From Candidatus Schekmanbacteria bacterium RIFCSPLOWO2_02_FULL_38_14 (lineage in GTDB: Bacteria; Schekmanbacteria; GWA2-38-11), in assembly GCA_001790855.1 (NCBI GenBank), contig MGDH01000011.1:1-64000 (forward strand): DNA of 64,000 nt. Reading direction: 5' to 3'. The position numbers and the translations under genes were made by a program. Shown piece by piece: positions 1 through 64,000 of this stretch. Numbering within the stretch: position 1 is the first letter of the stretch; every line of letters begins with the position of its first letter. The notes beneath the pieces were generated by a model. It did no database searches and was not told the DNA's origin. It saw nothing but the letters and a program-made list of their open reading frames with translations.

Positions 1-1720
1 GTTTAAACCCGGTATATTCATTTGAATTCCATTTAAACCTGCTTTGTTTGCTCAGTTTTCCTCCATACTCAAGCTCTATCAGGGCAATTTTATCTGGCAC
101 TGCTGAAGCAGGACCATGGATTTCAGTCTCTCCATTAGTATCAACATCCTCAAGCTTATAGTAATATCTCTTTCCGTTAACTACATCTGTGTCTGCAAAG
201 CTGTAAAGTTCACCTCCTAAGTTTCCACTTGCTGATTTATAGTGAATCTTTTCATCTCCACCATTTTTATCTTCGCTTCTGTAAATATTGAACCCGTAAT
301 TATTAATCTCTGTCTCTGTCTTCCATTTAAGAGTAACTTTCCCATCCGAAGGAATTGCCATAAAATAAAGAAGCTCAATTCTTGTCTCTGCAGTAGTATT
401 CTTCAATCCCTTAACCACATAAAAAGGAGTGGTGAAAGTATGGTTTGAAACAATATCAACCTTGTTATCACTATTTATATCCTGAAGAGCTAAATAATTT
501 GGAGTGTTGGAAAAAATAAGTGAAAAGTCAGTTACCCATGCTGTTGTAAAGGGGTCATTATTAGTAGGGGGATTAAGAGGATTGTTATATACTGTAATTC
601 TTTTACTATTATAGTCCATTGTTATAGCTATATCTATATCTCCATCCCCGTCAAGGGCTGCAATTTTTAGTGATTGCTGTCCCCCACCTATAGATTCCGA
701 TGATAGACTATATCCTACAGCGTTTGATGAAACCCAAGTAGCTGTAAAGGCAATAGTTGAGCCTGGATTTCTATATATCCTGACAACCGCACTGTTCATA
801 AGCGTACTAGCTGCCATTCCGACAGCTATATCCTTTGAGCCATCTTTGTCTAAATCAGCTAAGGCAACTGGAAATACATTAACAGAGAGGTTAGCTACAG
901 GATTGCTATCCCACACGCTTGGAGAGTCAAAAGCAGAAGCAAAGCCTGGATTTTTAAAAATATGTACTTCTTGAACAGGTCCCGCTGTTGCAGCCCCTGC
1001 TCCAGTTACAATATCAGGTGTATTATCACTATCAATCCTACCTGCCCATACACCAACTATGTCAGCACCAGTTTTAGAGTAGATTATTGTAGCTGAGGGC
1101 CATGGCGATGTGCTAAAAACATTGGTTTCTGGATTTCTAACTATTTGCAAATTTTTACTTGCTCCACCTATTATGATATCAGGGAATTTATTAGTAGTGC
1201 TGTCAAGGTCTGCCATGAATAAAGCATTCACACCCGTATTCGTCGAAAGTATTAAACTTGACGCCCAAACAGTTGTTGTAAGAAAAGCTACAGATGGACC
1301 AGGGTTTTTCCATGCATAAACAGTTGAATTTGCTGCATTAGAATTCCCTGTGACGATATCAATAGAGCCGTCATTATCAAGGTCAGCTAATGCCACAGCA
1401 CTTAGGGTTATAGCCATAGCTCCTACACTTCTACTTGCCCATAAAACGCTAAATGCGGTAGTAGAGCCTGGATTCTTCCATATACGAATATTCTGAAGAG
1501 AAGAATTTGCTAATGCAACAATGTCTCTATTACCATCGCTATCAAAATCTCCAATAGCAATTCCCTTTCCAGTTTGGTCAGGGCTACCAAAACTTGTTGC
1601 TGGAGTTTCAAAGCTTATACTATAAGTTCTCTTTGTAAAAACCACAAGAAACAAGAAAAAGATTATTGATATTATAAAAAGAAGATTAAGTCCTTTATTT
1701 ATTATTATTTTATGCTTCAT
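1..1720 (-). CDS. FG-GAP/VCBS repeat surface protein (C-terminus cut by window edge)
   Basis: The frame is open from an ATG at 1720 to the window edge, so the C-terminus is missing. It begins with a short basic stretch and one hydrophobic segment (about residues 11-27), fitting an export signal or membrane anchor. Seven repeats follow, each with a D-x-D-x-D-G or related calcium-loop motif then D-I-(V/A/I), such as GDFDSDGNRDIV and ADLDNDGSIDIV; seven FG-GAP units normally form one seven-bladed beta-propeller. A C-terminal Fn3-like module of the 'EINNYGFNIYRSE' type follows. AAGGAAAA lies upstream of the ATG. The role is probably extracellular binding or adhesion. It is downstream of, and on the same strand as, the putative RiPP genes, but 25 bp beyond the kinase stop and with no proven link. 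Confidence 0.85.
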   Translation of the reverse strand, partial: MKHKIIINKGLNLLFIISIIFFLFLVVFTKRTYSISFETPATSFGSPDQTGKGIAIGDFDSDGNRDIVALANSSLQNIRIWKNPGSTTAFSVLWASRSVGAMAITLSAVALADLDNDGSIDIVTGNSNAANSTVYAWKNPGPSVAFLTTTVWASSLILSTNTGVNALFMADLDSTTNKFPDIIIGGASKNLQIVRNPETNVFSTSPWPSATIIYSKTGADIVGVWAGRIDSDNTPDIVTGAGAATAGPVQEVHIFKNPGFASAFDSPSVWDSNPVANLSVNVFPVALADLDKDGSKDIAVGMAASTLMNSAVVRIYRNPGSTIAFTATWVSSNAVGYSLSSESIGGGQQSLKIAALDGDGDIDIAITMDYNSKRITVYNNPLNPPTNNDPFTTAWVTDFSLIFSNTPNYLALQDINSDNKVDIVSNHTFTTPFYVVKGLKNTTAETRIELLYFMAIPSDGKVTLKWKTETEINNYGFNIYRSEDKNGGDEKIHYKSASGNLGGELYSFADTDVVNGKRYYYKLEDVDTNGETEIHGPASAVPDKIALIELEYGGKLSKQSRFKWNSNEYTGFK

Positions 1721-1745
1721 GTCCGTTTTCCTTATATATAGCATT

Positions 1746-2864
1746 TTAATTTCTAAATAAACTGTAAACAAGCTCTGCCATCTCATCCAGATTCCCCTGC
1801 TTTAATTTATAGCACTCGGTTTCAGAGATTATCTCTATCAATTTAAATAAAAGCAAAGATGGTTTATTCTCAAAATCTTGGAGTAAATGACTCTGGGGAT
1901 TCATATTTCTTAAATTTTCTAAAAGTAAGCCACAAGCCTCTGATTTTGTAACGGGGCTTAAAAAAGCAGGACCATTAAAATCAGGTGGGCCATCAGGTAT
2001 TTTCCCCATAAAGAGAATGAGGTTTTTAAATCTTTTAGAAAAAAGTTGAAATTCATTAATCAACCCTTTATCTCTTTTAATAGAGAGGGTGAACACAGGA
2101 TGCTCTTTGAGCAACGCAGTTGAGATAATTCTTACATCTTTAAGTTTATTTAAACCTGATACAAACTCTTTATCAGGCTCTTTTAATATGACCTCTACTA
2201 AGTTCCTCCTGTAATTTTTTTGTTCCCCTGCTCTTAATGGATTACCCAAAAAAATTACATACTGAGGAAAACAGGATTTACCTATATGGTCATAGATATC
2301 TGCAACATCAATGAAGCTTTTTTCAAAAGAACCCTTATTATTTGTCCTGATTCCAAGAGCTCTTGGGAATGGGTCAATCATTCCTGTAACTCTATTTAAC
2401 CCTACAAATTCTTCTGCTATAAAATTAAATCCTTTTTCAACCAATTTTGAAGCTAATGAGGTCTTGCCATAAGAAGAAGGAGCAATAATCATAATTCCCT
2501 TTTCATTAAAGGATACTGCGCACCCATGGAATATATAATGGCTTTTCACTTTATTCACTATTTTTTCAATTATAGCCATAAAAGCATTCTCAGCTATAAG
2601 CTCTTCATCCATTAGCCTGTATTTTTCTTCCCCTATTGCGAGAAAAGGGGTGTCTGCTTGGTATTTACTTGTGATTACAGAAATACAAAGGTCTGTCTTT
2701 TCCTCTAATGGAATTCTAAAGCGCCTGTAAATCTGGCTGAATCTATCAATTAGCTCCATAGAGTCAGTGGTGATTTTGAATTTAGTATCAAAAAAACTAT
2801 ATTTTTCCTCAAAAGAAGCTTCGTTTTTATAAGGTATAGTTTCTTTAATTGGTTCTTGCAACAT
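1746..2864 (-). CDS. HprK-related kinase, likely RiPP-associated
   Basis: A 372-residue protein resembling the C-terminal P-loop domain of HPr kinase/phosphorylase. H113-G114 precedes a Walker A-like loop, APSSYGKTS (residues 128-136), whose first glycine is alanine. The acidic pair after it is EE (about 151-152) rather than the DD of true HprK. The N-terminal 100 residues are not HPr-kinase-like, so this is one of the HprK-related kinases seen beside PqqD-type peptide-modification genes, not carbon-catabolite HprK. Relatives phosphorylate a serine of lasso peptides (PadeK type). It lies 96 nt after the radical SAM gene. Inferred role: phosphorylation of the peptide encoded at 4362-4589. The family is fairly sure; the substrate is a guess. 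Confidence 0.75.
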   Translation of the reverse strand: MLQEPIKETIPYKNEASFEEKYSFFDTKFKITTDSMELIDRFSQIYRRFRIPLEEKTDLCISVITSKYQADTPFLAIGEEKYRLMDEELIAENAFMAIIEKIVNKVKSHYIFHGCAVSFNEKGIMIIAPSSYGKTSLASKLVEKGFNFIAEEFVGLNRVTGMIDPFPRALGIRTNNKGSFEKSFIDVADIYDHIGKSCFPQYVIFLGNPLRAGEQKNYRRNLVEVILKEPDKEFVSGLNKLKDVRIISTALLKEHPVFTLSIKRDKGLINEFQLFSKRFKNLILFMGKIPDGPPDFNGPAFLSPVTKSEACGLLLENLRNMNPQSHLLQDFENKPSLLLFKLIEIISETECYKLKQGNLDEMAELVYSLFRN

Positions 2865-2927
2865 ATTTTAAAATTCCCTTTATCTCTTTCTTTAATGTCT
2901 CTAAAAAACTTTTAAATTGCTATAAGC

Positions 2928-2950
2928 TACCTGCCTACCGCAGGCAGGTA
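2928..2950. repeat. Short palindrome (ACCTGCCT family)
   Basis: A perfect 9-bp stem, TACCTGCCT with AGGCAGGTA, around a 5-nt loop, lies between the radical SAM and kinase genes. A related stem is at 15231-15252. No T-run follows on the minus strand, so it does not look like an intrinsic terminator. It could stabilise the upstream message or simply be a dispersed repeat. Confidence 0.7.
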
Positions 2951-2960
2951 AGCCAATTCT

Positions 2961-4328
2961 CTAACACTCTTGCCATGCAGGGAGGGCTTTCTCTCCGTAT
3001 TTTTTAGCAGAAATGTTAAAGATTATTTCCTTGTAGAGCTCTCTTCGCAAATCACAAAAATCATCCGTTGCCCATATAGTTCCTTTGGACATCAAACTTA
3101 TGCCCGGGCATCCTGCTTGGCATAGATTCTTCCAGGAACAATTTTTACATTTCTCAATTTTCTCTCTTCTTGAAAGAGATATTTCTATAATTGATTTAAA
3201 TCTTGTGGAATTTCGCACCTCAGATAGAGAATCTTTTCTAATGTTCCCTAAGTAGAATTTATCCTCCATTAAAAGAGCGCAGGGATAGATATCGCCATTT
3301 GAAGTTATTGCAGCTGTCCTGCCAATTGGGCACCATGTTCTATTGTTTCTCATTCTTAAAACTAACCCGTTCAAGCCACTTGTTATCTTTATATTCTCAT
3401 TCCTCTGAGAAAAAAGAAATCTATAAAGCCTTATATAATCATCAGCTGAAATATCTCCATTTACTTTGTTCCAATTTCGCAGGGCAGAGCCTACCCTATG
3501 CAATGGAAGAAAACGGAGCACAGGAATCTCAAGCTCCTTTACAAGCTTAATGAGCTTGGGAATATCTTCTATGTTATGGTTTGTTATGGTTGTGCATATT
3601 ATTAGCTTATCTTTTAAGCCATATCGCTTTAAAAGAGAAATCCCCTTCATAGTTGCATTAAAAGAGCCATTGCCTCTAATTTTATCGTTAACCATAGCCT
3701 CAGATCCATCGAGACTAACTTGCACAGAAATCCGATTCTCTGAAAGGAAATTAGCTATTTTCTCGTTAATCAATGTCCCATTTGTCAATAGCATTACTTC
3801 TAAACTATGGGATGCATATTTTAAAATTGATAAGATATCTTTCCGAAGCAAAGGCTCTCCACCGCTTATAGTTAATTTTTTACCCCCCAATTCTCTAAAT
3901 TCATCAATTAATTTAATAATCTCTTTCTTTTTAAGATTACCTGTGGTTTTTTTGTTATCAAAGGAATAGCAATGTTTGCATTTAAGATTGCAGCCATTTG
4001 TAATATGAAGAAAGAGACTTTTTATATCAGTAGCCTGTTCATAAAGCTCCTCACCCTTAGCTGAAAAGCTCCTCTTTAGCTTGTTTAGATAATGTATTAT
4101 ATCATTACATATATTTTCAGAGCTTATCCTGTATTTTGATGCAATTATTCTTTCGATATCCTTTAAAGAGTTAGTTCCATTGCAATGCTTTATAATCTCA
4201 AATCCTCTATCATTGACCACTGCCCAGAGTGGATTTTTTCGATGGAGCAAAATATGGAATTCCTCCTTTTTCTCATGATAAAAATTCCCACTAATCCTGG
4301 GAACATATGTTGGAAGAAATTCTTTCAT
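2961..4328 (-). CDS. PqqD-like domain + radical SAM/SPASM peptide maturase
   Basis: Residues 1-90 look like a PqqD-type RiPP recognition element, the winged-helix fold that binds leader peptides. The radical SAM core starts near residue 108 with CNLKCKHC (C113, C117, C120, CX3CX2C), which holds the SAM-binding cluster, followed by an SGGEP motif. The C-terminal SPASM region carries WCPIG, GDIYPC and a cysteine-rich stretch KCKNCSWKNLCQAGC plus a last Cys near 'DDFCDLR', enough ligands for two auxiliary clusters. Such enzymes make thioether, C-C or C-O crosslinks, or epimerise or decarboxylate peptides. The start is 33 nt after the small peptide gene, which supports a maturase-substrate pair. 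The actual chemistry cannot be read from sequence. Confidence 0.88.
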   Translation of the reverse strand: MKEFLPTYVPRISGNFYHEKKEEFHILLHRKNPLWAVVNDRGFEIIKHCNGTNSLKDIERIIASKYRISSENICNDIIHYLNKLKRSFSAKGEELYEQATDIKSLFLHITNGCNLKCKHCYSFDNKKTTGNLKKKEIIKLIDEFRELGGKKLTISGGEPLLRKDILSILKYASHSLEVMLLTNGTLINEKIANFLSENRISVQVSLDGSEAMVNDKIRGNGSFNATMKGISLLKRYGLKDKLIICTTITNHNIEDIPKLIKLVKELEIPVLRFLPLHRVGSALRNWNKVNGDISADDYIRLYRFLFSQRNENIKITSGLNGLVLRMRNNRTWCPIGRTAAITSNGDIYPCALLMEDKFYLGNIRKDSLSEVRNSTRFKSIIEISLSRREKIEKCKNCSWKNLCQAGCPGISLMSKGTIWATDDFCDLRRELYKEIIFNISAKKYGEKALPAWQEC

Positions 4329-4361
4329 AAATTGTTTTTGTTAAATTTTCTGGAATCTATT

Positions 4362-4589
4362 TCAAAATCCTGCATTGTCCTGTTGCATGTTATAAAGGAC
4401 ACCGCAAGAGGAATCATAACTATTACATGCCTGAACCGTTCCAAGCTCTTCTAAGATTTCATCACTTGAATATGTTATGACTTCAGGAGGAATGTATGTA
4501 GGGATTTCTTTATTCTCTGACTCATTCATGCTTCCCTTCCAGCCCTTTCCTTCTACATGATTGCTTAGTTTTTTCTTTCCATCATCCAT
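4362..4589 (-). CDS. Putative RiPP precursor peptide (75 aa)
   Basis: This small ORF has AGGAG eight nt before its ATG. A second in-frame ATG at 4529, behind GGAAGG, would give a more typical 55-residue precursor. The middle reads like a leader: TYIPPEVITYSSDEILEELG, with the Y-x-x-P and E-(I/L)-L-E-x-L-G pattern common in uncharacterised precursors beside PqqD-type maturases. After LGTVQA comes a likely core of about 21 residues starting at C55, with Cys at 55 and 62 (spacing CX6C), several Ser, two Tyr, and ending NAGF. It is followed at once by the maturase and then the kinase. The precursor assignment is inference from leader motif, size and context; the cleavage site is unknown. Confidence 0.72.
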   Translation of the reverse strand: MDDGKKKLSNHVEGKGWKGSMNESENKEIPTYIPPEVITYSSDEILEELGTVQACNSYDSSCGVLYNMQQDNAGF

Positions 4590-4640
4590 TTTTCCAACTC
4601 CTGTTTTATTTTTTTATAAACCATTTTACATAATTTATAA

Positions 4641-4669
4641 ATAATATTCAATAAAATATATATTGTCAA
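4641..4669 (-). promoter_or_regulatory. Sigma-70-type promoter for the RiPP locus
   Basis: On the minus strand TTGACA (4669-4664), a 17-nt spacer and TATTAT (4646-4641) are nearly ideal for the housekeeping sigma factor. The expected start site near 4634 gives a leader of about 45 nt before the precursor ATG. It sits in a very AT-rich 112-nt gap after the TPR gene, so the RiPP genes can be transcribed independently. Confidence 0.65.
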
Positions 4670-4701
4670 TTAAATATTTTGATGTATTTTTAAAATTCTA
4701 C

Positions 4702-7041
4702 TTAATCCTCTTTCACCTGTTTTTTGCCATATTTTAAATATAAACTCATTTCATCTTTTGCCTCCTTTTCCAATCCCTTTTTCATATATGCCCTTGATAG
4801 GTTATTATGGGCATTAGCATAAGATGGTGCTATCATAATTGCCTTCTTTAAAACCCTTATGGCATTATCATGCTTTCCAATTGAAGAATATGCCTCCCCT
4901 AAATTATTATAAGCATTTGGATAATATGGGTCTAACCCAATTGCTTTCTTATAGAACATTATTGCTAAGTCTGTTTGACCTTTTCTATAATATGTTGTTC
5001 CCAAATTATTATATGCCTTTGTATAATCAGGCTTTTTCTGGATAGCTTCTTTAAATAATCTAATAGCTTCATCGTATTTGCCTAAGGCATGGAAAGCAAT
5101 GCCAAGATTATTATAGGGTGTTGTATAGGTCGGGTCTATCTTGATTGCTTTTTTATATAGTTCTATAGCTTCATTGACTTTACCCTTGCTTGCATAAAGT
5201 CTTGCCAAATTATTATAAGCCTTCGCATAATAAGGATCTACTTCAATTGCTTTTTTATAAAGGATAATTGCTTTACCAGATAACTCTTTTGCATCATAAG
5301 CCATTCCCATATTATTATAGGGCTGAGCATAGACCGGCGCAGACTGGATAGTTCTACCAAACATCTCAATTGCATTATCTAATAAACCTACTTCATAGTA
5401 AGTCATTCCAAGCATATTATGAATCTCTGCTGGATTAGCAACTATTTTAATAGCATCTTTATAGATTTTCAATGCCTCATCAATCTGATTTTTTCTAAAA
5501 TAGGAGTTAATTAAATTATTAATCGCATCAGTATAATCTGGCGCCATCTTCACTGCTATCTTAAAAAACTTTAAGGCTTTTTCGGTTTTTCCCTTTCTAA
5601 TATAAGCTGCTCCAAGATTATTATAACTTTGAGGAAAGTTTGGCTCAATAGAAATTGACTTTTTGTAAAGCTCAATAGCCTCATCATTTTTATTCCTGCC
5701 TAAATATACAACCCCCAAGTTGTGATAGGGTCGGGCTTTATCAGGAGATTTCTTCATAGCATCACTCCAAAGCAGGGCTTCATCATTATAAACCTCGTTT
5801 CTTTTTATTGTCCCTGCTGAGAGAAAAATCAATATCAGTAGAATTGAACAAAAAAGCAAAAAGGAATGTTTACCAGAACCAAACTCCATAACCTTAATCA
5901 ATATCCCTGCTACAAAAAAGGTAATGCCTATAAGAGGAAGATAAAGCCAGCGTTCACACATCAAATCCTGCAAGCGAATAAGAAGATGTGGAGAAATTGT
6001 TATGAGAAACCAAACTATGCCAAATGATATAAGCTTAGAGTCTCTAAACAACTTTTTTGCTATGAAGATAAGCAAAAGAATGAAAAAGAGAGAAAGAATA
6101 AATTTACTCTGAAGCAATGATGCAATTAAAGGAAAATACGGGTCGAAATTTAAATTAATTGGAAACAGAAAATGTTTCAAATAGTAGAAGGCTATAGTAA
6201 CTTCTGTTAAAATATGTGGATAAAATTCCCTCTGAGCAGAATCAGGGCTTTTAAGGGTTATGGCAAAACTTAAACTCATAAGTACAATTAGGAATGACGC
6301 AACAATTAAGGGAAAATAATACTGGGCAAATCTTTTTTTGATATCCTGTAAGTTCCCTCTTGCTATAAAAAAATAATCATAAAAAAATACCATGGCCGGA
6401 AGTGTAATTCCTATCTGCTTGCTCCAGATTGATAAAAGATAAAAGATAAGGCAGAGTGGTGAATAAATTATATAGTTTTTACCTTCCTCATTACCCTTAA
6501 TAAAAAGAAAAAGAGCAAGGACATAGAAGAAGGCGCTTAATATTGAAGAGCGGCTTGAGAGATAGGTTACAGATTCAGTTGTAAGGGGATGGGTTAAATA
6601 AAACAATGAAGCAATTAAGGGTATAAGGTAACTCAATAATATGGTTTTATGATATAAGGAATTTCTTATGCTTATAGATATAATCAAATACACAAGGAAG
6701 GAGGTGAAAATATGAAGAACTATATTAACTAAATGATATCCAAAAAGCTTTAAACCCCCAAACTCATAATTTAGAGCAAAGGAAAGCATAAGGATTGGCC
6801 TATTGCTATTAAATGAGAAATCTTTTAAGAAGTTCTTTAACCCTTTAATATGATAATTTAACTCAATCGTATCTTTATCATCGTATATAAAAGGAACATT
6901 AAAGGAGTTTTTATAAACTATTATTCCAATTAGAAGGATGATTAAGAAAGCAATTGGATGGAATTTTCCTGACATTTTAAAATTCTTAATCAAAGCTATT
7001 GTCTTGCCTCCTTCTTTCTTTGGCAATTGCCAGTTTCTCAT
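4702..7041 (-). CDS. TMTC-like GT-C glycosyltransferase candidate with ten TPRs
   Basis: The N-terminal half has about 10-11 hydrophobic segments. Its first outside loop carries NVPFIYDDKDTIELN, followed by a RPILMLSFALNYEFGG block and YHLVNIVLH, the pattern of TMTC-type proteins (GT-C fold, DD catalytic motif); animal members are O-mannosyltransferases. From about residue 440 there are ten consecutive 34-residue TPRs (Y-N-N-L-G...A-I...Y-K-K-A-I...P). The likely role is lipid-linked sugar transfer to exported proteins, though many bacterial homologues are untested. The ATG at 7041 has a poor ribosome site; an AGGAGG at about 7011-7006 points to TTG 6993 (start of a hydrophobic N-terminus) or ATG 6975 as the real start. 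Confidence 0.78.
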   Translation of the reverse strand: MRNWQLPKKEGGKTIALIKNFKMSGKFHPIAFLIILLIGIIVYKNSFNVPFIYDDKDTIELNYHIKGLKNFLKDFSFNSNRPILMLSFALNYEFGGLKLFGYHLVNIVLHIFTSFLVYLIISISIRNSLYHKTILLSYLIPLIASLFYLTHPLTTESVTYLSSRSSILSAFFYVLALFLFIKGNEEGKNYIIYSPLCLIFYLLSIWSKQIGITLPAMVFFYDYFFIARGNLQDIKKRFAQYYFPLIVASFLIVLMSLSFAITLKSPDSAQREFYPHILTEVTIAFYYLKHFLFPINLNFDPYFPLIASLLQSKFILSLFFILLLIFIAKKLFRDSKLISFGIVWFLITISPHLLIRLQDLMCERWLYLPLIGITFFVAGILIKVMEFGSGKHSFLLFCSILLILIFLSAGTIKRNEVYNDEALLWSDAMKKSPDKARPYHNLGVVYLGRNKNDEAIELYKKSISIEPNFPQSYNNLGAAYIRKGKTEKALKFFKIAVKMAPDYTDAINNLINSYFRKNQIDEALKIYKDAIKIVANPAEIHNMLGMTYYEVGLLDNAIEMFGRTIQSAPVYAQPYNNMGMAYDAKELSGKAIILYKKAIEVDPYYAKAYNNLARLYASKGKVNEAIELYKKAIKIDPTYTTPYNNLGIAFHALGKYDEAIRLFKEAIQKKPDYTKAYNNLGTTYYRKGQTDLAIMFYKKAIGLDPYYPNAYNNLGEAYSSIGKHDNAIRVLKKAIMIAPSYANAHNNLSRAYMKKGLEKEAKDEMSLYLKYGKKQVKED

Positions 7042-7102
7042 CCCTGAGTTCTTTGATATCTTCAGGGTTGCCTCTATAATAATCTACAGGACGGTTCTCT
7101 TT

Positions 7103-7597
7103 TCAGACTTGCAATTTTTCTCTGAGAACTCGTAGGTTCAAGACATCTTCCCTGTTGTATTCCAGCAAAGTTGTCAGAGATTTTTTATCGCCGTAAAGTT
7201 TATAATTCTGCCAGAGTAATACAGCCATCTTCCCGTCTACATTTTTAAGTTCTCTGTTTATTCTCAAAACCCTTTCAACATTTTTCAACCCGCCAAAGAG
7301 ATTCCTTTTCCAGCAATCAAACATCAAGTCCTTATGTTTAAAAAGTTTTGAAAGGTTGATACCCAATTTTGTCTTGATAAAAGGAAGGTCAAAGCGTGAA
7401 CCATTATAGGTATAAACTACCTTTACATCCTCCATTGTCTCAGACAATTTTAAAGAAGATATTTCATTTCCAACTAATTGAATAAACCTGTTTTCCCTGC
7501 CATTTTCCAGATATAATCCAATGACAGTTAAATTTTCAGAACAGGGATTTAAACCTGTTGTCTCAATATCGAGGTAAGAGCAGTAGTCTGTATTCAT
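7103..7597 (-). CDS. RNase H-like 3'-5' exonuclease (DEDDy type)
   Basis: The 164-residue protein opens with YLDIETTGLNP (Exo I, D-x-E), has YNGSRFDLPF (Exo II) and ends with EYNREDVLNL, the YX3D of a DEDDy exonuclease. It belongs to the YprB/RNase_H_2 group of single-domain nucleases. The annotated TGA at 7103 is followed in the same frame by 38 further codons reading like protein, to a TAA at 6986, whose last codons contain the ribosome site of the next gene. The gene may therefore have been shortened by a nonsense change, or the TGA may be an assembly error; see findings. Confidence 0.8.
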   Translation of the reverse strand: MNTDYCSYLDIETTGLNPCSENLTVIGLYLENGRENRFIQLVGNEISSLKLSETMEDVKVVYTYNGSRFDLPFIKTKLGINLSKLFKHKDLMFDCWKRNLFGGLKNVERVLRINRELKNVDGKMAVLLWQNYKLYGDKKSLTTLLEYNREDVLNLRVLREKLQV

Positions 7598-7623
7598 CTG
7601 AGGACTCTTAATTGTTTAAAAAA

Positions 7624-7697
7624 GTCGGGGCGACTGGATTTGAACCAGCGACATCACGGTCCCGAACCGTGCGCTCTGCCAGGCTGAGCCACGCCCC
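7624..7697 (-). tRNA. tRNA-Pro(CGG)
   Basis: The minus strand folds as a 74-nt cloverleaf: acceptor CGGGGCG with CGCCCCG plus discriminator A, D stem GCTC/GAGC, anticodon stem CACGG/CCGTG with loop TTCGGGA, a 5-nt variable loop, and a T arm with TTCAAAT. The anticodon is CGG. CCA is not encoded. Confidence 0.95.
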
Positions 7698-7757
7698 GTA
7701 AATGGAATTGTAAATTTAAAATTTAAAAATGCAAATTTAAAAATGTCAGCTCTAATT

Positions 7758-7793
7758 GAGATTGCCACGCCACCTTCGGTGGCTCGCAATGAC
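7758..7793. repeat. Dispersed palindromic repeat, family A (short copy)
   Basis: GAGATTGCCACGCC-type sequence ending in GGCTCGCAATGAC with an internal CCACCTTCGGTGG hairpin. The GCAATCTCA/TCGCAATGAC signature recurs at 13395-13585, 29504-29643, 31503-31575 and 62286-62327. Confidence 0.8.
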
Positions 7794-7835
7794 AAAAAAA
7801 AGTTTCCAGACGGATTCATAGGATATAAAATAGTT

Positions 7836-8501
7836 TTACATTTCACAATTTCCATTTTTTTCAGTCCATCCGTATTTTCCAATCAACTTTACAAAAACGC
7901 AACCACATAATTCTTCAATCTCTACTTCATTCTCTTTTTTTCTGACTCTTTTTAAAATCTGTGATGAACTGTCTCCTACTGGTATGATAAGCCTTCCGCC
8001 AACTGCTAACTGTTCGACAAGAGGCTGGGGAATCTCTGGAGCGCCTGCAGTAACGATTATAGCATCAAATGGTGATTTTTCTTTCCAGCCGTAAGTGCCG
8101 TCAAAGTTTTTTGTGGCTATGTTAGTGTATCCCCATTCATCAAAAGATTTTCTTGCCTGAATTAATAACTCCTTAATCCTTTCTATTGAATAGACCTGCT
8201 TTACTATCTCTGCAAGAACTGCAGACTGGTAACCCGAACCTGTACCGATTTCAAGCACAATATCTGTGTTCTTAACCCCAAGCGACTGTGTCATCAAGGC
8301 CACCATATAGGGTTGAGATATAGTCTGGTTTTCTCCAATAGGCAGAGGACAGTCCTCGTATGCCCTTGACCTCAAAGGCTCTGGCACAAAGAGGTGCCTA
8401 GGGACTTTTCTCATTGCATAGAGGACTTTTATATCAGTAATGCCTCTTCCCTCTAACTGTGTCTCAACCATTCTTTCTCTTGCTGCATTATAGTTTTTCA
8501 T
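7836..8501 (-). CDS. pcm: Protein-L-isoaspartate O-methyltransferase
   Basis: A 221-residue PCMT. The protein contains the family blocks MVETQLEGRGI, ENQTISQPYMVALMTQ and the SAM-binding LEIGTGSGYQSAVLA, then AGAPEIPQPLVEQL and GGRLIIPVG. It methylates isoaspartyl residues in damaged proteins so they can revert to aspartate. AGGGG lies just before the ATG. It lies 69 nt after surE on the same strand, the classic surE-pcm pairing of stress-survival genes. Length and motifs are normal. Confidence 0.95.
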   Translation of the reverse strand: MKNYNAARERMVETQLEGRGITDIKVLYAMRKVPRHLFVPEPLRSRAYEDCPLPIGENQTISQPYMVALMTQSLGVKNTDIVLEIGTGSGYQSAVLAEIVKQVYSIERIKELLIQARKSFDEWGYTNIATKNFDGTYGWKEKSPFDAIIVTAGAPEIPQPLVEQLAVGGRLIIPVGDSSSQILKRVRKKENEVEIEELCGCVFVKLIGKYGWTEKNGNCEM

Positions 8502-8570
8502 TCATCCCCTACTCTTCTCAAAATCTCTGTTGCGGCTATTAATCCTGACGCTGATTTTTTCTTTACTCTG

Positions 8571-9317
8571 TCAAAACTCCATATCCCAGTTTTTTATGAT
8601 GTTTAACGCTCGGTAATTTGTTAGGTCAAGATGCAGAGGGGTTATTGATATCATCCCGTTTTCTATTGCTTCAAAGTCTGTGCCAATACTCTTTTCCCAT
8701 TTTGCCTCTCCTCCTCCAATCCAGTAATATTCTACTCCTCTCGGGTCGTGTTTTTTGAAAACAAGGTCTTCGTATATCCTTTTTCCCTGATGTGTGATTG
8801 CCATTCCCTTTATCATCTTTTTTGGAAGGTTTGGAACATTGACATTCAGAAGCGTATCAGGCGGCAGACCTTTCTTGAAAATAATTTTAGCAAGATAGAC
8901 AGCAAACTCTGCGGCAACGTTAAAGTTGAACTTTTCCCTCGCAACAACAGATACAGCAATTGACGGAATTCCTAAAAGCGTTCCTTCCATTGCTGCTGAA
9001 ACAGTCCCTGAATAGGTTATGTCATCACCTAAGTTTGGCCCATGGTTTATCCCGGATACGACAAGGTCAGGCTTCTTGTCAAGGATGCCGTTTACTGCAA
9101 GATTGATGCAGTCAGTCGGAGTGCCGTCAACACTGTAGATGTTCTTATTGATTTTTTTTACCCTCAGGGGCCTTTGGAGAGTTAATGAGTGAGATGTTGC
9201 GCTTTGTTCCCTGTCTGGAGCAACTATAGTTACTTTATGTGATTTTGAAAAAGCCTTTATTAAACTCTTCAAACCAAGAGCTTCTATTCCATCATCATTG
9301 GAAATAAGAATATTCAA
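8571..9317 (-). CDS. surE: 5'/3'-nucleotidase SurE
   Basis: The protein begins NILISNDDGIEALG, the metal-binding ND-D motif of SurE, and continues with VDGTPTDCINLA and VSGINHGPNLGDDITYSGTVSAAMEG, all family hallmarks. It dephosphorylates nucleoside monophosphates and other phosphate esters under stress. The TTG at 9317 gives the usual start one residue before NILISNDDG; an upstream in-frame TTG at 9344 would add nine residues and neither site has a strong ribosome-binding sequence. It precedes pcm. Family certain, start uncertain. Confidence 0.93.
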   Translation of the reverse strand: MNILISNDDGIEALGLKSLIKAFSKSHKVTIVAPDREQSATSHSLTLQRPLRVKKINKNIYSVDGTPTDCINLAVNGILDKKPDLVVSGINHGPNLGDDITYSGTVSAAMEGTLLGIPSIAVSVVAREKFNFNVAAEFAVYLAKIIFKKGLPPDTLLNVNVPNLPKKMIKGMAITHQGKRIYEDLVFKKHDPRGVEYYWIGGGEAKWEKSIGTDFEAIENGMISITPLHLDLTNYRALNIIKNWDMEF

Positions 9318-9396
9318 TTTATTTTTAACCTGAGAATTACGCAAAACTCAACTTTGTGGTATTATTTTTACTGATGTGTATGTAAACTTTTATTTT

Positions 9397-9473
<77 letters not shown>

Positions 9474-9484
9474 AGTTAATTTCA

Positions 9485-9886
9485 TTACACTCTCTTTTTC
9501 AGCACAGAGAGAATATCCTGCAGGTCTTTTTTTATTGCAAGCAATTCTTCTCTGTTACCAGTAACAACATTTTCCTTCTCACCCCTTTTGCTCTCAAGAG
9601 AGTTTTCTTTGAGCCACTTTTTTGCGCCTGCAATAGTATATCCTTTTTCATATAAAAGTTTTTTGATATGAAGTACAGTTTCAATATCTTTTTTCTGGTA
9701 AACTCTCTGACCTTTTCTGTTTTTTGTCGGCTTTAACTGCTTGAATTCAGATTCCCAGAACCGCAAAACGTGTGTTTCAACACCTGCAATGTTACCCACT
9801 TCACCGATTTTAAAAAACATTTTGTCAGGAATAGTTGTTTCTGCTTTATCTTTTAAAAGAGGCAGTTCTTCGGTTCTGTCTGACAT
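9485..9886 (-). CDS. MerR-family transcriptional regulator
   Basis: A 133-residue protein with an N-terminal MerR winged helix: [56 protein letters not shown]. The C-terminal 45 residues are hydrophilic and helical, with no cysteines of a metal-sensing type, so the signal is unknown. GAGGAATAATTA precedes the ATG. The start is 3 nt after the EF-G paralogue, so the two are co-transcribed. Similar small MerR proteins near translation genes are common in deltaproteobacteria-like genomes. Confidence 0.88.
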
Positions 9887-9889
9887 TAA

Positions 9890-11980
9890 TTATTCCTCGG
9901 TTTGTTTTTCTTTCTTGTTTTCAGCAATTATTTTTTCGCACAAATGAGCCGGAACTTCCTCGTAATGAGAAGGTTCCATTGTAAAGTATCCCCTTCCGCC
10001 TGAGATTGACTTTAGGTCCGGGGCATAGCTAAGGACTTCAGCAAGAGGTATTGATGCCTTAATAACCTGTGTTTTCCCCATTGGTTCAACACCTTTCATT
10101 TTTCCTCTCCTGCTGTTAATGTCTCCTATTATATCTCCCATACAGTCATCAGGAACAATCACATCAATATTCATAATCGGTTCAAGAAGCACAGGTTTCG
10201 CTTCCATAAAGGCTTTCTTGAAACCCATTGAACCTGCGATTTTAAAAGCCATATCAGATGAATCCACTTCGTGGAAGGAACCATCAAAGAGTCTGACACG
10301 GATATCTACCACAGGAAATCCAGCAAGTTCTCCTGAGTGCATTGTTTCAACAATTCCCTTTTCTACTGATGGAATGTAGTTTTTAGGTATTGATCCCCCC
10401 TTAATCTCATCAATAAATTCAAATCCCTTGCCGTGGGGAAGAGGTTCGATTTTTATATGTGTGTCGCCGTACTGTCCCCGTCCTCCTGACTGACGCTTGT
10501 ATCTTCCCTGAGCCTGTGCAGATGCTTTGATTGTTTCCCTGTATGGTATCTTTGGTGTTTTCATTACAACTTCTACTCCAAATTTTCTTTTGAGTTTCTC
10601 GACAGCAAGCTCAATGTGGGAAACTCCCATTCCTGAGAGAAGAAGCTCCTTTGTCTGAGATTCCCTTTTGAGTTTCAGCGTAAGGTCTTCTTCGCAAAGC
10701 CTCGCAAGACTTGAACTTGCTTTTTCATCATCCCCCATTGTTTTTGGTTCAATGGCAAAAGAAATCATAGGAGCCGGAAGTGTTATGAAATCATAAACAA
10801 TTGCATTTTTATCACTATCGCAGATACTGTCTCCTGTTGCTGTTTCCTTTAATTTTGCAAATGCCGCAATGTCTCCAGTCTTTACCTGCTTTACTGGAAT
10901 ATGGTCTTTTCCCTGCATAAAAAATATCTGTCCGAATTTTTCTATCCTTTGTTTTTTTGAGTTGTAGAACTGAGAGTCAGAATCGAGTTTTCCTGAATAA
11001 ACCCTGAAAAGGGTTAATTTGCCGGCAAAGGGGTCAGCTATTGTTTTAAAGATAAGAGCAGAAAACGGGTCTTTTAAATCCGGCTTTCTTTCTATTTCCT
11101 TATTGTCAGCAGATTTCCCTTTTACAGCGGGTCTTTCTGATGGCGATGGCAATAAAGAGACCACTGCATCGAGAAGCTCTTTCATCCCTATGTTTTTTAT
11201 TGCAGAACCGCAGAGAACAGGAACCACATCTCCATCAACTATTCCTTTGCGGAGAAGCGGTAGTAAATCTTCTTCCTTTATCTCTCCTCCCTCAAGATAT
11301 TTTTCCATCATCTTCTCATCCTGTTCCACGGATGACTCAATAAGCTTTTCCTTCAGCTTCTGGCATTCTCTTTTGATATCATCAGGAATATTTTCAGTGG
11401 AAAAATCTCCGGTTTCTCCTCCCTTGTAAATGTGTGCTTTGCCAGCGAGAAGGTCAACAACTCCCCTGAATGTTTGTTCAGCACCTATTGGGTAGGTGAG
11501 AGGTATGAATGATGCTTTAAAGGTTTTTTTCAGGCTATCCAGCACACGGTTGAAATCAGCCCTCTCTTTATCCATCATATTTATAAAGACAATTTTTGGC
11601 AAACGGAATTCATCAGCAAATTCCCATGTCCTTACTGTCTGTACTTTCACGCCTGAATGCGCATCAAGAACAATCACTGCAGCATCAGAGGCTTTTGCTG
11701 AGCTTTTTGTTTCTCCGACAAAATTTGCATCTCCGGGAGTATCAATTATGTTGATTTTATGTTTTTTCCATTCACAGAATCCAAGCGAGGAGTTGATTGT
11801 ATGTTTCTTCTTGATTTCATCCGGGTCAAAATCAAATTTTGAAGTTCCGTTGTCAACTCTTCCAAACCTGTCAACAGCTTTGGCGGAAAACAGAATTGCA
11901 TCACAGCAGGAGGTTTTTCCGTCACCTCCATGTCCCAGAACACAGATATTGCGCAGTTGCGTTAAGTCAAACTCTGCCAT
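9890..11980 (-). CDS. Elongation factor G-like GTPase (FusA2 type)
   Basis: A 696-residue translational GTPase with the full EF-G domain order, including a domain IV/V region (RYKRQSGGRGQYGDTHIKIEPL...GGSIPKNYIPSVEKG). The G1 loop is GHGGDGKTS instead of AHIDAGKTT, G3 is DTPGDANF instead of DTPGHVDF, and G4 is NMMDKE. The G3 change replaces the conserved catalytic histidine with aspartate, a mark of the EF-G-like paralogue rather than the main fusA. Its role may be specialised, such as ribosome recycling or stress translation. A clean GGAGG precedes the ATG. It is not in a str (rpsL-rpsG-fusA-tuf) operon, consistent with a paralogue. Confidence 0.9.
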   Translation of the reverse strand: MAEFDLTQLRNICVLGHGGDGKTSCCDAILFSAKAVDRFGRVDNGTSKFDFDPDEIKKKHTINSSLGFCEWKKHKINIIDTPGDANFVGETKSSAKASDAAVIVLDAHSGVKVQTVRTWEFADEFRLPKIVFINMMDKERADFNRVLDSLKKTFKASFIPLTYPIGAEQTFRGVVDLLAGKAHIYKGGETGDFSTENIPDDIKRECQKLKEKLIESSVEQDEKMMEKYLEGGEIKEEDLLPLLRKGIVDGDVVPVLCGSAIKNIGMKELLDAVVSLLPSPSERPAVKGKSADNKEIERKPDLKDPFSALIFKTIADPFAGKLTLFRVYSGKLDSDSQFYNSKKQRIEKFGQIFFMQGKDHIPVKQVKTGDIAAFAKLKETATGDSICDSDKNAIVYDFITLPAPMISFAIEPKTMGDDEKASSSLARLCEEDLTLKLKRESQTKELLLSGMGVSHIELAVEKLKRKFGVEVVMKTPKIPYRETIKASAQAQGRYKRQSGGRGQYGDTHIKIEPLPHGKGFEFIDEIKGGSIPKNYIPSVEKGIVETMHSGELAGFPVVDIRVRLFDGSFHEVDSSDMAFKIAGSMGFKKAFMEAKPVLLEPIMNIDVIVPDDCMGDIIGDINSRRGKMKGVEPMGKTQVIKASIPLAEVLSYAPDLKSISGGRGYFTMEPSHYEEVPAHLCEKIIAENKKEKQTEE

Positions 11981-12088
11981 TTGAACCTCCAGAAGAGTAA
12001 GTTTTAAAGTTTTGTTTTAGTTTTGGGATATCAAGTTAATTGCAACACTCTTAATCTGACACTTTAACATTTGCCATATAAGGGTTAA

Positions 12089-12364
12089 ACTGTCAAGGAG
12101 TTTAAAAATCGTTATTTCAACTTTATTTATATCATTTTTTATAAAATAAATGTATCAATTCTGATTTCAGAAATCATATTCAGGAAAAATGAATTTTTAA
12201 AATTAAAGATAACTTTTTCAGGTTTTCCTCTGATAGATGTAATATTCACGAATACATTTATCAGATGGGTTGCTGATATTCTATCCTTCACTGGAGTTCT
12301 TGCGCTTTATTTTATTTATATCTTCACAGGGAAACATAACAGGCAAAGAGAGGAATCTTATTAA
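12089..12364 (+). pseudogene. Possible decayed membrane-protein fragment
   Basis: Inside the 418-nt gap between the EF-G paralogue and the ferredoxin, one plus-strand frame stays open for 91 codons but contains no ATG, GTG or TTG. Its end reads like a real C-terminus: a transmembrane-like stretch RWVADILSFTGVLALYFIYI followed by a basic, charged tail ending REESY. It could be the remains of a lost gene, or an AT-rich coincidence. The same gap must also hold the promoter of the minus-strand EF-G paralogue; nothing else was recognised in it. Confidence 0.3.
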
Positions 12365-12398
12365 GAGTGATATGTTATTTAAACAACGAGCATAGAGG

Positions 12399-12569
12399 CT
12401 ATAGCGAAAGCGCGCCTGTGACGCATATCATAACGCAGTCACCGCAGTTTGTGCAATCCTCTTCCTTGAGGATAACGACATTTCCTGAAAGGAAGAGAGC
12501 CCCTTCCTTGCATTCATCAACACAAGTTCCGCATCCTATGCATTCTGGTATATTAATTTTAACCGGCAT
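12399..12569 (-). CDS. Minimal 2[4Fe-4S] ferredoxin (56 aa)
   Basis: The 56-codon ORF has GGGAGGAGG just before the ATG. It contains two complete CX2CX2CX3C cluster motifs, C10/C13/C16/C20 (CIGCGTCVDEC) and C39/C42/C45/C49 (CTNCGDCVMIC), separated by a short beta-hairpin linker, exactly the size of clostridial-type ferredoxins. The proline that usually follows the fourth cysteine is Lys or Val here. It is a soluble low-potential electron carrier. It is near an ATC-hydrolase-like gene (12726) and a geranylgeranyl-reductase family gene (13707) on the same strand, and could be their electron source. Confidence 0.92.
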   Translation of the reverse strand: MPVKINIPECIGCGTCVDECKEGALFLSGNVVILKEEDCTNCGDCVMICVTGALSL

Positions 12570-12725
12570 TTATTTTCCTCCTCCCAAAGCCTCTTTTTGC
12601 ATCTTTTCTAAAGAGGATTGTTAAAAGGGTTTGAGGGATAAAGGGGGGCTGTGGGGGGATTAATAAGCCCTCGAATCCTCGAATCCAAGACTCCTTGAAC
12701 CCTATCTATTTGAATCTGGAAGTTC

Positions 12726-13265
12726 TTACTTCTTCAGAATCAGCCTCATCTTACAATACCCTGCACCTCTTGCAAGCCCTTCCTGCCCATTCTTCTCTGC
12801 ATGATGGGTCCACTCAAGCTTTGGATTAAGTCCCTTCATAAAACCTTCATCATGGGATTTTGACATTATCTCGCACATAAACCAGGGTTTATCCCAGATA
12901 GATTTCCATGCATCAAATATTGAGCACTCTGGAATGTGAGATTCACTCTCTGTGGGACAGAATTTTATTCTCTCAATCGCAAGCCCTGCAGCTCCCAAAT
13001 GCTTATGGACATTGGGGTAGATATCTCTTAAGGCAACTGCTACATCAATCTCATTTTCCCTTCCCTCATAGCCATACTCCTTTTTATACCTTTTTCCCTC
13101 TTCTATTCCAAATTCATAAAAAGCCTTGCAGAGAACATCTATTGCTTCTCTTCCCCATTTCTCATGGACTGCCTTTACCATCAAAGCCATCCATCTTCCG
13201 TCTTTCCGGACAGCCTCTTTTGCAAACTCAACTACCTCCGGTGGAAAACCAAAATCATCAGCCAT
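12726..13265 (-). CDS. L-2-amino-thiazoline-4-carboxylate hydrolase-like protein
   Basis: A 179-residue soluble protein with TTTAGGAGG before the ATG. The C-terminal half has an ECSIFDAWKSIW segment, a KSHDEGFMKGLNPKLEWTHH block and GAGYCKMRLILKK, which resembles the ATC hydrolase family (PF14196). The family is named for conversion of aminothiazoline carboxylate to S-carbamoyl-cysteine, but most members are uncharacterised and often stand beside redox or lipid genes. Conserved-looking Cys and His residues are present. The match is by eye, so function is tentative. Confidence 0.55.
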   Translation of the reverse strand: MADDFGFPPEVVEFAKEAVRKDGRWMALMVKAVHEKWGREAIDVLCKAFYEFGIEEGKRYKKEYGYEGRENEIDVAVALRDIYPNVHKHLGAAGLAIERIKFCPTESESHIPECSIFDAWKSIWDKPWFMCEIMSKSHDEGFMKGLNPKLEWTHHAEKNGQEGLARGAGYCKMRLILKK

Positions 13266-13374
13266 TTTTTTGCCTCCTAAATTATTTATTTAATTATTAA
13301 TTTATGCTTGAATTAACTTTATCAATTAATTTTTTTTACGTGACCACCTCCCTACTCTGTTCTTCTCTGAAAGA

Positions 13375-13628
13375 TGTAGAAACAGGTCTTTATAGGCTGA
13401 CCGAGAATTCCCTTTTTGTCATTGCGAGCGACCGAAGGGAGCGTGGCAATCCGACGAAGTCGTTGCGAGCTTAAGCGAAGCAATCTAATGAGATTACCAC
13501 GAGCCGATAAATCGGCTCTCGTAACGACCCTTCGGGTCGGATTGCTTCGTCGCTTTGCTCCTCGCAATGACATTCTCGGTCAGCCTGTTTAGACCTGTTA
13601 ATAACAGACCTAAAGGTCTGTTTCTACA
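13375..13628. repeat. Nested palindromic repeat (family A copy within an outer inverted repeat)
   Basis: The outer ends are TGTAGAAACAG and CTGTTTCTACA. Inside, AACAGGTCT...GGCTGACCGAGAAT at the left is matched in inverted form at the right (13571-13599) with a few mismatches, and between them is a family A repeat (CATTGCGAGCGACC...GCTCCTCGCAATGAC) containing further hairpins, such as GAGCCGATAAATCGGCTC. A small hairpin AACAGACC-TAAA-GGTCTGTT sits at the right end. The block fills most of the 441-nt gap between the ATC-hydrolase-like gene and the reductase gene. An ORF here is a product of the repeat, not a gene. Confidence 0.8.
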
Positions 13629-13706
13629 AATATCGTAAACCGCTCAATTAAATCTCTATTTTTTATAAATACAAACTCCTTAATATTTTTGCAAGGAATT
13701 TCACGT

Positions 13707-15041
13707 CTAACTCTGGCTATTTTTCGCAAACTGCCTTTTCTGGATTATCATTTTTTCTATGTCTTCCATTGTGATTTTCTGAAACATTGCTATTTTCTGT
13801 GCCATTTCAGGCTTTATCTCAGGAGTCTTTGCAATAATGCCAAAAAGCGCATTTATCTGCTCATAGGGATTCATGGCGCCTTCAAAGGTCTTCCCGTCCA
13901 CAAGGCCAAACATATAATCAAGCTCTTCATCTGAGAAAAAGGGAAAGAGAAGACCAATTTTTAAATAATCCGCCATTGCCTGCGCAGTTTTATTCCATTT
14001 AAAAGAACCCTTCCAGAAATCTGAATAATTTTTCAGACCGCTTTTACCGTTCAACTCATCGCAAACTGCCTTTGCAGCATTATAGCCGCACATAAAAGCC
14101 CCCTGATACATTGTCTCTGCAAAACCTATTGAATCACCCGCAAAGAGAATATTTCCTGAAAACGGTTCTTGAGAAGGGGATATCAGATGGACAACAGCAC
14201 CGGTATACTCGACAATCCTTGCGTCTTTGAACCAGTCGCTGAATTTTCCTTTATGAATGAATTCATCAAGAAAAATCTTGCAGTATTTGCCCGGGTTAAC
14301 CCCGCTAATTCCTGCATAAAAATAATCTTTTCCTTCTGCGCAGGGAGCAACGTAAACCAAGCCGCCGCCTTTTGAATACGAAGAACCATAAAAGCTCATG
14401 AATGCCTTATTTTTATAAGGCAGTTTTACACCCTCCATAATGTATTGAAGGCTTGGACCTCTTCCGAAAATTTTCCTGCTGTTGTTTAATCCTATATTTT
14501 TTGCAATCCCTGATTTCAGTCCCTCTGCAACTATTGCCTTTTTACCTTCAATCCACGATTCCCCATTATTTTCCCTGACACATATTCTGACACTGTTTTC
14601 CCTGTTCTCAGCTTTAATTGCAAGAGAACCGCTTCTCAGTGTTACTCCTGTCCTTACTGTTTCATCAATCAATCCTGAGAGAAGGGCTTTGTTGTCAAAA
14701 AGATAATAAAGCGGCTGTTTTGTATTATGGACATGGACCTTGTTGCCGCAGGGAGAGAAACTTATAAGGTCGGGTACTTCATATAAAGGGCCATTATAAT
14801 TTACTGAAAATCCATTTCTCGGGAATTTAAACAGATAAGAATTTTCAGATTTTTTTTCTACCCTAACCTCTTCTCCGTTAAAACCCGGTGTAGCAACAAG
14901 CATGCAGGTATTAGATCTTTTAAAAACCTTTGGATCAGGCTTTCTTTCAAGAAGCAAAACTTTCAAGCCTTTTTCAGAAGCGGTTTTTGCTGCAACAAGC
15001 CCTGCAGGTCCCGCACCGATTACAATTAGGTCATAAACCAT
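13707..15041 (-). CDS. Geranylgeranyl reductase family FAD-dependent oxidoreductase
   Basis: A 444-residue flavoprotein starting with the Rossmann FAD motif DLIVIGAGPAGLVAAKTASEKG and the acidic end of strand 2 (LLLERK). Later blocks include a second nucleotide-contacting segment (NILFAGDSIGFAETMYQGAFMCGYNAAKAV), the GD motif of the family. Such enzymes reduce isoprenoid double bonds in chlorophyll, quinones or ether lipids; some homologues act on other polyenes. AAGG lies before the ATG. The archaeal Methanosarcina enzyme takes electrons from a ferredoxin encoded nearby, making the ferredoxin at 12399 a plausible partner. The substrate is unknown. Confidence 0.82.
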   Translation of the reverse strand: MVYDLIVIGAGPAGLVAAKTASEKGLKVLLLERKPDPKVFKRSNTCMLVATPGFNGEEVRVEKKSENSYLFKFPRNGFSVNYNGPLYEVPDLISFSPCGNKVHVHNTKQPLYYLFDNKALLSGLIDETVRTGVTLRSGSLAIKAENRENSVRICVRENNGESWIEGKKAIVAEGLKSGIAKNIGLNNSRKIFGRGPSLQYIMEGVKLPYKNKAFMSFYGSSYSKGGGLVYVAPCAEGKDYFYAGISGVNPGKYCKIFLDEFIHKGKFSDWFKDARIVEYTGAVVHLISPSQEPFSGNILFAGDSIGFAETMYQGAFMCGYNAAKAVCDELNGKSGLKNYSDFWKGSFKWNKTAQAMADYLKIGLLFPFFSDEELDYMFGLVDGKTFEGAMNPYEQINALFGIIAKTPEIKPEMAQKIAMFQKITMEDIEKMIIQKRQFAKNSQS

Positions 15042-15230
15042 AAGTAAACCTTATCCCTTATCTCAACTTCTTTTAATAACTTCCCGGAAGTGATGGAGGA
15101 ACCCATACCTCGTTTTTTTATTAGCACACAGAGAAAATTCTGTCAACAAAGCCAGAGCAGGCAGGCGCCTCGCCTGTCCGATGGGATTTTCGGGTCAATG
15201 ACGACCGTTAATATTATTTTTTACCCCGAT

Positions 15231-15252
15231 GCCTGCCTGACGGTAGGCAGGC
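15231..15252. repeat. Short palindrome (GCCTGCCT family)
   Basis: GCCTGCCT and AGGCAGGC form an 8-bp stem, with an outer GATGC/GCATC extension. It is related to the palindrome at 2928-2950. It lies in the 363-nt divergent gap between the reductase and the aldehyde dehydrogenase, which otherwise shows only a candidate promoter. Confidence 0.7.
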
Positions 15253-15285
15253 AAAGCATCGAGGAATTCTTTTTAATCAAAAAAT

Positions 15286-15313
15286 TTGACTAAAGTGATT
15301 TTTTCAATATAAG
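15286..15313 (+). promoter_or_regulatory. Candidate promoter for the aldehyde dehydrogenase operon
   Basis: TTGACT (15286-15291), a 16-nt spacer and TATAAG (15308-15313) resemble a housekeeping promoter about 90 nt upstream of the TTG start at 15405. Confidence 0.4.
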
Positions 15314-15404
15314 ATTATAGCTGTAAGGCAGAAAAATCTTAAAGTATCAGTCGAACGATTTAGATATTAGGATTTAGAATTTATTTTTGTTGAGGAGTGC
15401 AAAG

Positions 15405-16829
15405 TTGTCTAAAGACTATAAAATGCTTATTAACGGTGAATGGGTAAGCAGTGACGAGAAAATAGAAGTATTAAATCCATACAACGGAACAGTCCTTGGA
15501 ACAGTTCCAAAAGCCACAAAGAGTGATTTGGATAATGCGATAAAAGCTGCTGAAGAAGGCTTTAAAGTCATTTCTAAAATGCCGGCATACCAGCGTTCAA
15601 AAATACTTGAAAATACCGCAAGGCTGATAGAAGAACAGCAGGAGGAGATTGCAAGAACCATATCCCTTGAAGCAGGAAAATCAATAAAATATTCAAGGAT
15701 GGAAGTTAGCAGATCTGTTGAAACCTTTAAGTTTGCCTCTGAAGAAGCAAAGCAGATTCACGGAGAAACTGTTCCAATGGACGCATCAAAGGCAGGGGAA
15801 GGCAGAATGGGATTTTTTCTCAGGGTTCCAAAAGGAGTTATTGGAGCAATAACGCCATTCAACTTTCCTCTCAATCTTGTAGCGCACAAGGTTGCGCCTG
15901 CAATTGCAGCAGGAAATTCCGTAGTTTTAAAGCCTGCTACTGCAACTCCAATCACGTCAATAAAACTCGGTGAAATAATGATTGAGGCAGGTCTCCCAAA
16001 AGGAGTTTTAAATATTGTTACAGGCAGGGGTTCTGAATTAGGGGACTGGATTGTGACTGACGACAGAATAGCGATGATAACTTTCACAGGAAGCCTTGAA
16101 GTAGGAAAAAGGATTAAATCCATGGCAGGAATAAAGCCTGTTACCCTTGAACTTGGCTCCAATTCGGCAGTAATAATTGATGAGGGAGTAAATCCCGGGC
16201 AGGCAGTCCCAAGATGCATTATGGGAGGTTTTGCAAACTCTGGTCAGGTTTGCATTTCTGTCCAGAGAATCTATGTGCACCAGAGCATTGAGAAAAAATT
16301 CACTGAAGAATTTGTAGCCTCTATAAAAAAATTAAATGTTGGAAATCCCCTTGACAGCGATGTCGAGTTTGGACCAATGATTGATGAGAAAGAAGCGAGA
16401 AGAATAGAAGAATGGATTGATGAGGCAGTTAAACAGGGAGCAAAGGTTCTGACAGGCGGTAAAAGAAACGGCTCAATTGTTCAGGCAACAGTTCTAACTG
16501 ATGTAACTGCTGATATGAAAGTTATAAAGGATGAAACATTTGCCCCTGTGGTATCAATTATCCCATTCAAAAATTTCGAGGAAGCAGTTTCAATGGTCAA
16601 TAACTCAATATACGGCTTGAATGCAGGAGTTTATACAAACAACTTAAGGAATGCCATTATGGCAGCAAAAGAAATAAAGGTTGGCGGTGTTATAATCAAT
16701 GATGTTCCAACCTTTCGTGTTGACCAAATGCCCTATGGAGGAGTTAAGAGCAGCGGAATAGGAAGAGAGGGATTAAAATATGCCATTGAAGAGATGACAG
16801 ATATAAAGATGATAGTATTCAATGTATAG
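15405..16829 (+). CDS. Aldehyde dehydrogenase (NAD(P)+, lactaldehyde/succinate-semialdehyde type)
   Basis: The protein has the complete ALDH fold: INGEWV at the start, GAITPFNFPLNLVAHKVAPAIAAGN, KPATATPIT, the glycine-rich FTGSLEVGKRI, the general-base Glu in TLELGSNS, and the catalytic Cys in GQVCISVQR. The C-terminal PYGGVKSSGIGREG is standard. The start is taken at TTG 15405 because GAGGAG ends 7 nt before it; a TTG at 15387 overlaps that site. The enzyme oxidises an aldehyde to its acid. It heads a plus-strand set with a CDP-alcohol transferase and a DUF362 protein. The true aldehyde cannot be told. Confidence 0.93.
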   Translation: MSKDYKMLINGEWVSSDEKIEVLNPYNGTVLGTVPKATKSDLDNAIKAAEEGFKVISKMPAYQRSKILENTARLIEEQQEEIARTISLEAGKSIKYSRMEVSRSVETFKFASEEAKQIHGETVPMDASKAGEGRMGFFLRVPKGVIGAITPFNFPLNLVAHKVAPAIAAGNSVVLKPATATPITSIKLGEIMIEAGLPKGVLNIVTGRGSELGDWIVTDDRIAMITFTGSLEVGKRIKSMAGIKPVTLELGSNSAVIIDEGVNPGQAVPRCIMGGFANSGQVCISVQRIYVHQSIEKKFTEEFVASIKKLNVGNPLDSDVEFGPMIDEKEARRIEEWIDEAVKQGAKVLTGGKRNGSIVQATVLTDVTADMKVIKDETFAPVVSIIPFKNFEEAVSMVNNSIYGLNAGVYTNNLRNAIMAAKEIKVGGVIINDVPTFRVDQMPYGGVKSSGIGREGLKYAIEEMTDIKMIVFNV

Positions 16830-16856
16830 GATTTTTAGCTTTTAAATAAAGATAAA

Positions 16857-17450
16857 ATGATAATAAAATCTCAAATAGCAGTTAATCTTCCAAACATTTT
16901 AACTTTTCTGAGATTCATTCTTACTCCGCTATTTCTAATTTTTTTCTGCATCTACTTTTTTTCAGCAGAAAAAAATTTCTTTGGGATTTTTGCAATATTT
17001 TTGTTTATTGTTATCTGCCTGACTGATATACTTGATGGATATATGGCAAGGAAAAAAGGAGTTGCAAGTACCTTTGGAATGTATTTTGATGTTTCTGCAG
17101 ATTTCTTTTTCAGGTTCTCATCTTTCTTGCTTTTCTGTTTTCTAAAGATTATCCCTTTTGCTCTGGTTGTTGTTTATTCAATATTTTTCATTGAGTTTAT
17201 TCTGATGTCTAAAATAAATACAGCAGAGAATATCATTCCGGAGATAAGCATTTTCAGAAAATCTGCCCCAATCCTTTATATGCTGTTTATAGGAGTAGTT
17301 ATTCTTAAAGATTTTTTTCCTGATTCAATCTCCGGACTTATAAATCTATCAGCAATATCTTATGCCTTGGCTATTTTTACTCTGCTTGCCATTACAGAAA
17401 TTCTGGTTTTCTTTAGCCTGAGAATTCTTCGCAGGGAAATATTGCAATGA
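16857..17450 (+). CDS. CDP-alcohol phosphatidyltransferase
   Basis: A 197-residue integral membrane protein with about six hydrophobic segments. The family signature DGX2ARX8GX3DX3D is intact in DILDGYMARKKGVASTFGMYFDVSAD. Members join a CDP-diacylglycerol (or CDP-alcohol) to an alcohol in phospholipid synthesis, for example PgsA or PssA. Sequence alone does not fix the acceptor. It begins 27 nt after the aldehyde dehydrogenase, and its stop overlaps the start of the DUF362 gene by 4 nt, so the three are translated from one message. Confidence 0.9.
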   Translation: MIIKSQIAVNLPNILTFLRFILTPLFLIFFCIYFFSAEKNFFGIFAIFLFIVICLTDILDGYMARKKGVASTFGMYFDVSADFFFRFSSFLLFCFLKIIPFALVVVYSIFFIEFILMSKINTAENIIPEISIFRKSAPILYMLFIGVVILKDFFPDSISGLINLSAISYALAIFTLLAITEILVFFSLRILRREILQ

Positions 17451-18541
17451 AAAGAAGAAATTTTATTAAAGCAGCAGGAATCTGCGCAGGAACTTTCTGC
17501 CTCAATCCCTCTGCGCTTTCAGCGTTAGAAATAAGAGAGGATTTCAATAAAGACCTGAATGGTGCGGATGAGAGCTTTTCCACAGTAGCAATAGTTTCCC
17601 ACAGCAAGGCATCATACCAGAATGGTAAAATCAACAGAAAAATAGTACGCCTTATGATTGATGAGGGACTTAAAGCAGTTACTAATTCAAAGACTGTTGA
17701 AGAGGCGTGGGAGAAAATATTCCCTGAGCATCTTGACAGTGAGATTATAGGTATAAAAGTCAATTCTGCCAACTACCAGCTTCCTACCCATCCTGAATTC
17801 ACCTACTCGGTTGCAGACAGCCTCAGGGACAATGGCTACAAGGAGAATTATATTTTGATATGGGACTGTTATGAAAAAAATCTTATTAAATCAGGTTATA
17901 ACATAAATGATAAAGAATTCAGCTATCTCTGTTTTGGTACAAGCCGATGGGGGGCAGGATATGATGACTCAGTTAAAGTTAAGATACCATCAGCGAACAT
18001 TGAACTGCCTTTTAGCAAAATTCTTACCCAGCACTGCGATTATATCATCAATGCTCCTGTTTTGAAGAATGCAACCCCTTCGAAAGAAAGCGGGTTCAAG
18101 GCTTTTGCCGGTGTAACCCTGGCGCTGAAAAATGCTTATGGGTATATTCCTCTTAATGACCAGTTCTGGCAATTCAAGTTCTTTACTGCAATGGAGAATA
18201 TGAAAGCAATGCACGTCAACAACTGTAATCCGCAGATTGCAGAACTCAATGCATCTCCTGTTATAAGGAAGAAAACAAAAATAAGTATTTGTGACGCAAT
18301 TCTTGGAATTTATGATGGAGGTCCCTATGGCCCTCCGCAATGGATTGAAAACAAGATAATCATAAGCTCTGATATGGTGGCATTAGATACATGCGGGCTG
18401 AATATAGTTGAAAGCAAAAGAAAAGAGAAGGGATTGAATTCAGTTTCACCGCAGGCAACACATATTGCTTCTGCTGCAAGCCTTGGGCTTGGGAATAACG
18501 ACTTTAAAAAGATAAAACAGATTATTCTTAATCTGGGTTGA
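17447..18541 (+). CDS. Tat-exported DUF362 protein
   Basis: The N-terminus MKRRNFIKAAGICAGTFCL is a twin-arginine (Tat) signal, implying export of a folded, perhaps cofactor-bearing protein. The body matches DUF362 proteins, with FSKILTQHCDYIINAPVLK, GVTLALKNAYG and ISSDMVALDTCGL blocks. There is no ferredoxin-like CX2CX2CX3C domain, unlike many DUF362 members. The start ATGA overlaps the previous stop. The biochemical role of this family is unsettled. Confidence 0.82.
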   Translation: MKRRNFIKAAGICAGTFCLNPSALSALEIREDFNKDLNGADESFSTVAIVSHSKASYQNGKINRKIVRLMIDEGLKAVTNSKTVEEAWEKIFPEHLDSEIIGIKVNSANYQLPTHPEFTYSVADSLRDNGYKENYILIWDCYEKNLIKSGYNINDKEFSYLCFGTSRWGAGYDDSVKVKIPSANIELPFSKILTQHCDYIINAPVLKNATPSKESGFKAFAGVTLALKNAYGYIPLNDQFWQFKFFTAMENMKAMHVNNCNPQIAELNASPVIRKKTKISICDAILGIYDGGPYGPPQWIENKIIISSDMVALDTCGLNIVESKRKEKGLNSVSPQATHIASAASLGLGNNDFKKIKQIILNLG

Positions 18542-18564
18542 AAGTGCTGATGGGGTATTTGAAA

Positions 18565-20091
18565 TTACTGGATTTCATACATTATTCTGAAGTCGCCTTT
18601 TAAATCATCATAGAGTTTATTAAACATCAAAAAGCAGTTGTCATATTTTTTTCCGTTCTCTTTGTCAGGCTTAAGAGGTTTTCCAACTTTTATCCCGCTC
18701 TTAACAAACTTTTCAGTATTCTTTATGGCTCCGATTCCAAGCGCTGCAAGCGCGCTGATGCCAAAAGTTTCAGGAGATTCAACACTGCAAGGCACAATCT
18801 CCTTTTTCAGAACATTTGAGATTATCTGCTGAAGGAATCTGCTCTTACCTAATCCGCTTTCAAATATTTTTAAAACTCTTATATCAGAAACCATATCTTT
18901 TTCAAAAACTTCCAGATTTGTCCTTAAAGAATATGCTATCCCTTCAAACATAGCCCTGTAAAAATCACCCTTGGTAGATGATGGCGATATTCCAAAAAAC
19001 ACTCCTTTTGCATAGGGGTCCCATACAGGAGACCTCTCACCCATAAGGTATGGGAGGTAAATCAATCCCCCTGCACATGGCAAGGATTTTTGAGCTTCCT
19101 TTTCAAGCTCTTCAAACAGATTCTTTCCTGCAGGCTTTGTCCCAAATTCCCTGGCAAACAATTCTGCGGACATACCTGTCCCATCCATACAGGCAACAGA
19201 AAGATATTTCCCGTCATCTGAATAAAGAGTATTCAAAAACTCTTTCTTTAAAAGCGCCTGGTTTGCAACAATTCTGCAAAGCCTTCCAACAGTCCCAAGG
19301 ATAATAAAGCCCTCATCCCTTACTTTTACATTCAAAGCAATGCCTGCGGCAACACTATTCATAGCTCCGGAAATCACAGGTATTCCTTGCTTCAGTCCTG
19401 TAACTTTTGATGCTCTGTCATCTGTCTCTCCAACCACTTCAGAGGATTTGTAAACATCAGGAAGTTTTTCATGAGGTATTCCAAGCCCTGTCAATATTTC
19501 CACTGACCATTTTTTCTGTCTTACATCATATAAAAGTGTTGTACAGGCTCTTGTTGTATCAATGCTGAATTTGCCTGTTAATTTGCCAACAATAAACCCT
19601 GAAGGGGAAAGAAATTTATATGTACCTTTAAAAACACTGCTTCTGTTTTCTTTAAGCCAGAGAATTGATGGCAGGGAAAAAGCACCCGGAGCAATTCTGT
19701 TACCGGTGATAGAGAACACTTCTTCATCACCTATCTTATCGCTTATGTACTTAACCTCATGCTGAGACCTCTTATCCATTTGCATAATTGCAGGAGCAAT
19801 AGATTTCCCGTCCCTGTCAACGCATACGAGTGCATTTGTGCAGGAAACCCCTATTCCCAGAATTCTTTTTCCTTTTGCAACCTTATTTTTTGTAATCTTT
19901 TTTATGTTTTCAATAGTTGCCTTCCACCACTGTGTTTCCGGGTCTTCCTCAACACATCCTTTTGAAGAAGAGGTGAAGGAATAACTTACAGAGTTTTCAA
20001 TCAGAAGTTTTCCGCCCACAGTGTACAAAGCTGCTTTTGCCATGGATGTTCCAATATCAATTCCAAGAATACAATCAGAACTTTTAGGCAT
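18565..20091 (-). CDS. FGGY-family carbohydrate kinase
   Basis: The protein opens ILGIDIGTSMAKAALY, the phosphate-1 motif of the ASKHA fold, and continues with GVSCTNALVCVDRDG, PAIMQMDKRSQHEV and the C-terminal adenosine loop FESGLGKSRFLQQIISNVL. This is FGGY carbohydrate kinase architecture (xylulokinase/glycerol kinase/LsrK relatives, about 500 residues). The start is the ATG at 20091 because GGAGGG ends 5 nt before it; the TTG at 20103 overlaps that site. The sugar is unknown. It lies 71 nt after the aminotransferase and convergent with the DUF362 gene. Confidence 0.88.
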   Translation of the reverse strand: MPKSSDCILGIDIGTSMAKAALYTVGGKLLIENSVSYSFTSSSKGCVEEDPETQWWKATIENIKKITKNKVAKGKRILGIGVSCTNALVCVDRDGKSIAPAIMQMDKRSQHEVKYISDKIGDEEVFSITGNRIAPGAFSLPSILWLKENRSSVFKGTYKFLSPSGFIVGKLTGKFSIDTTRACTTLLYDVRQKKWSVEILTGLGIPHEKLPDVYKSSEVVGETDDRASKVTGLKQGIPVISGAMNSVAAGIALNVKVRDEGFIILGTVGRLCRIVANQALLKKEFLNTLYSDDGKYLSVACMDGTGMSAELFAREFGTKPAGKNLFEELEKEAQKSLPCAGGLIYLPYLMGERSPVWDPYAKGVFFGISPSSTKGDFYRAMFEGIAYSLRTNLEVFEKDMVSDIRVLKIFESGLGKSRFLQQIISNVLKKEIVPCSVESPETFGISALAALGIGAIKNTEKFVKSGIKVGKPLKPDKENGKKYDNCFLMFNKLYDDLKGDFRIMYEIQ

Positions 20092-20162
20092 TTTTCCCTC
20101 CAAAAAATTAATTAATGACTAACAATTGATAACTTATAACATAAAAACTTAAAGCCTATACC

Positions 20163-21284
20163 TTATTGCTTTGACAGTATTTTTTTTAAGGCACTTATAA
20201 GAAGATTGATATTATCTTTATTTGACGAGTAACCCATCAGACCTATTCTCCATATCTTTCCTGAAAGATTCCCAAGTCCTCCTCCAATTTCAATACCATA
20301 CTCCTCAATGAGTTTTTTCCTTACATCCTTATCATCTGTTCCCTGAGGAATCAGTACGGAATTTAATGTTGGAAGCCTGTATTTTTCTTCTACGAGATAT
20401 TTAATCCCAATGCCTTCAAGTTTTTCTGCAAGGTATCTGTAGTTCTCCTTGTGACGGCTGAACCGCTCTTCAAGCCCTTCTTCAATTATCAGTTTGAGAG
20501 CTTCTCTCAGGGCATAAATCATGGATACAGGAGCTGTATGGTGATATACCCTTTCTGAGCCCCAGTATTTTTCAATCATTGTAAGGTCAAGATACCAGCT
20601 CGGTATTCTTGTGCGCCTGCTTTTCATAACATTTATTGCTCTTTCATTTACGGTAAGTGGTGAGATTCCGGGGGGACAGCTAAGGCATTTCTGTGTTCCG
20701 CTGTAGCACACATCTATAAGCCACTCATCAACTTTAACAGGGACGCCACCCAAAGATGTCACTGTATCAACTATAAACAGCGAACCACTCTCTCTCACAA
20801 ATTTTCCGAGTTCTTCTATTGGCTGAAGCACTCCTGTAGAAGTTTCAGCGTGGACTATGGCAACAGCTTTTGCTTTATTTTTCTTTAATTCATTTGCGAT
20901 TCTGCTTATGTCAATTGGCTTTCCCCATTCTTCCCTGACCTCTACGACTTCAGCTTTTAAGCGTCTTAAAAGGTCTGCAATCCTTTCACCAAATACTCCT
21001 TTTATTCCAACAACAACCCTGTCCCCTTCTTCAACAAAATTTACAAACGCGGCTTCCATTCCGGCGCTTCCTGTTCCTGAAACAGGAATTGTCAGGCAGT
21101 TTTTTGTCTGAAATACCTTTCTTAAAAGCTCCATGGTCTGATCCATTATTTTCAGGAAAACAGGATCAAGATGTCCTATCATTGGCATGGACATTGCCTT
21201 TAATACCCGTGGATGAACATTGCTTGGACCAGGACCCATAAGTATTCTCACAGGGATTTTTATCTCTTCAGCAATATCAAACAC
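20163..21284 (-). CDS. Class V aminotransferase (serine-pyruvate/alanine-glyoxylate type)
   Basis: A 373-residue PLP enzyme. MGPGPSNVHPRVLKAM...GHLDP at the start is the substrate-side motif, VSGTGSAGMEAAFVNF contacts the phosphate, IVDTVTSLGGVPV holds the cofactor-binding Asp, and SGTQKCLSCPPGISPL contains the Schiff-base Lys. Members transfer amino groups among serine, alanine, glyoxylate and pyruvate, as in the serine cycle or photorespiration-like routes. The start is GTG, with GAGGAG seven nt upstream. The FGGY kinase follows on the same strand. Confidence 0.92.
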   Translation of the reverse strand: MFDIAEEIKIPVRILMGPGPSNVHPRVLKAMSMPMIGHLDPVFLKIMDQTMELLRKVFQTKNCLTIPVSGTGSAGMEAAFVNFVEEGDRVVVGIKGVFGERIADLLRRLKAEVVEVREEWGKPIDISRIANELKKNKAKAVAIVHAETSTGVLQPIEELGKFVRESGSLFIVDTVTSLGGVPVKVDEWLIDVCYSGTQKCLSCPPGISPLTVNERAINVMKSRRTRIPSWYLDLTMIEKYWGSERVYHHTAPVSMIYALREALKLIIEEGLEERFSRHKENYRYLAEKLEGIGIKYLVEEKYRLPTLNSVLIPQGTDDKDVRKKLIEEYGIEIGGGLGNLSGKIWRIGLMGYSSNKDNINLLISALKKILSKQ

Positions 21285-21342
21285 AAAATTCTCCTCTTAA
21301 AATTTATTCCTTTTTAACATTTTTCTCAAGATTAAAGCTTAA

Positions 21343-21372
21343 ATTTTACACCATTTTAACAAAGTCAATCAA
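21343..21372 (-). promoter_or_regulatory. Candidate promoter for the aminotransferase-kinase pair
   Basis: On the minus strand TTGATT (21372-21367), an 18-nt spacer and TAAAAT (21348-21343). The 251-nt gap between rng and the aminotransferase shows no other feature. Confidence 0.35.
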
Positions 21373-21535
21373 CCCTCATACACTGCTGTTTAAAATAAAT
21401 CGAATCTGATTAAGGCTTCATTTTAAAACCCTTTTGGACAGATGTCTATATAGATTAAGTGGTTTAATGGTTCAAAAACTCAGGATATGTAAGGTAAAGA
21501 ATCTTTAGAAAAGTCAATTCCTTGTAATATAAATT

Positions 21536-23074
21536 CTACATCGCCACAATGTCATACTGCTCAATATGATTGTCAAAATCAGTTTTTATTATTACTTTTT
21601 TCTGGCAGATTTTTTCCAGCTCTTCAATTCCTGCACTTTCTTCATCATAAAGCATATCAGCAACATCAGGATGAACGCTTACCATAATTTTCTTTCCGGG
21701 TTCTGAAATGGCAACCCTTGCAATCTCTCTGAAAATCTCATAACAGATGGTGGTTGATGATTTTATCAATCCCTTGCCATCGCAATAAATACACTGCTGG
21801 CATAATGACTGGCTAAGGCTTTCCCTCATCCTCTTTCTTGACATCTGAACAAGACCAAGCTCGGAGATTTTAAGGATATTTGTTCTTAAGCGATCTCCCT
21901 TTATTGCATTTTCCAGCGCATGAAAAACCTTTTCCCTGCTCTCTTCCTTTTCCATGTCTATAAAATCAATTATGATTATTCCTCCAAGGTTCCTCAGCCT
22001 TATCTGGTAAACAATCTCTTTTACCGCTTCAAGATTTGTTTTCAGTATTGTTTCCTCAAGATTTCTCTTTCCAACATACTTTCCGGTATTGACATCAATT
22101 GCAACAAGGGCTTCAGTCTGGTCAATCACTATGTAACCTCCTGACTTGAGCCAGATTTTTCTACCGAGAGCCTTGTCAATCTCTATCTCTATTCCAAAGA
22201 GATCAAAGATAGGTTCTTTCCCTTCATAGAATTCAATCCTGCCAGAATGCTGGGGAAGATATTTTTCAGCAAAATCAAGGCACCTCTCGAAATCAGCCTT
22301 GAAATCAACAAGAATCCTTTCAATATCTGATGTGAAAAGGTCTCTGAGGATTCTGAAAACCAAATCCATATCAGCATGAACAAGGCAGGGAGCCTGACGT
22401 TTATCGTGTCTTTCCTGAACTGTTCCCCATAGTTTTTTTAAAAAGTTCATGTCAGACATAAAATCTTCGTGTGATTTTCCCTCACTGGCAGTTCTTACTA
22501 TAAATCCTGAGTTTGGAGTTCTCAAATCATTCATTATGCCCTTAAGCCTTGCCCTTTCTCCCTTATCCTCTATCCTTCTTGAGATTCCCATGTGGTTAAC
22601 AGTCGGCATAAACACAAGGTATCTTCCCGGCAGAGTTATATATGAAGTCAGACGTGGCCCCTTTGAACCAATTGGCTCTCTTGAAACCTGAACAAGAATC
22701 TCCTGCCCTTTTTTCAGAAGGTCTTCAATCTGAAGAGAACTGTCTTTGCTAATGGAAACTTCTTCTTCGTTTTCAAAAATCTCATCATCAAGTTTATCCT
22801 GAGATATATCCTTATCCTCGTCCAGCAACTTTTCATATGCCCTTGCATCATCAGCTATGTCACTTGCATGAAGGAAACCAGCCTTGTCCATTCCTATGTC
22901 AATGAAAGCAGCCTGCATTCCCGGAAGAACCTTGCTTACTTTTCCCTTGTAAATGTTTCCGTTAATCCCCTTTTCTTTTTTCCTTTCTGTAAATATTTCT
23001 GACAAAAGATTATTCTCAAGAACTGCAATGCGGGTTTCCTGAGAAGTTGAATTTATAATTATTTCACGAGACAT
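21536..23074 (-). CDS. rng: Ribonuclease G/E family endoribonuclease
   Basis: A 512-residue RNase G-type protein. The N-terminal S1 domain starts NIYKGKVSKVLPGMQAAFIDIG. The catalytic DNase I-like region has the acidic motif (ALVAIDVNTGKYVGK and GIIIIDFIDM) and the zinc link CQQC near LCQQCIYCDGKG. There is an acidic insertion (about residues 90-110) within the S1 region. It processes rRNA and mRNA. GGAGG precedes the ATG. The radical SAM/DUF2344 gene lies just upstream, a pairing seen in many bacteria where rplU-rpmA-obg follow; here an aminotransferase follows instead. Confidence 0.94.
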   Translation of the reverse strand: MSREIIINSTSQETRIAVLENNLLSEIFTERKKEKGINGNIYKGKVSKVLPGMQAAFIDIGMDKAGFLHASDIADDARAYEKLLDEDKDISQDKLDDEIFENEEEVSISKDSSLQIEDLLKKGQEILVQVSREPIGSKGPRLTSYITLPGRYLVFMPTVNHMGISRRIEDKGERARLKGIMNDLRTPNSGFIVRTASEGKSHEDFMSDMNFLKKLWGTVQERHDKRQAPCLVHADMDLVFRILRDLFTSDIERILVDFKADFERCLDFAEKYLPQHSGRIEFYEGKEPIFDLFGIEIEIDKALGRKIWLKSGGYIVIDQTEALVAIDVNTGKYVGKRNLEETILKTNLEAVKEIVYQIRLRNLGGIIIIDFIDMEKEESREKVFHALENAIKGDRLRTNILKISELGLVQMSRKRMRESLSQSLCQQCIYCDGKGLIKSSTTICYEIFREIARVAISEPGKKIMVSVHPDVADMLYDEESAGIEELEKICQKKVIIKTDFDNHIEQYDIVAM

Positions 23075-23169
23075 AAAATGAACCTCCGGCTATTTGAACC
23101 AAGCTTATCAGTTTCATTGCATGAAGACAACAGATTTCAGCACTAAGATTATTTTCAGATAACATCATC

Positions 23170-25689
23170 TCATCCTTCACCAAGTATTATCCTTGTCCTT
23201 TTCAGATTAAACTTTTTGAAATCATCACAATTCAAACCAGAAAATCTCATTAGAACCTCTTTTGGTTTCAAAAAGTTGTTGTCAGTCATTTTTGCTTCAT
23301 ATTTTATTTTTACAGATTCCTCCTCTTCTTTAACCTGAATCCATTTGATTAGTTCCTTTAACTCCCCGTCTTTTATTTCATCATTCCATTTTTTTTGTTC
23401 ATCATTGGCGTTAATCAATTTTTTGGGAACATCAATTTCATATTCAAAGGATGAAATTGCTTTCATCAGTGATTTGTCCCCTTGTTTTAAAAGATGTGCT
23501 TCAAGAAACTTTATGCCAAGAGGTAACTGCTCATTAATTCTCATACAGAAAGTCTCCGGCTCTATTGCGCATTCTGCTTCTATATCGAAATACTCTTCCA
23601 AACCTTCGCATCCAACAGGAAGCGGAAAAGAAAATGAAAACGCAGGATGGGGATGAAATCCCTTTGAGTAGGCAACAGGGATATCTGCCCTTGACAGAGA
23701 ACGAATGAGGAGATTCTGGAACTCAAGATGAGACAGATATTTTGAAAGTCCTGTTTTGCTGAATTTTACCCTGAATCTTGTTCTGGTTTTTACGGCATCG
23801 TCAGTTTCAACACTTTCTTTGCCATCCGTTGATTCCTCTTTCAGAACACAGCTGTATTTGCTGTTACCAGGAAGAGGATGACAACCGCGTGTTTCAAGCC
23901 CGCAGAAATTGCATCCCTTTTCTCTGCAACTTCTCGTAATCACTTCCTGCGTTGCCTTTATGTATTCCTCTTCAAGAAATTTCCTGCTTACTCCTGTGTG
24001 TATGTGCTCCCACGGGAATATTTCATCGATTTCTCTTTTTCTTGTGGAATAGAAAGCGGGATTAATTCCCCCTTCAGAAAAAGCCTCCATCCATTTATTG
24101 AAATCAAACTGCTCGCTCCATCCGTCAAACCTGCATCCCTTATTAAAAGCCCTTTCAATAATATCCCCAACCCTTCTGTCTCCCCTTGCAATTGTTGCCT
24201 CAAGAAAACTTAATTGCGGATTGTGCCATTCAAAATCAATTCTTCTGTCTCTAACGCTTCCTGTTATGAATCTTATTTTTTCATTCATCTCATCATGTGG
24301 ATGCTGTGAAGCCCACTGGAACGGGGTGTGGGATTTCGGAACAAAAGGAGAGATTGATACTGAAAGACGCTTAAATCTTCCTGTTGATTTAAATGATAAT
24401 TTTCTTATTTTTCTTACAAGGTTTATTATTTCTTCAATATCTTCCATTTTTTCCGTTGGAAGCCCTATCATAAAATAAAGTTTTAAAGCTCCCCACCCTT
24501 CTTTAAAAACTATCTCAGCTGCTCGGAGTATCTCATCCTCTGTTATTTGTTTGTTTATGACATCCCTCAGCCTCTGAGAACCTGCTTCAGGAGCAATCGT
24601 AAATCCTGTTTTTTTAAACCTTTTAATCTCTGACGCTATGATTTGATTGAGGCTATCAGGCCTTAGTGATGGAAGGGAAAGAGATACCTTGTTTGCAGTA
24701 AAATAATCCATCAGTTGCGGGATAAGGAGATCTATTCCTGAATATTCTCCGGTATTGAGGGAAGTGAGCGAAACCTCTTTGTATCCTGAATTTTTCAGTG
24801 ATAGCTTTATGAGCTCCTTTATCTCATCAGCTTTTCTTTCCCTTAATGGCCTGTAAATTATTCCCGCCTGACAGAACCTGCATCCGCTCAGACAGCCCCT
24901 TGCTATTTCAATATTTACTCTGTCATGTACAGCTTCAATGTAAGGAATGATGGGCTGGACTGGAAAATCATTTTTCTCCAGACTTTCAGCAGCCCTTTTG
25001 CATACAAAATCTTTTCCCTTAAGATTTACATTGCTTATGCTTTTTATCCTTCTGTCATCTCTGTACAACACATCAAAAAAGCGAGGGACATAAACACCTT
25101 CAACTTCACTTAAGAATTTCAACAAATCATTTTTTTTTGCCTTTGAGACTTTCCATCTCCTGTATACCTCTACTATTTCAATTATGACATCTTCTCCATC
25201 GCCTATCACAAAAGCATCAAAAAACTGAGAAAGAGGTTCAGGGTTAAAGGCACAGGGACCTCCACCAATCACAAGAGGCATTCCCTCTTCCCTTTCTTCA
25301 GATTTTAAAGGTATTGAACCCAATCTTAGAATATTCAGAATATTTGTGTAGCTCATCTCATACTGAAGGGTAATGCCTACTATGTCAAATTCCTTTAAAG
25401 GCTTTTTGCTCTCGATGCTTGTAAGAGGAATCTTTTCCTTCACAAGTATTTCTTCAAGGTCGATCCACGGAGAATATACCCTTTCAGCCTGCACTCCCTT
25501 CATCCTGTTAAGAATGTGATAGAGAATTCTCAATCCGAGATTGGAAATTCCTATTTCATATACATCAGGGAAAACAAGGGCAAAGAAAAGGTCTACCTCT
25601 TCAGGATTTTTTCTTACACTTCCTATCTCATTTCCAATATACCTTGAAGGCTTCTGGACTATACTCAGGTAGTCATCTGGTAATTTCAT
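23170..25689 (-). CDS. Radical SAM protein fused to DUF2344 (TIGR03960/TIGR03936)
   Basis: An 839-residue fusion. Residues 1-220 resemble a B12-binding-like domain, followed by a radical SAM core with ARGCLSGCRFCQAG (CX3CX2C) at about residue 265. A Cys-rich stretch CREKGCNFCGLETRGC follows. The last 200 residues are the DUF2344 domain, starting RFRVKFSKTGLSKYLSHLEF with the GFHPHPAFSFSFPLPVG hallmark. In many bacteria the two parts are one gene upstream of rng, as here; the function is unknown, though linkage suggests RNA or ribosome modification. No good ribosome site is seen before the ATG. Confidence 0.92.
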   Translation of the reverse strand: MKLPDDYLSIVQKPSRYIGNEIGSVRKNPEEVDLFFALVFPDVYEIGISNLGLRILYHILNRMKGVQAERVYSPWIDLEEILVKEKIPLTSIESKKPLKEFDIVGITLQYEMSYTNILNILRLGSIPLKSEEREEGMPLVIGGGPCAFNPEPLSQFFDAFVIGDGEDVIIEIVEVYRRWKVSKAKKNDLLKFLSEVEGVYVPRFFDVLYRDDRRIKSISNVNLKGKDFVCKRAAESLEKNDFPVQPIIPYIEAVHDRVNIEIARGCLSGCRFCQAGIIYRPLRERKADEIKELIKLSLKNSGYKEVSLTSLNTGEYSGIDLLIPQLMDYFTANKVSLSLPSLRPDSLNQIIASEIKRFKKTGFTIAPEAGSQRLRDVINKQITEDEILRAAEIVFKEGWGALKLYFMIGLPTEKMEDIEEIINLVRKIRKLSFKSTGRFKRLSVSISPFVPKSHTPFQWASQHPHDEMNEKIRFITGSVRDRRIDFEWHNPQLSFLEATIARGDRRVGDIIERAFNKGCRFDGWSEQFDFNKWMEAFSEGGINPAFYSTRKREIDEIFPWEHIHTGVSRKFLEEEYIKATQEVITRSCREKGCNFCGLETRGCHPLPGNSKYSCVLKEESTDGKESVETDDAVKTRTRFRVKFSKTGLSKYLSHLEFQNLLIRSLSRADIPVAYSKGFHPHPAFSFSFPLPVGCEGLEEYFDIEAECAIEPETFCMRINEQLPLGIKFLEAHLLKQGDKSLMKAISSFEYEIDVPKKLINANDEQKKWNDEIKDGELKELIKWIQVKEEEESVKIKYEAKMTDNNFLKPKEVLMRFSGLNCDDFKKFNLKRTRIILGEG

Positions 25690-25790
25690 AGTTTTTATAG
25701 TAACATTTAAATAATTAAGGCGGAATTTACCTATGAATATATAAAAAGCAATGGTGGAAAATTAAAGTCTTAAGTTGAAAAGCCCGTTTT

Positions 25791-27194
25791 TCAACAGCCT
25801 TTTTGAAACAGTTCCATCTGGTCCATCTGCTCTTTGAGAATCGGGACAGGATAGTTCCCCGTAAAGCAGGCATTGCAGAATTCATGGTCAAGGGCTTCAA
25901 CAGCTCTGTTTAATGCTTCAAGGCTGAGATAAGCCAGACTATCTGCTCCTATAAAGTCCTTTATTTCTGATATGCTTTTGGATGATGCTATGAGCTCTTT
26001 TCTTGTTGGAGTATCAATTCCGTAAAAGCAAGGGTAAGCTGTCGGAGGCGAGCTGATTCTCATATGAACCTCCCTTGCTCCTGCATCTCTAATCATCTTG
26101 ATTATTTTCTGGCTTGTTGTTCCCCTTACAATTGAATCATCTATTATTACCACCTTTTTGCCTTCAATAACTTTTTTAACGGGGTTCAGTTTTACTTTTA
26201 CTCCAAAATGCCTGATTGACTGCTGCGGCTCTATAAAGGTTCTTCCGACATAATGGTTCCTGATAAGTCCGGCTTCAAAAGGAATCCCTGAAACCTCTGA
26301 AAAACCAATGGCTGCAACAACACCTGAATCCGGAACAGGAATGACAAAATCTGCCTTGCATGGAGATTCTCTTGCAAGTATCCGTCCAAATTCCTTTCTC
26401 ACCATGTGGACATTTCTTTTAAAAATATTACTGTCAGGTCTTGCAAAATATATAAATTCAAATATGCACTGTGAAAGGTGTGTTTTTTTAAAAGGATTAA
26501 TACTCTGCAATCCATTCTCATCAATGATAACCACTTCCCCGGGCTCAATATCCCTGATATATTCAGCTTCGATAAGGTCAAGCGCACAGGTCTCAGAAGC
26601 AAGGACAAAGCTGTCTTTTAATTTTCCAAGAATCAATGGCCTGAATCCGTTAGGGTCTCTGACTCCTATGAGCTTTTTTTCAGTCAAGAAGAGTATTGAG
26701 TAGGCTCCCTTTACCTGCTTTAAAGAATCAACAATCCTGTCAATAAGATTGTGTTCTTTTGACTGAGCCATAAGGTGGATGATAACCTCAGTATCACTTG
26801 TTGAAAGAAAAATGGCTCCGTTTTTCTGAAGTTCTTCTCTGATAACTCCGGCATTAATAAGATTACCATTGTGAGCAACTGCAATCTGCCCGAATGAATA
26901 CCGCGCATAAAAAGGCTGAACATTTTTAAGCTGGCTTGTCCCTGTTGTAGAATAGCGGTTGTGACCAATGGCTATGTGCCCCTGCAGTTTTTTCAGTTTC
27001 TCAATTGTAAATATGTCAGCTATAAGGCCTCTTGACTTGGAAGTGTAAAGAATCTTTCCGTCAGAAGAACAGATTCCGGCGCCCTCCTGTCCCCTGTGCT
27101 GTAGGGCATAAAGGCCGAGATAGGTTAAATTTGATGCTTCAGAATGGCCATAGATGCCAAATACACCGCATTCTTCGTGAAATTTATCAAACAT
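25791..27194 (-). CDS. purF: Amidophosphoribosyltransferase
   Basis: First step of purine synthesis: glutamine plus PRPP gives phosphoribosylamine. The 467-residue protein has the propeptide-and-nucleophile arrangement MFDKFHEE|C9GVFG, so Cys9 becomes the N-terminal nucleophile after cleavage, as in Bacillus-type PurF that carries a 4Fe-4S cluster. The PRPP loop is [17 protein letters not shown]-terminal cysteines near [10 protein letters not shown] fit the cluster. The start overlaps the end of purL by 8 nt, so they are coupled. It is the last purine gene in the run purB-S-C-Q-L-F. Confidence 0.97.
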
Positions 27195-29433
27195 TTTTCA
27201 CTTGCAGAGCATTTTTTAGAGATGATTTCCAGATATTTTTTATCATATCAATGGGTTGTTCAATATTTACTTTCTTGTTATTTCTTCCTTTTGCCTCTAT
27301 ATTAAAATTTTTTCCTCCAACCCTGCCAATGATTTTTGGTTTTATACCAAACTGTTTAGAAATTTCTGTAAATTTGTCAAGATTTCTTTGCTCAAGGCTT
27401 ACAACTATTCTCCCCTGAGTTTCTCCAAAAAGCAAACTGTCAAGCCTTATCTCATCCTCAAGTGAAACAGAAGCTCCAAGAGATTTTTCAGGATCTGTTA
27501 TGCAACTTTCAGCAAGCGCAATCGCTATGCCTCCGTCCGAGCAATCGTGGGCTGATTTTATAAACCCCTTTTCTATCCCTGACATGCATGCATTCTGGAT
27601 ATTTTTTTCAGCTTCCAAATCACATCTTGGAGGAAATCCTTTTACCATTTTATGAACTATTTTCAGATACTCTGTCCCGCCAAGTTCTTCCCTGTTATCA
27701 CCAAGAAGAAGTATTAAATCTCCCTCATCCTTAAACCACTGGGTACAATATGGTTTTGATTTATTAATGATGCCAACCATTCCAATAACCGGTGTCGGGT
27801 ATATTGCTTCTCCCATTGTTTCATTATACAGGCTCACATTCCCGCTTATAACCGGAACCTGAAAGGCTTCGCATGCAGAAACCATACCTTCTACGCATTT
27901 AGAAAACTGCCACATTATTTCAGGTTTTTCAGGATTTCCGAAATTCAGACAGTTTGTTACTGCAAGAGGCTTTGCCCCTGAACAGGAAATATTTCTTGCA
28001 GCCTCTGCAACTGCTATTTTTCCCCCTTCAAATGGGTCAAGAAAGCAGTATCTGCTGTTTCCATCAAGGGTCATGGCTAAAGCCTTACCGCTCTCTATAA
28101 TTCTTATTACAGACGAATCAGAACCAGGCAGAACTACTGAGTTTACCCTGACCATATGGTCATACTGCTCATAAACCCAGGCTTTGCTTGAAATATTTAA
28201 TGAAGAAAGGATTTTAAGAAAAACTTCATTGAAGTTTTCAGGTTCTGGTATTTTTTCAATTGCAAGGCTGTTCAGCTCGTCCTGATACTCAGGTCTTTTA
28301 ACAGGTCTGCTATACAGGGGTGCTTCATCAGCAAGGGCTTTTGCCGGGATTTCAGCAACTACTTTACCACTTTTCATAACTCTCATATTTCCATCCCCTG
28401 TTACCCTGCCAATCACAGCAGCCTCCAAATCCCACTTGTCAAATATCTCCTTAACCTCTTTTTCCCTTCCAGCCTTTGCTATAATCAGCATTCTCTCCTG
28501 TGATTCTGAAAGCATTATTTCATATGGTGACATACCCTCTTCCCTGAGAGGCACCAAATCGATATCTATCTCTATGCCGTTTCCAGCCCTTGCTGCTGTT
28601 TCACAGGATGAACAAGTCAACCCCGCACCTCCCATATCCTGGATTCCGACTATGTAGTCTTTTTTCATCAGCTCAAGGCAGGCTTCAAGAAGGAGCTTTT
28701 CTGTAAAAGGGTCTCCTACCTGAACTGTTGGTCTTTTTTCCTGTGCTTCCTCACTGAATTCCTCTGAAGCCATTGTTACGCCATGAATGCCGTCTTTCCC
28801 TGTTCTCGAGCCAACATAGATAACAGGGTTATTGATTCCTCTTGCAGTTCCTAAAAATATTTTATCCTTTTTCACAATGCCGAGAGAAAAGGCATTAACA
28901 AGAGGATTCCCGTCATAGCATTCTTCAAAATATATTTCTCCGCCAGTTGTTGGAATACCCATGCAGTTTCCATATCCGGCAATGCCTCCAACAACACCCT
29001 CAAGAAGGTACCTGTTCTTAGGCTTATCAAGTCTTCCAAACCTCAGGGAATTCATATTCACAATGGGTCTTGCGCCCATTGTGAATATATCCCTCAGGAT
29101 TCCTCCAACTCCCGTACCGGCTCCCTGATATGGTTCTATGAATGAGGGATGATTATGGCTTTCAATCTTGAACACTGCTGCAAGCCCGTCACCGATGTCG
29201 ACTGCTCCTGCATTTTCTCCGGGACCTTGCAACACACAAGGAGCTTTTGTTGGAAATTTTTTCAGATGCACTCTGGAGCTTTTGTAACTGCAGTGTTCGC
29301 TCCACATTACAGCAAATATTCCGAGTTCAGTGTAATTTGGATCTCTTCCGAGAATTTCACATATCCTTTTGTATTCGTCTTCAGTCAGGCCGTGCGCTTC
29401 TATAAGCTCTTTTGTTACTTTTGGCTCACGCAA
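27187..29433 (-). CDS. purL: Phosphoribosylformylglycinamidine synthase subunit II
   Basis: The 748-residue small-type PurL carries out the ATP-dependent amidation step, with PurQ supplying ammonia and PurS bridging. Family blocks include [12 protein letters not shown] near the N-terminus, the ATP/substrate-binding [28 protein letters not shown], and [11 protein letters not shown]. The start is TTG, eight nt after AAGGAG. purS and purQ both being in this window confirms a three-subunit complex rather than the large fused PurL. A family A repeat lies between purQ and purL. Confidence 0.97.
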
Positions 29434-29503
29434 AATATGTTCTCCTTGGGATTGTATCTTAATTACGCAGATGTTTTATTCAATCTTTGCAATCAGATTA
29501 ACC

Positions 29504-29643
29504 AGGCCGACCGAAAATTCCATTTTGTCATTGCGAGCGACCTAAGGGAGCGTGGCAATCTCATTAAAAAGCTGACAGCTAACAGCTAAAAGATGAGATT
29601 GCTTCGTCGCTTTGCTCCTCGCAATGACATTCTCGGTTAGCCT
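29504..29643. repeat. Family A palindromic repeat between purQ and purL
   Basis: Ends AGGCCGACCGAAAAT and ATTCTCGGTTAGCCT are inverted relatives of the ends at 13395-13585. Between them are CATTGCGAGCGACC, GCAATCTCATT, an inner hairpin, ATGAGATTGC and CTCGCAATGACA. A putative ORF in it is an artefact. Confidence 0.85.
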
Positions 29644-29655
29644 GTAACCCTTTGT

Positions 29656-30354
29656 TTATTTATTATCCTTAACTAACCTCACAATTGATTCCCATATTTT
29701 AATCCCGTCATCACTCCCAAGAACCTTTTCAGATGCTCTTTCAGGGTGCGGCATCATTCCGACTACATTCCGTTTTTTGTTGCAGATGCCTGCAATATTT
29801 TCAAGAGAACCATTTGGATTTGACTCCTCTGTAATCTCACCTTGAGGATTGCAGTATCTGAAGATAATCTGATTGTCACGTTTTAATATTTTGATTGTCT
29901 CCGGATCAGCAAAATAATTTCCATCAGCATGGGCAATTGGAATTTTAAGAACATCACCTTTTTTATAACTATTGGTAAACGGTGTATCAATATCTTCAAC
30001 CCTTACGTGCACATGCTTGCAAATGAATTTCAGTGTTTTGTTTTTTATCATTGCTCCCGGAAGAAGTCCTGCTTCAAGAAGAATCTGGAAACCGTTACAG
30101 ATTCCGATTACAAATCCGCCTCTTCCTGCAAATTCTTCTACGGGCTTCATAATTTTAGAAAAGCGTGCAATTGCTCCGGTTCGGAGATAATCTCCATAAG
30201 AAAATCCTCCGGGAACAATAATGCAGTCATAGTTGCTTAATTTTTCGTTCTTGTGCCATATGTATTCTGCATCTTCTTTGACAATATGCCTGATTACATG
30301 ATAGCAATCGTGGTCACAATTTGAACCTGGGAAAACAATAATTCCAAACTTCAT
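29656..30354 (-). CDS. purQ: Phosphoribosylformylglycinamidine synthase subunit I (glutaminase)
   Basis: A class I glutamine amidotransferase of 232 residues. [16 protein letters not shown] starts the fold, the nucleophile Cys is in [17 protein letters not shown], and the catalytic His/Glu are in MMPHPERA. It supplies ammonia to PurL. The ribosome site before the ATG is weak. A 207-nt gap to purC contains only AT-rich TTTGAACTTT-like inverted repeats. Confidence 0.97.
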
Positions 30355-30561
30355 ATCATTAAAACTTTGAACTGAATAAAATTAAGAATTCTTCAATGCC
30401 AAATTACCTTCTGAAAATATAAAAAGTTCAAATATCAAAATCCAAACATCAGAATAAGTTTAAGAGTTCCGGATTTGAGGAATTCAAAATTTCAACTCTT
30501 TGACTTTTTTCTTTTGAGCTTTGAACTTTGGTTTTTGAACTTTATTAAATGACAATTACAT

Positions 30562-31458
30562 CTATCTCAGTGTTATATCAGCAAGTTTTTTAATTGCTTC
30601 AAGATACTTTTCACTAGTTTTTTTGACAACTTCTTCCGGCAATTCAGGCCCAGGAGGAGTTTTATCCCAGTCAAGAGTCAGAAGATAATCTCTCACAAAC
30701 TGCTTGTCAAAACTCTTTTGTGCCCTTCCCTGCCTGTAGTCATCCTTTGGCCAAAACCTTGAAGAATCGGGGGTAAGGACTTCATCTATAAGGAATAATT
30801 TGCCTCCGCGTATTCCAAATTCAAATTTAGTATCAGCTATGATTATTCCTTTTTTCTCTGCAATGTTCCTTGCCCTCATATATATTTTTATGCTTATCTC
30901 CCTTATCTTCTCAGCCAGCTCAGTCCCAAGAATTTCCACAACCCTGTTAAATGAAATATTTTCATCATGGCCTGTTTCGCTTTTAGTTGAAGGAGTGAAT
31001 ACGGGAGTTTCAAGTTTGCCTGATTCAAGTAAATTCTTTGGAAGAGGTATTCCGCATATTGAACCGCATTCTTTGTATTCAAAATACCCTGAGCCTGCGA
31101 GATAACCTCTGACAACGCACTCAACAGGAAGAGGCTCTGATTTTTCAACTATCATGCTTCTGCCCTCAAGAATATCCCTGTACACTCTGCATTCTTCCGG
31201 ATACTCGTCAACATTCATTGTAATAAAATGTGTCGGAACTATATCTTTTAGCTGGTCAAACCAGAATTTTGTTATATGAGTCAAGACCTTTCCCTTGCAT
31301 GGAATTCCGTTTGGCAGGATAACATCAAAAGCAGATATTCTGTCTGTTGCAACTATCAGCAACCTGTCGCCAAAATCATAAACATCCCTTACTTTCCCTC
31401 TTTTAAAAAGCTTTAAGTCTGCAAAATTTGTTTTTAGCACGCATTCTTCAGAAGACAT
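30562..31458 (-). CDS. purC: Phosphoribosylaminoimidazole-succinocarboxamide (SAICAR) synthase
   Basis: The 298-residue enzyme joins CAIR and aspartate with ATP. Motifs: [27 protein letters not shown] near the start, [15 protein letters not shown], and [21 protein letters not shown] toward the C-terminus. The length is that of the longer PurC class. AAAAGGAG lies well placed before the ATG. Confidence 0.97.
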
Positions 31459-31502
31459 TTATATAACTCCTTTTTACCCATCTTTATGCAATTCATTTAT
31501 CA

Positions 31503-31575
31503 GTCATTGCGAGGAGCGTTAGCGACGTGGCAATCTCATATTTGAATGAGATTGCTTCGCTTTGCTCGCAATGAC
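31503..31575. repeat. Family A palindromic repeat between purS and purC
   Basis: GTCATTGCGAG at the left is matched by CTCGCAATGAC at the right, with inner CAATCTCATATTTGAATGAGATTG. A compact copy of the repeat found at 13395, 29504 and elsewhere. Confidence 0.85.
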
Positions 31576-31603
31576 ATAATAAAAAAAGTTTTCTTCTTAA
31601 AGT

Positions 31604-31849
31604 TTATTCTACTATTTCCAACCTATAGTTTTCAATAACAGTATTAGCAAGCAATTTTTCACACATCTCTTTTATTTTTTCTATAGCAGTCTCTTTTGAA
31701 ATCTCATCAATATTTATTTCAAAGTATTTACCAACCCGTATATCTTTCAACCCCTGAAACCCAAGAGAGACAAGCGCACTTTTGACTGCCTTTCCCTGCG
31801 GGTCAAGGACACTCGGTTTCAATGTTACATAAACTCTGGCTTGTGACAA
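31604..31849 (-). CDS. purS: Phosphoribosylformylglycinamidine synthase subunit PurS
   Basis: An 81-residue protein that bridges PurL and PurQ. ARVYVTLKPSVLDPQGKAVKSALVSLGF and VRVGKYFEI-like text (DIRVGKYFEINID) are family hallmarks. The start is TTG after GGAGGAATATGAA. It lies 18 nt after purB. Confidence 0.96.
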   Translation of the reverse strand: MSQARVYVTLKPSVLDPQGKAVKSALVSLGFQGLKDIRVGKYFEINIDEISKETAIEKIKEMCEKLLANTVIENYRLEIVE

Positions 31850-31867
31850 TTCATATTCCTCCGGAAA

Positions 31868-33163
31868 TTACCTGCCAAATACACGCTCAAAAATAATATC
31901 AACATTTTTTAAATGGTGCCCTAAGTTAAAACATTCTTCAACTTCTTTTTCTGATAAATATTTTCTTATCTCTCCATCACACATAAGCAGATTTTTAAAA
32001 TCTAAACCCTCTTTCCATACCCTCATTGCATTTCTTTGAACCATTACATAGGCATCTTCTCTTGATACTCCGTTTTTTGCAAGTGAAAGCAAAACCCCTT
32101 CGGAAAATATTAACCCTTTTGTTTTCTCAAGGTTCTCTTTCATTTTTTCTGGGTACACAAACAGGTTTTCAACAAGATTTTTAAATTTTACCAGCAAATA
32201 ATCAATAAGAACTGTGCTGTCCGGGAAAATAACTCTTTCAACAGAAGAATGGCTGATATCTCTCTCATGCCACAGCGGTATGTTTTCAAGCGCTGCAAGG
32301 GAATTTCCTCTTATCACCCTTGCCAGTCCTGATATCTGCTCACCTGTGATGGGATTCCTTTTATGTGGCATTGCAGATGACCCCTTCTGCCCTTCTGAAA
32401 AATATTCCTCAGCTTCAAGCACTTCAGTGCGTTGCAGATGCCTCAGTTCTGTTGAAAACTTATCAAGAGAACTTGCAATAATTGCAAGAGCAAGCATGAA
32501 TTCTGCATGACGGTCTCTCTGGATTACCTGAGTAGTTATAGGATCAGGTTTTAATCCCAATTTTTCACACACATATTCCTCGACCCGGGGTTTTATATGT
32601 GCAAACGTTCCGACAGCCCCGGAAATCATTCCGTAGCTTATATTCTCCTTTGCTCTTTCCATCCTATCAAGGTTTCTTTTCATCTCGCTGTACCAGAGCG
32701 CTATTTTCAGTCCAAAGGTTATTGGTTCAGCGTGGATGCCGTGAGACCTCCCTATCATAACAGTATCCCTATGTTCAAAGGCTTTTCTTTTAAGAAGGGG
32801 AAGGAGATCATTTATATCAGCAATTATCAGTTCAGAGGCTTCTTTGAGCTGGAGGGCAAGGGATGTATCAAGAATGTCTGAAGAAGTCATGCCTAAATGA
32901 ATGAATCTTGACTCCTCACCGACATTCTCTGCTACATTTGTAAGAAAAGCAATTACATCGTGTTTTGTTTTTTTCTCTATTTCGTCTATACGGGCTACAT
33001 TAAATTTTGCTTTTTCTCTGATTTTTTTTGTGGTTCCTTCTGGAATCTCTCCTGATGTTTCGAGCGCTTCACACACCAGAATTTCTATCTCCAGCCATTT
33101 CGAAAACTTGCTCTCTGGCTCCCAGATTCTGCTCATTTCTTTTCTCGAATAGCGAGGGATCAT
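31868..33163 (-). CDS. purB: Adenylosuccinate lyase
   Basis: It cleaves SAICAR and adenylosuccinate. MIPRYSRKEMSRIWEPESKF is the standard N-terminus, MTSSDILDTSLALQL and the signature GSSAMPHKRNPITGEQ (flexible catalytic Ser loop) follow. The start is taken at ATG 33163, where GGAG is 7 nt upstream and the usual MIPRYSR begins, rather than the ATG at 33178. About 431 residues, normal length. It is the first of six purine genes. Confidence 0.97.
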   Translation of the reverse strand: MIPRYSRKEMSRIWEPESKFSKWLEIEILVCEALETSGEIPEGTTKKIREKAKFNVARIDEIEKKTKHDVIAFLTNVAENVGEESRFIHLGMTSSDILDTSLALQLKEASELIIADINDLLPLLKRKAFEHRDTVMIGRSHGIHAEPITFGLKIALWYSEMKRNLDRMERAKENISYGMISGAVGTFAHIKPRVEEYVCEKLGLKPDPITTQVIQRDRHAEFMLALAIIASSLDKFSTELRHLQRTEVLEAEEYFSEGQKGSSAMPHKRNPITGEQISGLARVIRGNSLAALENIPLWHERDISHSSVERVIFPDSTVLIDYLLVKFKNLVENLFVYPEKMKENLEKTKGLIFSEGVLLSLAKNGVSREDAYVMVQRNAMRVWKEGLDFKNLLMCDGEIRKYLSEKEVEECFNLGHHLKNVDIIFERVFGR

Positions 33164-33238
33164 CTTAAGTCTCCACAAAAAGATATCTATGAAAATTTAA
33201 TTTTATTTTTTATGTTTTACTTTTGATTTTCAATTATT

Positions 33239-34498
33239 TTAATAAAACTGCCTGATATCAAGGTCCTCTTTTAACGGACCCGTGGCTGCAAAAACTATTG
33301 ATTCTTTTCTGAAGAGCTTTTTGCTCAGTTCCTGAACATCTTCTTTCTTCACAATATCTATTCCCTTCAGTGTTTCTTCTATTGTAAAAAACTTGTTGAA
33401 ATAGATTTCCTGTTTTGCAAGCTTGCTCATTCTGTTGCTTGTGTTTTCAAGCGCCAGAAGGAAATTAGCCTTTAAATGGGTTTTAGCTATCTTCATTTCC
33501 TTTGAAGAAATCCCTTTGTTTATTATTTCATCAAATTCATTCATAACTAATTTTAGTATCTCTTCAATATTTCCGGGGCTTGCTCCTCCGTAAATCCCGA
33601 GAATCCCGGCATCACTGAATGAAGAAAAAAAAGAACATATAGCATAGACAAGCCCCTTTTCCTCTCTTATTTTCTGGAAAAGCCTTGAGCTTATGCTTCC
33701 GCCAAGAATAAGGTTGAGGGCGTATTTTACAAATCTTTTTTCGCTGGTCTGCCTCAATCCGGGCATTCCTATGCAGAAGTGTACCTGCTCAAGTTTTCTT
33801 GCTTTAAGCGAGCTTCCGGATTTATAAACCGGCTTTTCTCTTTTTGGAAAATTATTCTGCTCTGAAGATTTGAATATGAAATTCTTTTTTATCAAATCCA
33901 TGAGGTTTTCGTGCTTGAAATCTCCAGCAATACAGATTATCATTCTCTGAGGCTGATAGGATATTTTAAAGTAATTTTTCAGAACATCAGTCGTGAGAGC
34001 CCCTATGGTCTCCAATGTCCCGAGGATAGGTCTTCCAAGGCCATGGTCTTCCCAGAAAGTTTTAAAAAACATGTCATGTACATTATCATCAGGCATATCC
34101 TCAGACATTTTGATTTCTTCCATAATTACCTGCTTTTCTTTGCAAAATTCCTCACCATCAAAAGTTGAGTTCAGCAGAATGTCCGAAAGAAGTTCCATGA
34201 CAACGTCAAGGTACTGGGTTAACGCCTTTACATAAAGGCAGGTATATTCACGGGTGGTAAATGCATCAAACTGTCCTCCTATGCTGTCTATTGTAAAGGC
34301 AATATTTTTTGCATCCCTGTTCTCTGTGCCCTTGAACAGAAGGTGTTCAATGAAATGTGAAACCCCGCTTATTTCCTTCTGTTCGTCTCTTGAGCCATTC
34401 ATCACCCAGATTCCAACAGAAACTGAGTGAACATTTGGAACAACTTCAGAAATGACCCTTAATCCATTTTGAAATTGTTCTTTTTTGTATTCAATCAA
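33239..34498 (-). CDS. M16-family zinc peptidase
   Basis: A 419-residue protease of the mitochondrial-processing-peptidase type. GVSHFIEHLLFKGT contains the inverted zinc motif HXXEH, and the downstream glutamate region (CKEKQVIMEEIKMSEDMPD) completes the site. The LGGSISSRLFQKIREEKGLVYAI block is the substrate-groove RRR-like region of the second half. Gene position directly after pnp, with TTG start overlapping the pnp stop, is a conserved arrangement in many bacteria. It probably degrades peptides in the cytoplasm or periplasm; no signal peptide is visible. Confidence 0.93.
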   Translation of the reverse strand: MIEYKKEQFQNGLRVISEVVPNVHSVSVGIWVMNGSRDEQKEISGVSHFIEHLLFKGTENRDAKNIAFTIDSIGGQFDAFTTREYTCLYVKALTQYLDVVMELLSDILLNSTFDGEEFCKEKQVIMEEIKMSEDMPDDNVHDMFFKTFWEDHGLGRPILGTLETIGALTTDVLKNYFKISYQPQRMIICIAGDFKHENLMDLIKKNFIFKSSEQNNFPKREKPVYKSGSSLKARKLEQVHFCIGMPGLRQTSEKRFVKYALNLILGGSISSRLFQKIREEKGLVYAICSFFSSFSDAGILGIYGGASPGNIEEILKLVMNEFDEIINKGISSKEMKIAKTHLKANFLLALENTSNRMSKLAKQEIYFNKFFTIEETLKGIDIVKKEDVQELSKKLFRKESIVFAATGPLKEDLDIRQFY

Positions 34499-36576
34499 CT
34501 CTTCTTTCCTTCTTTTAATGCTTCCTTCCTGCTCAGTTTCAGTCTTCCCTGTTCATCTATATCAATTAATTTGACAGCAATTTCTTCACCTTCCCTGACT
34601 TCATCAGAAACATTATTTACCCGGTAATCAGCAAGCTGTGAGATATGAACAAGCCCTTCTGTTTTTGGAAATATTTCAACGAAAGCCCCGAAATCCATAA
34701 TCTTTTTTACTTTTCCAAAGTATATCTTGCCTATTTCAGGTTCCTGGCTTATATCTTTTATTATCTCTAATGCTTTGTTTGCTGATTCTTCGCTGACTGA
34801 AGAAATGTTTACCCTTCCGCTATCGTCTATTTCAATTTTTGCACCTGTTTTTTCTATGATACTTCTTATCATCTTACCGCCGGGACCTATGATTTCACCA
34901 ATTTTATCAGGTCTTACATAATGGGTAAGTATTCTTGGTGCATAGACTGAAAGGTTTTCTCTGGGTTTTGATATTGCTTTTTCCATTTCATCAAGTATAT
35001 GTATTCTTCCAACCCTTGCCTGCTCCAAGGATTTTTCCATAATCTCTTTTGTTACACCAAATATTTTTATATCCATCTGAAATGCTGTTATGCCTTTTTT
35101 TGTTCCTGCAACCTTAAAATCCATATCGCCAAGATGATCTTCAATTCCCAGGATATCTGACAGTATTGAAACTTTCTCTCCTTCCTTTATAAGACCCATT
35201 GCGATTCCTGCAACAGGGTCCTTTATAGGAACACCTGCGTCCATCAGAGATAAAGTCGCACCGCATACTGTAGCCATAGAAGAAGACCCGTTTGATTCCA
35301 GAATATCTGACACTATCCTGATCGTATAAGGAAATTTATCTTTTGGAAGCACTGCAAGCAATGACCTTTCAGCAAGGTTTCCATGACCTATTTCCCTTCT
35401 TCCGGGATTTCTCATAGAGGCTGTTTCACCAACACTGAATGCAGGAAAATTATAGTGAAGCATAAATGTTTTTCTGCTTTCACCCTCAAGGGCATCAACT
35501 CTTTGCTCGTCCTGTGATGTGCCCAGGGTTGTAACAACCAGCGCCTGCGTTTCACCCCTTGTAAATACAGCTGAGCCGTGTGTTCGCGGAAGCACCCCAA
35601 CCTCGCAGGTTATTGGTCTTATATCTGTTACGCTTCTTCCGTCAGCTCTAATCCCTTCCTCGAGAATTACCCTTCTCATTTCTTCTCTTTCTGCTTCATG
35701 ATAATATTTTTTTATCAGAAGTCCTTTCTGCTTGTCCTCTCCTGCTATTGCAAGTAATTCTTCCAGAATCTTGCCAAGCGCTTCCTCTCTGTGCTGTTTT
35801 CTCCCAATCCTCACCGCCCTGTTGATTTTCTCAAGAGAAAGTTCTTTAACCTTAACTTTCAAATCCGGGTCATCCGGTATTACAATTGTCTCAGATTTTT
35901 GCGGGTTGGCTGCTGACGCAAACTCTTCCTGTAAAGCAATTATTTTTTTAATCTGCTCATGACCGAACAGAATAGCATCAAGCATATCTTTTTCACTTAT
36001 CTCATTAGCTCCGCCTTCAACCATCATTATTGCTTCTTTTGTCCCCGCCACTACTATGTTGACATCACTCTCTTCAATCTGTTTGTAGGATGGATTAATA
36101 ATAAATTCTCCGTTGATTCTTCCAACCCTTACAGCTCCAACAGGCGTGGTGAAAGGTATTTTTGAAATCAAAAGAGCAGAAGAAGCCCCTATTACTGCTA
36201 CAACATCAGGGTCGTTTTGCTGGTCTGCTGAAAGGACTGTGGCAATCACCTGTACTTCATAGTAGTACTCATCAGGGAAAAGAGGTCTTAAAGGCCTGTC
36301 AATCAGCCTTGAGGTAAGAATTTCTTTTTCCTGAGGTCTTCCCTCGCGCTTAAAAAACCCGCCCGGTATTTTACCTGCGGCATATGCCTTTTCTCGGTAG
36401 TCTACAGTAAAAGGGAGGAAATCTATATTCTCTCTCGGAGTGTCTGCGGCAACTGCTGTGACAAGCACCATTACATCGCCATATCTGACAAGCACTGCGC
36501 CATCAGCCTGTTTTGCCAATCTTCCGGTTTCAATACTTAGCATCAAGTCATTTAGATTTATCTCTTTTTTAATCAT
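34495..36576 (-). CDS. pnp: Polyribonucleotide nucleotidyltransferase (PNPase)
   Basis: A 693-residue exoribonuclease with two RNase PH-like cores (GRLAKQADGAVLVRYGDVMVLVTA and GVLPRTHGSAVFTRGETQALVVTT), a KH domain (KIGEIIGPGGKMIRSIIEKTGAKIEI) and an S1 domain (GKVKKIMDFGAFVEIFPKTEGLVHIS). It phosphorolyses RNA 3'-5' in the degradosome. It follows rpsO, the classical rpsO-pnp order, and precedes the M16 peptidase. Full length. Confidence 0.98.
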   Translation of the reverse strand: MIKKEINLNDLMLSIETGRLAKQADGAVLVRYGDVMVLVTAVAADTPRENIDFLPFTVDYREKAYAAGKIPGGFFKREGRPQEKEILTSRLIDRPLRPLFPDEYYYEVQVIATVLSADQQNDPDVVAVIGASSALLISKIPFTTPVGAVRVGRINGEFIINPSYKQIEESDVNIVVAGTKEAIMMVEGGANEISEKDMLDAILFGHEQIKKIIALQEEFASAANPQKSETIVIPDDPDLKVKVKELSLEKINRAVRIGRKQHREEALGKILEELLAIAGEDKQKGLLIKKYYHEAEREEMRRVILEEGIRADGRSVTDIRPITCEVGVLPRTHGSAVFTRGETQALVVTTLGTSQDEQRVDALEGESRKTFMLHYNFPAFSVGETASMRNPGRREIGHGNLAERSLLAVLPKDKFPYTIRIVSDILESNGSSSMATVCGATLSLMDAGVPIKDPVAGIAMGLIKEGEKVSILSDILGIEDHLGDMDFKVAGTKKGITAFQMDIKIFGVTKEIMEKSLEQARVGRIHILDEMEKAISKPRENLSVYAPRILTHYVRPDKIGEIIGPGGKMIRSIIEKTGAKIEIDDSGRVNISSVSEESANKALEIIKDISQEPEIGKIYFGKVKKIMDFGAFVEIFPKTEGLVHISQLADYRVNNVSDEVREGEEIAVKLIDIDEQGRLKLSRKEALKEGKKS

Positions 36577-36611
36577 TAATTAATAACCTTTGGTCTATAT
36601 GTTCAGTGGTC

Positions 36612-36881
36612 TTATTTTCTCAGATTTAATTTTTCAACAATGTTCTTGTATCTTTGAAAATCTTTATCTTTTAGATAATCAAGAAGTCTTCTTCTTTTAC
36701 CAACTAGTTGAAGGAGTCCCCTTCTTGAGTGGTGGTCTTTTTTATGAGTTTTAAAATGTTCAGTTAAATAGTTAATCCTTTCAGTAAAGAGCGCAATCTG
36801 AACCTCTGTAGACCCGGTATCGCCATCACGATGCTGATGCTTGTTTATTAGTTCAGACTTTTTATCCTTTGTTAATACCAA
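36612..36881 (-). CDS. rpsO: 30S ribosomal protein S15
   Basis: An 89-residue S15 with [20 protein letters not shown] and [23 protein letters not shown], which bind the 16S central domain. The start is TTG behind a perfect GGAGGTGA; ATG is absent nearby. It sits 13 nt after truB, leaving no room between them for an S15-binding leader. Confidence 0.98.
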
Positions 36882-36894
36882 AATCTCACCTCCT

Positions 36895-37629
36895 TTAGTT
36901 TTTTTGGTTATTCAGACAAAATGATTTTGCTTCGTTTAACATTTCTTCAGATGAATAGATTTTTTCCTCAATTTTTCCCTCTCTGGCAAGTTTTTTAACC
37001 TCTTCAATTGTGAGGGAATTTTCTATCATAAATTTTCCAATTTTAATCCTTTTAAGGGAATGAAGATAAGCACCGCATCCAAGGAATTCTCCAATATCTG
37101 ATGCCAGCGTCCTTATATATGTTCCCTTTGAGCATTTTACAAGGATTTTGAAATAAGGAACACTAAAATCAAGAAGATTTATCTCGTATATTTTAATTAA
37201 TCTTGGCTTTCTCGGGACCTCAATCCCCTGCCTTGCGAGGTCATATAATCTTTTGCCGTGGAATCGCAGTGCAGAAAACATCGGGGGTATTTGTTCCTGA
37301 ACCCCTGTAAAGCGGTTCAGTACTGCTAATATATTCTCTCTGTCAACTTTTATATCATCACACTGTCTTATTATTTTTCCTTCAGAGTCCTGAGTGTCTG
37401 TAGAAATTCCGAGCCTTATTCCTGCTTCGTATGTTTTTTCTTCTTCCTGAAGAAAGGGTACCATTTTTGTTCCTTTTCCGATACAGACCTGTAATACACC
37501 CTCAGCAGAAAGGTCAAGAGTACCTGCATGGCCGCATTTCTTAACACCAAGGATTTTTCTTATTTCTTTGACAACATAAAAAGAGGTAACCCCCTTTTCC
37601 TTGTAAATGTTTAAAGCGCCATTTATCAT
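36895..37629 (-). CDS. truB: tRNA pseudouridine(55) synthase
   Basis: Makes pseudouridine at position 55 of the T loop. [22 protein letters not shown] starts the fold; the catalytic Asp is in [40 protein letters not shown]-like text ([17 protein letters not shown]) follows. It is 244 residues, lacking an extended PUA-like tail. No clear ribosome site precedes the ATG; instead two hairpins lie in the leader (see 37637-37755). Confidence 0.96.
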
Positions 37630-37636
37630 AAAACTA

Positions 37637-37664
37637 ATCTTGAAGTGATATTTTCTTTCAAGAT
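37637..37664 (-). other. Leader hairpin just upstream of truB
   Basis: On the minus strand ATCTTGAA and TTCAAGAT pair around a 12-nt loop, ending 7 nt before the truB start codon region. It may limit ribosome access or be incidental. Confidence 0.4.
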
Positions 37665-37674
37665 GTTGTTAATA

Positions 37675-37705
37675 AAAGAAAAAAGTGGACTTCATTAGTC
37701 CACTT
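37675..37705 (-). terminator. Intrinsic terminator between the secreted-protein gene and truB
   Basis: On the minus strand a perfect 9-bp stem, AAGTGGACT/AGTCCACTT, with loop AATGA is followed by TTTTTTCTTTT. It could end the transcript from 39067, but it lies 163 nt past that stop and downstream of a candidate promoter (37727-37755), so it may be an attenuator for truB-rpsO-pnp. Confidence 0.8.
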
Positions 37706-37726
37706 GCCCGACTAATTTTTTACACT

Positions 37727-37755
37727 TTTCTATATCAGACCATCCTGATTGTCAA
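37727..37755 (-). promoter_or_regulatory. Candidate promoter for truB-rpsO-pnp
   Basis: Minus strand TTGACA (37755-37750) followed by TAGAAA after 17 nt (37732-37727), or TATAGA after 15 nt. The intrinsic terminator at 37675-37705 lies between this promoter and truB. Confidence 0.45.
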
Positions 37756-37867
37756 GGGAAATCATTTTTTGCTAAAAGACTAAACAGGATTGATTTTGAC
37801 AAGGTATAACGGAGTGCTTTAACTTTACTTTAAACAATAGCAGCTAACTATCGGAAAAACATACTAA

Positions 37868-39067
37868 TTAAAATTCAGATCTCGCATTTATCGATACAGA
37901 AAAAGTAAGAGGATTGACTCCCTTTTTTGTTGACTGGAATATAAGAGTTCCTGTATGAAGTCCATCATTTAGTCGTCCTGTATCAGTTACTTGCATAACC
38001 ACCTGGTCAGGGGTTGTTCCTGAACGTGGAATGATTTCCAGCCATTGAGGAACACTTGTAGCCTGCCAACCTACAGCTTCCTCTGTTCTTGTTGTGATTG
38101 TAAATATTTCCTGTATTGGATTAGTTATATCTTTTCCTATTATAACTTCTCCAAAATATACGCTTGTGGGAATACCGTTTGCAATTAACTGGTCATTTAC
38201 AGTTACTGTAGCTTTTGCAAAGATGTTTTCATTTAAACTGCTCACAACTTTGATTGTTACAGGCTTTGCAAGGACTTTTAAAGGAGCTGTGTAAGTTCCC
38301 TTTATAAGTCCAGTTCCTACAATAGTTCCAACCGTGCTGTTTCCTCCTTCAACATCATTTATATACCATTCAACAGTGACATTTTTTTTACCTTTTTTTA
38401 CTGCCTTAAGCGTAAAATCCATTTTTTCCTTTATAAACTTATCAGAAACCGCAATGCTGGTTTCATTTGGTGAAATTTTAAGAGAAAGTATAACAGGAGG
38501 AGTGTAGACCTTTACAAAAGCCTTTTTTGAAATTTCCGGATTGTCAACGCTGACTGCTTTTATTACAACTCTCATTGGATTGGAGGTAAGCACTGCCTTA
38601 TCAGGAGCAGTATAAATCCCGGTCCCGTCAATGATTCCTACATTTGTGCTGCCGCCCTCTGCAAAATAACTTGCAGTAATTTCAATACCATTAGGAGGTG
38701 CAGTAATAATAAAATTAACAGTCCCCAGAACATAGTCAATAGTATAATCTGTATTCTGTATTTGTTTTACTCCTCCAACACTTATCACTTCACTGTTTTC
38801 CTGAATGTTCTGATTCCCAAGAGTAAAGCCTGTAGTTATCCCGTCTCCGCTTCCTAATGATTCATCAATCTTTACATACCACTTCACATTCTTGCTTATT
38901 CCTCCGGTTTTCTTTACAACAAATTTTTTGGTTTTTCCTGATTCAACTGCTGCTGTCTTTGGAATTAAAGTTATTGTAGCTTTTTTTGCGCCTTCACTGT
39001 AAGAAGCAATCATTAATAAAACTGCGCAGATTAGTACAAAAATTATTTTTATTTCTGTTTTTCTCAT
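37868..39067 (-). CDS. Secreted Ig-like/BACON-like repeat protein, function unknown
   Basis: About 399 residues starting MRKTEIKIIFVLICAVLLMIASYSEGA if read at ATG 39067, which is a clear export signal; GGTGGAG precedes that ATG. After it come Ig-like beta-rich modules with related closing motifs: NVGIIDGTGIYTAP and TVGTIVGTGLIKGTYTAP, each followed by V-I-K-A/V-V-S. A DYTIDYVLGTVNF segment resembles phage-tail/adhesin spacer text. The last 90 residues look BACON-like (PQWLEIIPRSGTTPDQV...LHTGTLIFQS). It is probably a surface or periplasmic protein. No enzyme motifs. Confidence 0.75.
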   Translation of the reverse strand: MRKTEIKIIFVLICAVLLMIASYSEGAKKATITLIPKTAAVESGKTKKFVVKKTGGISKNVKWYVKIDESLGSGDGITTGFTLGNQNIQENSEVISVGGVKQIQNTDYTIDYVLGTVNFIITAPPNGIEITASYFAEGGSTNVGIIDGTGIYTAPDKAVLTSNPMRVVIKAVSVDNPEISKKAFVKVYTPPVILSLKISPNETSIAVSDKFIKEKMDFTLKAVKKGKKNVTVEWYINDVEGGNSTVGTIVGTGLIKGTYTAPLKVLAKPVTIKVVSSLNENIFAKATVTVNDQLIANGIPTSVYFGEVIIGKDITNPIQEIFTITTRTEEAVGWQATSVPQWLEIIPRSGTTPDQVVMQVTDTGRLNDGLHTGTLIFQSTKKGVNPLTFSVSINARSEF

Positions 39068-39169
39068 TTCTCCACCTGTCAATATCTCTCAATACATTAA
39101 ATAATAATAATAAATTATTGTCAAGCAGTCAAAGTCTCTTATCGTCGAATTCTATAAAAATTTTTTTCT

Positions 39170-41020
39170 TCAGTTTTGGCCTGTTTCAAGATAGTCCATT
39201 ATCTGAATGGCAGTTTTACTTTTAATGTATTTAATCTTACATAGTTCATCAACAGAGCTTTTCCTGATTTTTTCAACACTCCCAAAGTATTTCAGCAACT
39301 CTTTTTTTATTTTTTTCCCTATTCCTGGGATTTCATCCAAAACCGAATAACGCAGTTTCTTTTCCCTGAGGGTTTTGTGGTATCTTATGGCAAACCTGTG
39401 AGCTTCATCTCTTATACTCTGTAGCACATGAAGAACAGGAGAATCTTTTTTGAACTTCAGGGGAGTATCGCTTGAAGGTGTATAAACTTCTTCTTGTGAA
39501 TATTCTCTCAAACCTTCTCTTCCTGTTCTCTTTAAAATGCTTTTCCCTTTTGCAATTGATATGATGTTCACTCCATCAATTCCTAATTCATTAAACGCCT
39601 TTATTGCAATATTCAATTGACCTTTTCCGCCATCAATCAAAACAAGCTCAGGCAGGGGTTTCTTCTCTTCGAGAAGCCTTTTGTATCTTCTTGTAACCAC
39701 TTCAGAAATCATCTGGTAGTCATTTTGTGCTGATATAGTCTTTATCTTGAATTTCCTGTAGTTATCCTTGATTAATTTTCCTTCTTCCCATACGACAACT
39801 GACCCAACTCCCATTTTTCCTGAAATATTTGATATGTCAATACCCTCAATTCTTTGAGGGATTTTCTCAAGCCGCAGGATATCCTTCATTTTCTCAAGTT
39901 TGTTCATGGTATCTGCAGACTTATCCTCGTATTGTTTCAATGCAACGGCAGCATTTTCCTGAGCCATTTTAATAAGCTCAAATCTTTTACCAGTCTTTGG
40001 ATTAATAATTTTAACGCCTGCTGTCTTTTTATCCTTTATCCAGTTCTGTATCACCTCTTTATCTCTGATATCTCTCGAGACAAGAATTTCTTCTGGTATC
40101 GATGTTTCACGCTCATAATAACGTCTTAAAAACGATTCACACGCATCTATATCATCAATATATGCTATGCTTTCAAATGAGTATTCTACATGTCCGACCA
40201 ATCTCCCGTCTCGTATTTTCAGAACGCAGAATGCAATTCTGTTATTAGCGATTTTCCATCCTACGGCATCCTTGTCTTTGCCTCCCAATCCAATCACCTT
40301 CTGTTTCTGAACCATTCTTTGTATGGAGTTAATTGCATCTCTGTAGCGCGAAGCAACTTCAAACATCAGGGAATCTGCGCTTATTTCCATCTCGCTCCGG
40401 AAATATTTTAAAACCTCCTCAACCCTGCCTTCTAAAAATGATTTTAATTTGCCCACAAAATCCATATATTTATCCGTTGAAATAAAACCTGAACAAGGTG
40501 CAGAACATAAACCTATCTGATAATTCAGGCATGGCCTTGATGATTTTTCTTTGATTGGCTTTTTGCATGTGCATACCTGAAATATTTTTGACAATGTCTT
40601 CAAATTATCTTTTACTTCCCAAACAGGTGCAAAGGGTCCAAAAAAGAGACTGCCGTCTTTCTTGATTTTTCTTGTTATAACAAGCCTTGGGAATTTTTCC
40701 TTTACTGTGAGTTTCAGGTATGGATATGTTTTATCATCTTTTAAACGTATATTATAAATAGGTTTATGCTGTTTTATCAGATTATTTTCCAGCAGGAGCG
40801 CCTCCAGTTCGTTATGAGTCGTAATGTACTGTATGTCTTCAATTTTTTTTAAAAGTGCATGAGTCTTTAGAGGTTTTCCATCTCTTTGAGTAAAATAAGA
40901 CTTAACTCTTTTTGATAAAGATTTTGCTTTACCAATGTAGATTATATTTCCGTTTTTGTCCCTTAAAAGATAAACACCTGGGGTATCCGGGGCAATTTTA
41001 ACTTTTTTCTCTATTTCCAT
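39170..41020 (-). CDS. uvrC: Excinuclease ABC subunit C
   Basis: A 616-residue dual-incision nuclease. The GIY-YIG domain is GVYLLRDKNGNIIYIGKAKSLSKR for the 3' cut, a Cys-rich segment QVCTCKKPIKEKSSRPCLNYQIGLCSAPC follows, then the UVR motif, the RNase H-like domain (RIEGIDISNISG, LVLIDGGKGQLN) for the 5' cut, and the C-terminal HhH pair. uvrB is upstream in the same run, with two genes between. Confidence 0.97.
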   Translation of the reverse strand: MEIEKKVKIAPDTPGVYLLRDKNGNIIYIGKAKSLSKRVKSYFTQRDGKPLKTHALLKKIEDIQYITTHNELEALLLENNLIKQHKPIYNIRLKDDKTYPYLKLTVKEKFPRLVITRKIKKDGSLFFGPFAPVWEVKDNLKTLSKIFQVCTCKKPIKEKSSRPCLNYQIGLCSAPCSGFISTDKYMDFVGKLKSFLEGRVEEVLKYFRSEMEISADSLMFEVASRYRDAINSIQRMVQKQKVIGLGGKDKDAVGWKIANNRIAFCVLKIRDGRLVGHVEYSFESIAYIDDIDACESFLRRYYERETSIPEEILVSRDIRDKEVIQNWIKDKKTAGVKIINPKTGKRFELIKMAQENAAVALKQYEDKSADTMNKLEKMKDILRLEKIPQRIEGIDISNISGKMGVGSVVVWEEGKLIKDNYRKFKIKTISAQNDYQMISEVVTRRYKRLLEEKKPLPELVLIDGGKGQLNIAIKAFNELGIDGVNIISIAKGKSILKRTGREGLREYSQEEVYTPSSDTPLKFKKDSPVLHVLQSIRDEAHRFAIRYHKTLREKKLRYSVLDEIPGIGKKIKKELLKYFGSVEKIRKSSVDELCKIKYIKSKTAIQIMDYLETGQN

Positions 41021-41095
41021 AACAAGAAGTTTTTATAAAGGAAGATTTTCAGTGAAGAACTTTTTAATAAAAATATGCTGGAAATTCATCGCAGA

Positions 41096-41581
41096 TTACA
41101 TTTTGTATTTTCCAAAATCCTCGGGTTTTAAGTTTTCAAGAATTTCCCTTAACTTGTCGTTTTTATCAACAGAGTCTTTGTACATATCAAAAGATTTTGC
41201 TTTTTGCAAAACCTCTTCTTCTACAAATATTGGAGCATTAACTCTTAGAGCAAGAGCTATTGCATCACTTGGCCTTGAATCTATTTCCATGTTTCCTGAA
41301 GGAACATGGATGCTTATCAGCGCATAAAATGTGTTGTCCTTCAAGTCGTTTATTACTATTTTGTGTACAGTGCCACCGAGATTTAAAATCATATTTTTCA
41401 GAAGGTCGTGCGTCATTGGCCTTGGTGTAACAGTTTTTTCCATCTCCAGGGCAATTGCTGTAGCCTCAAAGTATCCAACCCATATTGGAAGCGTTGTCTT
41501 TTTTTCAATGTCCTTTAATATAACGACTGGAGTTTTTGAGACGGGGTCCAACATCAATCCGTTTACTTTCATTTCTAACAT
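41096..41581 (-). CDS. Bifunctional nuclease family protein (DUF151)
   Basis: A 161-residue protein with the DUF151/BFN core: KTPVVILKDIEKKTTLPIWVGYFEATAIALEME, RPMTHDLLKN and IDSRPSDAIALALRVNAPIFVEEEVL. Plant and archaeal members show DNase/RNase activity; the bacterial role is little known. GGAG sits before the ATG. It is 54 nt after the CorC-like gene, in the same direction. Confidence 0.93.
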   Translation of the reverse strand: MLEMKVNGLMLDPVSKTPVVILKDIEKKTTLPIWVGYFEATAIALEMEKTVTPRPMTHDLLKNMILNLGGTVHKIVINDLKDNTFYALISIHVPSGNMEIDSRPSDAIALALRVNAPIFVEEEVLQKAKSFDMYKDSVDKNDKLREILENLKPEDFGKYKM

Positions 41582-41634
41582 TATATTCTCCTTTGTCTAC
41601 TCAATATTTTATTTTTTCTGATTTTTCAAATATT

Positions 41635-42927
41635 TTACGTTTGCTGACTGTTTTCATCTTCCTTTTTCTTTTCTTCTTTTAGGATTTTCAGTTTAAGTAT
41701 TCTTCTGTGGTCTGCTTCCTGAACGGTAATTTTTAAATTTTCAAATCGTGTCTCATCTCCCCTTTTGGGAATCCTGCCCATCAGGTCAGACACAAAACCA
41801 CCAAGAGTTTCGTAATCATTTTTAGGAAACTGTACTCCTATCTTTTCTTCAAGTTCATTCAGATTAATTTTTGCATCAACCACATAAACTCCTTTTTCCG
41901 GGTTTGATATGAGTTCAATCTCCTCATCATACTCATCTCTAATTTCTCCTACTATCTCTTCCAGAATATCTTCTATTGTCACAAGACCCGCAGTAACTCC
42001 ATATTCGTCAACAACAATCGCCAACTGAATTTTATTTTGCTGAAACTCTCTGAGAAGTTCATCAATTTTTTTTGATTCCGGAACAAAACATGGCTTACGC
42101 ATTATTTCTCTGATATCTGTAGGTTTTTCACCCTTATACCAGTACTGCAAAAGGTCTTTGGCATGAAGAATTCCTATTATATCATCAATTTTGTTGTCAT
42201 AGACTGGAAACCTGGAATATTGAAATTCAACAACCTGTTTAATCATTTCATCAAAATTGGTTTTTCTGCTTATGCTTACCATATCAGTCCTTGGAACCAT
42301 TATCTCTTTTACAGATATTTCACTGAGTTCAAAAATACTGCTGAGCATCTCTTTTTTTTCAGATTCAATTACACCCTCTTTATCACTTACATCAATTAAG
42401 TATTCAATCTCTTCCTGGGTTATAAAAGGTCCCTCTTTTGAAACCTTTCCTCCAAGCATCTTTATAAAGCCTCTTGAAATTCTCATCATAACCATTGTTA
42501 CTGGATACAGAAGCCATACAAACATTTTCATTAAAATTATTGCAACTATAGCCAGTTTCTCCGCGTGATGCTTTGCATAGGTTTTTGGAGATATTTCACA
42601 GAACACAAGAATAACGAATGTCAGCAATCCAAAACCTATACTTTCACCTATTTTACCGTAATACTTAAATGCATATATGGCTGTTAAGAAAGAAGCCAGT
42701 ATATTACTAATAGTATTGCCGACTAAAACCGTCGCAAGAATTAAGTTAGGGTTATCAAGCCATAGTTGTAATAATTCTGCTCTTTTTTTTCCGCTTTTTA
42801 TGAGATGATTAATTTTTGAATGCCCTAATGAAGTCAGAACAGTTTCACAAGCTGAAAATATTATTGAGAGTATCAAACAGATGATTATCCCGAAAGGCAT
42901 CCCCCAGTCTATTGATGAGTCATCCAA
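41635..42927 (-). CDS. CNNM/HlyC-CorC family membrane protein
   Basis: The DUF21 domain (four hydrophobic segments, FGIIICLILSIIFSACETVLTSLG to LYPVTMVMM) is followed by two CBS domains (VKEIMVPRTDMVSI, FPVYDNKIDDIIGILHAKDLL, IQLAIVVDEYG) and a CorC_HlyC domain near the C-terminus. Such proteins move or sense Mg2+ or Co2+. The start is taken at TTG 42927, eight nt after GGAGG; an ATG at 42942 overlaps that site. A MITE-like repeat directly abuts the gene's 5' side. Confidence 0.9.
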   Translation of the reverse strand: MDDSSIDWGMPFGIIICLILSIIFSACETVLTSLGHSKINHLIKSGKKRAELLQLWLDNPNLILATVLVGNTISNILASFLTAIYAFKYYGKIGESIGFGLLTFVILVFCEISPKTYAKHHAEKLAIVAIILMKMFVWLLYPVTMVMMRISRGFIKMLGGKVSKEGPFITQEEIEYLIDVSDKEGVIESEKKEMLSSIFELSEISVKEIMVPRTDMVSISRKTNFDEMIKQVVEFQYSRFPVYDNKIDDIIGILHAKDLLQYWYKGEKPTDIREIMRKPCFVPESKKIDELLREFQQNKIQLAIVVDEYGVTAGLVTIEDILEEIVGEIRDEYDEEIELISNPEKGVYVVDAKINLNELEEKIGVQFPKNDYETLGGFVSDLMGRIPKRGDETRFENLKITVQEADHRRILKLKILKEEKKKEDENSQQT

Positions 42928-42943
42928 ATTTTTTACCTCCATC

Positions 42944-43068
42944 TATAGTGAGCGACATAAATAAATTGACATATCTAAATCCCGATAGACGGGGTTTTCT
43001 AACCCCGTCTCGGCGGGACAAGAATGTCCCGCCTATCGTATGGGATGTTACTTGTGTCGTTCACTATA
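42944..43068. mobile_element. 125-bp MITE-like element abutting the corC-like start
   Basis: The ends TATAGTGAGCGACATAA and TTGTGTCGTTCACTATA form near-perfect inverted repeats of 17 bp (two mismatches), flanked by TA. Inside is a set of palindromes: GACGGGGTT...AACCCCGTC and GCGGGACA-AGAA-TGTCCCGC with CGATAG/CTATCG flanks. No coding capacity. The CGGGACAAGAATGTCCCG core recurs at 52471-52492 without these ends. Confidence 0.75.
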
Positions 43069-43116
43069 ATTACTAATAAATTAATGAAAAAACAGGGTAT
43101 CGTCAAGTAAAATCTC

Positions 43117-45090
43117 CTAAGTTTTTCTTAGCTCTTTGATTTTGTCTCTTATTATGGCTGCCTTTTCAAACTCGAGCTTTTTTGCAGCCTTTTTCATGCT
43201 TTCTTCAAGGACTATAATCTGTGTTTCAATGTCTCCATAAACAGGTTTCTCATCTTCTTCAACTTCAAGAGGAACTGTATAGTAGTCTGCTTCATAAATA
43301 CTTGTGAAAACATCGGAAATAGATTTTTTGATAGATTCAGGAGTAATCTTATTTTCTTTATTGTAAAGTTTCTGAATTTCTCTCCTTCTTCCTGTTTCCT
43401 CTATAGCCCTTTTTATAGAGTTTGTAAGTGTATCTGCATATATTATGACTTTCCCTGATATGTTTCTTGAAGCTCTTCCGGCAGTTTGAATCAGGGAAGT
43501 GGTGGAACGCAGGAAACCTTCCTTGTCAGCATCAAGTATTGCAACAAGTGTTACTTCAGGGATATCAAGTCCTTCTCTCAGAAGATTTATTCCTATTAGA
43601 ACATCGAACCTTCCAAGCCTCAGATCTCTTATAATCTCTATTCTTTCAAGTGTCTCTATTTCTGAATGAAGGTACATCACTCTCACACCCATTTCCTTGT
43701 AATAATCTGTCAAATCCTCGGCTGATTTTTTTGTAAGGGTGGTTACAAGAACCCTTTCTTTTCTTTCTGCGTGCTCTCTTACCTCATTTAAAAGATCATC
43801 AACCTGTGAAGCGACAGGCCTCACAATAATCTCCGGATCCGTTAAACCAGTTGGTCTTACTATCTGCTCAATCACATCATTTCCTGATTTTTCAAGCTCA
43901 TATGGTCCCGGGGTTGCAGAAACATATATTGCCTGTGTTATTCTGTCTTCAAATTCCTCAAAGTTCAATGGTCTGTTATCAAGGGCAGAGGTGAGGCGGA
44001 AGCCATAATCAACAAGGGTTGTTTTTCTTGATCTGTCACCCCAGTACATTCCACCTATTTGAGGTATTGTGACGTGGCTCTCGTCTATGATAAACAATGC
44101 ATCTTCAGGAAAATATTCCAGCAGAGTATAGGGAGGTTCTCCGGGTTTCCTTCCATCTATATAACGGGAATAATTTTCAATGCCCTGGCAAAACCCAATC
44201 TCTTTAATCATCTCTATGTCAAACATTGTCCTCTGATAGAGTCTCTGTGCTTCAAGAAATTTATTCTGATTCTTGAACCATTCAATCCTCTCATCCGTCT
44301 CTTTCAAGATTTCTCTCTGGGCAATCTTCATCCTTTCAGGAGATGTTACATAATGGCTGTTTGGATGGACTGCGACTTCTCTTATCTCTTCTTTTGGTTT
44401 TGCCCTAATCGGGTCAAGCTTAACAATTCTTTCTACTTCATCGCCAAAAAGTTCAATTCTGAGAGGGCTGTCCTCATACGCAGGAAAAACTTCAATTATA
44501 TCCCCGCGAACCCTGAATGTTCCCCTGCTAAAATTTATATCATTTCGAGAATACTGCATCTCAACAAGCTTTTTTAATATTTCACTTCTTTCTATTCTCT
44601 TCCCTATTTCAATGAACAGATGCATCTTATAATAACTTTCAGGAGAGCCCAGCCCATAGATACAGGAAACGCTTGCAACAACTATTACATCTCTCCTGTC
44701 AAAAAGAGATTTAGTTGCTCTGTGACGAAGCCTGTCAATGTCTTCATTTATTGATGTCTCTTTTTCTATATAAGTATCAGTCTGAGGGACATAAGCCTCC
44801 GGCTGATAGTAATCATAGTAACTGACAAAGTACTCAACAGCATTTTCAGGAAAAAATTCGGTAAACTCAGCATAAAGCTGTGCTGCAAGGGTTTTATTAT
44901 GGGCAATTACCAAGGTTGGTTTTTGAACCTCTTCTATTACTTTTGCTATAGTAAAGGTTTTACCTGAACCAGTAACTCCAAGCAAAACCTGATGCTTTTT
45001 ATTTTCCCTTAGTCCAAGGCTCAAGCGTCTGATTGCCTTTGGCTGGTCACCTGATGGTTTAAATGAGGATTGAAAATGAAATTTATTCAT
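43117..45090 (-). CDS. uvrB: Excinuclease ABC subunit B
   Basis: A 657-residue damage-verifying helicase. Walker A is [12 protein letters not shown]; the beta-hairpin [20 protein letters not shown] is UvrB-specific; helicase motifs DESH ([15 protein letters not shown]), SATPGPYE and QTAGRASRN follow, and the C-terminal UVR domain ([19 protein letters not shown]) contacts UvrC. It lies 22 nt after nrnA in the same direction. Confidence 0.98.
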
Positions 45091-45112
45091 TGTTAACGGC
45101 AGGATTAAAAAA

Positions 45113-46072
45113 TCAGATTTTGGAATCAGACAATTTTATAGAATTTAATACCATGTCCTGTACTTCATTCAAAGTTCCGTTCATAACGCATCCAGAGGCA
45201 TTTCTGTGTCCCCCTCCTCCAAAGAGCTTTGCAATCTCAGCAACATTGACCCTTCCCTTTGACCTGAAACTTACCTTAACCTTGCAGTCTCCCATTTCCC
45301 TGAACATCAGAGCAACCTCAATACCCTTTATTTCCCTTGCAAAATTAATAAAACCCTCTGCATCAGCAGGCGATGTACCGGTTTTCTTGAAGATATTTTT
45401 TTTAAGAGTTAACCATGATATTCTGTTATCATTGCTTATTTCAAGGCTGTTTAGCGCAAGTCCGAGAAGCTGCTGAGACCTGAAGGATTTGCTTTCAAAA
45501 AGGTTAAGAGAAACTTCCCACGGGCTGATATTGTGTTTCATTAAGTCGCATGCAATCTCAAAAGCTCTCTGTGTTGAATTAGAATACCTGAATCCTCCTG
45601 TATCCGAGAAAATTCCTGTAAACAAGCACAATGAAATGTCATGGTCAAGCTCTACATTCAATTCATTAATCAGTTCATAAACCATTTCAGCTGTTGAAGA
45701 AGAATTATGGTTGACAATGTCATAGTCTGTTCCATTCTGATTGGAGAGATGGTGGTCAATGTTTATCAATACTGTTTTATAATTCTCATTGTTAAAGATA
45801 TTCCCGCACCTTTCCAAATTTTCGCAGTCAAGGAGTATTACCACATCATATGTTTCATTGATTCTATTGCACTGAATAATATTTTCTGTATTTGGCAGAA
45901 ACATAAGATTCTCAGGAACAGTGTGCAGATTCTTCACGCTTACATTTTTTCCAAGTTTCAGCAATGCGTTTGCAAGCGCCAGCTCTGAACCGATTGCATC
46001 ACCGTCAGGATTACGGTGGGTTGTTATGAGGAAGTTTCTGGATGTATTAATCGCTTCTACAGCTTTTTTCAT
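45113..46072 (-). CDS. nrnA: DHH-family oligoribonuclease / pAp phosphatase NrnA
   Basis: About 319 residues. Metal motifs [30 protein letters not shown] and DTGGFRYSN belong to the DHH core; [11 protein letters not shown] is the DHHA1 substrate loop. NrnA degrades short oligoribonucleotides and pAp. The start is taken at ATG 46072, which overlaps the rbfA stop in an ATGA and has GAGG nine nt upstream; a longer ATG at 46081 also exists. rbfA-nrnA-truB is a widespread gene order. Confidence 0.95.
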
Positions 46073-46428
46073 TTTTCCCATTCCTCTTCGTTTTTTAGCT
46101 TCTGCAAAATCTTATTTATCCTATCACCATACTCAATAGAAGAATCATATACAAATTCTATCTCAGGAATCCTTCTTACGCTTATTCTCTTCTTAAGCAA
46201 AAGCCTTATATAACCGCTTGCGCTTTTTAACCCCTCTATTCCTGATTCCCTTTTCTCCTGTTCTCCAATAATACTCACTGAAACCTTTGCATAAGACAAG
46301 TCAACGCTTGTTTCAACTCCGGTTATGGTAACGAATCCGATTCTTGGGTCTTTAATTTCTTTCAAAAGAATATCTGATATTTCTTCAAGAATCAGTTCGT
46401 TTATTCTATCAACACGTTTGTAATTCAT
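46069..46428 (-). CDS. rbfA: 30S ribosome-binding factor A
   Basis: The 119-residue KH-like protein has YKRVDRINELILEEISDILLKEIKDPRIGFVTITGVETSVDLSYAKVSVS, the core of RbfA. It matures the 5' end of 16S rRNA. The 280-nt gap to infB holds no recognised gene. Its stop overlaps nrnA. Confidence 0.96.
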   Translation of the reverse strand: MNYKRVDRINELILEEISDILLKEIKDPRIGFVTITGVETSVDLSYAKVSVSIIGEQEKRESGIEGLKSASGYIRLLLKKRISVRRIPEIEFVYDSSIEYGDRINKILQKLKNEEEWEK

Positions 46429-46708
46429 ACAGTAATCTCTAAAAATAATAAATAATCAATTTTTTGAATACTAAATTTTAAAGAAATTTCAAACTAAAAT
46501 ATTAAATTAAAATTGTTTTTTCCCAGCAGTTTGCTGTTTTTCCTGATTTTTATAGAGCGAATATATAAAAAAATATGAGTGAATTCTAAAGGAATTTTTG
46601 GAAGATTTATAAAATCTCTACAGTGTAATCAATAAGCTCGCCTATTTCTGGTACGTTAAAACACAGGCAAAGGTCAAAATTGCTAATGGTTTACCAATAA
46701 AAACCGGT

Positions 46709-48964
46709 TTAGAGTTTTCCTGCAAATTTTTCCTGTATATATGATTCAATGATATCATTTAGCTTAATATCGTTGAAATTTTCAATTCCTATTCCGCATT
46801 CGTAGCCTGTAAGCACTTCTTTGGCATCATCCTTGAAACGCCTAAGAGAGGAAATCTTCCCTTCATATATAACAACATTGTCCCTTATAAGCCTGACCTG
46901 AGAACTTCTTGCAATATTTCCGTCTATAACATATGCTCCTGAAATTGTTCCAATCTTAGGTATGTAAAAAAGCTCTCTTACCTCTGCTCTTCCAATAACC
47001 TTTTCCTTATAAACAGGATCAAGCAAACCTTCCATTGCAGCTTTTATGTCATTAACAACATCATAAATAATTGAGTAAAAGCGTATATTAATGCCTTCCT
47101 TTTCTGCAAGTTGTGAAGCCTTTGTCTCAGGCCTTACGTGAAAACCAATTATTACGGCATTTGATGCTGAAGCAAGGATAACATCTGTTTCAGTAACGCC
47201 GCCTGTTCCGGCATGGATAACCTCTAACTTAACGCTGCTTGTTGACAGTTTCTCAAGAGAATCTCTCAAAGCCTGAACAGAACCCTGGACATCAGCTTTT
47301 AATATTATCTTAAGTTCTTTAACAGAACCCTGCTTTATCTGGTTATAGAGGTCTTCAAGGGTTATTTTGCTTGATTTTGCCAGCGATGCCTCTCTCTGTT
47401 TCTGTTCCCTCAAAAGACTTATCTGTCTTGCCTTTCTCTCATCTTCAACTACTATGAATGAGTCTCCTGAATGAGGGACTCCTGAAAACCCTAATACCTC
47501 TACAGGTATTGATGGTGTGGCAAAGTGAACTTTTTTTCCTTCATCGTTAATCATTGCCCTCACTTTGCCCCAGTGAACACCTGTTACAAAGGGATCGCTT
47601 ATTTTCAGTGTTCCTGCCCTGATAAGAATTGTCGCAACAGGTCCCCGGCCCCTGTCAAGTTTTGCCTCTATTACGGTTCCAACTGCCTTTCTGCTTGGAT
47701 TTGCTTTTAGCTCGAGCATTTCTGCCTGAAGTAAAATCATTTCAAGAAGGTCATCAATCCCTGTTTTCTTTTTGGCTGAAACATCCACAAATATATTCTC
47801 CCCCCCCCATTCCTCAGGAATGATATTGTATTCAGTCAATGCCTGCCTGACTTTTGTCGGGTCTGCATTGGGTTTATCAATTTTATTAACTGCAACTATT
47901 ATTGGAACATTTGCAGCTTTAGCGTGATCAATTGCTTCAACAGCCTGAGGCATTACTCCGTCATCTGCAGCAACAACAAGAACCACTATATCTGTAACCT
48001 GAGCCCCTCTTGCTCTCATTGCTGTAAAAGCCTGATGACCCGGTGTATCAAGGAAAACTATATTTCCCTTAGAAAGCTCTACGTGGTAGGCACCAATATG
48101 CTGGGTTATTCCGCCTGATTCTTTATCAATTACATTTGTCTGCCTTATAGCATCAAGAAGCGATGTCTTTCCATGGTCAACATGCCCCATTATTGTTACA
48201 ACAGGAGGTCTTGGCAGGAGTTTGCTTTCATCATCTTTAGTCTCGTATTCAAAAAGTTCGCTCTCTGCTAAACTTACTTCAACCTCATATCCGAACTCTT
48301 TTGCAAGGCCCTTAGCTGTTTCAAGGTCAATAATCTGGTTAATTGATGCCATAACTCCCATTGTTATCAATCTTTTTATAATATCTTTAGGCTCCTTTTT
48401 TATTTTTTCAGACAATTCTTTTACCGTTATAGAATCAGTTAGCTCTATTAAATTTTCTTTTTTCTCTGGAACTGGTGCTGGCTTTTCCTTAACATCAGCA
48501 ACCAGTGCTGGAGCAGACTTGTCAGGCTTTTTAACTTCAACAGGTGTTACCTCTTTTTTTTGCTCAGGTTTCGGTTCCAGTTTTGGTTGTTGTTTTACTT
48601 CAGGCTTTGCTTCCTTTTTTGCTTCTTTCTTTGGCTTATGAAGTTCTGGCTCCTCTACCTTTTTAACCTCTGCTTTAACCCCGGCTTTTTCTTTTGCTTT
48701 TTTCTTCTCAGCAAGCTTCTTCTTTGGAGCAACAGTAACAGGCTTTTCTCCCTTTTCCGGTTTCTCAGCCTTTTCAGCCTTTGGCTTTTTTACTTTTGTT
48801 TTTTTCTCTTTTCCAAATATATCAGCTACAAGCTTACAGGTTTTCTCATCAAGAACGTTCATATGGCTGGAGATTTCAACACCCTTAGCCTTAAGCTTTT
48901 CCATTAAATCATTGCTTGATATGTTCAGCTCTTTAGCTAATTGATATACCCTTGTTCCCTTCAA
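46709..48964 (-). CDS. infB: Translation initiation factor IF-2
   Basis: 751 residues. The N-terminal IF2_N helix ([25 protein letters not shown]) is followed by a low-complexity Lys/Pro/Glu/Ala linker (about 50-180), a second IF2_N ([19 protein letters not shown]), the G domain ([26 protein letters not shown]) and the C-domains that hold fMet-tRNA. The start is TTG, with GAGGAG nine nt upstream inside nusA's end; the nusA stop directly precedes it. No ylxR or L7Ae-like gene lies between them. Confidence 0.98.
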
Positions 48965-50095
48965 TTACTTGTTCTCCTCTCTAGTATTTCCCTGCACACT
49001 TTCCTGTTTTTGAGAATTATCTGTTTCTGAATCTTCACTCTTTACACCTTCATTTTTTTCTTTTTCCCTCTCACTCTTACAGAAAATATCAATCTGCAAC
49101 CCTGTAAGTTTTGACGCAAGCCTTACATTTTGCCCTTTTCTTCCTATTGCTAAAGAAAGCTGTTCATCAGGAACAATGACCTCAGCAGTTTTATTACTAT
49201 CATTGATTTTTATGCTGGTTATCTGCGCTGGGCTCAGGGCATTGGTTATAAAATCCTGATATTTTTGTGACCATCTCACAATATCAATCTTCTCTCCACT
49301 AAGCTCTCTGACAATTGACTGAACCCTTGAGCCCTTCATTCCAACACATGCCCCTACCGGGTCAACATCTGGGTCGTGTGATAAAACAGCAATCTTCCCA
49401 CGCCAACCAGGATCCCTTGATGCACCTTTTATCTCAACAACCCCATCGTGTATCTCAGGGACCTCCATTTCAAACAGCTTTATCAAGAAGTTAGTATGGC
49501 TTCTTGAAAGAAGTATCTGAACTCCTCTTGAGCCACTTTTAACCTCTAAAACATAACCTCGTATAGTTTCTCCTTTGTTGTATCTTTCCTTTAGTATCTG
49601 TTCCCTTGGAGGAATTACCCCTTCACATTTTCCAAGGTCAACAATAATGTTCCCGCGTTCAATTTTCTGCACTATTCCATTTACTATCTGACCTTGTTTT
49701 TCTATAAACTCGGTGTATAAATGGTCCCTTTCAGCTTCCCTTACTTTCTGAACAATTATCTGCTTTGCTGTCTGTGCAGCAATTCTTCCAAATTCAACAG
49801 TTTCTGCCTTTACTTCTATATTGTCATTCTCGCAAGCCTCAGGTTTTATTGCCCTTGCTTCCTCATTTGAGATTTCTTCATTCGGAGATTGTACTTTTGA
49901 AACCACCTTTTTGAGAAGAAATATCTCTACTAATCCGGATTTCTCATTAAATCTGGAAAAGATATTCTCTGCGTTTCCATATTTCTTCCTCGAAGCAGAT
50001 AAAACAGCAGTTTCAATGGCATTGATCAAAATTTTCCTATCAATGCCTTTCTCCCTTCCTATCTGCTCTATTACCTGAAGTAATTCACTTGCCAT
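48965..50095 (-). CDS. nusA: Transcription termination/antitermination factor NusA
   Basis: 376 residues: RNA polymerase-binding N-domain, S1 (GQIVNGIVQKIERGNIIVDLGKCEGVIPPREQ), KH1 (DPVGACVGMKGSRVQSIVRELSGEKIDIVRW) and KH2 (LAIGRKGQNVRLASKLTGLQIDI). It ends with an acidic tail after residue 340 and lacks the C-terminal AR repeats of enterobacterial NusA. It follows rimP by three nt. Confidence 0.98.
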   Translation of the reverse strand: MASELLQVIEQIGREKGIDRKILINAIETAVLSASRKKYGNAENIFSRFNEKSGLVEIFLLKKVVSKVQSPNEEISNEEARAIKPEACENDNIEVKAETVEFGRIAAQTAKQIIVQKVREAERDHLYTEFIEKQGQIVNGIVQKIERGNIIVDLGKCEGVIPPREQILKERYNKGETIRGYVLEVKSGSRGVQILLSRSHTNFLIKLFEMEVPEIHDGVVEIKGASRDPGWRGKIAVLSHDPDVDPVGACVGMKGSRVQSIVRELSGEKIDIVRWSQKYQDFITNALSPAQITSIKINDSNKTAEVIVPDEQLSLAIGRKGQNVRLASKLTGLQIDIFCKSEREKEKNEGVKSEDSETDNSQKQESVQGNTREENK

Positions 50096-50098
50096 AAA

Positions 50099-50557
50099 TT
50101 AAAACCTTATTTCTATTGAAGCTTTCAAAATTTTCTCAAATGATATTTCAAGAGATTCCCTTTTTTTCTCTGTTTCAAGAACAACTGATGAATCAGTAAC
50201 ATCTACGACCTTTCCTACAACTCTTGAAATTTTTTCATTTTCCTTAATTGAAACATTTACCAGTTTTTCCATACATCTTTTAAAATCTTTCTGAGTCTTT
50301 AATGGCCTGTCAATCCCCGGAGATGAAACTTCAAGGACATATTTCCACTGGAATATATCCTCAACATCAAGTATCCTGCTCAACTGCTCGCTTACATTCT
50401 CACAGTCATCCAGCTTTACCCCGCCTTCTTTATCAATAAAAATTTTCAAAAGATGTCCTGTTTTCTGCTTTTTCACCTCTATCTCAACTAATTCTATCCC
50501 TTCATATAAAAGAATAGGCTCAAGAAGTTCTTTGACTTTCTCAGTAAAATCAAGCAT
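50099..50557 (-). CDS. rimP: Ribosome maturation factor RimP
   Basis: 152 residues with the N-domain (ILLYEGIELVEIEVKKQKTGHLLKIFIDKEGGVKLDDCENVSEQLSRILD) and the SH3-like C-domain beginning EVSSPGIDRPLKTQKDF. It binds the immature 30S subunit. First gene of rimP-nusA-infB. Confidence 0.97.
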   Translation of the reverse strand: MLDFTEKVKELLEPILLYEGIELVEIEVKKQKTGHLLKIFIDKEGGVKLDDCENVSEQLSRILDVEDIFQWKYVLEVSSPGIDRPLKTQKDFKRCMEKLVNVSIKENEKISRVVGKVVDVTDSSVVLETEKKRESLEISFEKILKASIEIRF

Positions 50558-50627
50558 TAGCAGCTTCTAAACTCTAATTGTGTACAAAAAATCAGCACAT
50601 TACCATTGAAAACATAATTCAAAAAAC

Positions 50628-50654
50628 AAAAGAGCGGGAAAACCCACTCTTTTT
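50628..50654 (-). terminator. Intrinsic terminator after recJ
   Basis: On the minus strand AAAGAGTGGG-TTTT-CCCGCTCTTT (one mismatch) is followed by TGTTTTTTG. It lies about 70 nt past the recJ stop and before rimP. It is symmetric enough to work on both strands. Confidence 0.75.
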
Positions 50655-50723
50655 AAGCTTAGTCCTTGAGTTTAATTTAAAATAATTTATCTGGATAAAA
50701 AAAGCAAGAAAAAAGTTTTGTAT

Positions 50724-52427
50724 TTAAAGCCTTTTCCCCCTTATTCCTTTAATTTTAAGCTGAATCTCTTCCCTGCCGTTCCATGTATTAATATGAGGTG
50801 AATAAATTACATCATAATTTCTGCCATTATTTTCAATCTTAAAACCACCCTCCTCTTTGAAATTGAACCATATGGAACCAAAGGAAAAAGATTCCTGTTG
50901 CATTTCCATTTTCAGGTGTTCACCTCCACCTCCAACTACCTTTGATTCTCCTACAACATCATTTGATATAAAATTTGGTTCTGGATTTGATGTTCCAAAA
51001 GGTTCCAGTTTCTGGATTTCCTCTATAAGTGAAAAGGATATATCTTTGAAATTTATCTGACAATCAGCCCAGATGGTTGAGCTCAAATCCTTCCCGTATA
51101 ATTTTTTTCTCCCGTAATGGTTCATTCTTTCAGAAAACTCTTTTAAATTCTTCTCTTCAATGGTCAAACCAGCTGCAGACTTATGACCTCCATACCCCTT
51201 CAGGCAATCTTCAGAGTATTTAAAAGCCTCATATAAATTAAAATCAACTGCAGACCTTGCAGAACCCTTGCCATTGCTTCCTATTAAAACCACGGGCTTC
51301 CTATAGCGCTCAGAAATCCTTGATGCAACAATGCCAAGCAATCCTATATGCCATTTGTTTTCTGACAGGATAATCACCATATCTTCTTCAAGGTTTATTG
51401 TTTTCTCAATCCTCTCTAATGCTTCACTCATCATCTCTTTTCCCATTGCCTGCCTTGTGCGGTTTTCTCTGTCAAGAAAGCTTGAAATTTTTTCAGCAAT
51501 CTCTCTTTTTCTTGTTGTCATAAGGTTTACTCCACAATTTGCACTTCCAAGCCTCCCTGCAGCATTAATCATCGGGGCAAGAATATAACCTATATGCCAA
51601 GCAGTAAGTTCCTTCCTTCCAAGCCTTGATGCCCGTATCAATTCGCTTATCCACGGGAATTCATTCCTTTTCATTATATCAAGGCCTGTTTTCACAAGTA
51701 TCCTGTTTTCACCAGACAAACTGGAGACATCAGCAATTGTTCCAAAGGCTGCCAAAGCAATTATCTGGTTTAAAACATATTCAGAGCAACTGTTTCCAAG
51801 ACAAGCCATTGCAAACTTGTATGCTATGCCAACACCTGCCAGTTCCTTAAAAGGATAGTTGCAGTCATTCTGCTTTGGATTCAAAACAGCAAAAGCCTCT
51901 GATATTGATTTATCAGGAATATGATGGTCAGTAACAATCAGGTCCAAACCTATTTCTTTTGCAAAAGAAACCTCTTTAAAATTGCTTATACCGGTATCTA
52001 CAGTAATCAACAGGCTGAAACCCTGTTCTTTTGATTTTTTTATTACATCCTGATTCAGCCCATATCCCTCAGTCAGCCTGTTTGGGATATAAAATGAAGG
52101 TTCCATCCCGAGTTCCCTTAATGTCATTAAGAGAACAGATGTTGCAGTTATTCCATCAGCATCATAATCCCCAAATACCAGCACTTTTTCGTTATCTCTT
52201 TTTGCCCTTAAAACCCTCTCAACAGCCCTATCCATTCCCTTCATAAGAAATGGGTCGTGCATACTATTAAAATTTCCATTTAGAAAGAAGTCTGCTTCCC
52301 TGATGTTTGTTATGCCGCGGTTTATAAGAACCTGTGCTGTTATTTTTGAAATCAGAAGGGTGCTTGCAAGTTCTTCCTGAAGCGCAGTATTTTGAGGATA
52401 TATTTTCCAGTTAGCTGTGTCCATCAT
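50724..52427 (-). CDS. recJ: Single-stranded-DNA-specific exonuclease RecJ
   Basis: 567 residues. The DHH core has VFGDYDADGITATSVL, LLITVDTGISN and LIVTDHHIPD; the DHHA1 part has LKGYGGHKSAAGLTI, and an OB-like C-terminal domain follows. It degrades single-stranded DNA 5'-3' in recombination and repair. A palindromic repeat lies upstream at 52470-52520. Confidence 0.97.
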   Translation of the reverse strand: MMDTANWKIYPQNTALQEELASTLLISKITAQVLINRGITNIREADFFLNGNFNSMHDPFLMKGMDRAVERVLRAKRDNEKVLVFGDYDADGITATSVLLMTLRELGMEPSFYIPNRLTEGYGLNQDVIKKSKEQGFSLLITVDTGISNFKEVSFAKEIGLDLIVTDHHIPDKSISEAFAVLNPKQNDCNYPFKELAGVGIAYKFAMACLGNSCSEYVLNQIIALAAFGTIADVSSLSGENRILVKTGLDIMKRNEFPWISELIRASRLGRKELTAWHIGYILAPMINAAGRLGSANCGVNLMTTRKREIAEKISSFLDRENRTRQAMGKEMMSEALERIEKTINLEEDMVIILSENKWHIGLLGIVASRISERYRKPVVLIGSNGKGSARSAVDFNLYEAFKYSEDCLKGYGGHKSAAGLTIEEKNLKEFSERMNHYGRKKLYGKDLSSTIWADCQINFKDISFSLIEEIQKLEPFGTSNPEPNFISNDVVGESKVVGGGGEHLKMEMQQESFSFGSIWFNFKEEGGFKIENNGRNYDVIYSPHINTWNGREEIQLKIKGIRGKRL

Positions 52428-52469
52428 TAATTCCGTTCAAATTCGCTTTCAGCAGTCAGTCATTCCGCT

Positions 52470-52520
52470 GTGGGACAAGAATGTCCCGCCTATCGATAGG
52501 CGGGGTTTTTTAACCCCGCA
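52470..52520. repeat. Palindromic repeat (GGGACAAGAATGTCCC family)
   Basis: TGGGACA-AGAA-TGTCCC followed by CGATAGGCGGGGTT-TTTT-AACCCCGC and a T-run. It shares its core with the MITE-like element at 42944-43068. The second hairpin plus T-run is terminator-like on the plus strand. Confidence 0.7.
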
Positions 52521-52599
52521 TTTTTTCTGTCATCAAATTTTGAATTTTGGACTTTGATCATTGTTTAGAATTTGGTGCTTAGAATTTAGTATTTTCCAA

Positions 52600-53130
52600 T
52601 TAGTTACCCTTCAATGCCTCCATATACTTCCTGTGAGTTTCAATAAAAAACTCAGTTGTCACGGAAAGCTTGTAATCAGAATATGTCCACGGATTAAATT
52701 CAATGCTGTTCTTCCTGAAATTGAATGTCACTTCAGCGAAAATTCCGTCTCTTAAATAAATTCTGTGGCTGTAATTCTTCGTTGTTGCAAGAACAAGTTT
52801 TGAAGAAGTTATATAGCCCGGGTCTATGTTGATTGTGCGGTTTCTGTTTTCCCTTGCATAGCTTTCTTCAATTGAGTTTGTCAGATTTTTTATTTCTGCA
52901 AGCCTTTCTTTATCTATTAAATCCTTTGCTGTAACAAACCTCTTCAATAATCCCCTGCCCATCTCTCCTTCATAGTACCCTGTCATATTGAACTCAAAGG
53001 CTTTGCTTTCTTTATCAATCTCACCAAATTTTTCATTTAAATCCTTTAGGGCTGATTTATAAATGCCATCATCAGCATACATTATTGCGAAAAAAAGTTT
53101 TGCCTTTTCCGGAAGCTTGATCTTCCCCAT
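52600..53130 (-). CDS. DUF4416 family protein
   Basis: About 176 residues from ATG 53130 (AGGA upstream; the upstream ATG at 53154 adds eight residues). MGKIKLPEKAKLFFAIMYADDGIY is the family N-terminus; TGYYEGEMGRGLLKRFVTAKDLID and NIDPGYITSSKLVLATTKNYSHRIYL follow, all typical of DUF4416. The family is common in deltaproteobacteria and relatives and has no proven function; it has been named 'GTP-binding' without clear motifs here. Confidence 0.88.
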   Translation of the reverse strand: MGKIKLPEKAKLFFAIMYADDGIYKSALKDLNEKFGEIDKESKAFEFNMTGYYEGEMGRGLLKRFVTAKDLIDKERLAEIKNLTNSIEESYARENRNRTINIDPGYITSSKLVLATTKNYSHRIYLRDGIFAEVTFNFRKNSIEFNPWTYSDYKLSVTTEFFIETHRKYMEALKGN

Positions 53131-53302
53131 CTCGTTCCTAACCCTTTCAAACATTTTTATTCTATATAAAAAAATTCATGGTGTCAATGATGCTTCTTAG
53201 AAAGACTAATTTTTCGCTTGAAAAATTATGTTGTTATATATTATCTTCTTTAATATTTTAATTAAGCAGATTAGAAGTAAACTGAGAACTGGGAGTCATA
53301 CA

Positions 53303-53515
53303 GTGCCAATAAAAGGTTATACAGACTATAAGCGCAGGGAATACTGCAAGGACATAAAATGTCCTGTACAGCTTGACCTTGACAAGCAGAAAGAAGGTTC
53401 TGAAGAATACGAAAGAATAAGAAACATCTGCAAAATAGCCTGCATCCATACTACATATGAATTTCATCACTGGACAATGCAGAAAGGATATCTGATTGTG
53501 AGGAAGGAAAAGTAG
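53303..53515 (+). CDS. Small Cys-containing hypothetical protein (70 aa)
   Basis: The start is GTG at 53303 with GGGAG seven nt upstream; an ATG at 53228 would add an AT-rich hydrophobic leader that lacks a ribosome site. The protein is hydrophilic: GYTDYKRREYCKDIKCPVQ, then a charged segment, then ICKIACIHTTYEFHHW. Two close Cys pairs (CX4C and CX3C) and several His could bind a metal. It is not recognised. The downstream gap to 53637 contains inverted copies of CAAGGGTTCAAG. Confidence 0.6.
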   Translation: MPIKGYTDYKRREYCKDIKCPVQLDLDKQKEGSEEYERIRNICKIACIHTTYEFHHWTMQKGYLIVRKEK

Positions 53516-53526
53516 GAATCAAGGGT

Positions 53527-53603
53527 TTGAGGATTCAAGGGTTCAAGTGATGCAAGAGATGATTTTAAACTTCACTCAAACCCTTGAACCCTTGACCACT
53601 AGA
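53527..53603. repeat. Inverted CAAGGGTT/AACCCTTG repeat
   Basis: TCAAGGGTTTGAGGATTCAAGGGTTCAAG on the left pairs with ACTCAAACCCTTGAACCCTTGA on the right with mismatches. Related CGAATCC/CTTGAACCC text is at 12670-12705. It may also act in termination after the small protein. Confidence 0.5.
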
Positions 53604-53636
53604 ACCCTTTTACAAAAATAAAGGAGGAACAATACA

Positions 53637-54431
53637 ATGGACTGGGGAATGAAAAACCGTTTATCGCAACTGATAAAATCTGACGGACACTGTTTGTTTA
53701 TGCCAATAGACCATGGGTATTTTCAGGGTCCGACAAAGAACCTTGAAAAACCGGGCGAAACAATAAAACCTCTTATCCCCTACTCTGACGCACTCTTTGT
53801 TACACGAGGGGTTCTGCGCTCCTGTATTCTGCCTGAAAATACTCCGCCAATTATCCTCAGGGTATCAGGCGGAACAAGCGTGGTTGGAAAAGATTTGGCA
53901 GACGAAGGACTGACTACTTCAATAAAAGATGCTATTCGTCTTAATGTTTCAGCCGTTGGGATATCTGTATTTATTGGAAGCGACTATGAAAAACAGACCT
54001 TGCTGAATCTTGCAAATCTTGTGAATGATGCTGAGGAATACGGGATTCCTGTAATGGCAGTTACAGCAGTTGGAAAGGAACTAGAGAAAAGGAATGTACG
54101 CTACCTTTCGCTCTGCTGCCGCATTGCTGCAGAGCTTGGGGCAAAAGTTGTAAAAACCTACTGGTGCGAAGATTTCGACAAAGTCGTGAATGGCTGTCCT
54201 GTTCCGGTAGTCATGGCAGGTGGTCCTAAAGTTGACACAGATAAAGAGGTCTTCGAGTTTGTTTATGACGGAATGCAGAAAGGTGCCATTGGAGTAAACC
54301 TTGGAAGAAACATCTGGCAGAACCCTCATCCTGTTCCAATGATAAGGGCTTTGCGTTCAATCATTCACGAAAAGGCAAATGCAAAACAAGCAAATGACTT
54401 GTTCAATAGCCTTAAGAGTAGGAAAGAATAA
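53637..54431 (+). CDS. LsrF-like class I aldolase/thiolase
   Basis: 264 residues of the DeoC/FbaB-LsrF aldolase family. GHCLFMPIDHGYFQGP is the N-terminal phosphate-side motif, AKVVKTYW (K173) holds the likely Schiff-base Lys, and VVMAGGPKVDTDKEVFEFVYDGMQKGAIGVNLGRNIWQ forms the phosphate-binding end. LsrF cleaves phosphorylated AI-2; relatives make or split sugar phosphates. AGGAGG precedes the ATG. With no lsr transporter or lsrK nearby, a different ketose substrate is likely; the dehydrogenase at 54605 may act next. Confidence 0.85.
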   Translation: MDWGMKNRLSQLIKSDGHCLFMPIDHGYFQGPTKNLEKPGETIKPLIPYSDALFVTRGVLRSCILPENTPPIILRVSGGTSVVGKDLADEGLTTSIKDAIRLNVSAVGISVFIGSDYEKQTLLNLANLVNDAEEYGIPVMAVTAVGKELEKRNVRYLSLCCRIAAELGAKVVKTYWCEDFDKVVNGCPVPVVMAGGPKVDTDKEVFEFVYDGMQKGAIGVNLGRNIWQNPHPVPMIRALRSIIHEKANAKQANDLFNSLKSRKE

Positions 54432-54477
54432 TAAAATTAAGGGTTCGAAGTCGATGGTTCGAGAGAAGTCCAAAAAC

Positions 54478-54529
54478 GTAGGGACAGGGTTTATCCCTGT
54501 CCGCGAACAGCCGTAAAGGCTGTCCCTAC
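54478..54529. repeat. GTAGGGACAG palindromic repeat
   Basis: GTAGGGACAG at the left pairs with CTGTCCCTAC at the right; inside are GGACAGGGTTTATCCCTGTCC and ACAGCCGTAAAGGCTGT. A dispersed-repeat type element between the aldolase and the dehydrogenase. Confidence 0.75.
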
Positions 54530-54604
54530 ATTTGGAAAGGAACGGTCAGAGGCAATCCGTTTGACCAATAGAATCCTAAAACTACTTTTATTGAAAACAA
54601 TATT

Positions 54605-55630
54605 ATGAGAGTCGCAAAATATTACAACAACAAAGACATAAGAATTGAAGAAATGCCAATTCCAAAGATTGCTTCCGGAGAACTTCTTGTCAAGGTAATA
54701 GCAAGCGGTATTTGTGGCAGCGATGTAATGGAGTGGTACCGAATCAAAAAAGCTCCTCTTGTGCTCGGACACGAAATAGCAGGAGAAGTCGTTGAAGTTG
54801 GCAATGGGGTAAAACGCTTTAAAGTTGGAGACAGGGTTTCTGTTTCCCACCATGTTCCATGCAACACCTGCCATTACTGTCTGAATGGGAATTATTCAGT
54901 CTGCGATACTTTGCGTTCTACAAATTTTGACCCTGGTGGCTTTTCAGAGTATCTCAGAATCCCGCAGATAAATGTTGACCGCGGAACCTTTCTTTTACCT
55001 GATAAAGTCTCATATGAAGACGGAACATTTGCAGAGCCATTAGCCTGCGTTCTTCGCGGACAAAGAATTGCAAAACTAAAACCCGGACACAGCGTGCTTG
55101 TAATTGGAAGCGGAATATCAGGCTTGCTTCACATTAAGCTTGCCAGAGCACTGGGTGCAGGGAAAATAATTGCAATGGATATTAATGAATATCGCCTTAA
55201 ATCAGCAAAAAAGTTTGGAGCTGATGCAGTAATCAACGCAAAAGAGTATTCTGCAAAAAAGCTTTGTGAGAAAAACAACGGGAGACTTGCAGATATTGTT
55301 ATCCTCTGCGCTGGCGCGATGTCAGCAATAAAACAGGCATTACAATCTGCTGACAGGGGCGGGACAATTTTATTTTTTGCGCCAACTGAGCCCGGGGTTA
55401 AAATTCCTGTTGATATGTGGAATCTCTGGCGCGACGGCATAACCCTTGCAATGTCCTATGCAGGACCCCCTGAAGACACAGTTTCTGCAATAGAATTAAT
55501 CAGGGCAAAAAGAGTTATTGTCAGTGATATGATAACCCACCGCCTGAGTCTGGGAGAAACAGCACTCGGCTTTAAACTCGTGGCAGAGGCAAACGAATCC
55601 ATGAAGGTAATCATAGAACCGCAGAGGTAA
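54605..55630 (+). CDS. Zinc-dependent medium-chain alcohol dehydrogenase
   Basis: 341 residues. GICGSDVMEW holds the first catalytic-zinc Cys, LGHEIAGEVVEVGNG the His-Glu, and CNTCHYCLNGNYSVC the four structural-zinc cysteines. The NAD fold begins VLVIGSGISGLLHIKLARALGAGKIIAMD. This is the sorbitol/threonine dehydrogenase group. It follows the LsrF-like aldolase by 170 nt including a repeat, suggesting a shared sugar or polyol route, with the substrate unknown. Confidence 0.92.
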   Translation: MRVAKYYNNKDIRIEEMPIPKIASGELLVKVIASGICGSDVMEWYRIKKAPLVLGHEIAGEVVEVGNGVKRFKVGDRVSVSHHVPCNTCHYCLNGNYSVCDTLRSTNFDPGGFSEYLRIPQINVDRGTFLLPDKVSYEDGTFAEPLACVLRGQRIAKLKPGHSVLVIGSGISGLLHIKLARALGAGKIIAMDINEYRLKSAKKFGADAVINAKEYSAKKLCEKNNGRLADIVILCAGAMSAIKQALQSADRGGTILFFAPTEPGVKIPVDMWNLWRDGITLAMSYAGPPEDTVSAIELIRAKRVIVSDMITHRLSLGETALGFKLVAEANESMKVIIEPQR

Positions 55631-55635
55631 ACAAA

Positions 55636-55698
55636 TTCTAAATTCGAAATCCTATATTTTTTGAATTTATTTAGAGTTTAGAAATTAGGATTTAGAAT
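55636..55698. repeat. AT-rich inverted repeat between convergent genes
   Basis: TTCTAAATTCGAAATCCTA pairs imperfectly with TTAGGATTTAGAA. It is related to TTAGGATTTAGAAT-like text at 15368-15382 and 52561-52592. It may serve as a two-way terminator. Confidence 0.5.
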
Positions 55699-55704
55699 TT
55701 TCTA

Positions 55705-56763
55705 CTACCACTTCAACAATGCTGTTTCAGCAGCAAGTCCCGGACCAAGGGCAATCATAATCCCTAAATCCCCTTTCAAAGGAGCTCCCTTTTTAATTAC
55801 TTGCTCAAGAACAAAGATTACTGTTGGTGATGACATATTTCCGTAGTTTTTCAGTACCGATTTTGAATGGCGTATTTCAATTTCATCCAAACCAAGCTCT
55901 TTTTTGATATTTTCAATCACATTTCTTCCGCCCGGATGGATTATCCAGTGTTTTATTTCTTTCATTTCAATCCTGTTTCTTTTCAGAAGCTCATCAACAG
56001 TTTTTTTAACCGATGGACCAGCAATATTCTGAATCTCCTTTCCGAGCACGATTTTCAGCCTTCCATCCTTGGAAACAAATCCAACGGAATCAAGATAGTC
56101 AGAGTCAACAGTTGACTGGAAATCCAGAATATATATCCCCTCACATGAAAAACCGTTTCCAATAAGCATTGCTCCTGCGCCATCCCCGCAAATTGCGTTT
56201 CCTATTATTGTTTCCATTGAGCTGTCTATATAATAAGCTGCTGAACATATCTCAACACAAAGCACGAGAACTTTATGTTCAGGATAAGCCTTTACATGGT
56301 CATATCCCCTCTGAAGCGCCGGCATTGCCCCGCAGCATCCCATTCCCTGAATATCAGTACGCTGTATATTTTTTTTCAGTTTAAGTTCTTTCACCATAAT
56401 TGATGATAGTCCCGGACACAGATATCCGGTGCAGGAGGCTGTTATTATAAAATCTATCTCATCTGCTTTTATCCCTCTCTTTGCAAGACATCTCCTGATT
56501 GCTTTTTTGCCAAGCTGAACTGCCCCTCTCTTGTATCTTTTAATCAGTTCATCAGGATTCTCATGAGGAATATTGTCGTTGCCGGTAAAAAACATATGCC
56601 TTTTGGATATTTCGCTGTTAAGAAACAGCGACTCTATTCTTCTGCTTTTATATCCGCTCAGATTATATATTTCTTTCTGTGTATAGCTGTTATCAGGAAT
56701 TGCAGTCCCAATGGAAATAATGGAAGGAGATATTTCTTTTTTAAACCTTGCTTTCTTTAACAT
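55705..56763 (-). CDS. Type III polyketide synthase (chalcone/stilbene synthase family)
   Basis: The Cys-His-Asn triad is visible: Cys in IQGMGCCGAMPALQ, His in HWIIHPGGRNVIE, and Asn in NYGNMSSPTVIFVLE. SCTGYLCPGLSSIMVKEL and ICGDGAGAMLIG complete the thiolase fold. Such enzymes extend an acyl-CoA with malonyl-CoA and cyclise it to pyrones, resorcinols or phloroglucinols. The start is taken at ATG 56763 with GAG seven nt before it; an in-frame TTG at 56802 is less likely. No cytochrome P450, methyltransferase or oxygenase is adjacent, so the product is unknown; an alkylresorcinol or alkylpyrone lipid is plausible. Confidence 0.9.
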   Translation of the reverse strand: MLKKARFKKEISPSIISIGTAIPDNSYTQKEIYNLSGYKSRRIESLFLNSEISKRHMFFTGNDNIPHENPDELIKRYKRGAVQLGKKAIRRCLAKRGIKADEIDFIITASCTGYLCPGLSSIMVKELKLKKNIQRTDIQGMGCCGAMPALQRGYDHVKAYPEHKVLVLCVEICSAAYYIDSSMETIIGNAICGDGAGAMLIGNGFSCEGIYILDFQSTVDSDYLDSVGFVSKDGRLKIVLGKEIQNIAGPSVKKTVDELLKRNRIEMKEIKHWIIHPGGRNVIENIKKELGLDEIEIRHSKSVLKNYGNMSSPTVIFVLEQVIKKGAPLKGDLGIMIALGPGLAAETALLKW

Positions 56764-56818
56764 CTTGAAACTCAATATTGCTAATTTATATGATTTATTC
56801 AATAAATATTTTTGATTT

Positions 56819-56998
56819 GAATATCCCCCTCACCCTTCCCTCTATTCTAATAAATTGTGTCGAAATTGCCAAGATGACTAGTAGCCGCAACCTTTAGGTT
56901 GCGAAACTCTTTTATTTACAATATATTTTTACCGCAGGCTAAAACCTGCGCCTACCAAAACTGGGGTTATGACACAGCCTTTAAGGTGAGGGGGATTC
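56819..56998. mobile_element. Nested palindromic, MITE-like element
   Basis: Outer ends GAATATCCCCCTCACC and GGTGAGGGGGATTC are inverted; within them are TGTGTC/GACACA, then two hairpins GCAACCT-TT-AGGTTGC and CGCAGG-CTAAAA-CCTGCG bracketed by GTAG/CTAC. The block fills most of the 333-nt divergent gap between the polyketide synthase and the exporter operon. CGCAGGCTGAAGACTT...CACCTGCGGCTAC at 61544-61592 is a relative. Confidence 0.65.
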
Positions 56999-57096
56999 AG
57001 GGTTTTATTTTCATAAAAACCTTGACAAATAGATTATCTTGGAGAAATTTTAGAAATCTGCTATAAAAATAATATTGATGAAAGGAAAAGACAAAG

Positions 57097-58338
57097 ATGA
57101 GTGATGAGAAAGAAAAGACAGACCTTTCCATGCTGAAAATCAACAGGCGGGATGATTCTTACAGTTACAACGAAAAAAAGAAACGCAGCAATTTAATAAA
57201 AATTATTGTCCCTATTCTTTTGCTGATAGTGATTTTTATTATTTTTAAAACCGGTATATTTTCTTCCTCTCGTAAAGTTGAGATTTCCACTGTCTCCTCA
57301 TTTTATCCCTATCAGGCAAAAACAGTGCTGAATGCAAGCGGTTATGTTGTTGCACAGCGTCAAGCAGCGGTTGCCTCAAAAGGAACGGGCCGTCTTGTAT
57401 ATCTTGCGGTAGAAGAAGGGAGTCAGGTCAAGAAGGGAGATATAATTGCACGACTTGAAAACGATGATATGTCTGCATCACTTGCAAGGGCAAAAGAAAA
57501 CTTTATGGTCTCTTCCTCAAACATCAATCAGGCAAAGGCTGAGCTTGAGGATGCAAGGGCGGATTATGAGCGTAAAAAAAAACTTGTCTCTGACGGAACT
57601 ATATCAAAATCTATTTTTGATGCTGCTCAGGCACGTTACAAAACCGCTTCATCAGTACTTGTCTCAGCAGAGTTTTCAGTAAAGGCTGCAAAGGCTGCAA
57701 AAGATGAGGCTTCTGTACAGTTTGAAAATACTTTCATAAAGGCGCCATTTGACGGAACAGTTTTAACAAAAAACGCAGATGTCGGGGAGGTTGTTGCGCC
57801 TTTCGGTTCCTCTGTTAACGCAAAAGCTGCGGTGATAACAATGGCAGATATGAACTCCCTTCTTGTAGAAGCAGATGTTTCAGAGACAAATGTTAAAATG
57901 ATAAGAGTAAATCAGCCCTGTGTAATATCCCTTGATGCATATCCTGAAATTAAATACCGTGCAATGGTCCATATGATAGTTCCCACTGCTGACAGGGCAA
58001 AAGCATCAATCCTTACAAAGATTAAATTTCTGGATTTTGACAAACGGATTCTTCCGGAAATGAGCGCAAAAGTTTCCTTTCTCTCAGACGAAGTCACCGA
58101 CAATATGGTTAAAACCCCAAAGCTTGCAGTTAATTCAGAAGCGGTTTTTTCAATCGCTAACGGAAAAGCCGTTTTCATTCTAAAAAAGAACAAGGCAGTT
58201 CAAAAAACCATAAAAACAGGTGAACAATTTGGAGACCAGACGGAAATTCTTGAAGGACTATCTGAAGGAGACAAGGTTGTCTTAAAACCAAAGGAAGGGT
58301 TAAAATCCGGAATGAAGATTGAGATTTTGGAAAAATGA
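57097..58338 (+). CDS. RND/MacA-type periplasmic adaptor subunit
   Basis: 413 residues: a short basic cytoplasmic start, one membrane anchor [18 protein letters not shown] (about 34-50), a split biotinyl-lipoyl domain ([32 protein letters not shown] and [21 protein letters not shown]), a coiled-coil hairpin between them, a beta-barrel and a membrane-proximal domain. It links an inner-membrane ABC exporter to an outer-membrane channel. The stop overlaps the ABC ATPase start by 4 nt. No TolC gene is visible. Confidence 0.92.
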
Positions 58339-59009
58339 ACGGAAATGTTGTTGAGCTAAAAAATATTTATAAAGCATACCGGAGAGACCATATTGAAATT
58401 CCTGTTCTGCAGGACATATCCTTTTCAATACCAGAGGGGGAATTTCTTGCCCTTATGGGTCCATCAGGCTCAGGGAAAACCACTCTTCTTAACCTGATTG
58501 CAGGCATAGACCGCCCTGACAGCGGTATAATAAAGGTTGCAGGAATAGAAGTTAACAGGCTGAATGAAACCGAGCTTGCAAAATGGCGCTCCCATAATAT
58601 TGGATTCATTTTTCAGTCGTACAATCTTATTCCTGTTCTCACAGCCCACGATAACGTAGAACTTCCGCTTCTCCTTACAAACCTCTCGAAGAAAGAAAGA
58701 AGGGAACATGTCAGGATAGCTCTTGACCTTGTTGGTCTGTCTGACAGAGTAGACCATTATCCGCGTCAGTTATCCGGAGGGCAGGAACAGCGTGTTGCAA
58801 TAGCGAGGGCAATCGTGACAGATCCAACACTTCTCGTTGCTGACGAACCAACAGGGGAACTTGACAAACAGTCTGCCCAAGATATTTTAAATCTTCTTGG
58901 AAGGCTTAATAAGGAATTCGGAAAAACAATAGTAATGGTTACCCACGACCCACGGGCAGCAGAAAAAGCCCATACAAGAAGGCATCTTGACAAAGGAGTT
59001 TTGATATAA
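58335..59009 (+). CDS. MacB/LolD-type ABC transporter ATPase
   Basis: 224 residues. Walker A is [12 protein letters not shown], the signature is [15 protein letters not shown] (Glu where QQR is usual), Walker B is [12 protein letters not shown], and the switch His is in MVTHDPRAA. This is the lipoprotein/macrolide exporter subclass that pairs with FtsX-like permeases, both of which follow. Confidence 0.95.
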
Positions 59010-59010
59010 A

Positions 59011-60165
59011 ATGAATCTTTCAAAACTCATAGCCAGAAATCTTTTTCGCCATAAATTGCGCTCTTTTCTTGCAATGCTCGGCATTGCCATAGCGGTTACC
59101 GCCTTTGCCCTTTTGCGGACTGTTATTGATGCGTGGTATTTCGGGGTTGAAATGTCATCTGAAAACCGGCTTGTTACCAGAAGCGCCATCTCTCTAATCT
59201 CCCCTCTCCCGCTTGCTTACGGAGAAAAAATTGCAAAGATTCCCGGAGTCACGGCAGTAGGACACGGGACATGGTTTGGCGGGTTTTACAAAGAGGAAAA
59301 AAATTTCTTTTCAGACTTTGCAATTAATCCGCACTATTTAAACCTCTATCCTGAACTCCTTCTTTCTGCTGAGGAAAAGAAGGTATTTGAAACACAGAAA
59401 AATACCTGTATTATAGGTGAGAACCTTGCAAAGAGATTTGGATGGAAAATCGGAGACACTGTCAGGATAATAGGAAACATCTTTCCGGGCAACTGGGATT
59501 TTGTTGTTAGAGGAATTTACAGAGGTGCAAAAAAATCAACCGATAGGACAATGTTTTTTTTCAGATGGGATTACCTTGATGAAAGGATGAAAAGGGAATC
59601 CCCTTCAAGGGCAGGCCATGTGGGGTGGTTTCTGATAAATATAAAAAACCCGGATGATGCTGCCATTATAAGCAAGACAGTAGATTCAACTTTTAAAAAT
59701 TCCCTCTACGAAACAATAACTGAAACTGAAAAGGCTTTTCAGCTGTCTTTCCTTTCAATGGTTGAAACAATTATTAAAGCAATGAAGGTTGTTTCTGTTA
59801 TAATTATTGGAATAATCCTCATTGTGCTCTCAAACACAATGGCAATGACTGCAAGGGAAAGAATACCGGAATATGCAACATTAAAAACCATGGGTTTTGG
59901 CGCAAGGGATTTAATCTCACTCATTGGTGGTGAATCCATTATGATTGCGCTGTGTGGCGGGCTTACCGGAATAATCCTGACCTTTCCCATCGTAGAATTA
60001 TTTGGCAAAGCCATTGAAAAATTCCTTCCAGTATTTGAAATATCAAACAATACCATTGCTTTGAGCTTTCTGATTTCACTTGTCGTTGGAATCTCATCAT
60101 CAATCTTTCCTTTAATGAGGGCAATAAAGCTGTCAATTGCACAAAGCCTGAGAAAGGTCGGATAA
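59011..60165 (+). CDS. MacB/FtsX-like ABC permease (first)
   Basis: 384 residues: an N-terminal membrane helix after LIARNLFRHKLRSFLAMLG, a large periplasmic domain (MacB_PCD) of about 220 residues, then three helices with the FtsX block ARERIPEYATLKTMGFGARDLISLIGGESIMIALCGGLTGII. It lies one nt after the ATPase. The arrangement suggests a heterodimeric exporter with the next gene. Confidence 0.9.
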   Translation: MNLSKLIARNLFRHKLRSFLAMLGIAIAVTAFALLRTVIDAWYFGVEMSSENRLVTRSAISLISPLPLAYGEKIAKIPGVTAVGHGTWFGGFYKEEKNFFSDFAINPHYLNLYPELLLSAEEKKVFETQKNTCIIGENLAKRFGWKIGDTVRIIGNIFPGNWDFVVRGIYRGAKKSTDRTMFFFRWDYLDERMKRESPSRAGHVGWFLINIKNPDDAAIISKTVDSTFKNSLYETITETEKAFQLSFLSMVETIIKAMKVVSVIIIGIILIVLSNTMAMTARERIPEYATLKTMGFGARDLISLIGGESIMIALCGGLTGIILTFPIVELFGKAIEKFLPVFEISNNTIALSFLISLVVGISSSIFPLMRAIKLSIAQSLRKVG

Positions 60166-60174
60166 ATATTATTT

Positions 60175-61338
60175 ATGGCAATCCCCGTTTATTATAATCT
60201 TAAAAATCTCACAGCAAGAAAGTTTACTACCGCGCTGACCTCAATTGCTGTTGCCCTTGTCGTTTTTGTTTTCGCGAATGTGCTAATGCTTGCCTACGGG
60301 ATTAAAAAAACCCTTGTTGATACAGGTTCAGATGAAAATGCAATAGTCATCAGGAGGTCTTCTGTCTCGGAAGTGCAAAGCAGCATAAGCCGCGACCAGG
60401 CAGGGGTAGTCGAGACCCAGCCCGAAATAGTAATAGATGAAAAAGGAAAAGCAATGGTCTCAAAAGAAGTAATCGTTCTTATTTCTCTTATTAAAAAACA
60501 AACAAAGAATCTGTCCAATGTAACTGTGCGCGGAACTTCTCCTGTGTCAGTCACAATGAGGCCTCAGATAAAAATAAAGGAAGGGCGTATCTGGCGTGAG
60601 GGTCTTCAGGAGATAATTGTTGGAAGCTCGATTGCAAAAAACTTCAGCGAAATCAGGCTTGGCAAAACATTACGCTTTGCCCTCAGGGACTGGAAAGTTG
60701 TCGGAATATTTGATGGAGGAGGAAGTGGTTTTGACTCTGAAGTCTGGGGAGACGTGAATCAGGTAATGGCAGCCTTCCGCAGGCCTGTTTATTCTTCAAT
60801 AACAGTGCAACTTAAAGATATAAGTTTTTTTGAAAAGATAAAAACCAGACTGGAAAATGACCCTCGTCTTACCCTTGAGGTAAAACGGGAAAGGAAATAC
60901 TATGCAGAGCAATCAGAAATACTCGCATCTTTTCTGAAAATCCTTGGACTTGCAATCACCATCATCTTCAGCCTCGGCTCAATGATAGGGGCAATGGTGA
61001 CAATGTACGGCTCTGTTGCAAACAGGGTTACAGAAATCGGTACACTCAGGGTGCTCGGATTCAGGCGTGGAAATATCCTTGTTGCCTTTCTCATGGAATC
61101 AATTTTTATATCTGCAATCGGAGGATTCGCAGGGCTTGTGGCAGCATCCTTCATGCAGCTTATCACAATATCCACAATGAATTTCCAGACATTCTCAGAG
61201 CTTGCCTTCTCCTTCACCCTGACACCAAGCATTGCAATCGAGTCAATGGTTTTTGCCATTGTTATGGGAATCATAGGAGGCTTTCTTCCGGCAGTCAGGG
61301 CATCAAGGATAGATATAATACGGGCACTGCGAAGTTAG
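60175..61338 (+). CDS. MacB/FtsX-like ABC permease (second)
   Basis: 387 residues with the same topology: N-terminal helix in LTARKFTTALTSIAVALVVFVFANVLML, a periplasmic domain, and the C-terminal FtsX block NRVTEIGTLRVLGFRRGNILVAFLMESIFISAIGG ending with RASRIDIIRALRS. It starts 10 nt after the first permease. The cargo is unknown. Confidence 0.9.
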   Translation: MAIPVYYNLKNLTARKFTTALTSIAVALVVFVFANVLMLAYGIKKTLVDTGSDENAIVIRRSSVSEVQSSISRDQAGVVETQPEIVIDEKGKAMVSKEVIVLISLIKKQTKNLSNVTVRGTSPVSVTMRPQIKIKEGRIWREGLQEIIVGSSIAKNFSEIRLGKTLRFALRDWKVVGIFDGGGSGFDSEVWGDVNQVMAAFRRPVYSSITVQLKDISFFEKIKTRLENDPRLTLEVKRERKYYAEQSEILASFLKILGLAITIIFSLGSMIGAMVTMYGSVANRVTEIGTLRVLGFRRGNILVAFLMESIFISAIGGFAGLVAASFMQLITISTMNFQTFSELAFSFTLTPSIAIESMVFAIVMGIIGGFLPAVRASRIDIIRALRS

Positions 61339-61613
61339 CGGATGAAAGTGGCTTTTTCCTCTCCTGATTATAGCCCTGTTTGGGCAGTTGCCAATACAGG
61401 AGCCACAGGAAGCGCAAAAGTTATTATAGAAACTTATTAAGTGATTATTCTCATATATTTATTTTACAATTGAATTTCAATTGCAAAATCGAAAGAATTA
61501 GAATATAAATTTTTCTTACAGAATGCAATTTTTTTTATTTCTCGCAGGCTGAAGACTTAGTTGTGAGCTCAGTTGAACACCTGCGGCTACCCTAAGGCAA
61601 AAATTAAAGTTTT

Positions 61614-62225
61614 ATGAATAAACTGAGAATCGGAGTTCTTGTTTCAGGAAGGGGAACAAATCTCCAGAGCATAATTGATAATATTAAAAACGGAAATATC
61701 CCTGCTGAAATCGCAATCGTCATCAGTAATATTTCTGGTGCATATGCGCTTTCAAGGGCAGAAAAGCACAGCATAAAAACAAAAGTTATAGAACACAGAA
61801 ACTTCAAGTCCCGGGAAGAATTTGAAAAATCAATAATTGAAGTATTGAGAACAGAAGGAGTGGAACTTGTCTGCCTTGCAGGATTTATGAGAATTCTGAG
61901 CTCATTTTTTATAAACACATTCAAGCACAGAATAATTAACATTCACCCTGCACTGCTTCCATCATTTCCAGGAACTCACGCACAAAAACAAGCCCTCAAC
62001 TATGGAGTAAAAATCGCTGGCTGTACAGTTCACTTTGTTGATGAGGGAACAGACACAGGTCCAATAATCCTTCAGGAAGCAGTTCCTGTTTTGGACAATG
62101 ACACAGAAGAATCTCTCTCATCAAGAATCCTTGAAAAAGAACACATCCTTTATTCAAAAGCCATTATGCTTTTTGCTGAGGGAAAGATTGAGATAAAGGG
62201 GAGAAAGGTAATTATTAAAAATTAA
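61614..62225 (+). CDS. purN: Phosphoribosylglycinamide formyltransferase
   Basis: 203 residues, the folate-dependent third step of purine synthesis. RIGVLVSGRGTNLQSIIDNI binds substrate phosphate, AGFMRILSSFF and IINIHPALLPSFPGTHAQ hold the catalytic Asn-His, and VHFVDEGTDTGPII the Asp. It stands 28 kb from the purB-F cluster on the other strand. The 275-nt gap before it holds an AT-rich hairpin, a family D-like palindrome and a doubtful 32-codon ORF (61342-61440). Confidence 0.97.
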   Translation: MNKLRIGVLVSGRGTNLQSIIDNIKNGNIPAEIAIVISNISGAYALSRAEKHSIKTKVIEHRNFKSREEFEKSIIEVLRTEGVELVCLAGFMRILSSFFINTFKHRIINIHPALLPSFPGTHAQKQALNYGVKIAGCTVHFVDEGTDTGPIILQEAVPVLDNDTEESLSSRILEKEHILYSKAIMLFAEGKIEIKGRKVIIKN

Positions 62226-62285
62226 CTTATAACCTATAACTTTTTTAACTAATAGCTGACTGCTGAGAACTGAAAACTGATAAAC

Positions 62286-62327
62286 GAGATTGCTTCGCCA
62301 TTCGACAAGCTCATGGCTCGCAATGAC
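62286..62327. repeat. Dispersed palindromic repeat, family A (short copy)
   Basis: GAGATTGCTTCGCCATTCG...GGCTCGCAATGAC, same signature as at 7758 and 31503, between purN and the lipoprotein gene. Confidence 0.8.
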
Positions 62328-62350
62328 ATTTATGGACATTTTCTAATTTA

Positions 62351-63226
62351 ATGAAGAATATTCTAAAATATATTTCAGTATTCCTAATCATATCCTCTTG
62401 TCTTTCCTATTGCGGAAGCCAATCTACAGGTGAAAAAATCTCAGATAAGGAAAAAATACTGGCAGTAATAAATAAAGATAAAATATCAATGGAGGATCTC
62501 AAGAAAAACATTGAGATTCTTCCGGAGGAATATAAATCACAGTTCAGGACTTTTAATGATAAAAAAAATCTTCTTCAGGACATCCTGACAACTGAAATGC
62601 TTTTCCTTGCAGGCAAGGAAAAATCCATGGACAGGAATGAAAAAATTATTTTAAAGGTTGATAACTTCAGGAAACTGCTTGTCAGGGATTTATACATAAA
62701 CAAATACATAAAACCAAAAGCTACCCCTTCTGAATATGATATCAGAGAATATTATAAGAAACATAAAAATGATAAATATTTCAAGAAGGGATATGTTGAC
62801 ATCCATTATATCAGGACTGAAACAGAAAAAGAAGCAAAGCAGGTCTCTGGTATGCTCAAGAGATATGAATTTAAGGAAATTGCCAGGAGCAAGCTTAGTG
62901 GAATAAAATCTTCATACGAAGTTAAATCTCCTTCCCGTGTTTATAAGGATGAAGGAATGCCAAAAGTTGGAAGGAACAAGGAATTCATTGACATTGCCTT
63001 CTCGCTAAAATTCTGGGAAATCAGCAAACCAATCAAAACCAGTGACGGCTATTATATAATAAAGCTTATAGGGAAAGAACCTGATAAGTATGTTGACCTT
63101 GATGCTGTCAAAGATACAATAAAAAATACTCTTGAGAGAGAAAATTTCTTGAAGGTAATGGACGAAGAAATAGCTGCTTTAAAAAGCAAATATAATGTTA
63201 AAATTTATCCTGAAATGTTAAAGTGA
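62351..63226 (+). CDS. SurA/PrsA-like peptidyl-prolyl isomerase lipoprotein
   Basis: 291 residues. The N-terminus MKNILKYISVFLIISSC ends in a lipobox I-S-S-C17. A SurA_N-like helical region (about 35-140) follows, then a PpiC rotamase domain from about 148 (YVDIHYIRTETEKEAKQV) to IAFSLKFWEISKPIKTSDGYYIIKLIG. It probably assists folding of outer-membrane or periplasmic proteins. The next gene starts 4 nt later. Confidence 0.87.
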   Translation: MKNILKYISVFLIISSCLSYCGSQSTGEKISDKEKILAVINKDKISMEDLKKNIEILPEEYKSQFRTFNDKKNLLQDILTTEMLFLAGKEKSMDRNEKIILKVDNFRKLLVRDLYINKYIKPKATPSEYDIREYYKKHKNDKYFKKGYVDIHYIRTETEKEAKQVSGMLKRYEFKEIARSKLSGIKSSYEVKSPSRVYKDEGMPKVGRNKEFIDIAFSLKFWEISKPIKTSDGYYIIKLIGKEPDKYVDLDAVKDTIKNTLERENFLKVMDEEIAALKSKYNVKIYPEMLK

Positions 63227-63229
63227 AAT

Positions 63230-64000
63230 ATGTTTGATGAAAGTATAAACGAGAAGCTTTTTCTGGATCAACTATCAGGAATTTATAATAAGGATTTCTT
63301 CTTTGTAATGGGAGAAAACCTCCTTACCATCGCAAAGAGATATAACCGTAAGACATCCCTCATTTATGTTTTTATTGAAAACTTTGATGAAATCGTTAAT
63401 TCTGACGGAAAAGACTTTGCAGAAGACCAAATAGAATTCTTCTGTCACAGCCTTCGTTCCATTCTCAGGAAATCTGACTTTCTTTCCCGCCTCTCCCATA
63501 ACTCTTTTGGAATTCATGTAACTGAGACAGATTCCTTCGGGTCAATTATGCTGATAAAACGGATAGAAAACTTTTTCCGTTCTTCTGAAAACAACCCTGA
63601 CGGAAAAGAACTTTGTTTCAAGTTAAACATAGTGCACTCAACTGCTCCTGATGAAGGTAAAACATTTGCTGATTTAATCATCAAAGCCATAGAGAAAAAC
63701 GAAAAAAAAAGAAAAAGCCTTGCTCTTAATGCTAAGATAATGAATTCAAGTTTTTGGGAGCTTATCGATTCGATTATTGAAAAAAAATATCTGCCTCATT
63801 CTGAAATTAATTCTTCATATCCACCCCTGCAGAAAACCTTTCAGTTCCATTTTTCTTCTTTTTTTATTGATCAGGTCCAGAAATCTGTCCTTCAGGATAT
63901 AATACTCAACAAAGACAGGAACGGAATGCTGTTCATAGGAATAAAAAATTTTTCAAACCCTGAAATAGGAGTTCATAATTATCACGCTTTAAAGAACATT
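63230..64000 (+). CDS. Degenerate GGDEF-like domain protein (C-terminus cut by window edge)
   Basis: Open from ATG 63230 to the window edge. Residues 1-120 follow the GGDEF fold: LSGIYNKDFFFVMGENLLTIAKRYNR, SLIYVFIENFDEI and a Gly-lacking signature SHNSFG where GGDEF should be, so no diguanylate cyclase activity is expected. A charged linker leads to a second region with NGMLFIGIKNF that looks like another receiver- or GGDEF-like strand but is cut. It is co-transcribed with the SurA-like gene. It may bind c-di-GMP or act as a scaffold. Confidence 0.65.
   Translation, partial: MFDESINEKLFLDQLSGIYNKDFFFVMGENLLTIAKRYNRKTSLIYVFIENFDEIVNSDGKDFAEDQIEFFCHSLRSILRKSDFLSRLSHNSFGIHVTETDSFGSIMLIKRIENFFRSSENNPDGKELCFKLNIVHSTAPDEGKTFADLIIKAIEKNEKKRKSLALNAKIMNSSFWELIDSIIEKKYLPHSEINSSYPPLQKTFQFHFSSFFIDQVQKSVLQDIILNKDRNGMLFIGIKNFSNPEIGVHNYHALKNI

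Follow-up and report, generated by a model that had tools for sequence, protein, structure and literature searches.

In the window (the whole 64,000-nucleotide stretch analyzed here, which is contig C11 of its genome from the first base), three minus-strand genes in a row encode a short precursor peptide, a radical SAM/SPASM maturase and an HprK-like P-loop protein. On balance we favor the view that they belong to an unnamed RiPP-type maturation operon, the product of which would be used beyond the cytoplasm, alongside secreted proteins with a common C-terminal domain (given the name HGP domain here). A sequence-only reading of the locus had described three reading frames on one strand, in this place and order, and had called the locus RiPP-type; we confirm the first point and find support for the second, in that the genes beside the conserved precursor encode an HprK-like protein and a radical SAM/SPASM enzyme with a PqqD domain.

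Organization of the locus

The features of the locus are as follows.

4641..4669, minus strand: promoter-like site TTGACA-17-TATTAT, 52 nt upstream of the precursor's first ATG
4362..4589, minus strand: precursor peptide gene, 75 aa (family kept beside the same enzymes in other genomes)
4440..4496, minus strand: conserved leader part of the precursor, YIPPEVITYSSDEILEELG (alignment; Y, P and G invariant, T and P nearly so)
4365..4439, minus strand: presumed core of the precursor, TVQACNSYDSSCGVLYNMQQDNAGF (alignment; cleavage site inferred)
2961..4328, minus strand: radical SAM/SPASM maturase, 455 aa (Pfam; invariant cluster cysteines; 11 cassette homologues)
4071-4256, minus strand: PqqD-like recognition domain at the maturase N-terminus (Pfam)
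1746..2864, minus strand: HprK-like P-loop protein, 372 aa (Pfam, NCBIfam and PDB sequence matches around the P-loop; kept as next gene in homologues)
1..1720, minus strand: 5' part of the gene for a secreted FG-GAP repeat protein, running off the contig start
92..397, minus strand: C-terminal HGP domain of the FG-GAP protein (alignment and genome search, E 4.5e-37)

The gaps along the run are 33 bp and 96 bp, and the kinase gene is followed after 23 bp by the FG-GAP gene, the product of which has a signal-peptide-like N terminus and then FG-GAP repeats (Pfam 2.8e-22); a similar FG-GAP gene lies inside the cassette of genome G002 (L091:5986-7704). Because the window starts at the first base of C11, the FG-GAP gene and anything downstream of it are cut by the assembly. 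The promoter-like site has 11 of 12 consensus matches and is among the two best in positions 1-7200 (a consensus scan, which is not evidence of function), and the terminator and promoter scan found little besides this single site.

A near-palindrome, CCTGCCTACCGCAGGCAGG, occurs between the maturase and kinase genes (window 2930-2948; one occurrence in the window, none expected by chance), and that the genome has further copies is suggested by a stretch in L103 that codes for PACRQAG. Membrane TPR proteins encoded at window 4702-7041 and at L106:8282-10078 have a similar N-terminal part (YKNSFNVPFIYDD and YGNSFKVPFHYDD, respectively) and adjoin two different HprK-type cassettes of this one genome, which may be chance.

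Homologous cassettes and their peptidases

Searching with the maturase, the kinase and the precursor in turn, we found homologous cassettes in 14 other genomes (one by fragments): G002, with the same gene order; L010/G387, from the Thermodesulfobacteriota, and seven more in that phylum; G139; and a phylum represented by four genomes (G037, G182 and G316, with G386 by fragments). Weak HprK matches in G003, G050, G216 and G312 (70-90 bits) belong to other cassettes and were left out of this count. The homologous cassettes share the precursor family, the HprK-like gene, usually a standalone PqqD gene, a gingipain-like C25 peptidase and an S24/S26 peptidase; where contigs allow it to be read, the order is mostly PqqD, precursor, radical SAM, HprK-like, C25 with propeptide domain, S24/S26. 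The last two genes adjoin the kinase gene in most cassettes and, because they accompany the homologous cassettes, we assign the peptidases to the system. The earlier description of the locus as compact and with no peptidase visible is therefore revised: homologous operons run on into C25 and S24/S26 genes, and a C25 gene is present in this genome 245 bp from the start of contig C42. The cassettes showed no dedicated ABC exporter and no immunity gene.

The window's genome has a second C25 gene, on C43, and its best-matching standalone PqqD protein is an orphan on C19. At its start C42 carries the tail of a domain like the one into which the FG-GAP gene appears to run at the C11 end (the two halves match weakly), and on C43 and in G001, too, a C25 gene comes after an HGP-domain gene. 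For these two reasons we think that C42 continues C11, and the C25 gene on C42 probably follows the truncated FG-GAP gene; the contig end of C11 has no exact overlap with C42 or C43, so that we put the join forward as a proposal only. No S24/S26 gene was found beside the C25 gene on C42 that is presumed to belong to the window's operon.

The precursor family and its variable cores

Two starts are available to the precursor, giving 75 aa (4589) or 55 aa (4529); the longer has AGGAG 8 nt upstream, and the shorter matches the lengths of the homologues. A precursor profile recovers counterparts adjoining the same enzymes in other genomes (E 1e-9 to 1e-29), indicating that the reading frame is not a chance one. 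The sequence-only reading had staked its interpretation on conservation of the small reading frame in homologous loci, and it is conserved there, beside the same enzymes. The motif YxxPxVITYxxxEIxxxLGP[AS] is common to 16 aligned precursors, and the precursors score above threshold with no NCBIfam family. A short encoded precursor with a conserved leader adjoining a modifying enzyme is one criterion for a RiPP, and this arrangement is what the locus has. From these comparisons the precursor is very probably the substrate of the system.

The cores, in contrast with this common motif, vary. Besides TVQACNSYDSSCGVLYNMQQDNAGF in the window, Cys-containing cores include PAQACSTTPCTVSPSGSGF (G002), PAQTCTTSPTPQ (L010), PAQTCSPSPCPTYQ (G640), PAQACAPTPCPVGNV (G681), PAHACSPFDPGCGVLG (G720), PAHTCTSTPTV (G572) and PAQACTSPCPAP (G139), and those of the four-genome phylum read PS[LI]SCTGFGGSxxC. 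Cys-free cores are PAQTMTSG (G661), PAQTYNSFMEDELG (G458) and PAHTVTSGGPRGVEFD (G491). The Ser/Tyr-rich CX6C core that had been emphasized for the window is not a feature of the family: of its Cys residues the first alone recurs in homologues, and just where a radical SAM gene is present.

The maturase and the core cysteine

The maturase matches the Pfam Radical_SAM (1.9e-28) and SPASM (1.1e-13) domains, and its PqqD domain matches over residues 25-86 (1.3e-4, above the Pfam cut-off in one search). A PqqD-type recognition domain is a further RiPP criterion; it is fused in the maturase here and is also found standalone in homologous cassettes. All ten cluster cysteines of the maturase (C113/117/120 and C333/350/394/397/403/407/425) are kept in 11 homologues, and the protein has the seven-Cys SPASM motif used as a criterion for sactipeptide and ranthipeptide enzymes. 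Its score lies below every NCBIfam cut-off shown (the best is StsB, 173.5 versus 625 bits), and the earlier description of the locus as uncharacterized is supported, with no named family that matches it. In a sequence search of the PDB, a strong match to 5wgg, which we take to be the thioether-forming enzyme CteB, covers both the PqqD domain and the radical SAM/SPASM part.

A radical SAM gene and a core Cys after GPxx[AST] are both present in 11 cassettes and both absent from three (G661, G458 and G491; Fisher 0.0027). A genome-wide search found no match to the radical SAM profile at 1e-30 in G661 or G458, and only weaker matches, of other types, in G491. G572 provided a test case: its contig is broken inside the kinase gene, the maturase was found on another contig, and the Cys core beside it was read only after the maturase had been located. 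On the tree of the HprK-like kinases the pattern is explained by two changes, and we therefore count the link as at least two joint events rather than 14 independent ones. A core Cys tied to the enzyme, a criterion for the thioether class, is seen here, with at least two joint changes only. Because gene and Cys are present or absent together, Cys-directed chemistry by the radical SAM enzyme is indicated, and from the gene content and core alignments we consider it probable. Some cores hold a single Cys, which makes a thioether-type bond the most likely product and argues against a disulfide.

The HprK-like protein

The kinase matches HprK around the P-loop only (Hpr_kinase_C 6.8e-7, below the curated cut-off). 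His113, which precedes the P-loop, and the P-loop GK are invariant in 13 homologues, and position 151, which we assume to align with a catalytic Asp of HprK, is Asp in 12 of 13 kinases and Glu in the window protein. An AlphaFold model made from a two-row alignment was too poor (score 36). The gene is present in cassettes both with and without the radical SAM gene, and we take it that the protein would carry out a step common to all variants. It may act on the peptide, a suggestion that we make with some reserve.

Precursors in trans and the HGP domain

No precursor adjoins the cassette in G037, G182 or G316, and we therefore searched for precursors in trans. The profile search found, in the four-genome phylum, one cassette per genome and 2-13 precursor genes elsewhere, with near-identical cores (one, G182:C66, reads SYTGFGGSLKC and is missing the first Cys). 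The genes next to these precursors encode secreted proteins of the beta-helix, C25 or papain type; most of the precursors are beside beta-helix proteins, and several directly precede C25 genes. The secreted proteins near them have in common a domain some 100 aa long at the C-terminus, with the ending ..YYYYLVDIDTSGKWTAHGP.., and this HGP domain is the one carried by the FG-GAP protein of the window. Among the 26 in-trans precursors with enough flanking sequence, 18 lie at most 181 bp 3' of a same-strand HGP match and nearly all the others sit just 5' of an HGP gene, in genomes of the four-genome phylum that have only 7-22 HGP domains each.

HGP genes also occur inside four cassettes, those of G002, G139 and G720 among them. 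The domain is wider than the cassette, being present in G001 and G003, in which no cassette was detected, and G640 and G681 have 25-31 copies with one precursor read in each. An HGP profile had no match among PDB sequences, and an AlphaFold model of the domain alone was too poor (mean pLDDT 49). From the gene neighborhoods we tentatively link the system to HGP-domain proteins, a connection that we hold to be plausible and a little short of probable. Neither the in-trans precursors nor this connection to secreted proteins is visible within the window by itself.

HGP proteins of G002 and of the window's genome (G000) end in a basic tail. At L217:1432-16331 (G002:C3), seven consecutive secreted proteins each end in an HGP domain followed by such a tail (for example, RKKK), so that the domain looks like a C-terminal signal.

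Comparison with known systems

SynChlorMet cassettes (TIGR04248-TIGR04251) likewise combine PqqD-like, HprK-like and radical SAM/SPASM proteins with a small peptide; they differ in having two radical SAM enzymes and no C25, and the window proteins miss their profiles (ScmE 137 versus 400 bits; no ScmC match for the kinase). To our knowledge, the SynChlorMet cassette as described has neither C25 nor S24/S26 partners. Membership is largely refuted, as judged from these profile scores. CteB/SCIFF-type and StsB-type thioether maturases (of ranthi- and sactipeptides) also pair PqqD and radical SAM/SPASM domains that act on a Cys-containing core, whereas family search shows no relation for the precursor here, which is not rich in Cys and is accompanied by HprK-like and C25 partners. 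The HPr-rel-A system (TIGR04352/TIGR04353) joins an HprK-related kinase to a PqqD family protein, and the orphan PqqD on C19, at 34.3, comes just under its cut-off of 35; however, the kinase scores 33.9 against the 200-bit cut-off of TIGR04352, and the defining proteins of that system come without radical SAM or C25, and we rejected this assignment as well. Type IX secretion, with its C25 sortase PorU, resembles the present system in combining C25 with many secreted proteins that have a common C-terminal domain, and the basic tail at the end of HGP proteins of G000 and G002 is a further point of likeness; we know of no radical SAM-modified peptide in it.

Lasso clusters with an HprK-type kinase (paeninodin, PadeK) have a similar YxxP leader style, a PqqD-type protein and an HprK homologue, and some lasso clusters carry an S24-like peptidase. 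The gene lists of the complete cassettes, judged by reading, hold no cyclase (Asn synthetase-like) or B2 protease, and we rejected a lasso peptide. HprK homologues phosphorylate lasso precursors, and the lasso kinases modify the terminal Ser of the core; cores of the present family, unlike those, do not end in Ser (PMC8498205). A literature search, with most subscription journals outside it, returned no description of this gene combination.

Other HprK-type cassettes were seen as well. At L104:2518-6988 (G000:C36) the window's own genome has a genuine SynChlorMet cassette, with ScmC, ScmD, ScmE and ScmF all above cut-off, an S24/S26-like gene and a small precursor-looking reading frame, MKYEKPELKSLNLKNPEPKSPNDEKIETAGGDVCTEGGNAGTCNIGYDDGHLTGG. 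Two more PqqD, radical SAM and HprK-like cassettes of other types are found at L105:4028-6983 (G000:C1) and L106:3994-6903 (G000:C29), one with a small protein that is maybe lasso B2-like and one with an S24/S26-like gene. Finally, at L119:398-2283 (G216:C34; also with a PqqD gene) and L121:4249-5579 (G050:C12), HprK-like genes stand next to short proteins that begin with a sequence like RDFIKKTISGIVLLPYIAPIIE or RDLFKHLGIGAAAFLLAYHRPSIRSF and have a tail rich in Gly/Arg or Gly/Met; these may be a further class of substrate for HprK-type cassettes.

Proposed mechanism and alternatives

In the scheme that we favor, PqqD-type domains (fused or standalone) would bind the precursor leader; the radical SAM enzyme, when present, would modify the Cys after GPxx[AST], most likely forming a thioether-type bond; the HprK-like protein would phosphorylate either the peptide or a partner; and at the cell envelope the C25 and S24/S26 peptidases would cut the product and set it free. 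This product would probably act beyond the cytoplasm with HGP-domain proteins, namely the FG-GAP protein of the operon and the neighbors of the in-trans precursors.

A diffusible, antimicrobial-like natural product, crosslinked and phosphorylated as the sequence-only reading had envisaged and with no tie to secreted proteins, seems rather unlikely to us. The enzyme set does resemble known RiPP clusters, and the phosphorylation of lasso precursors by HprK homologues fits (PMC8498205), but up to 13 precursors per genome with near-identical cores in the four-genome phylum are unlike diversified antibiotics, the in-trans precursors adjoin secreted-protein genes, and the cassettes show neither exporter nor immunity gene of the dedicated kind. 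Alternatively, the peptide may stay unmodified and serve the C25 peptidase and other secreted proteins as regulator, propeptide or inhibitor, with the radical SAM and kinase-like enzymes acting on something else; C25 genes do adjoin most cassettes, and several in-trans precursors stand directly before one. We regard this as improbable, given that PqqD domains together with a YxxP leader are characteristic of leader-guided modification, that the core Cys covaries with the radical SAM gene, and that most in-trans precursors adjoin beta-helix proteins rather than C25. Most improbable is a divergent SynChlorMet-like cassette with the same enzyme types and a peptide product that is not specified: ScmE/ScmF and ScmD profiles do match at sub-threshold scores, yet the window proteins fall far below the cut-offs, while on C36 of this genome a cassette clears all four.

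Within the favored reading of a maturation operon tied to secreted proteins, one cassette might mature many peptides, each encoded next to an HGP protein, with a sortase-like C25 joining the peptide to that protein or using it for the protein's anchoring or activation. We consider this extension unlikely; if true, the peptide would be a RiPP serving as a protein attachment or sorting element.

Implications

The analysis adds an unnamed precursor family and, with it, a comparative handle: the radical SAM gene varies with the core Cys, and the HprK-like gene is constant. This pattern of gene content separates the roles of the enzymes, and what HprK-like proteins do in peptide cassettes becomes testable. 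The scattering of precursors beside secreted proteins, with one cassette serving all of them, suggests that modified peptides may have uses beyond diffusible antibiotics.
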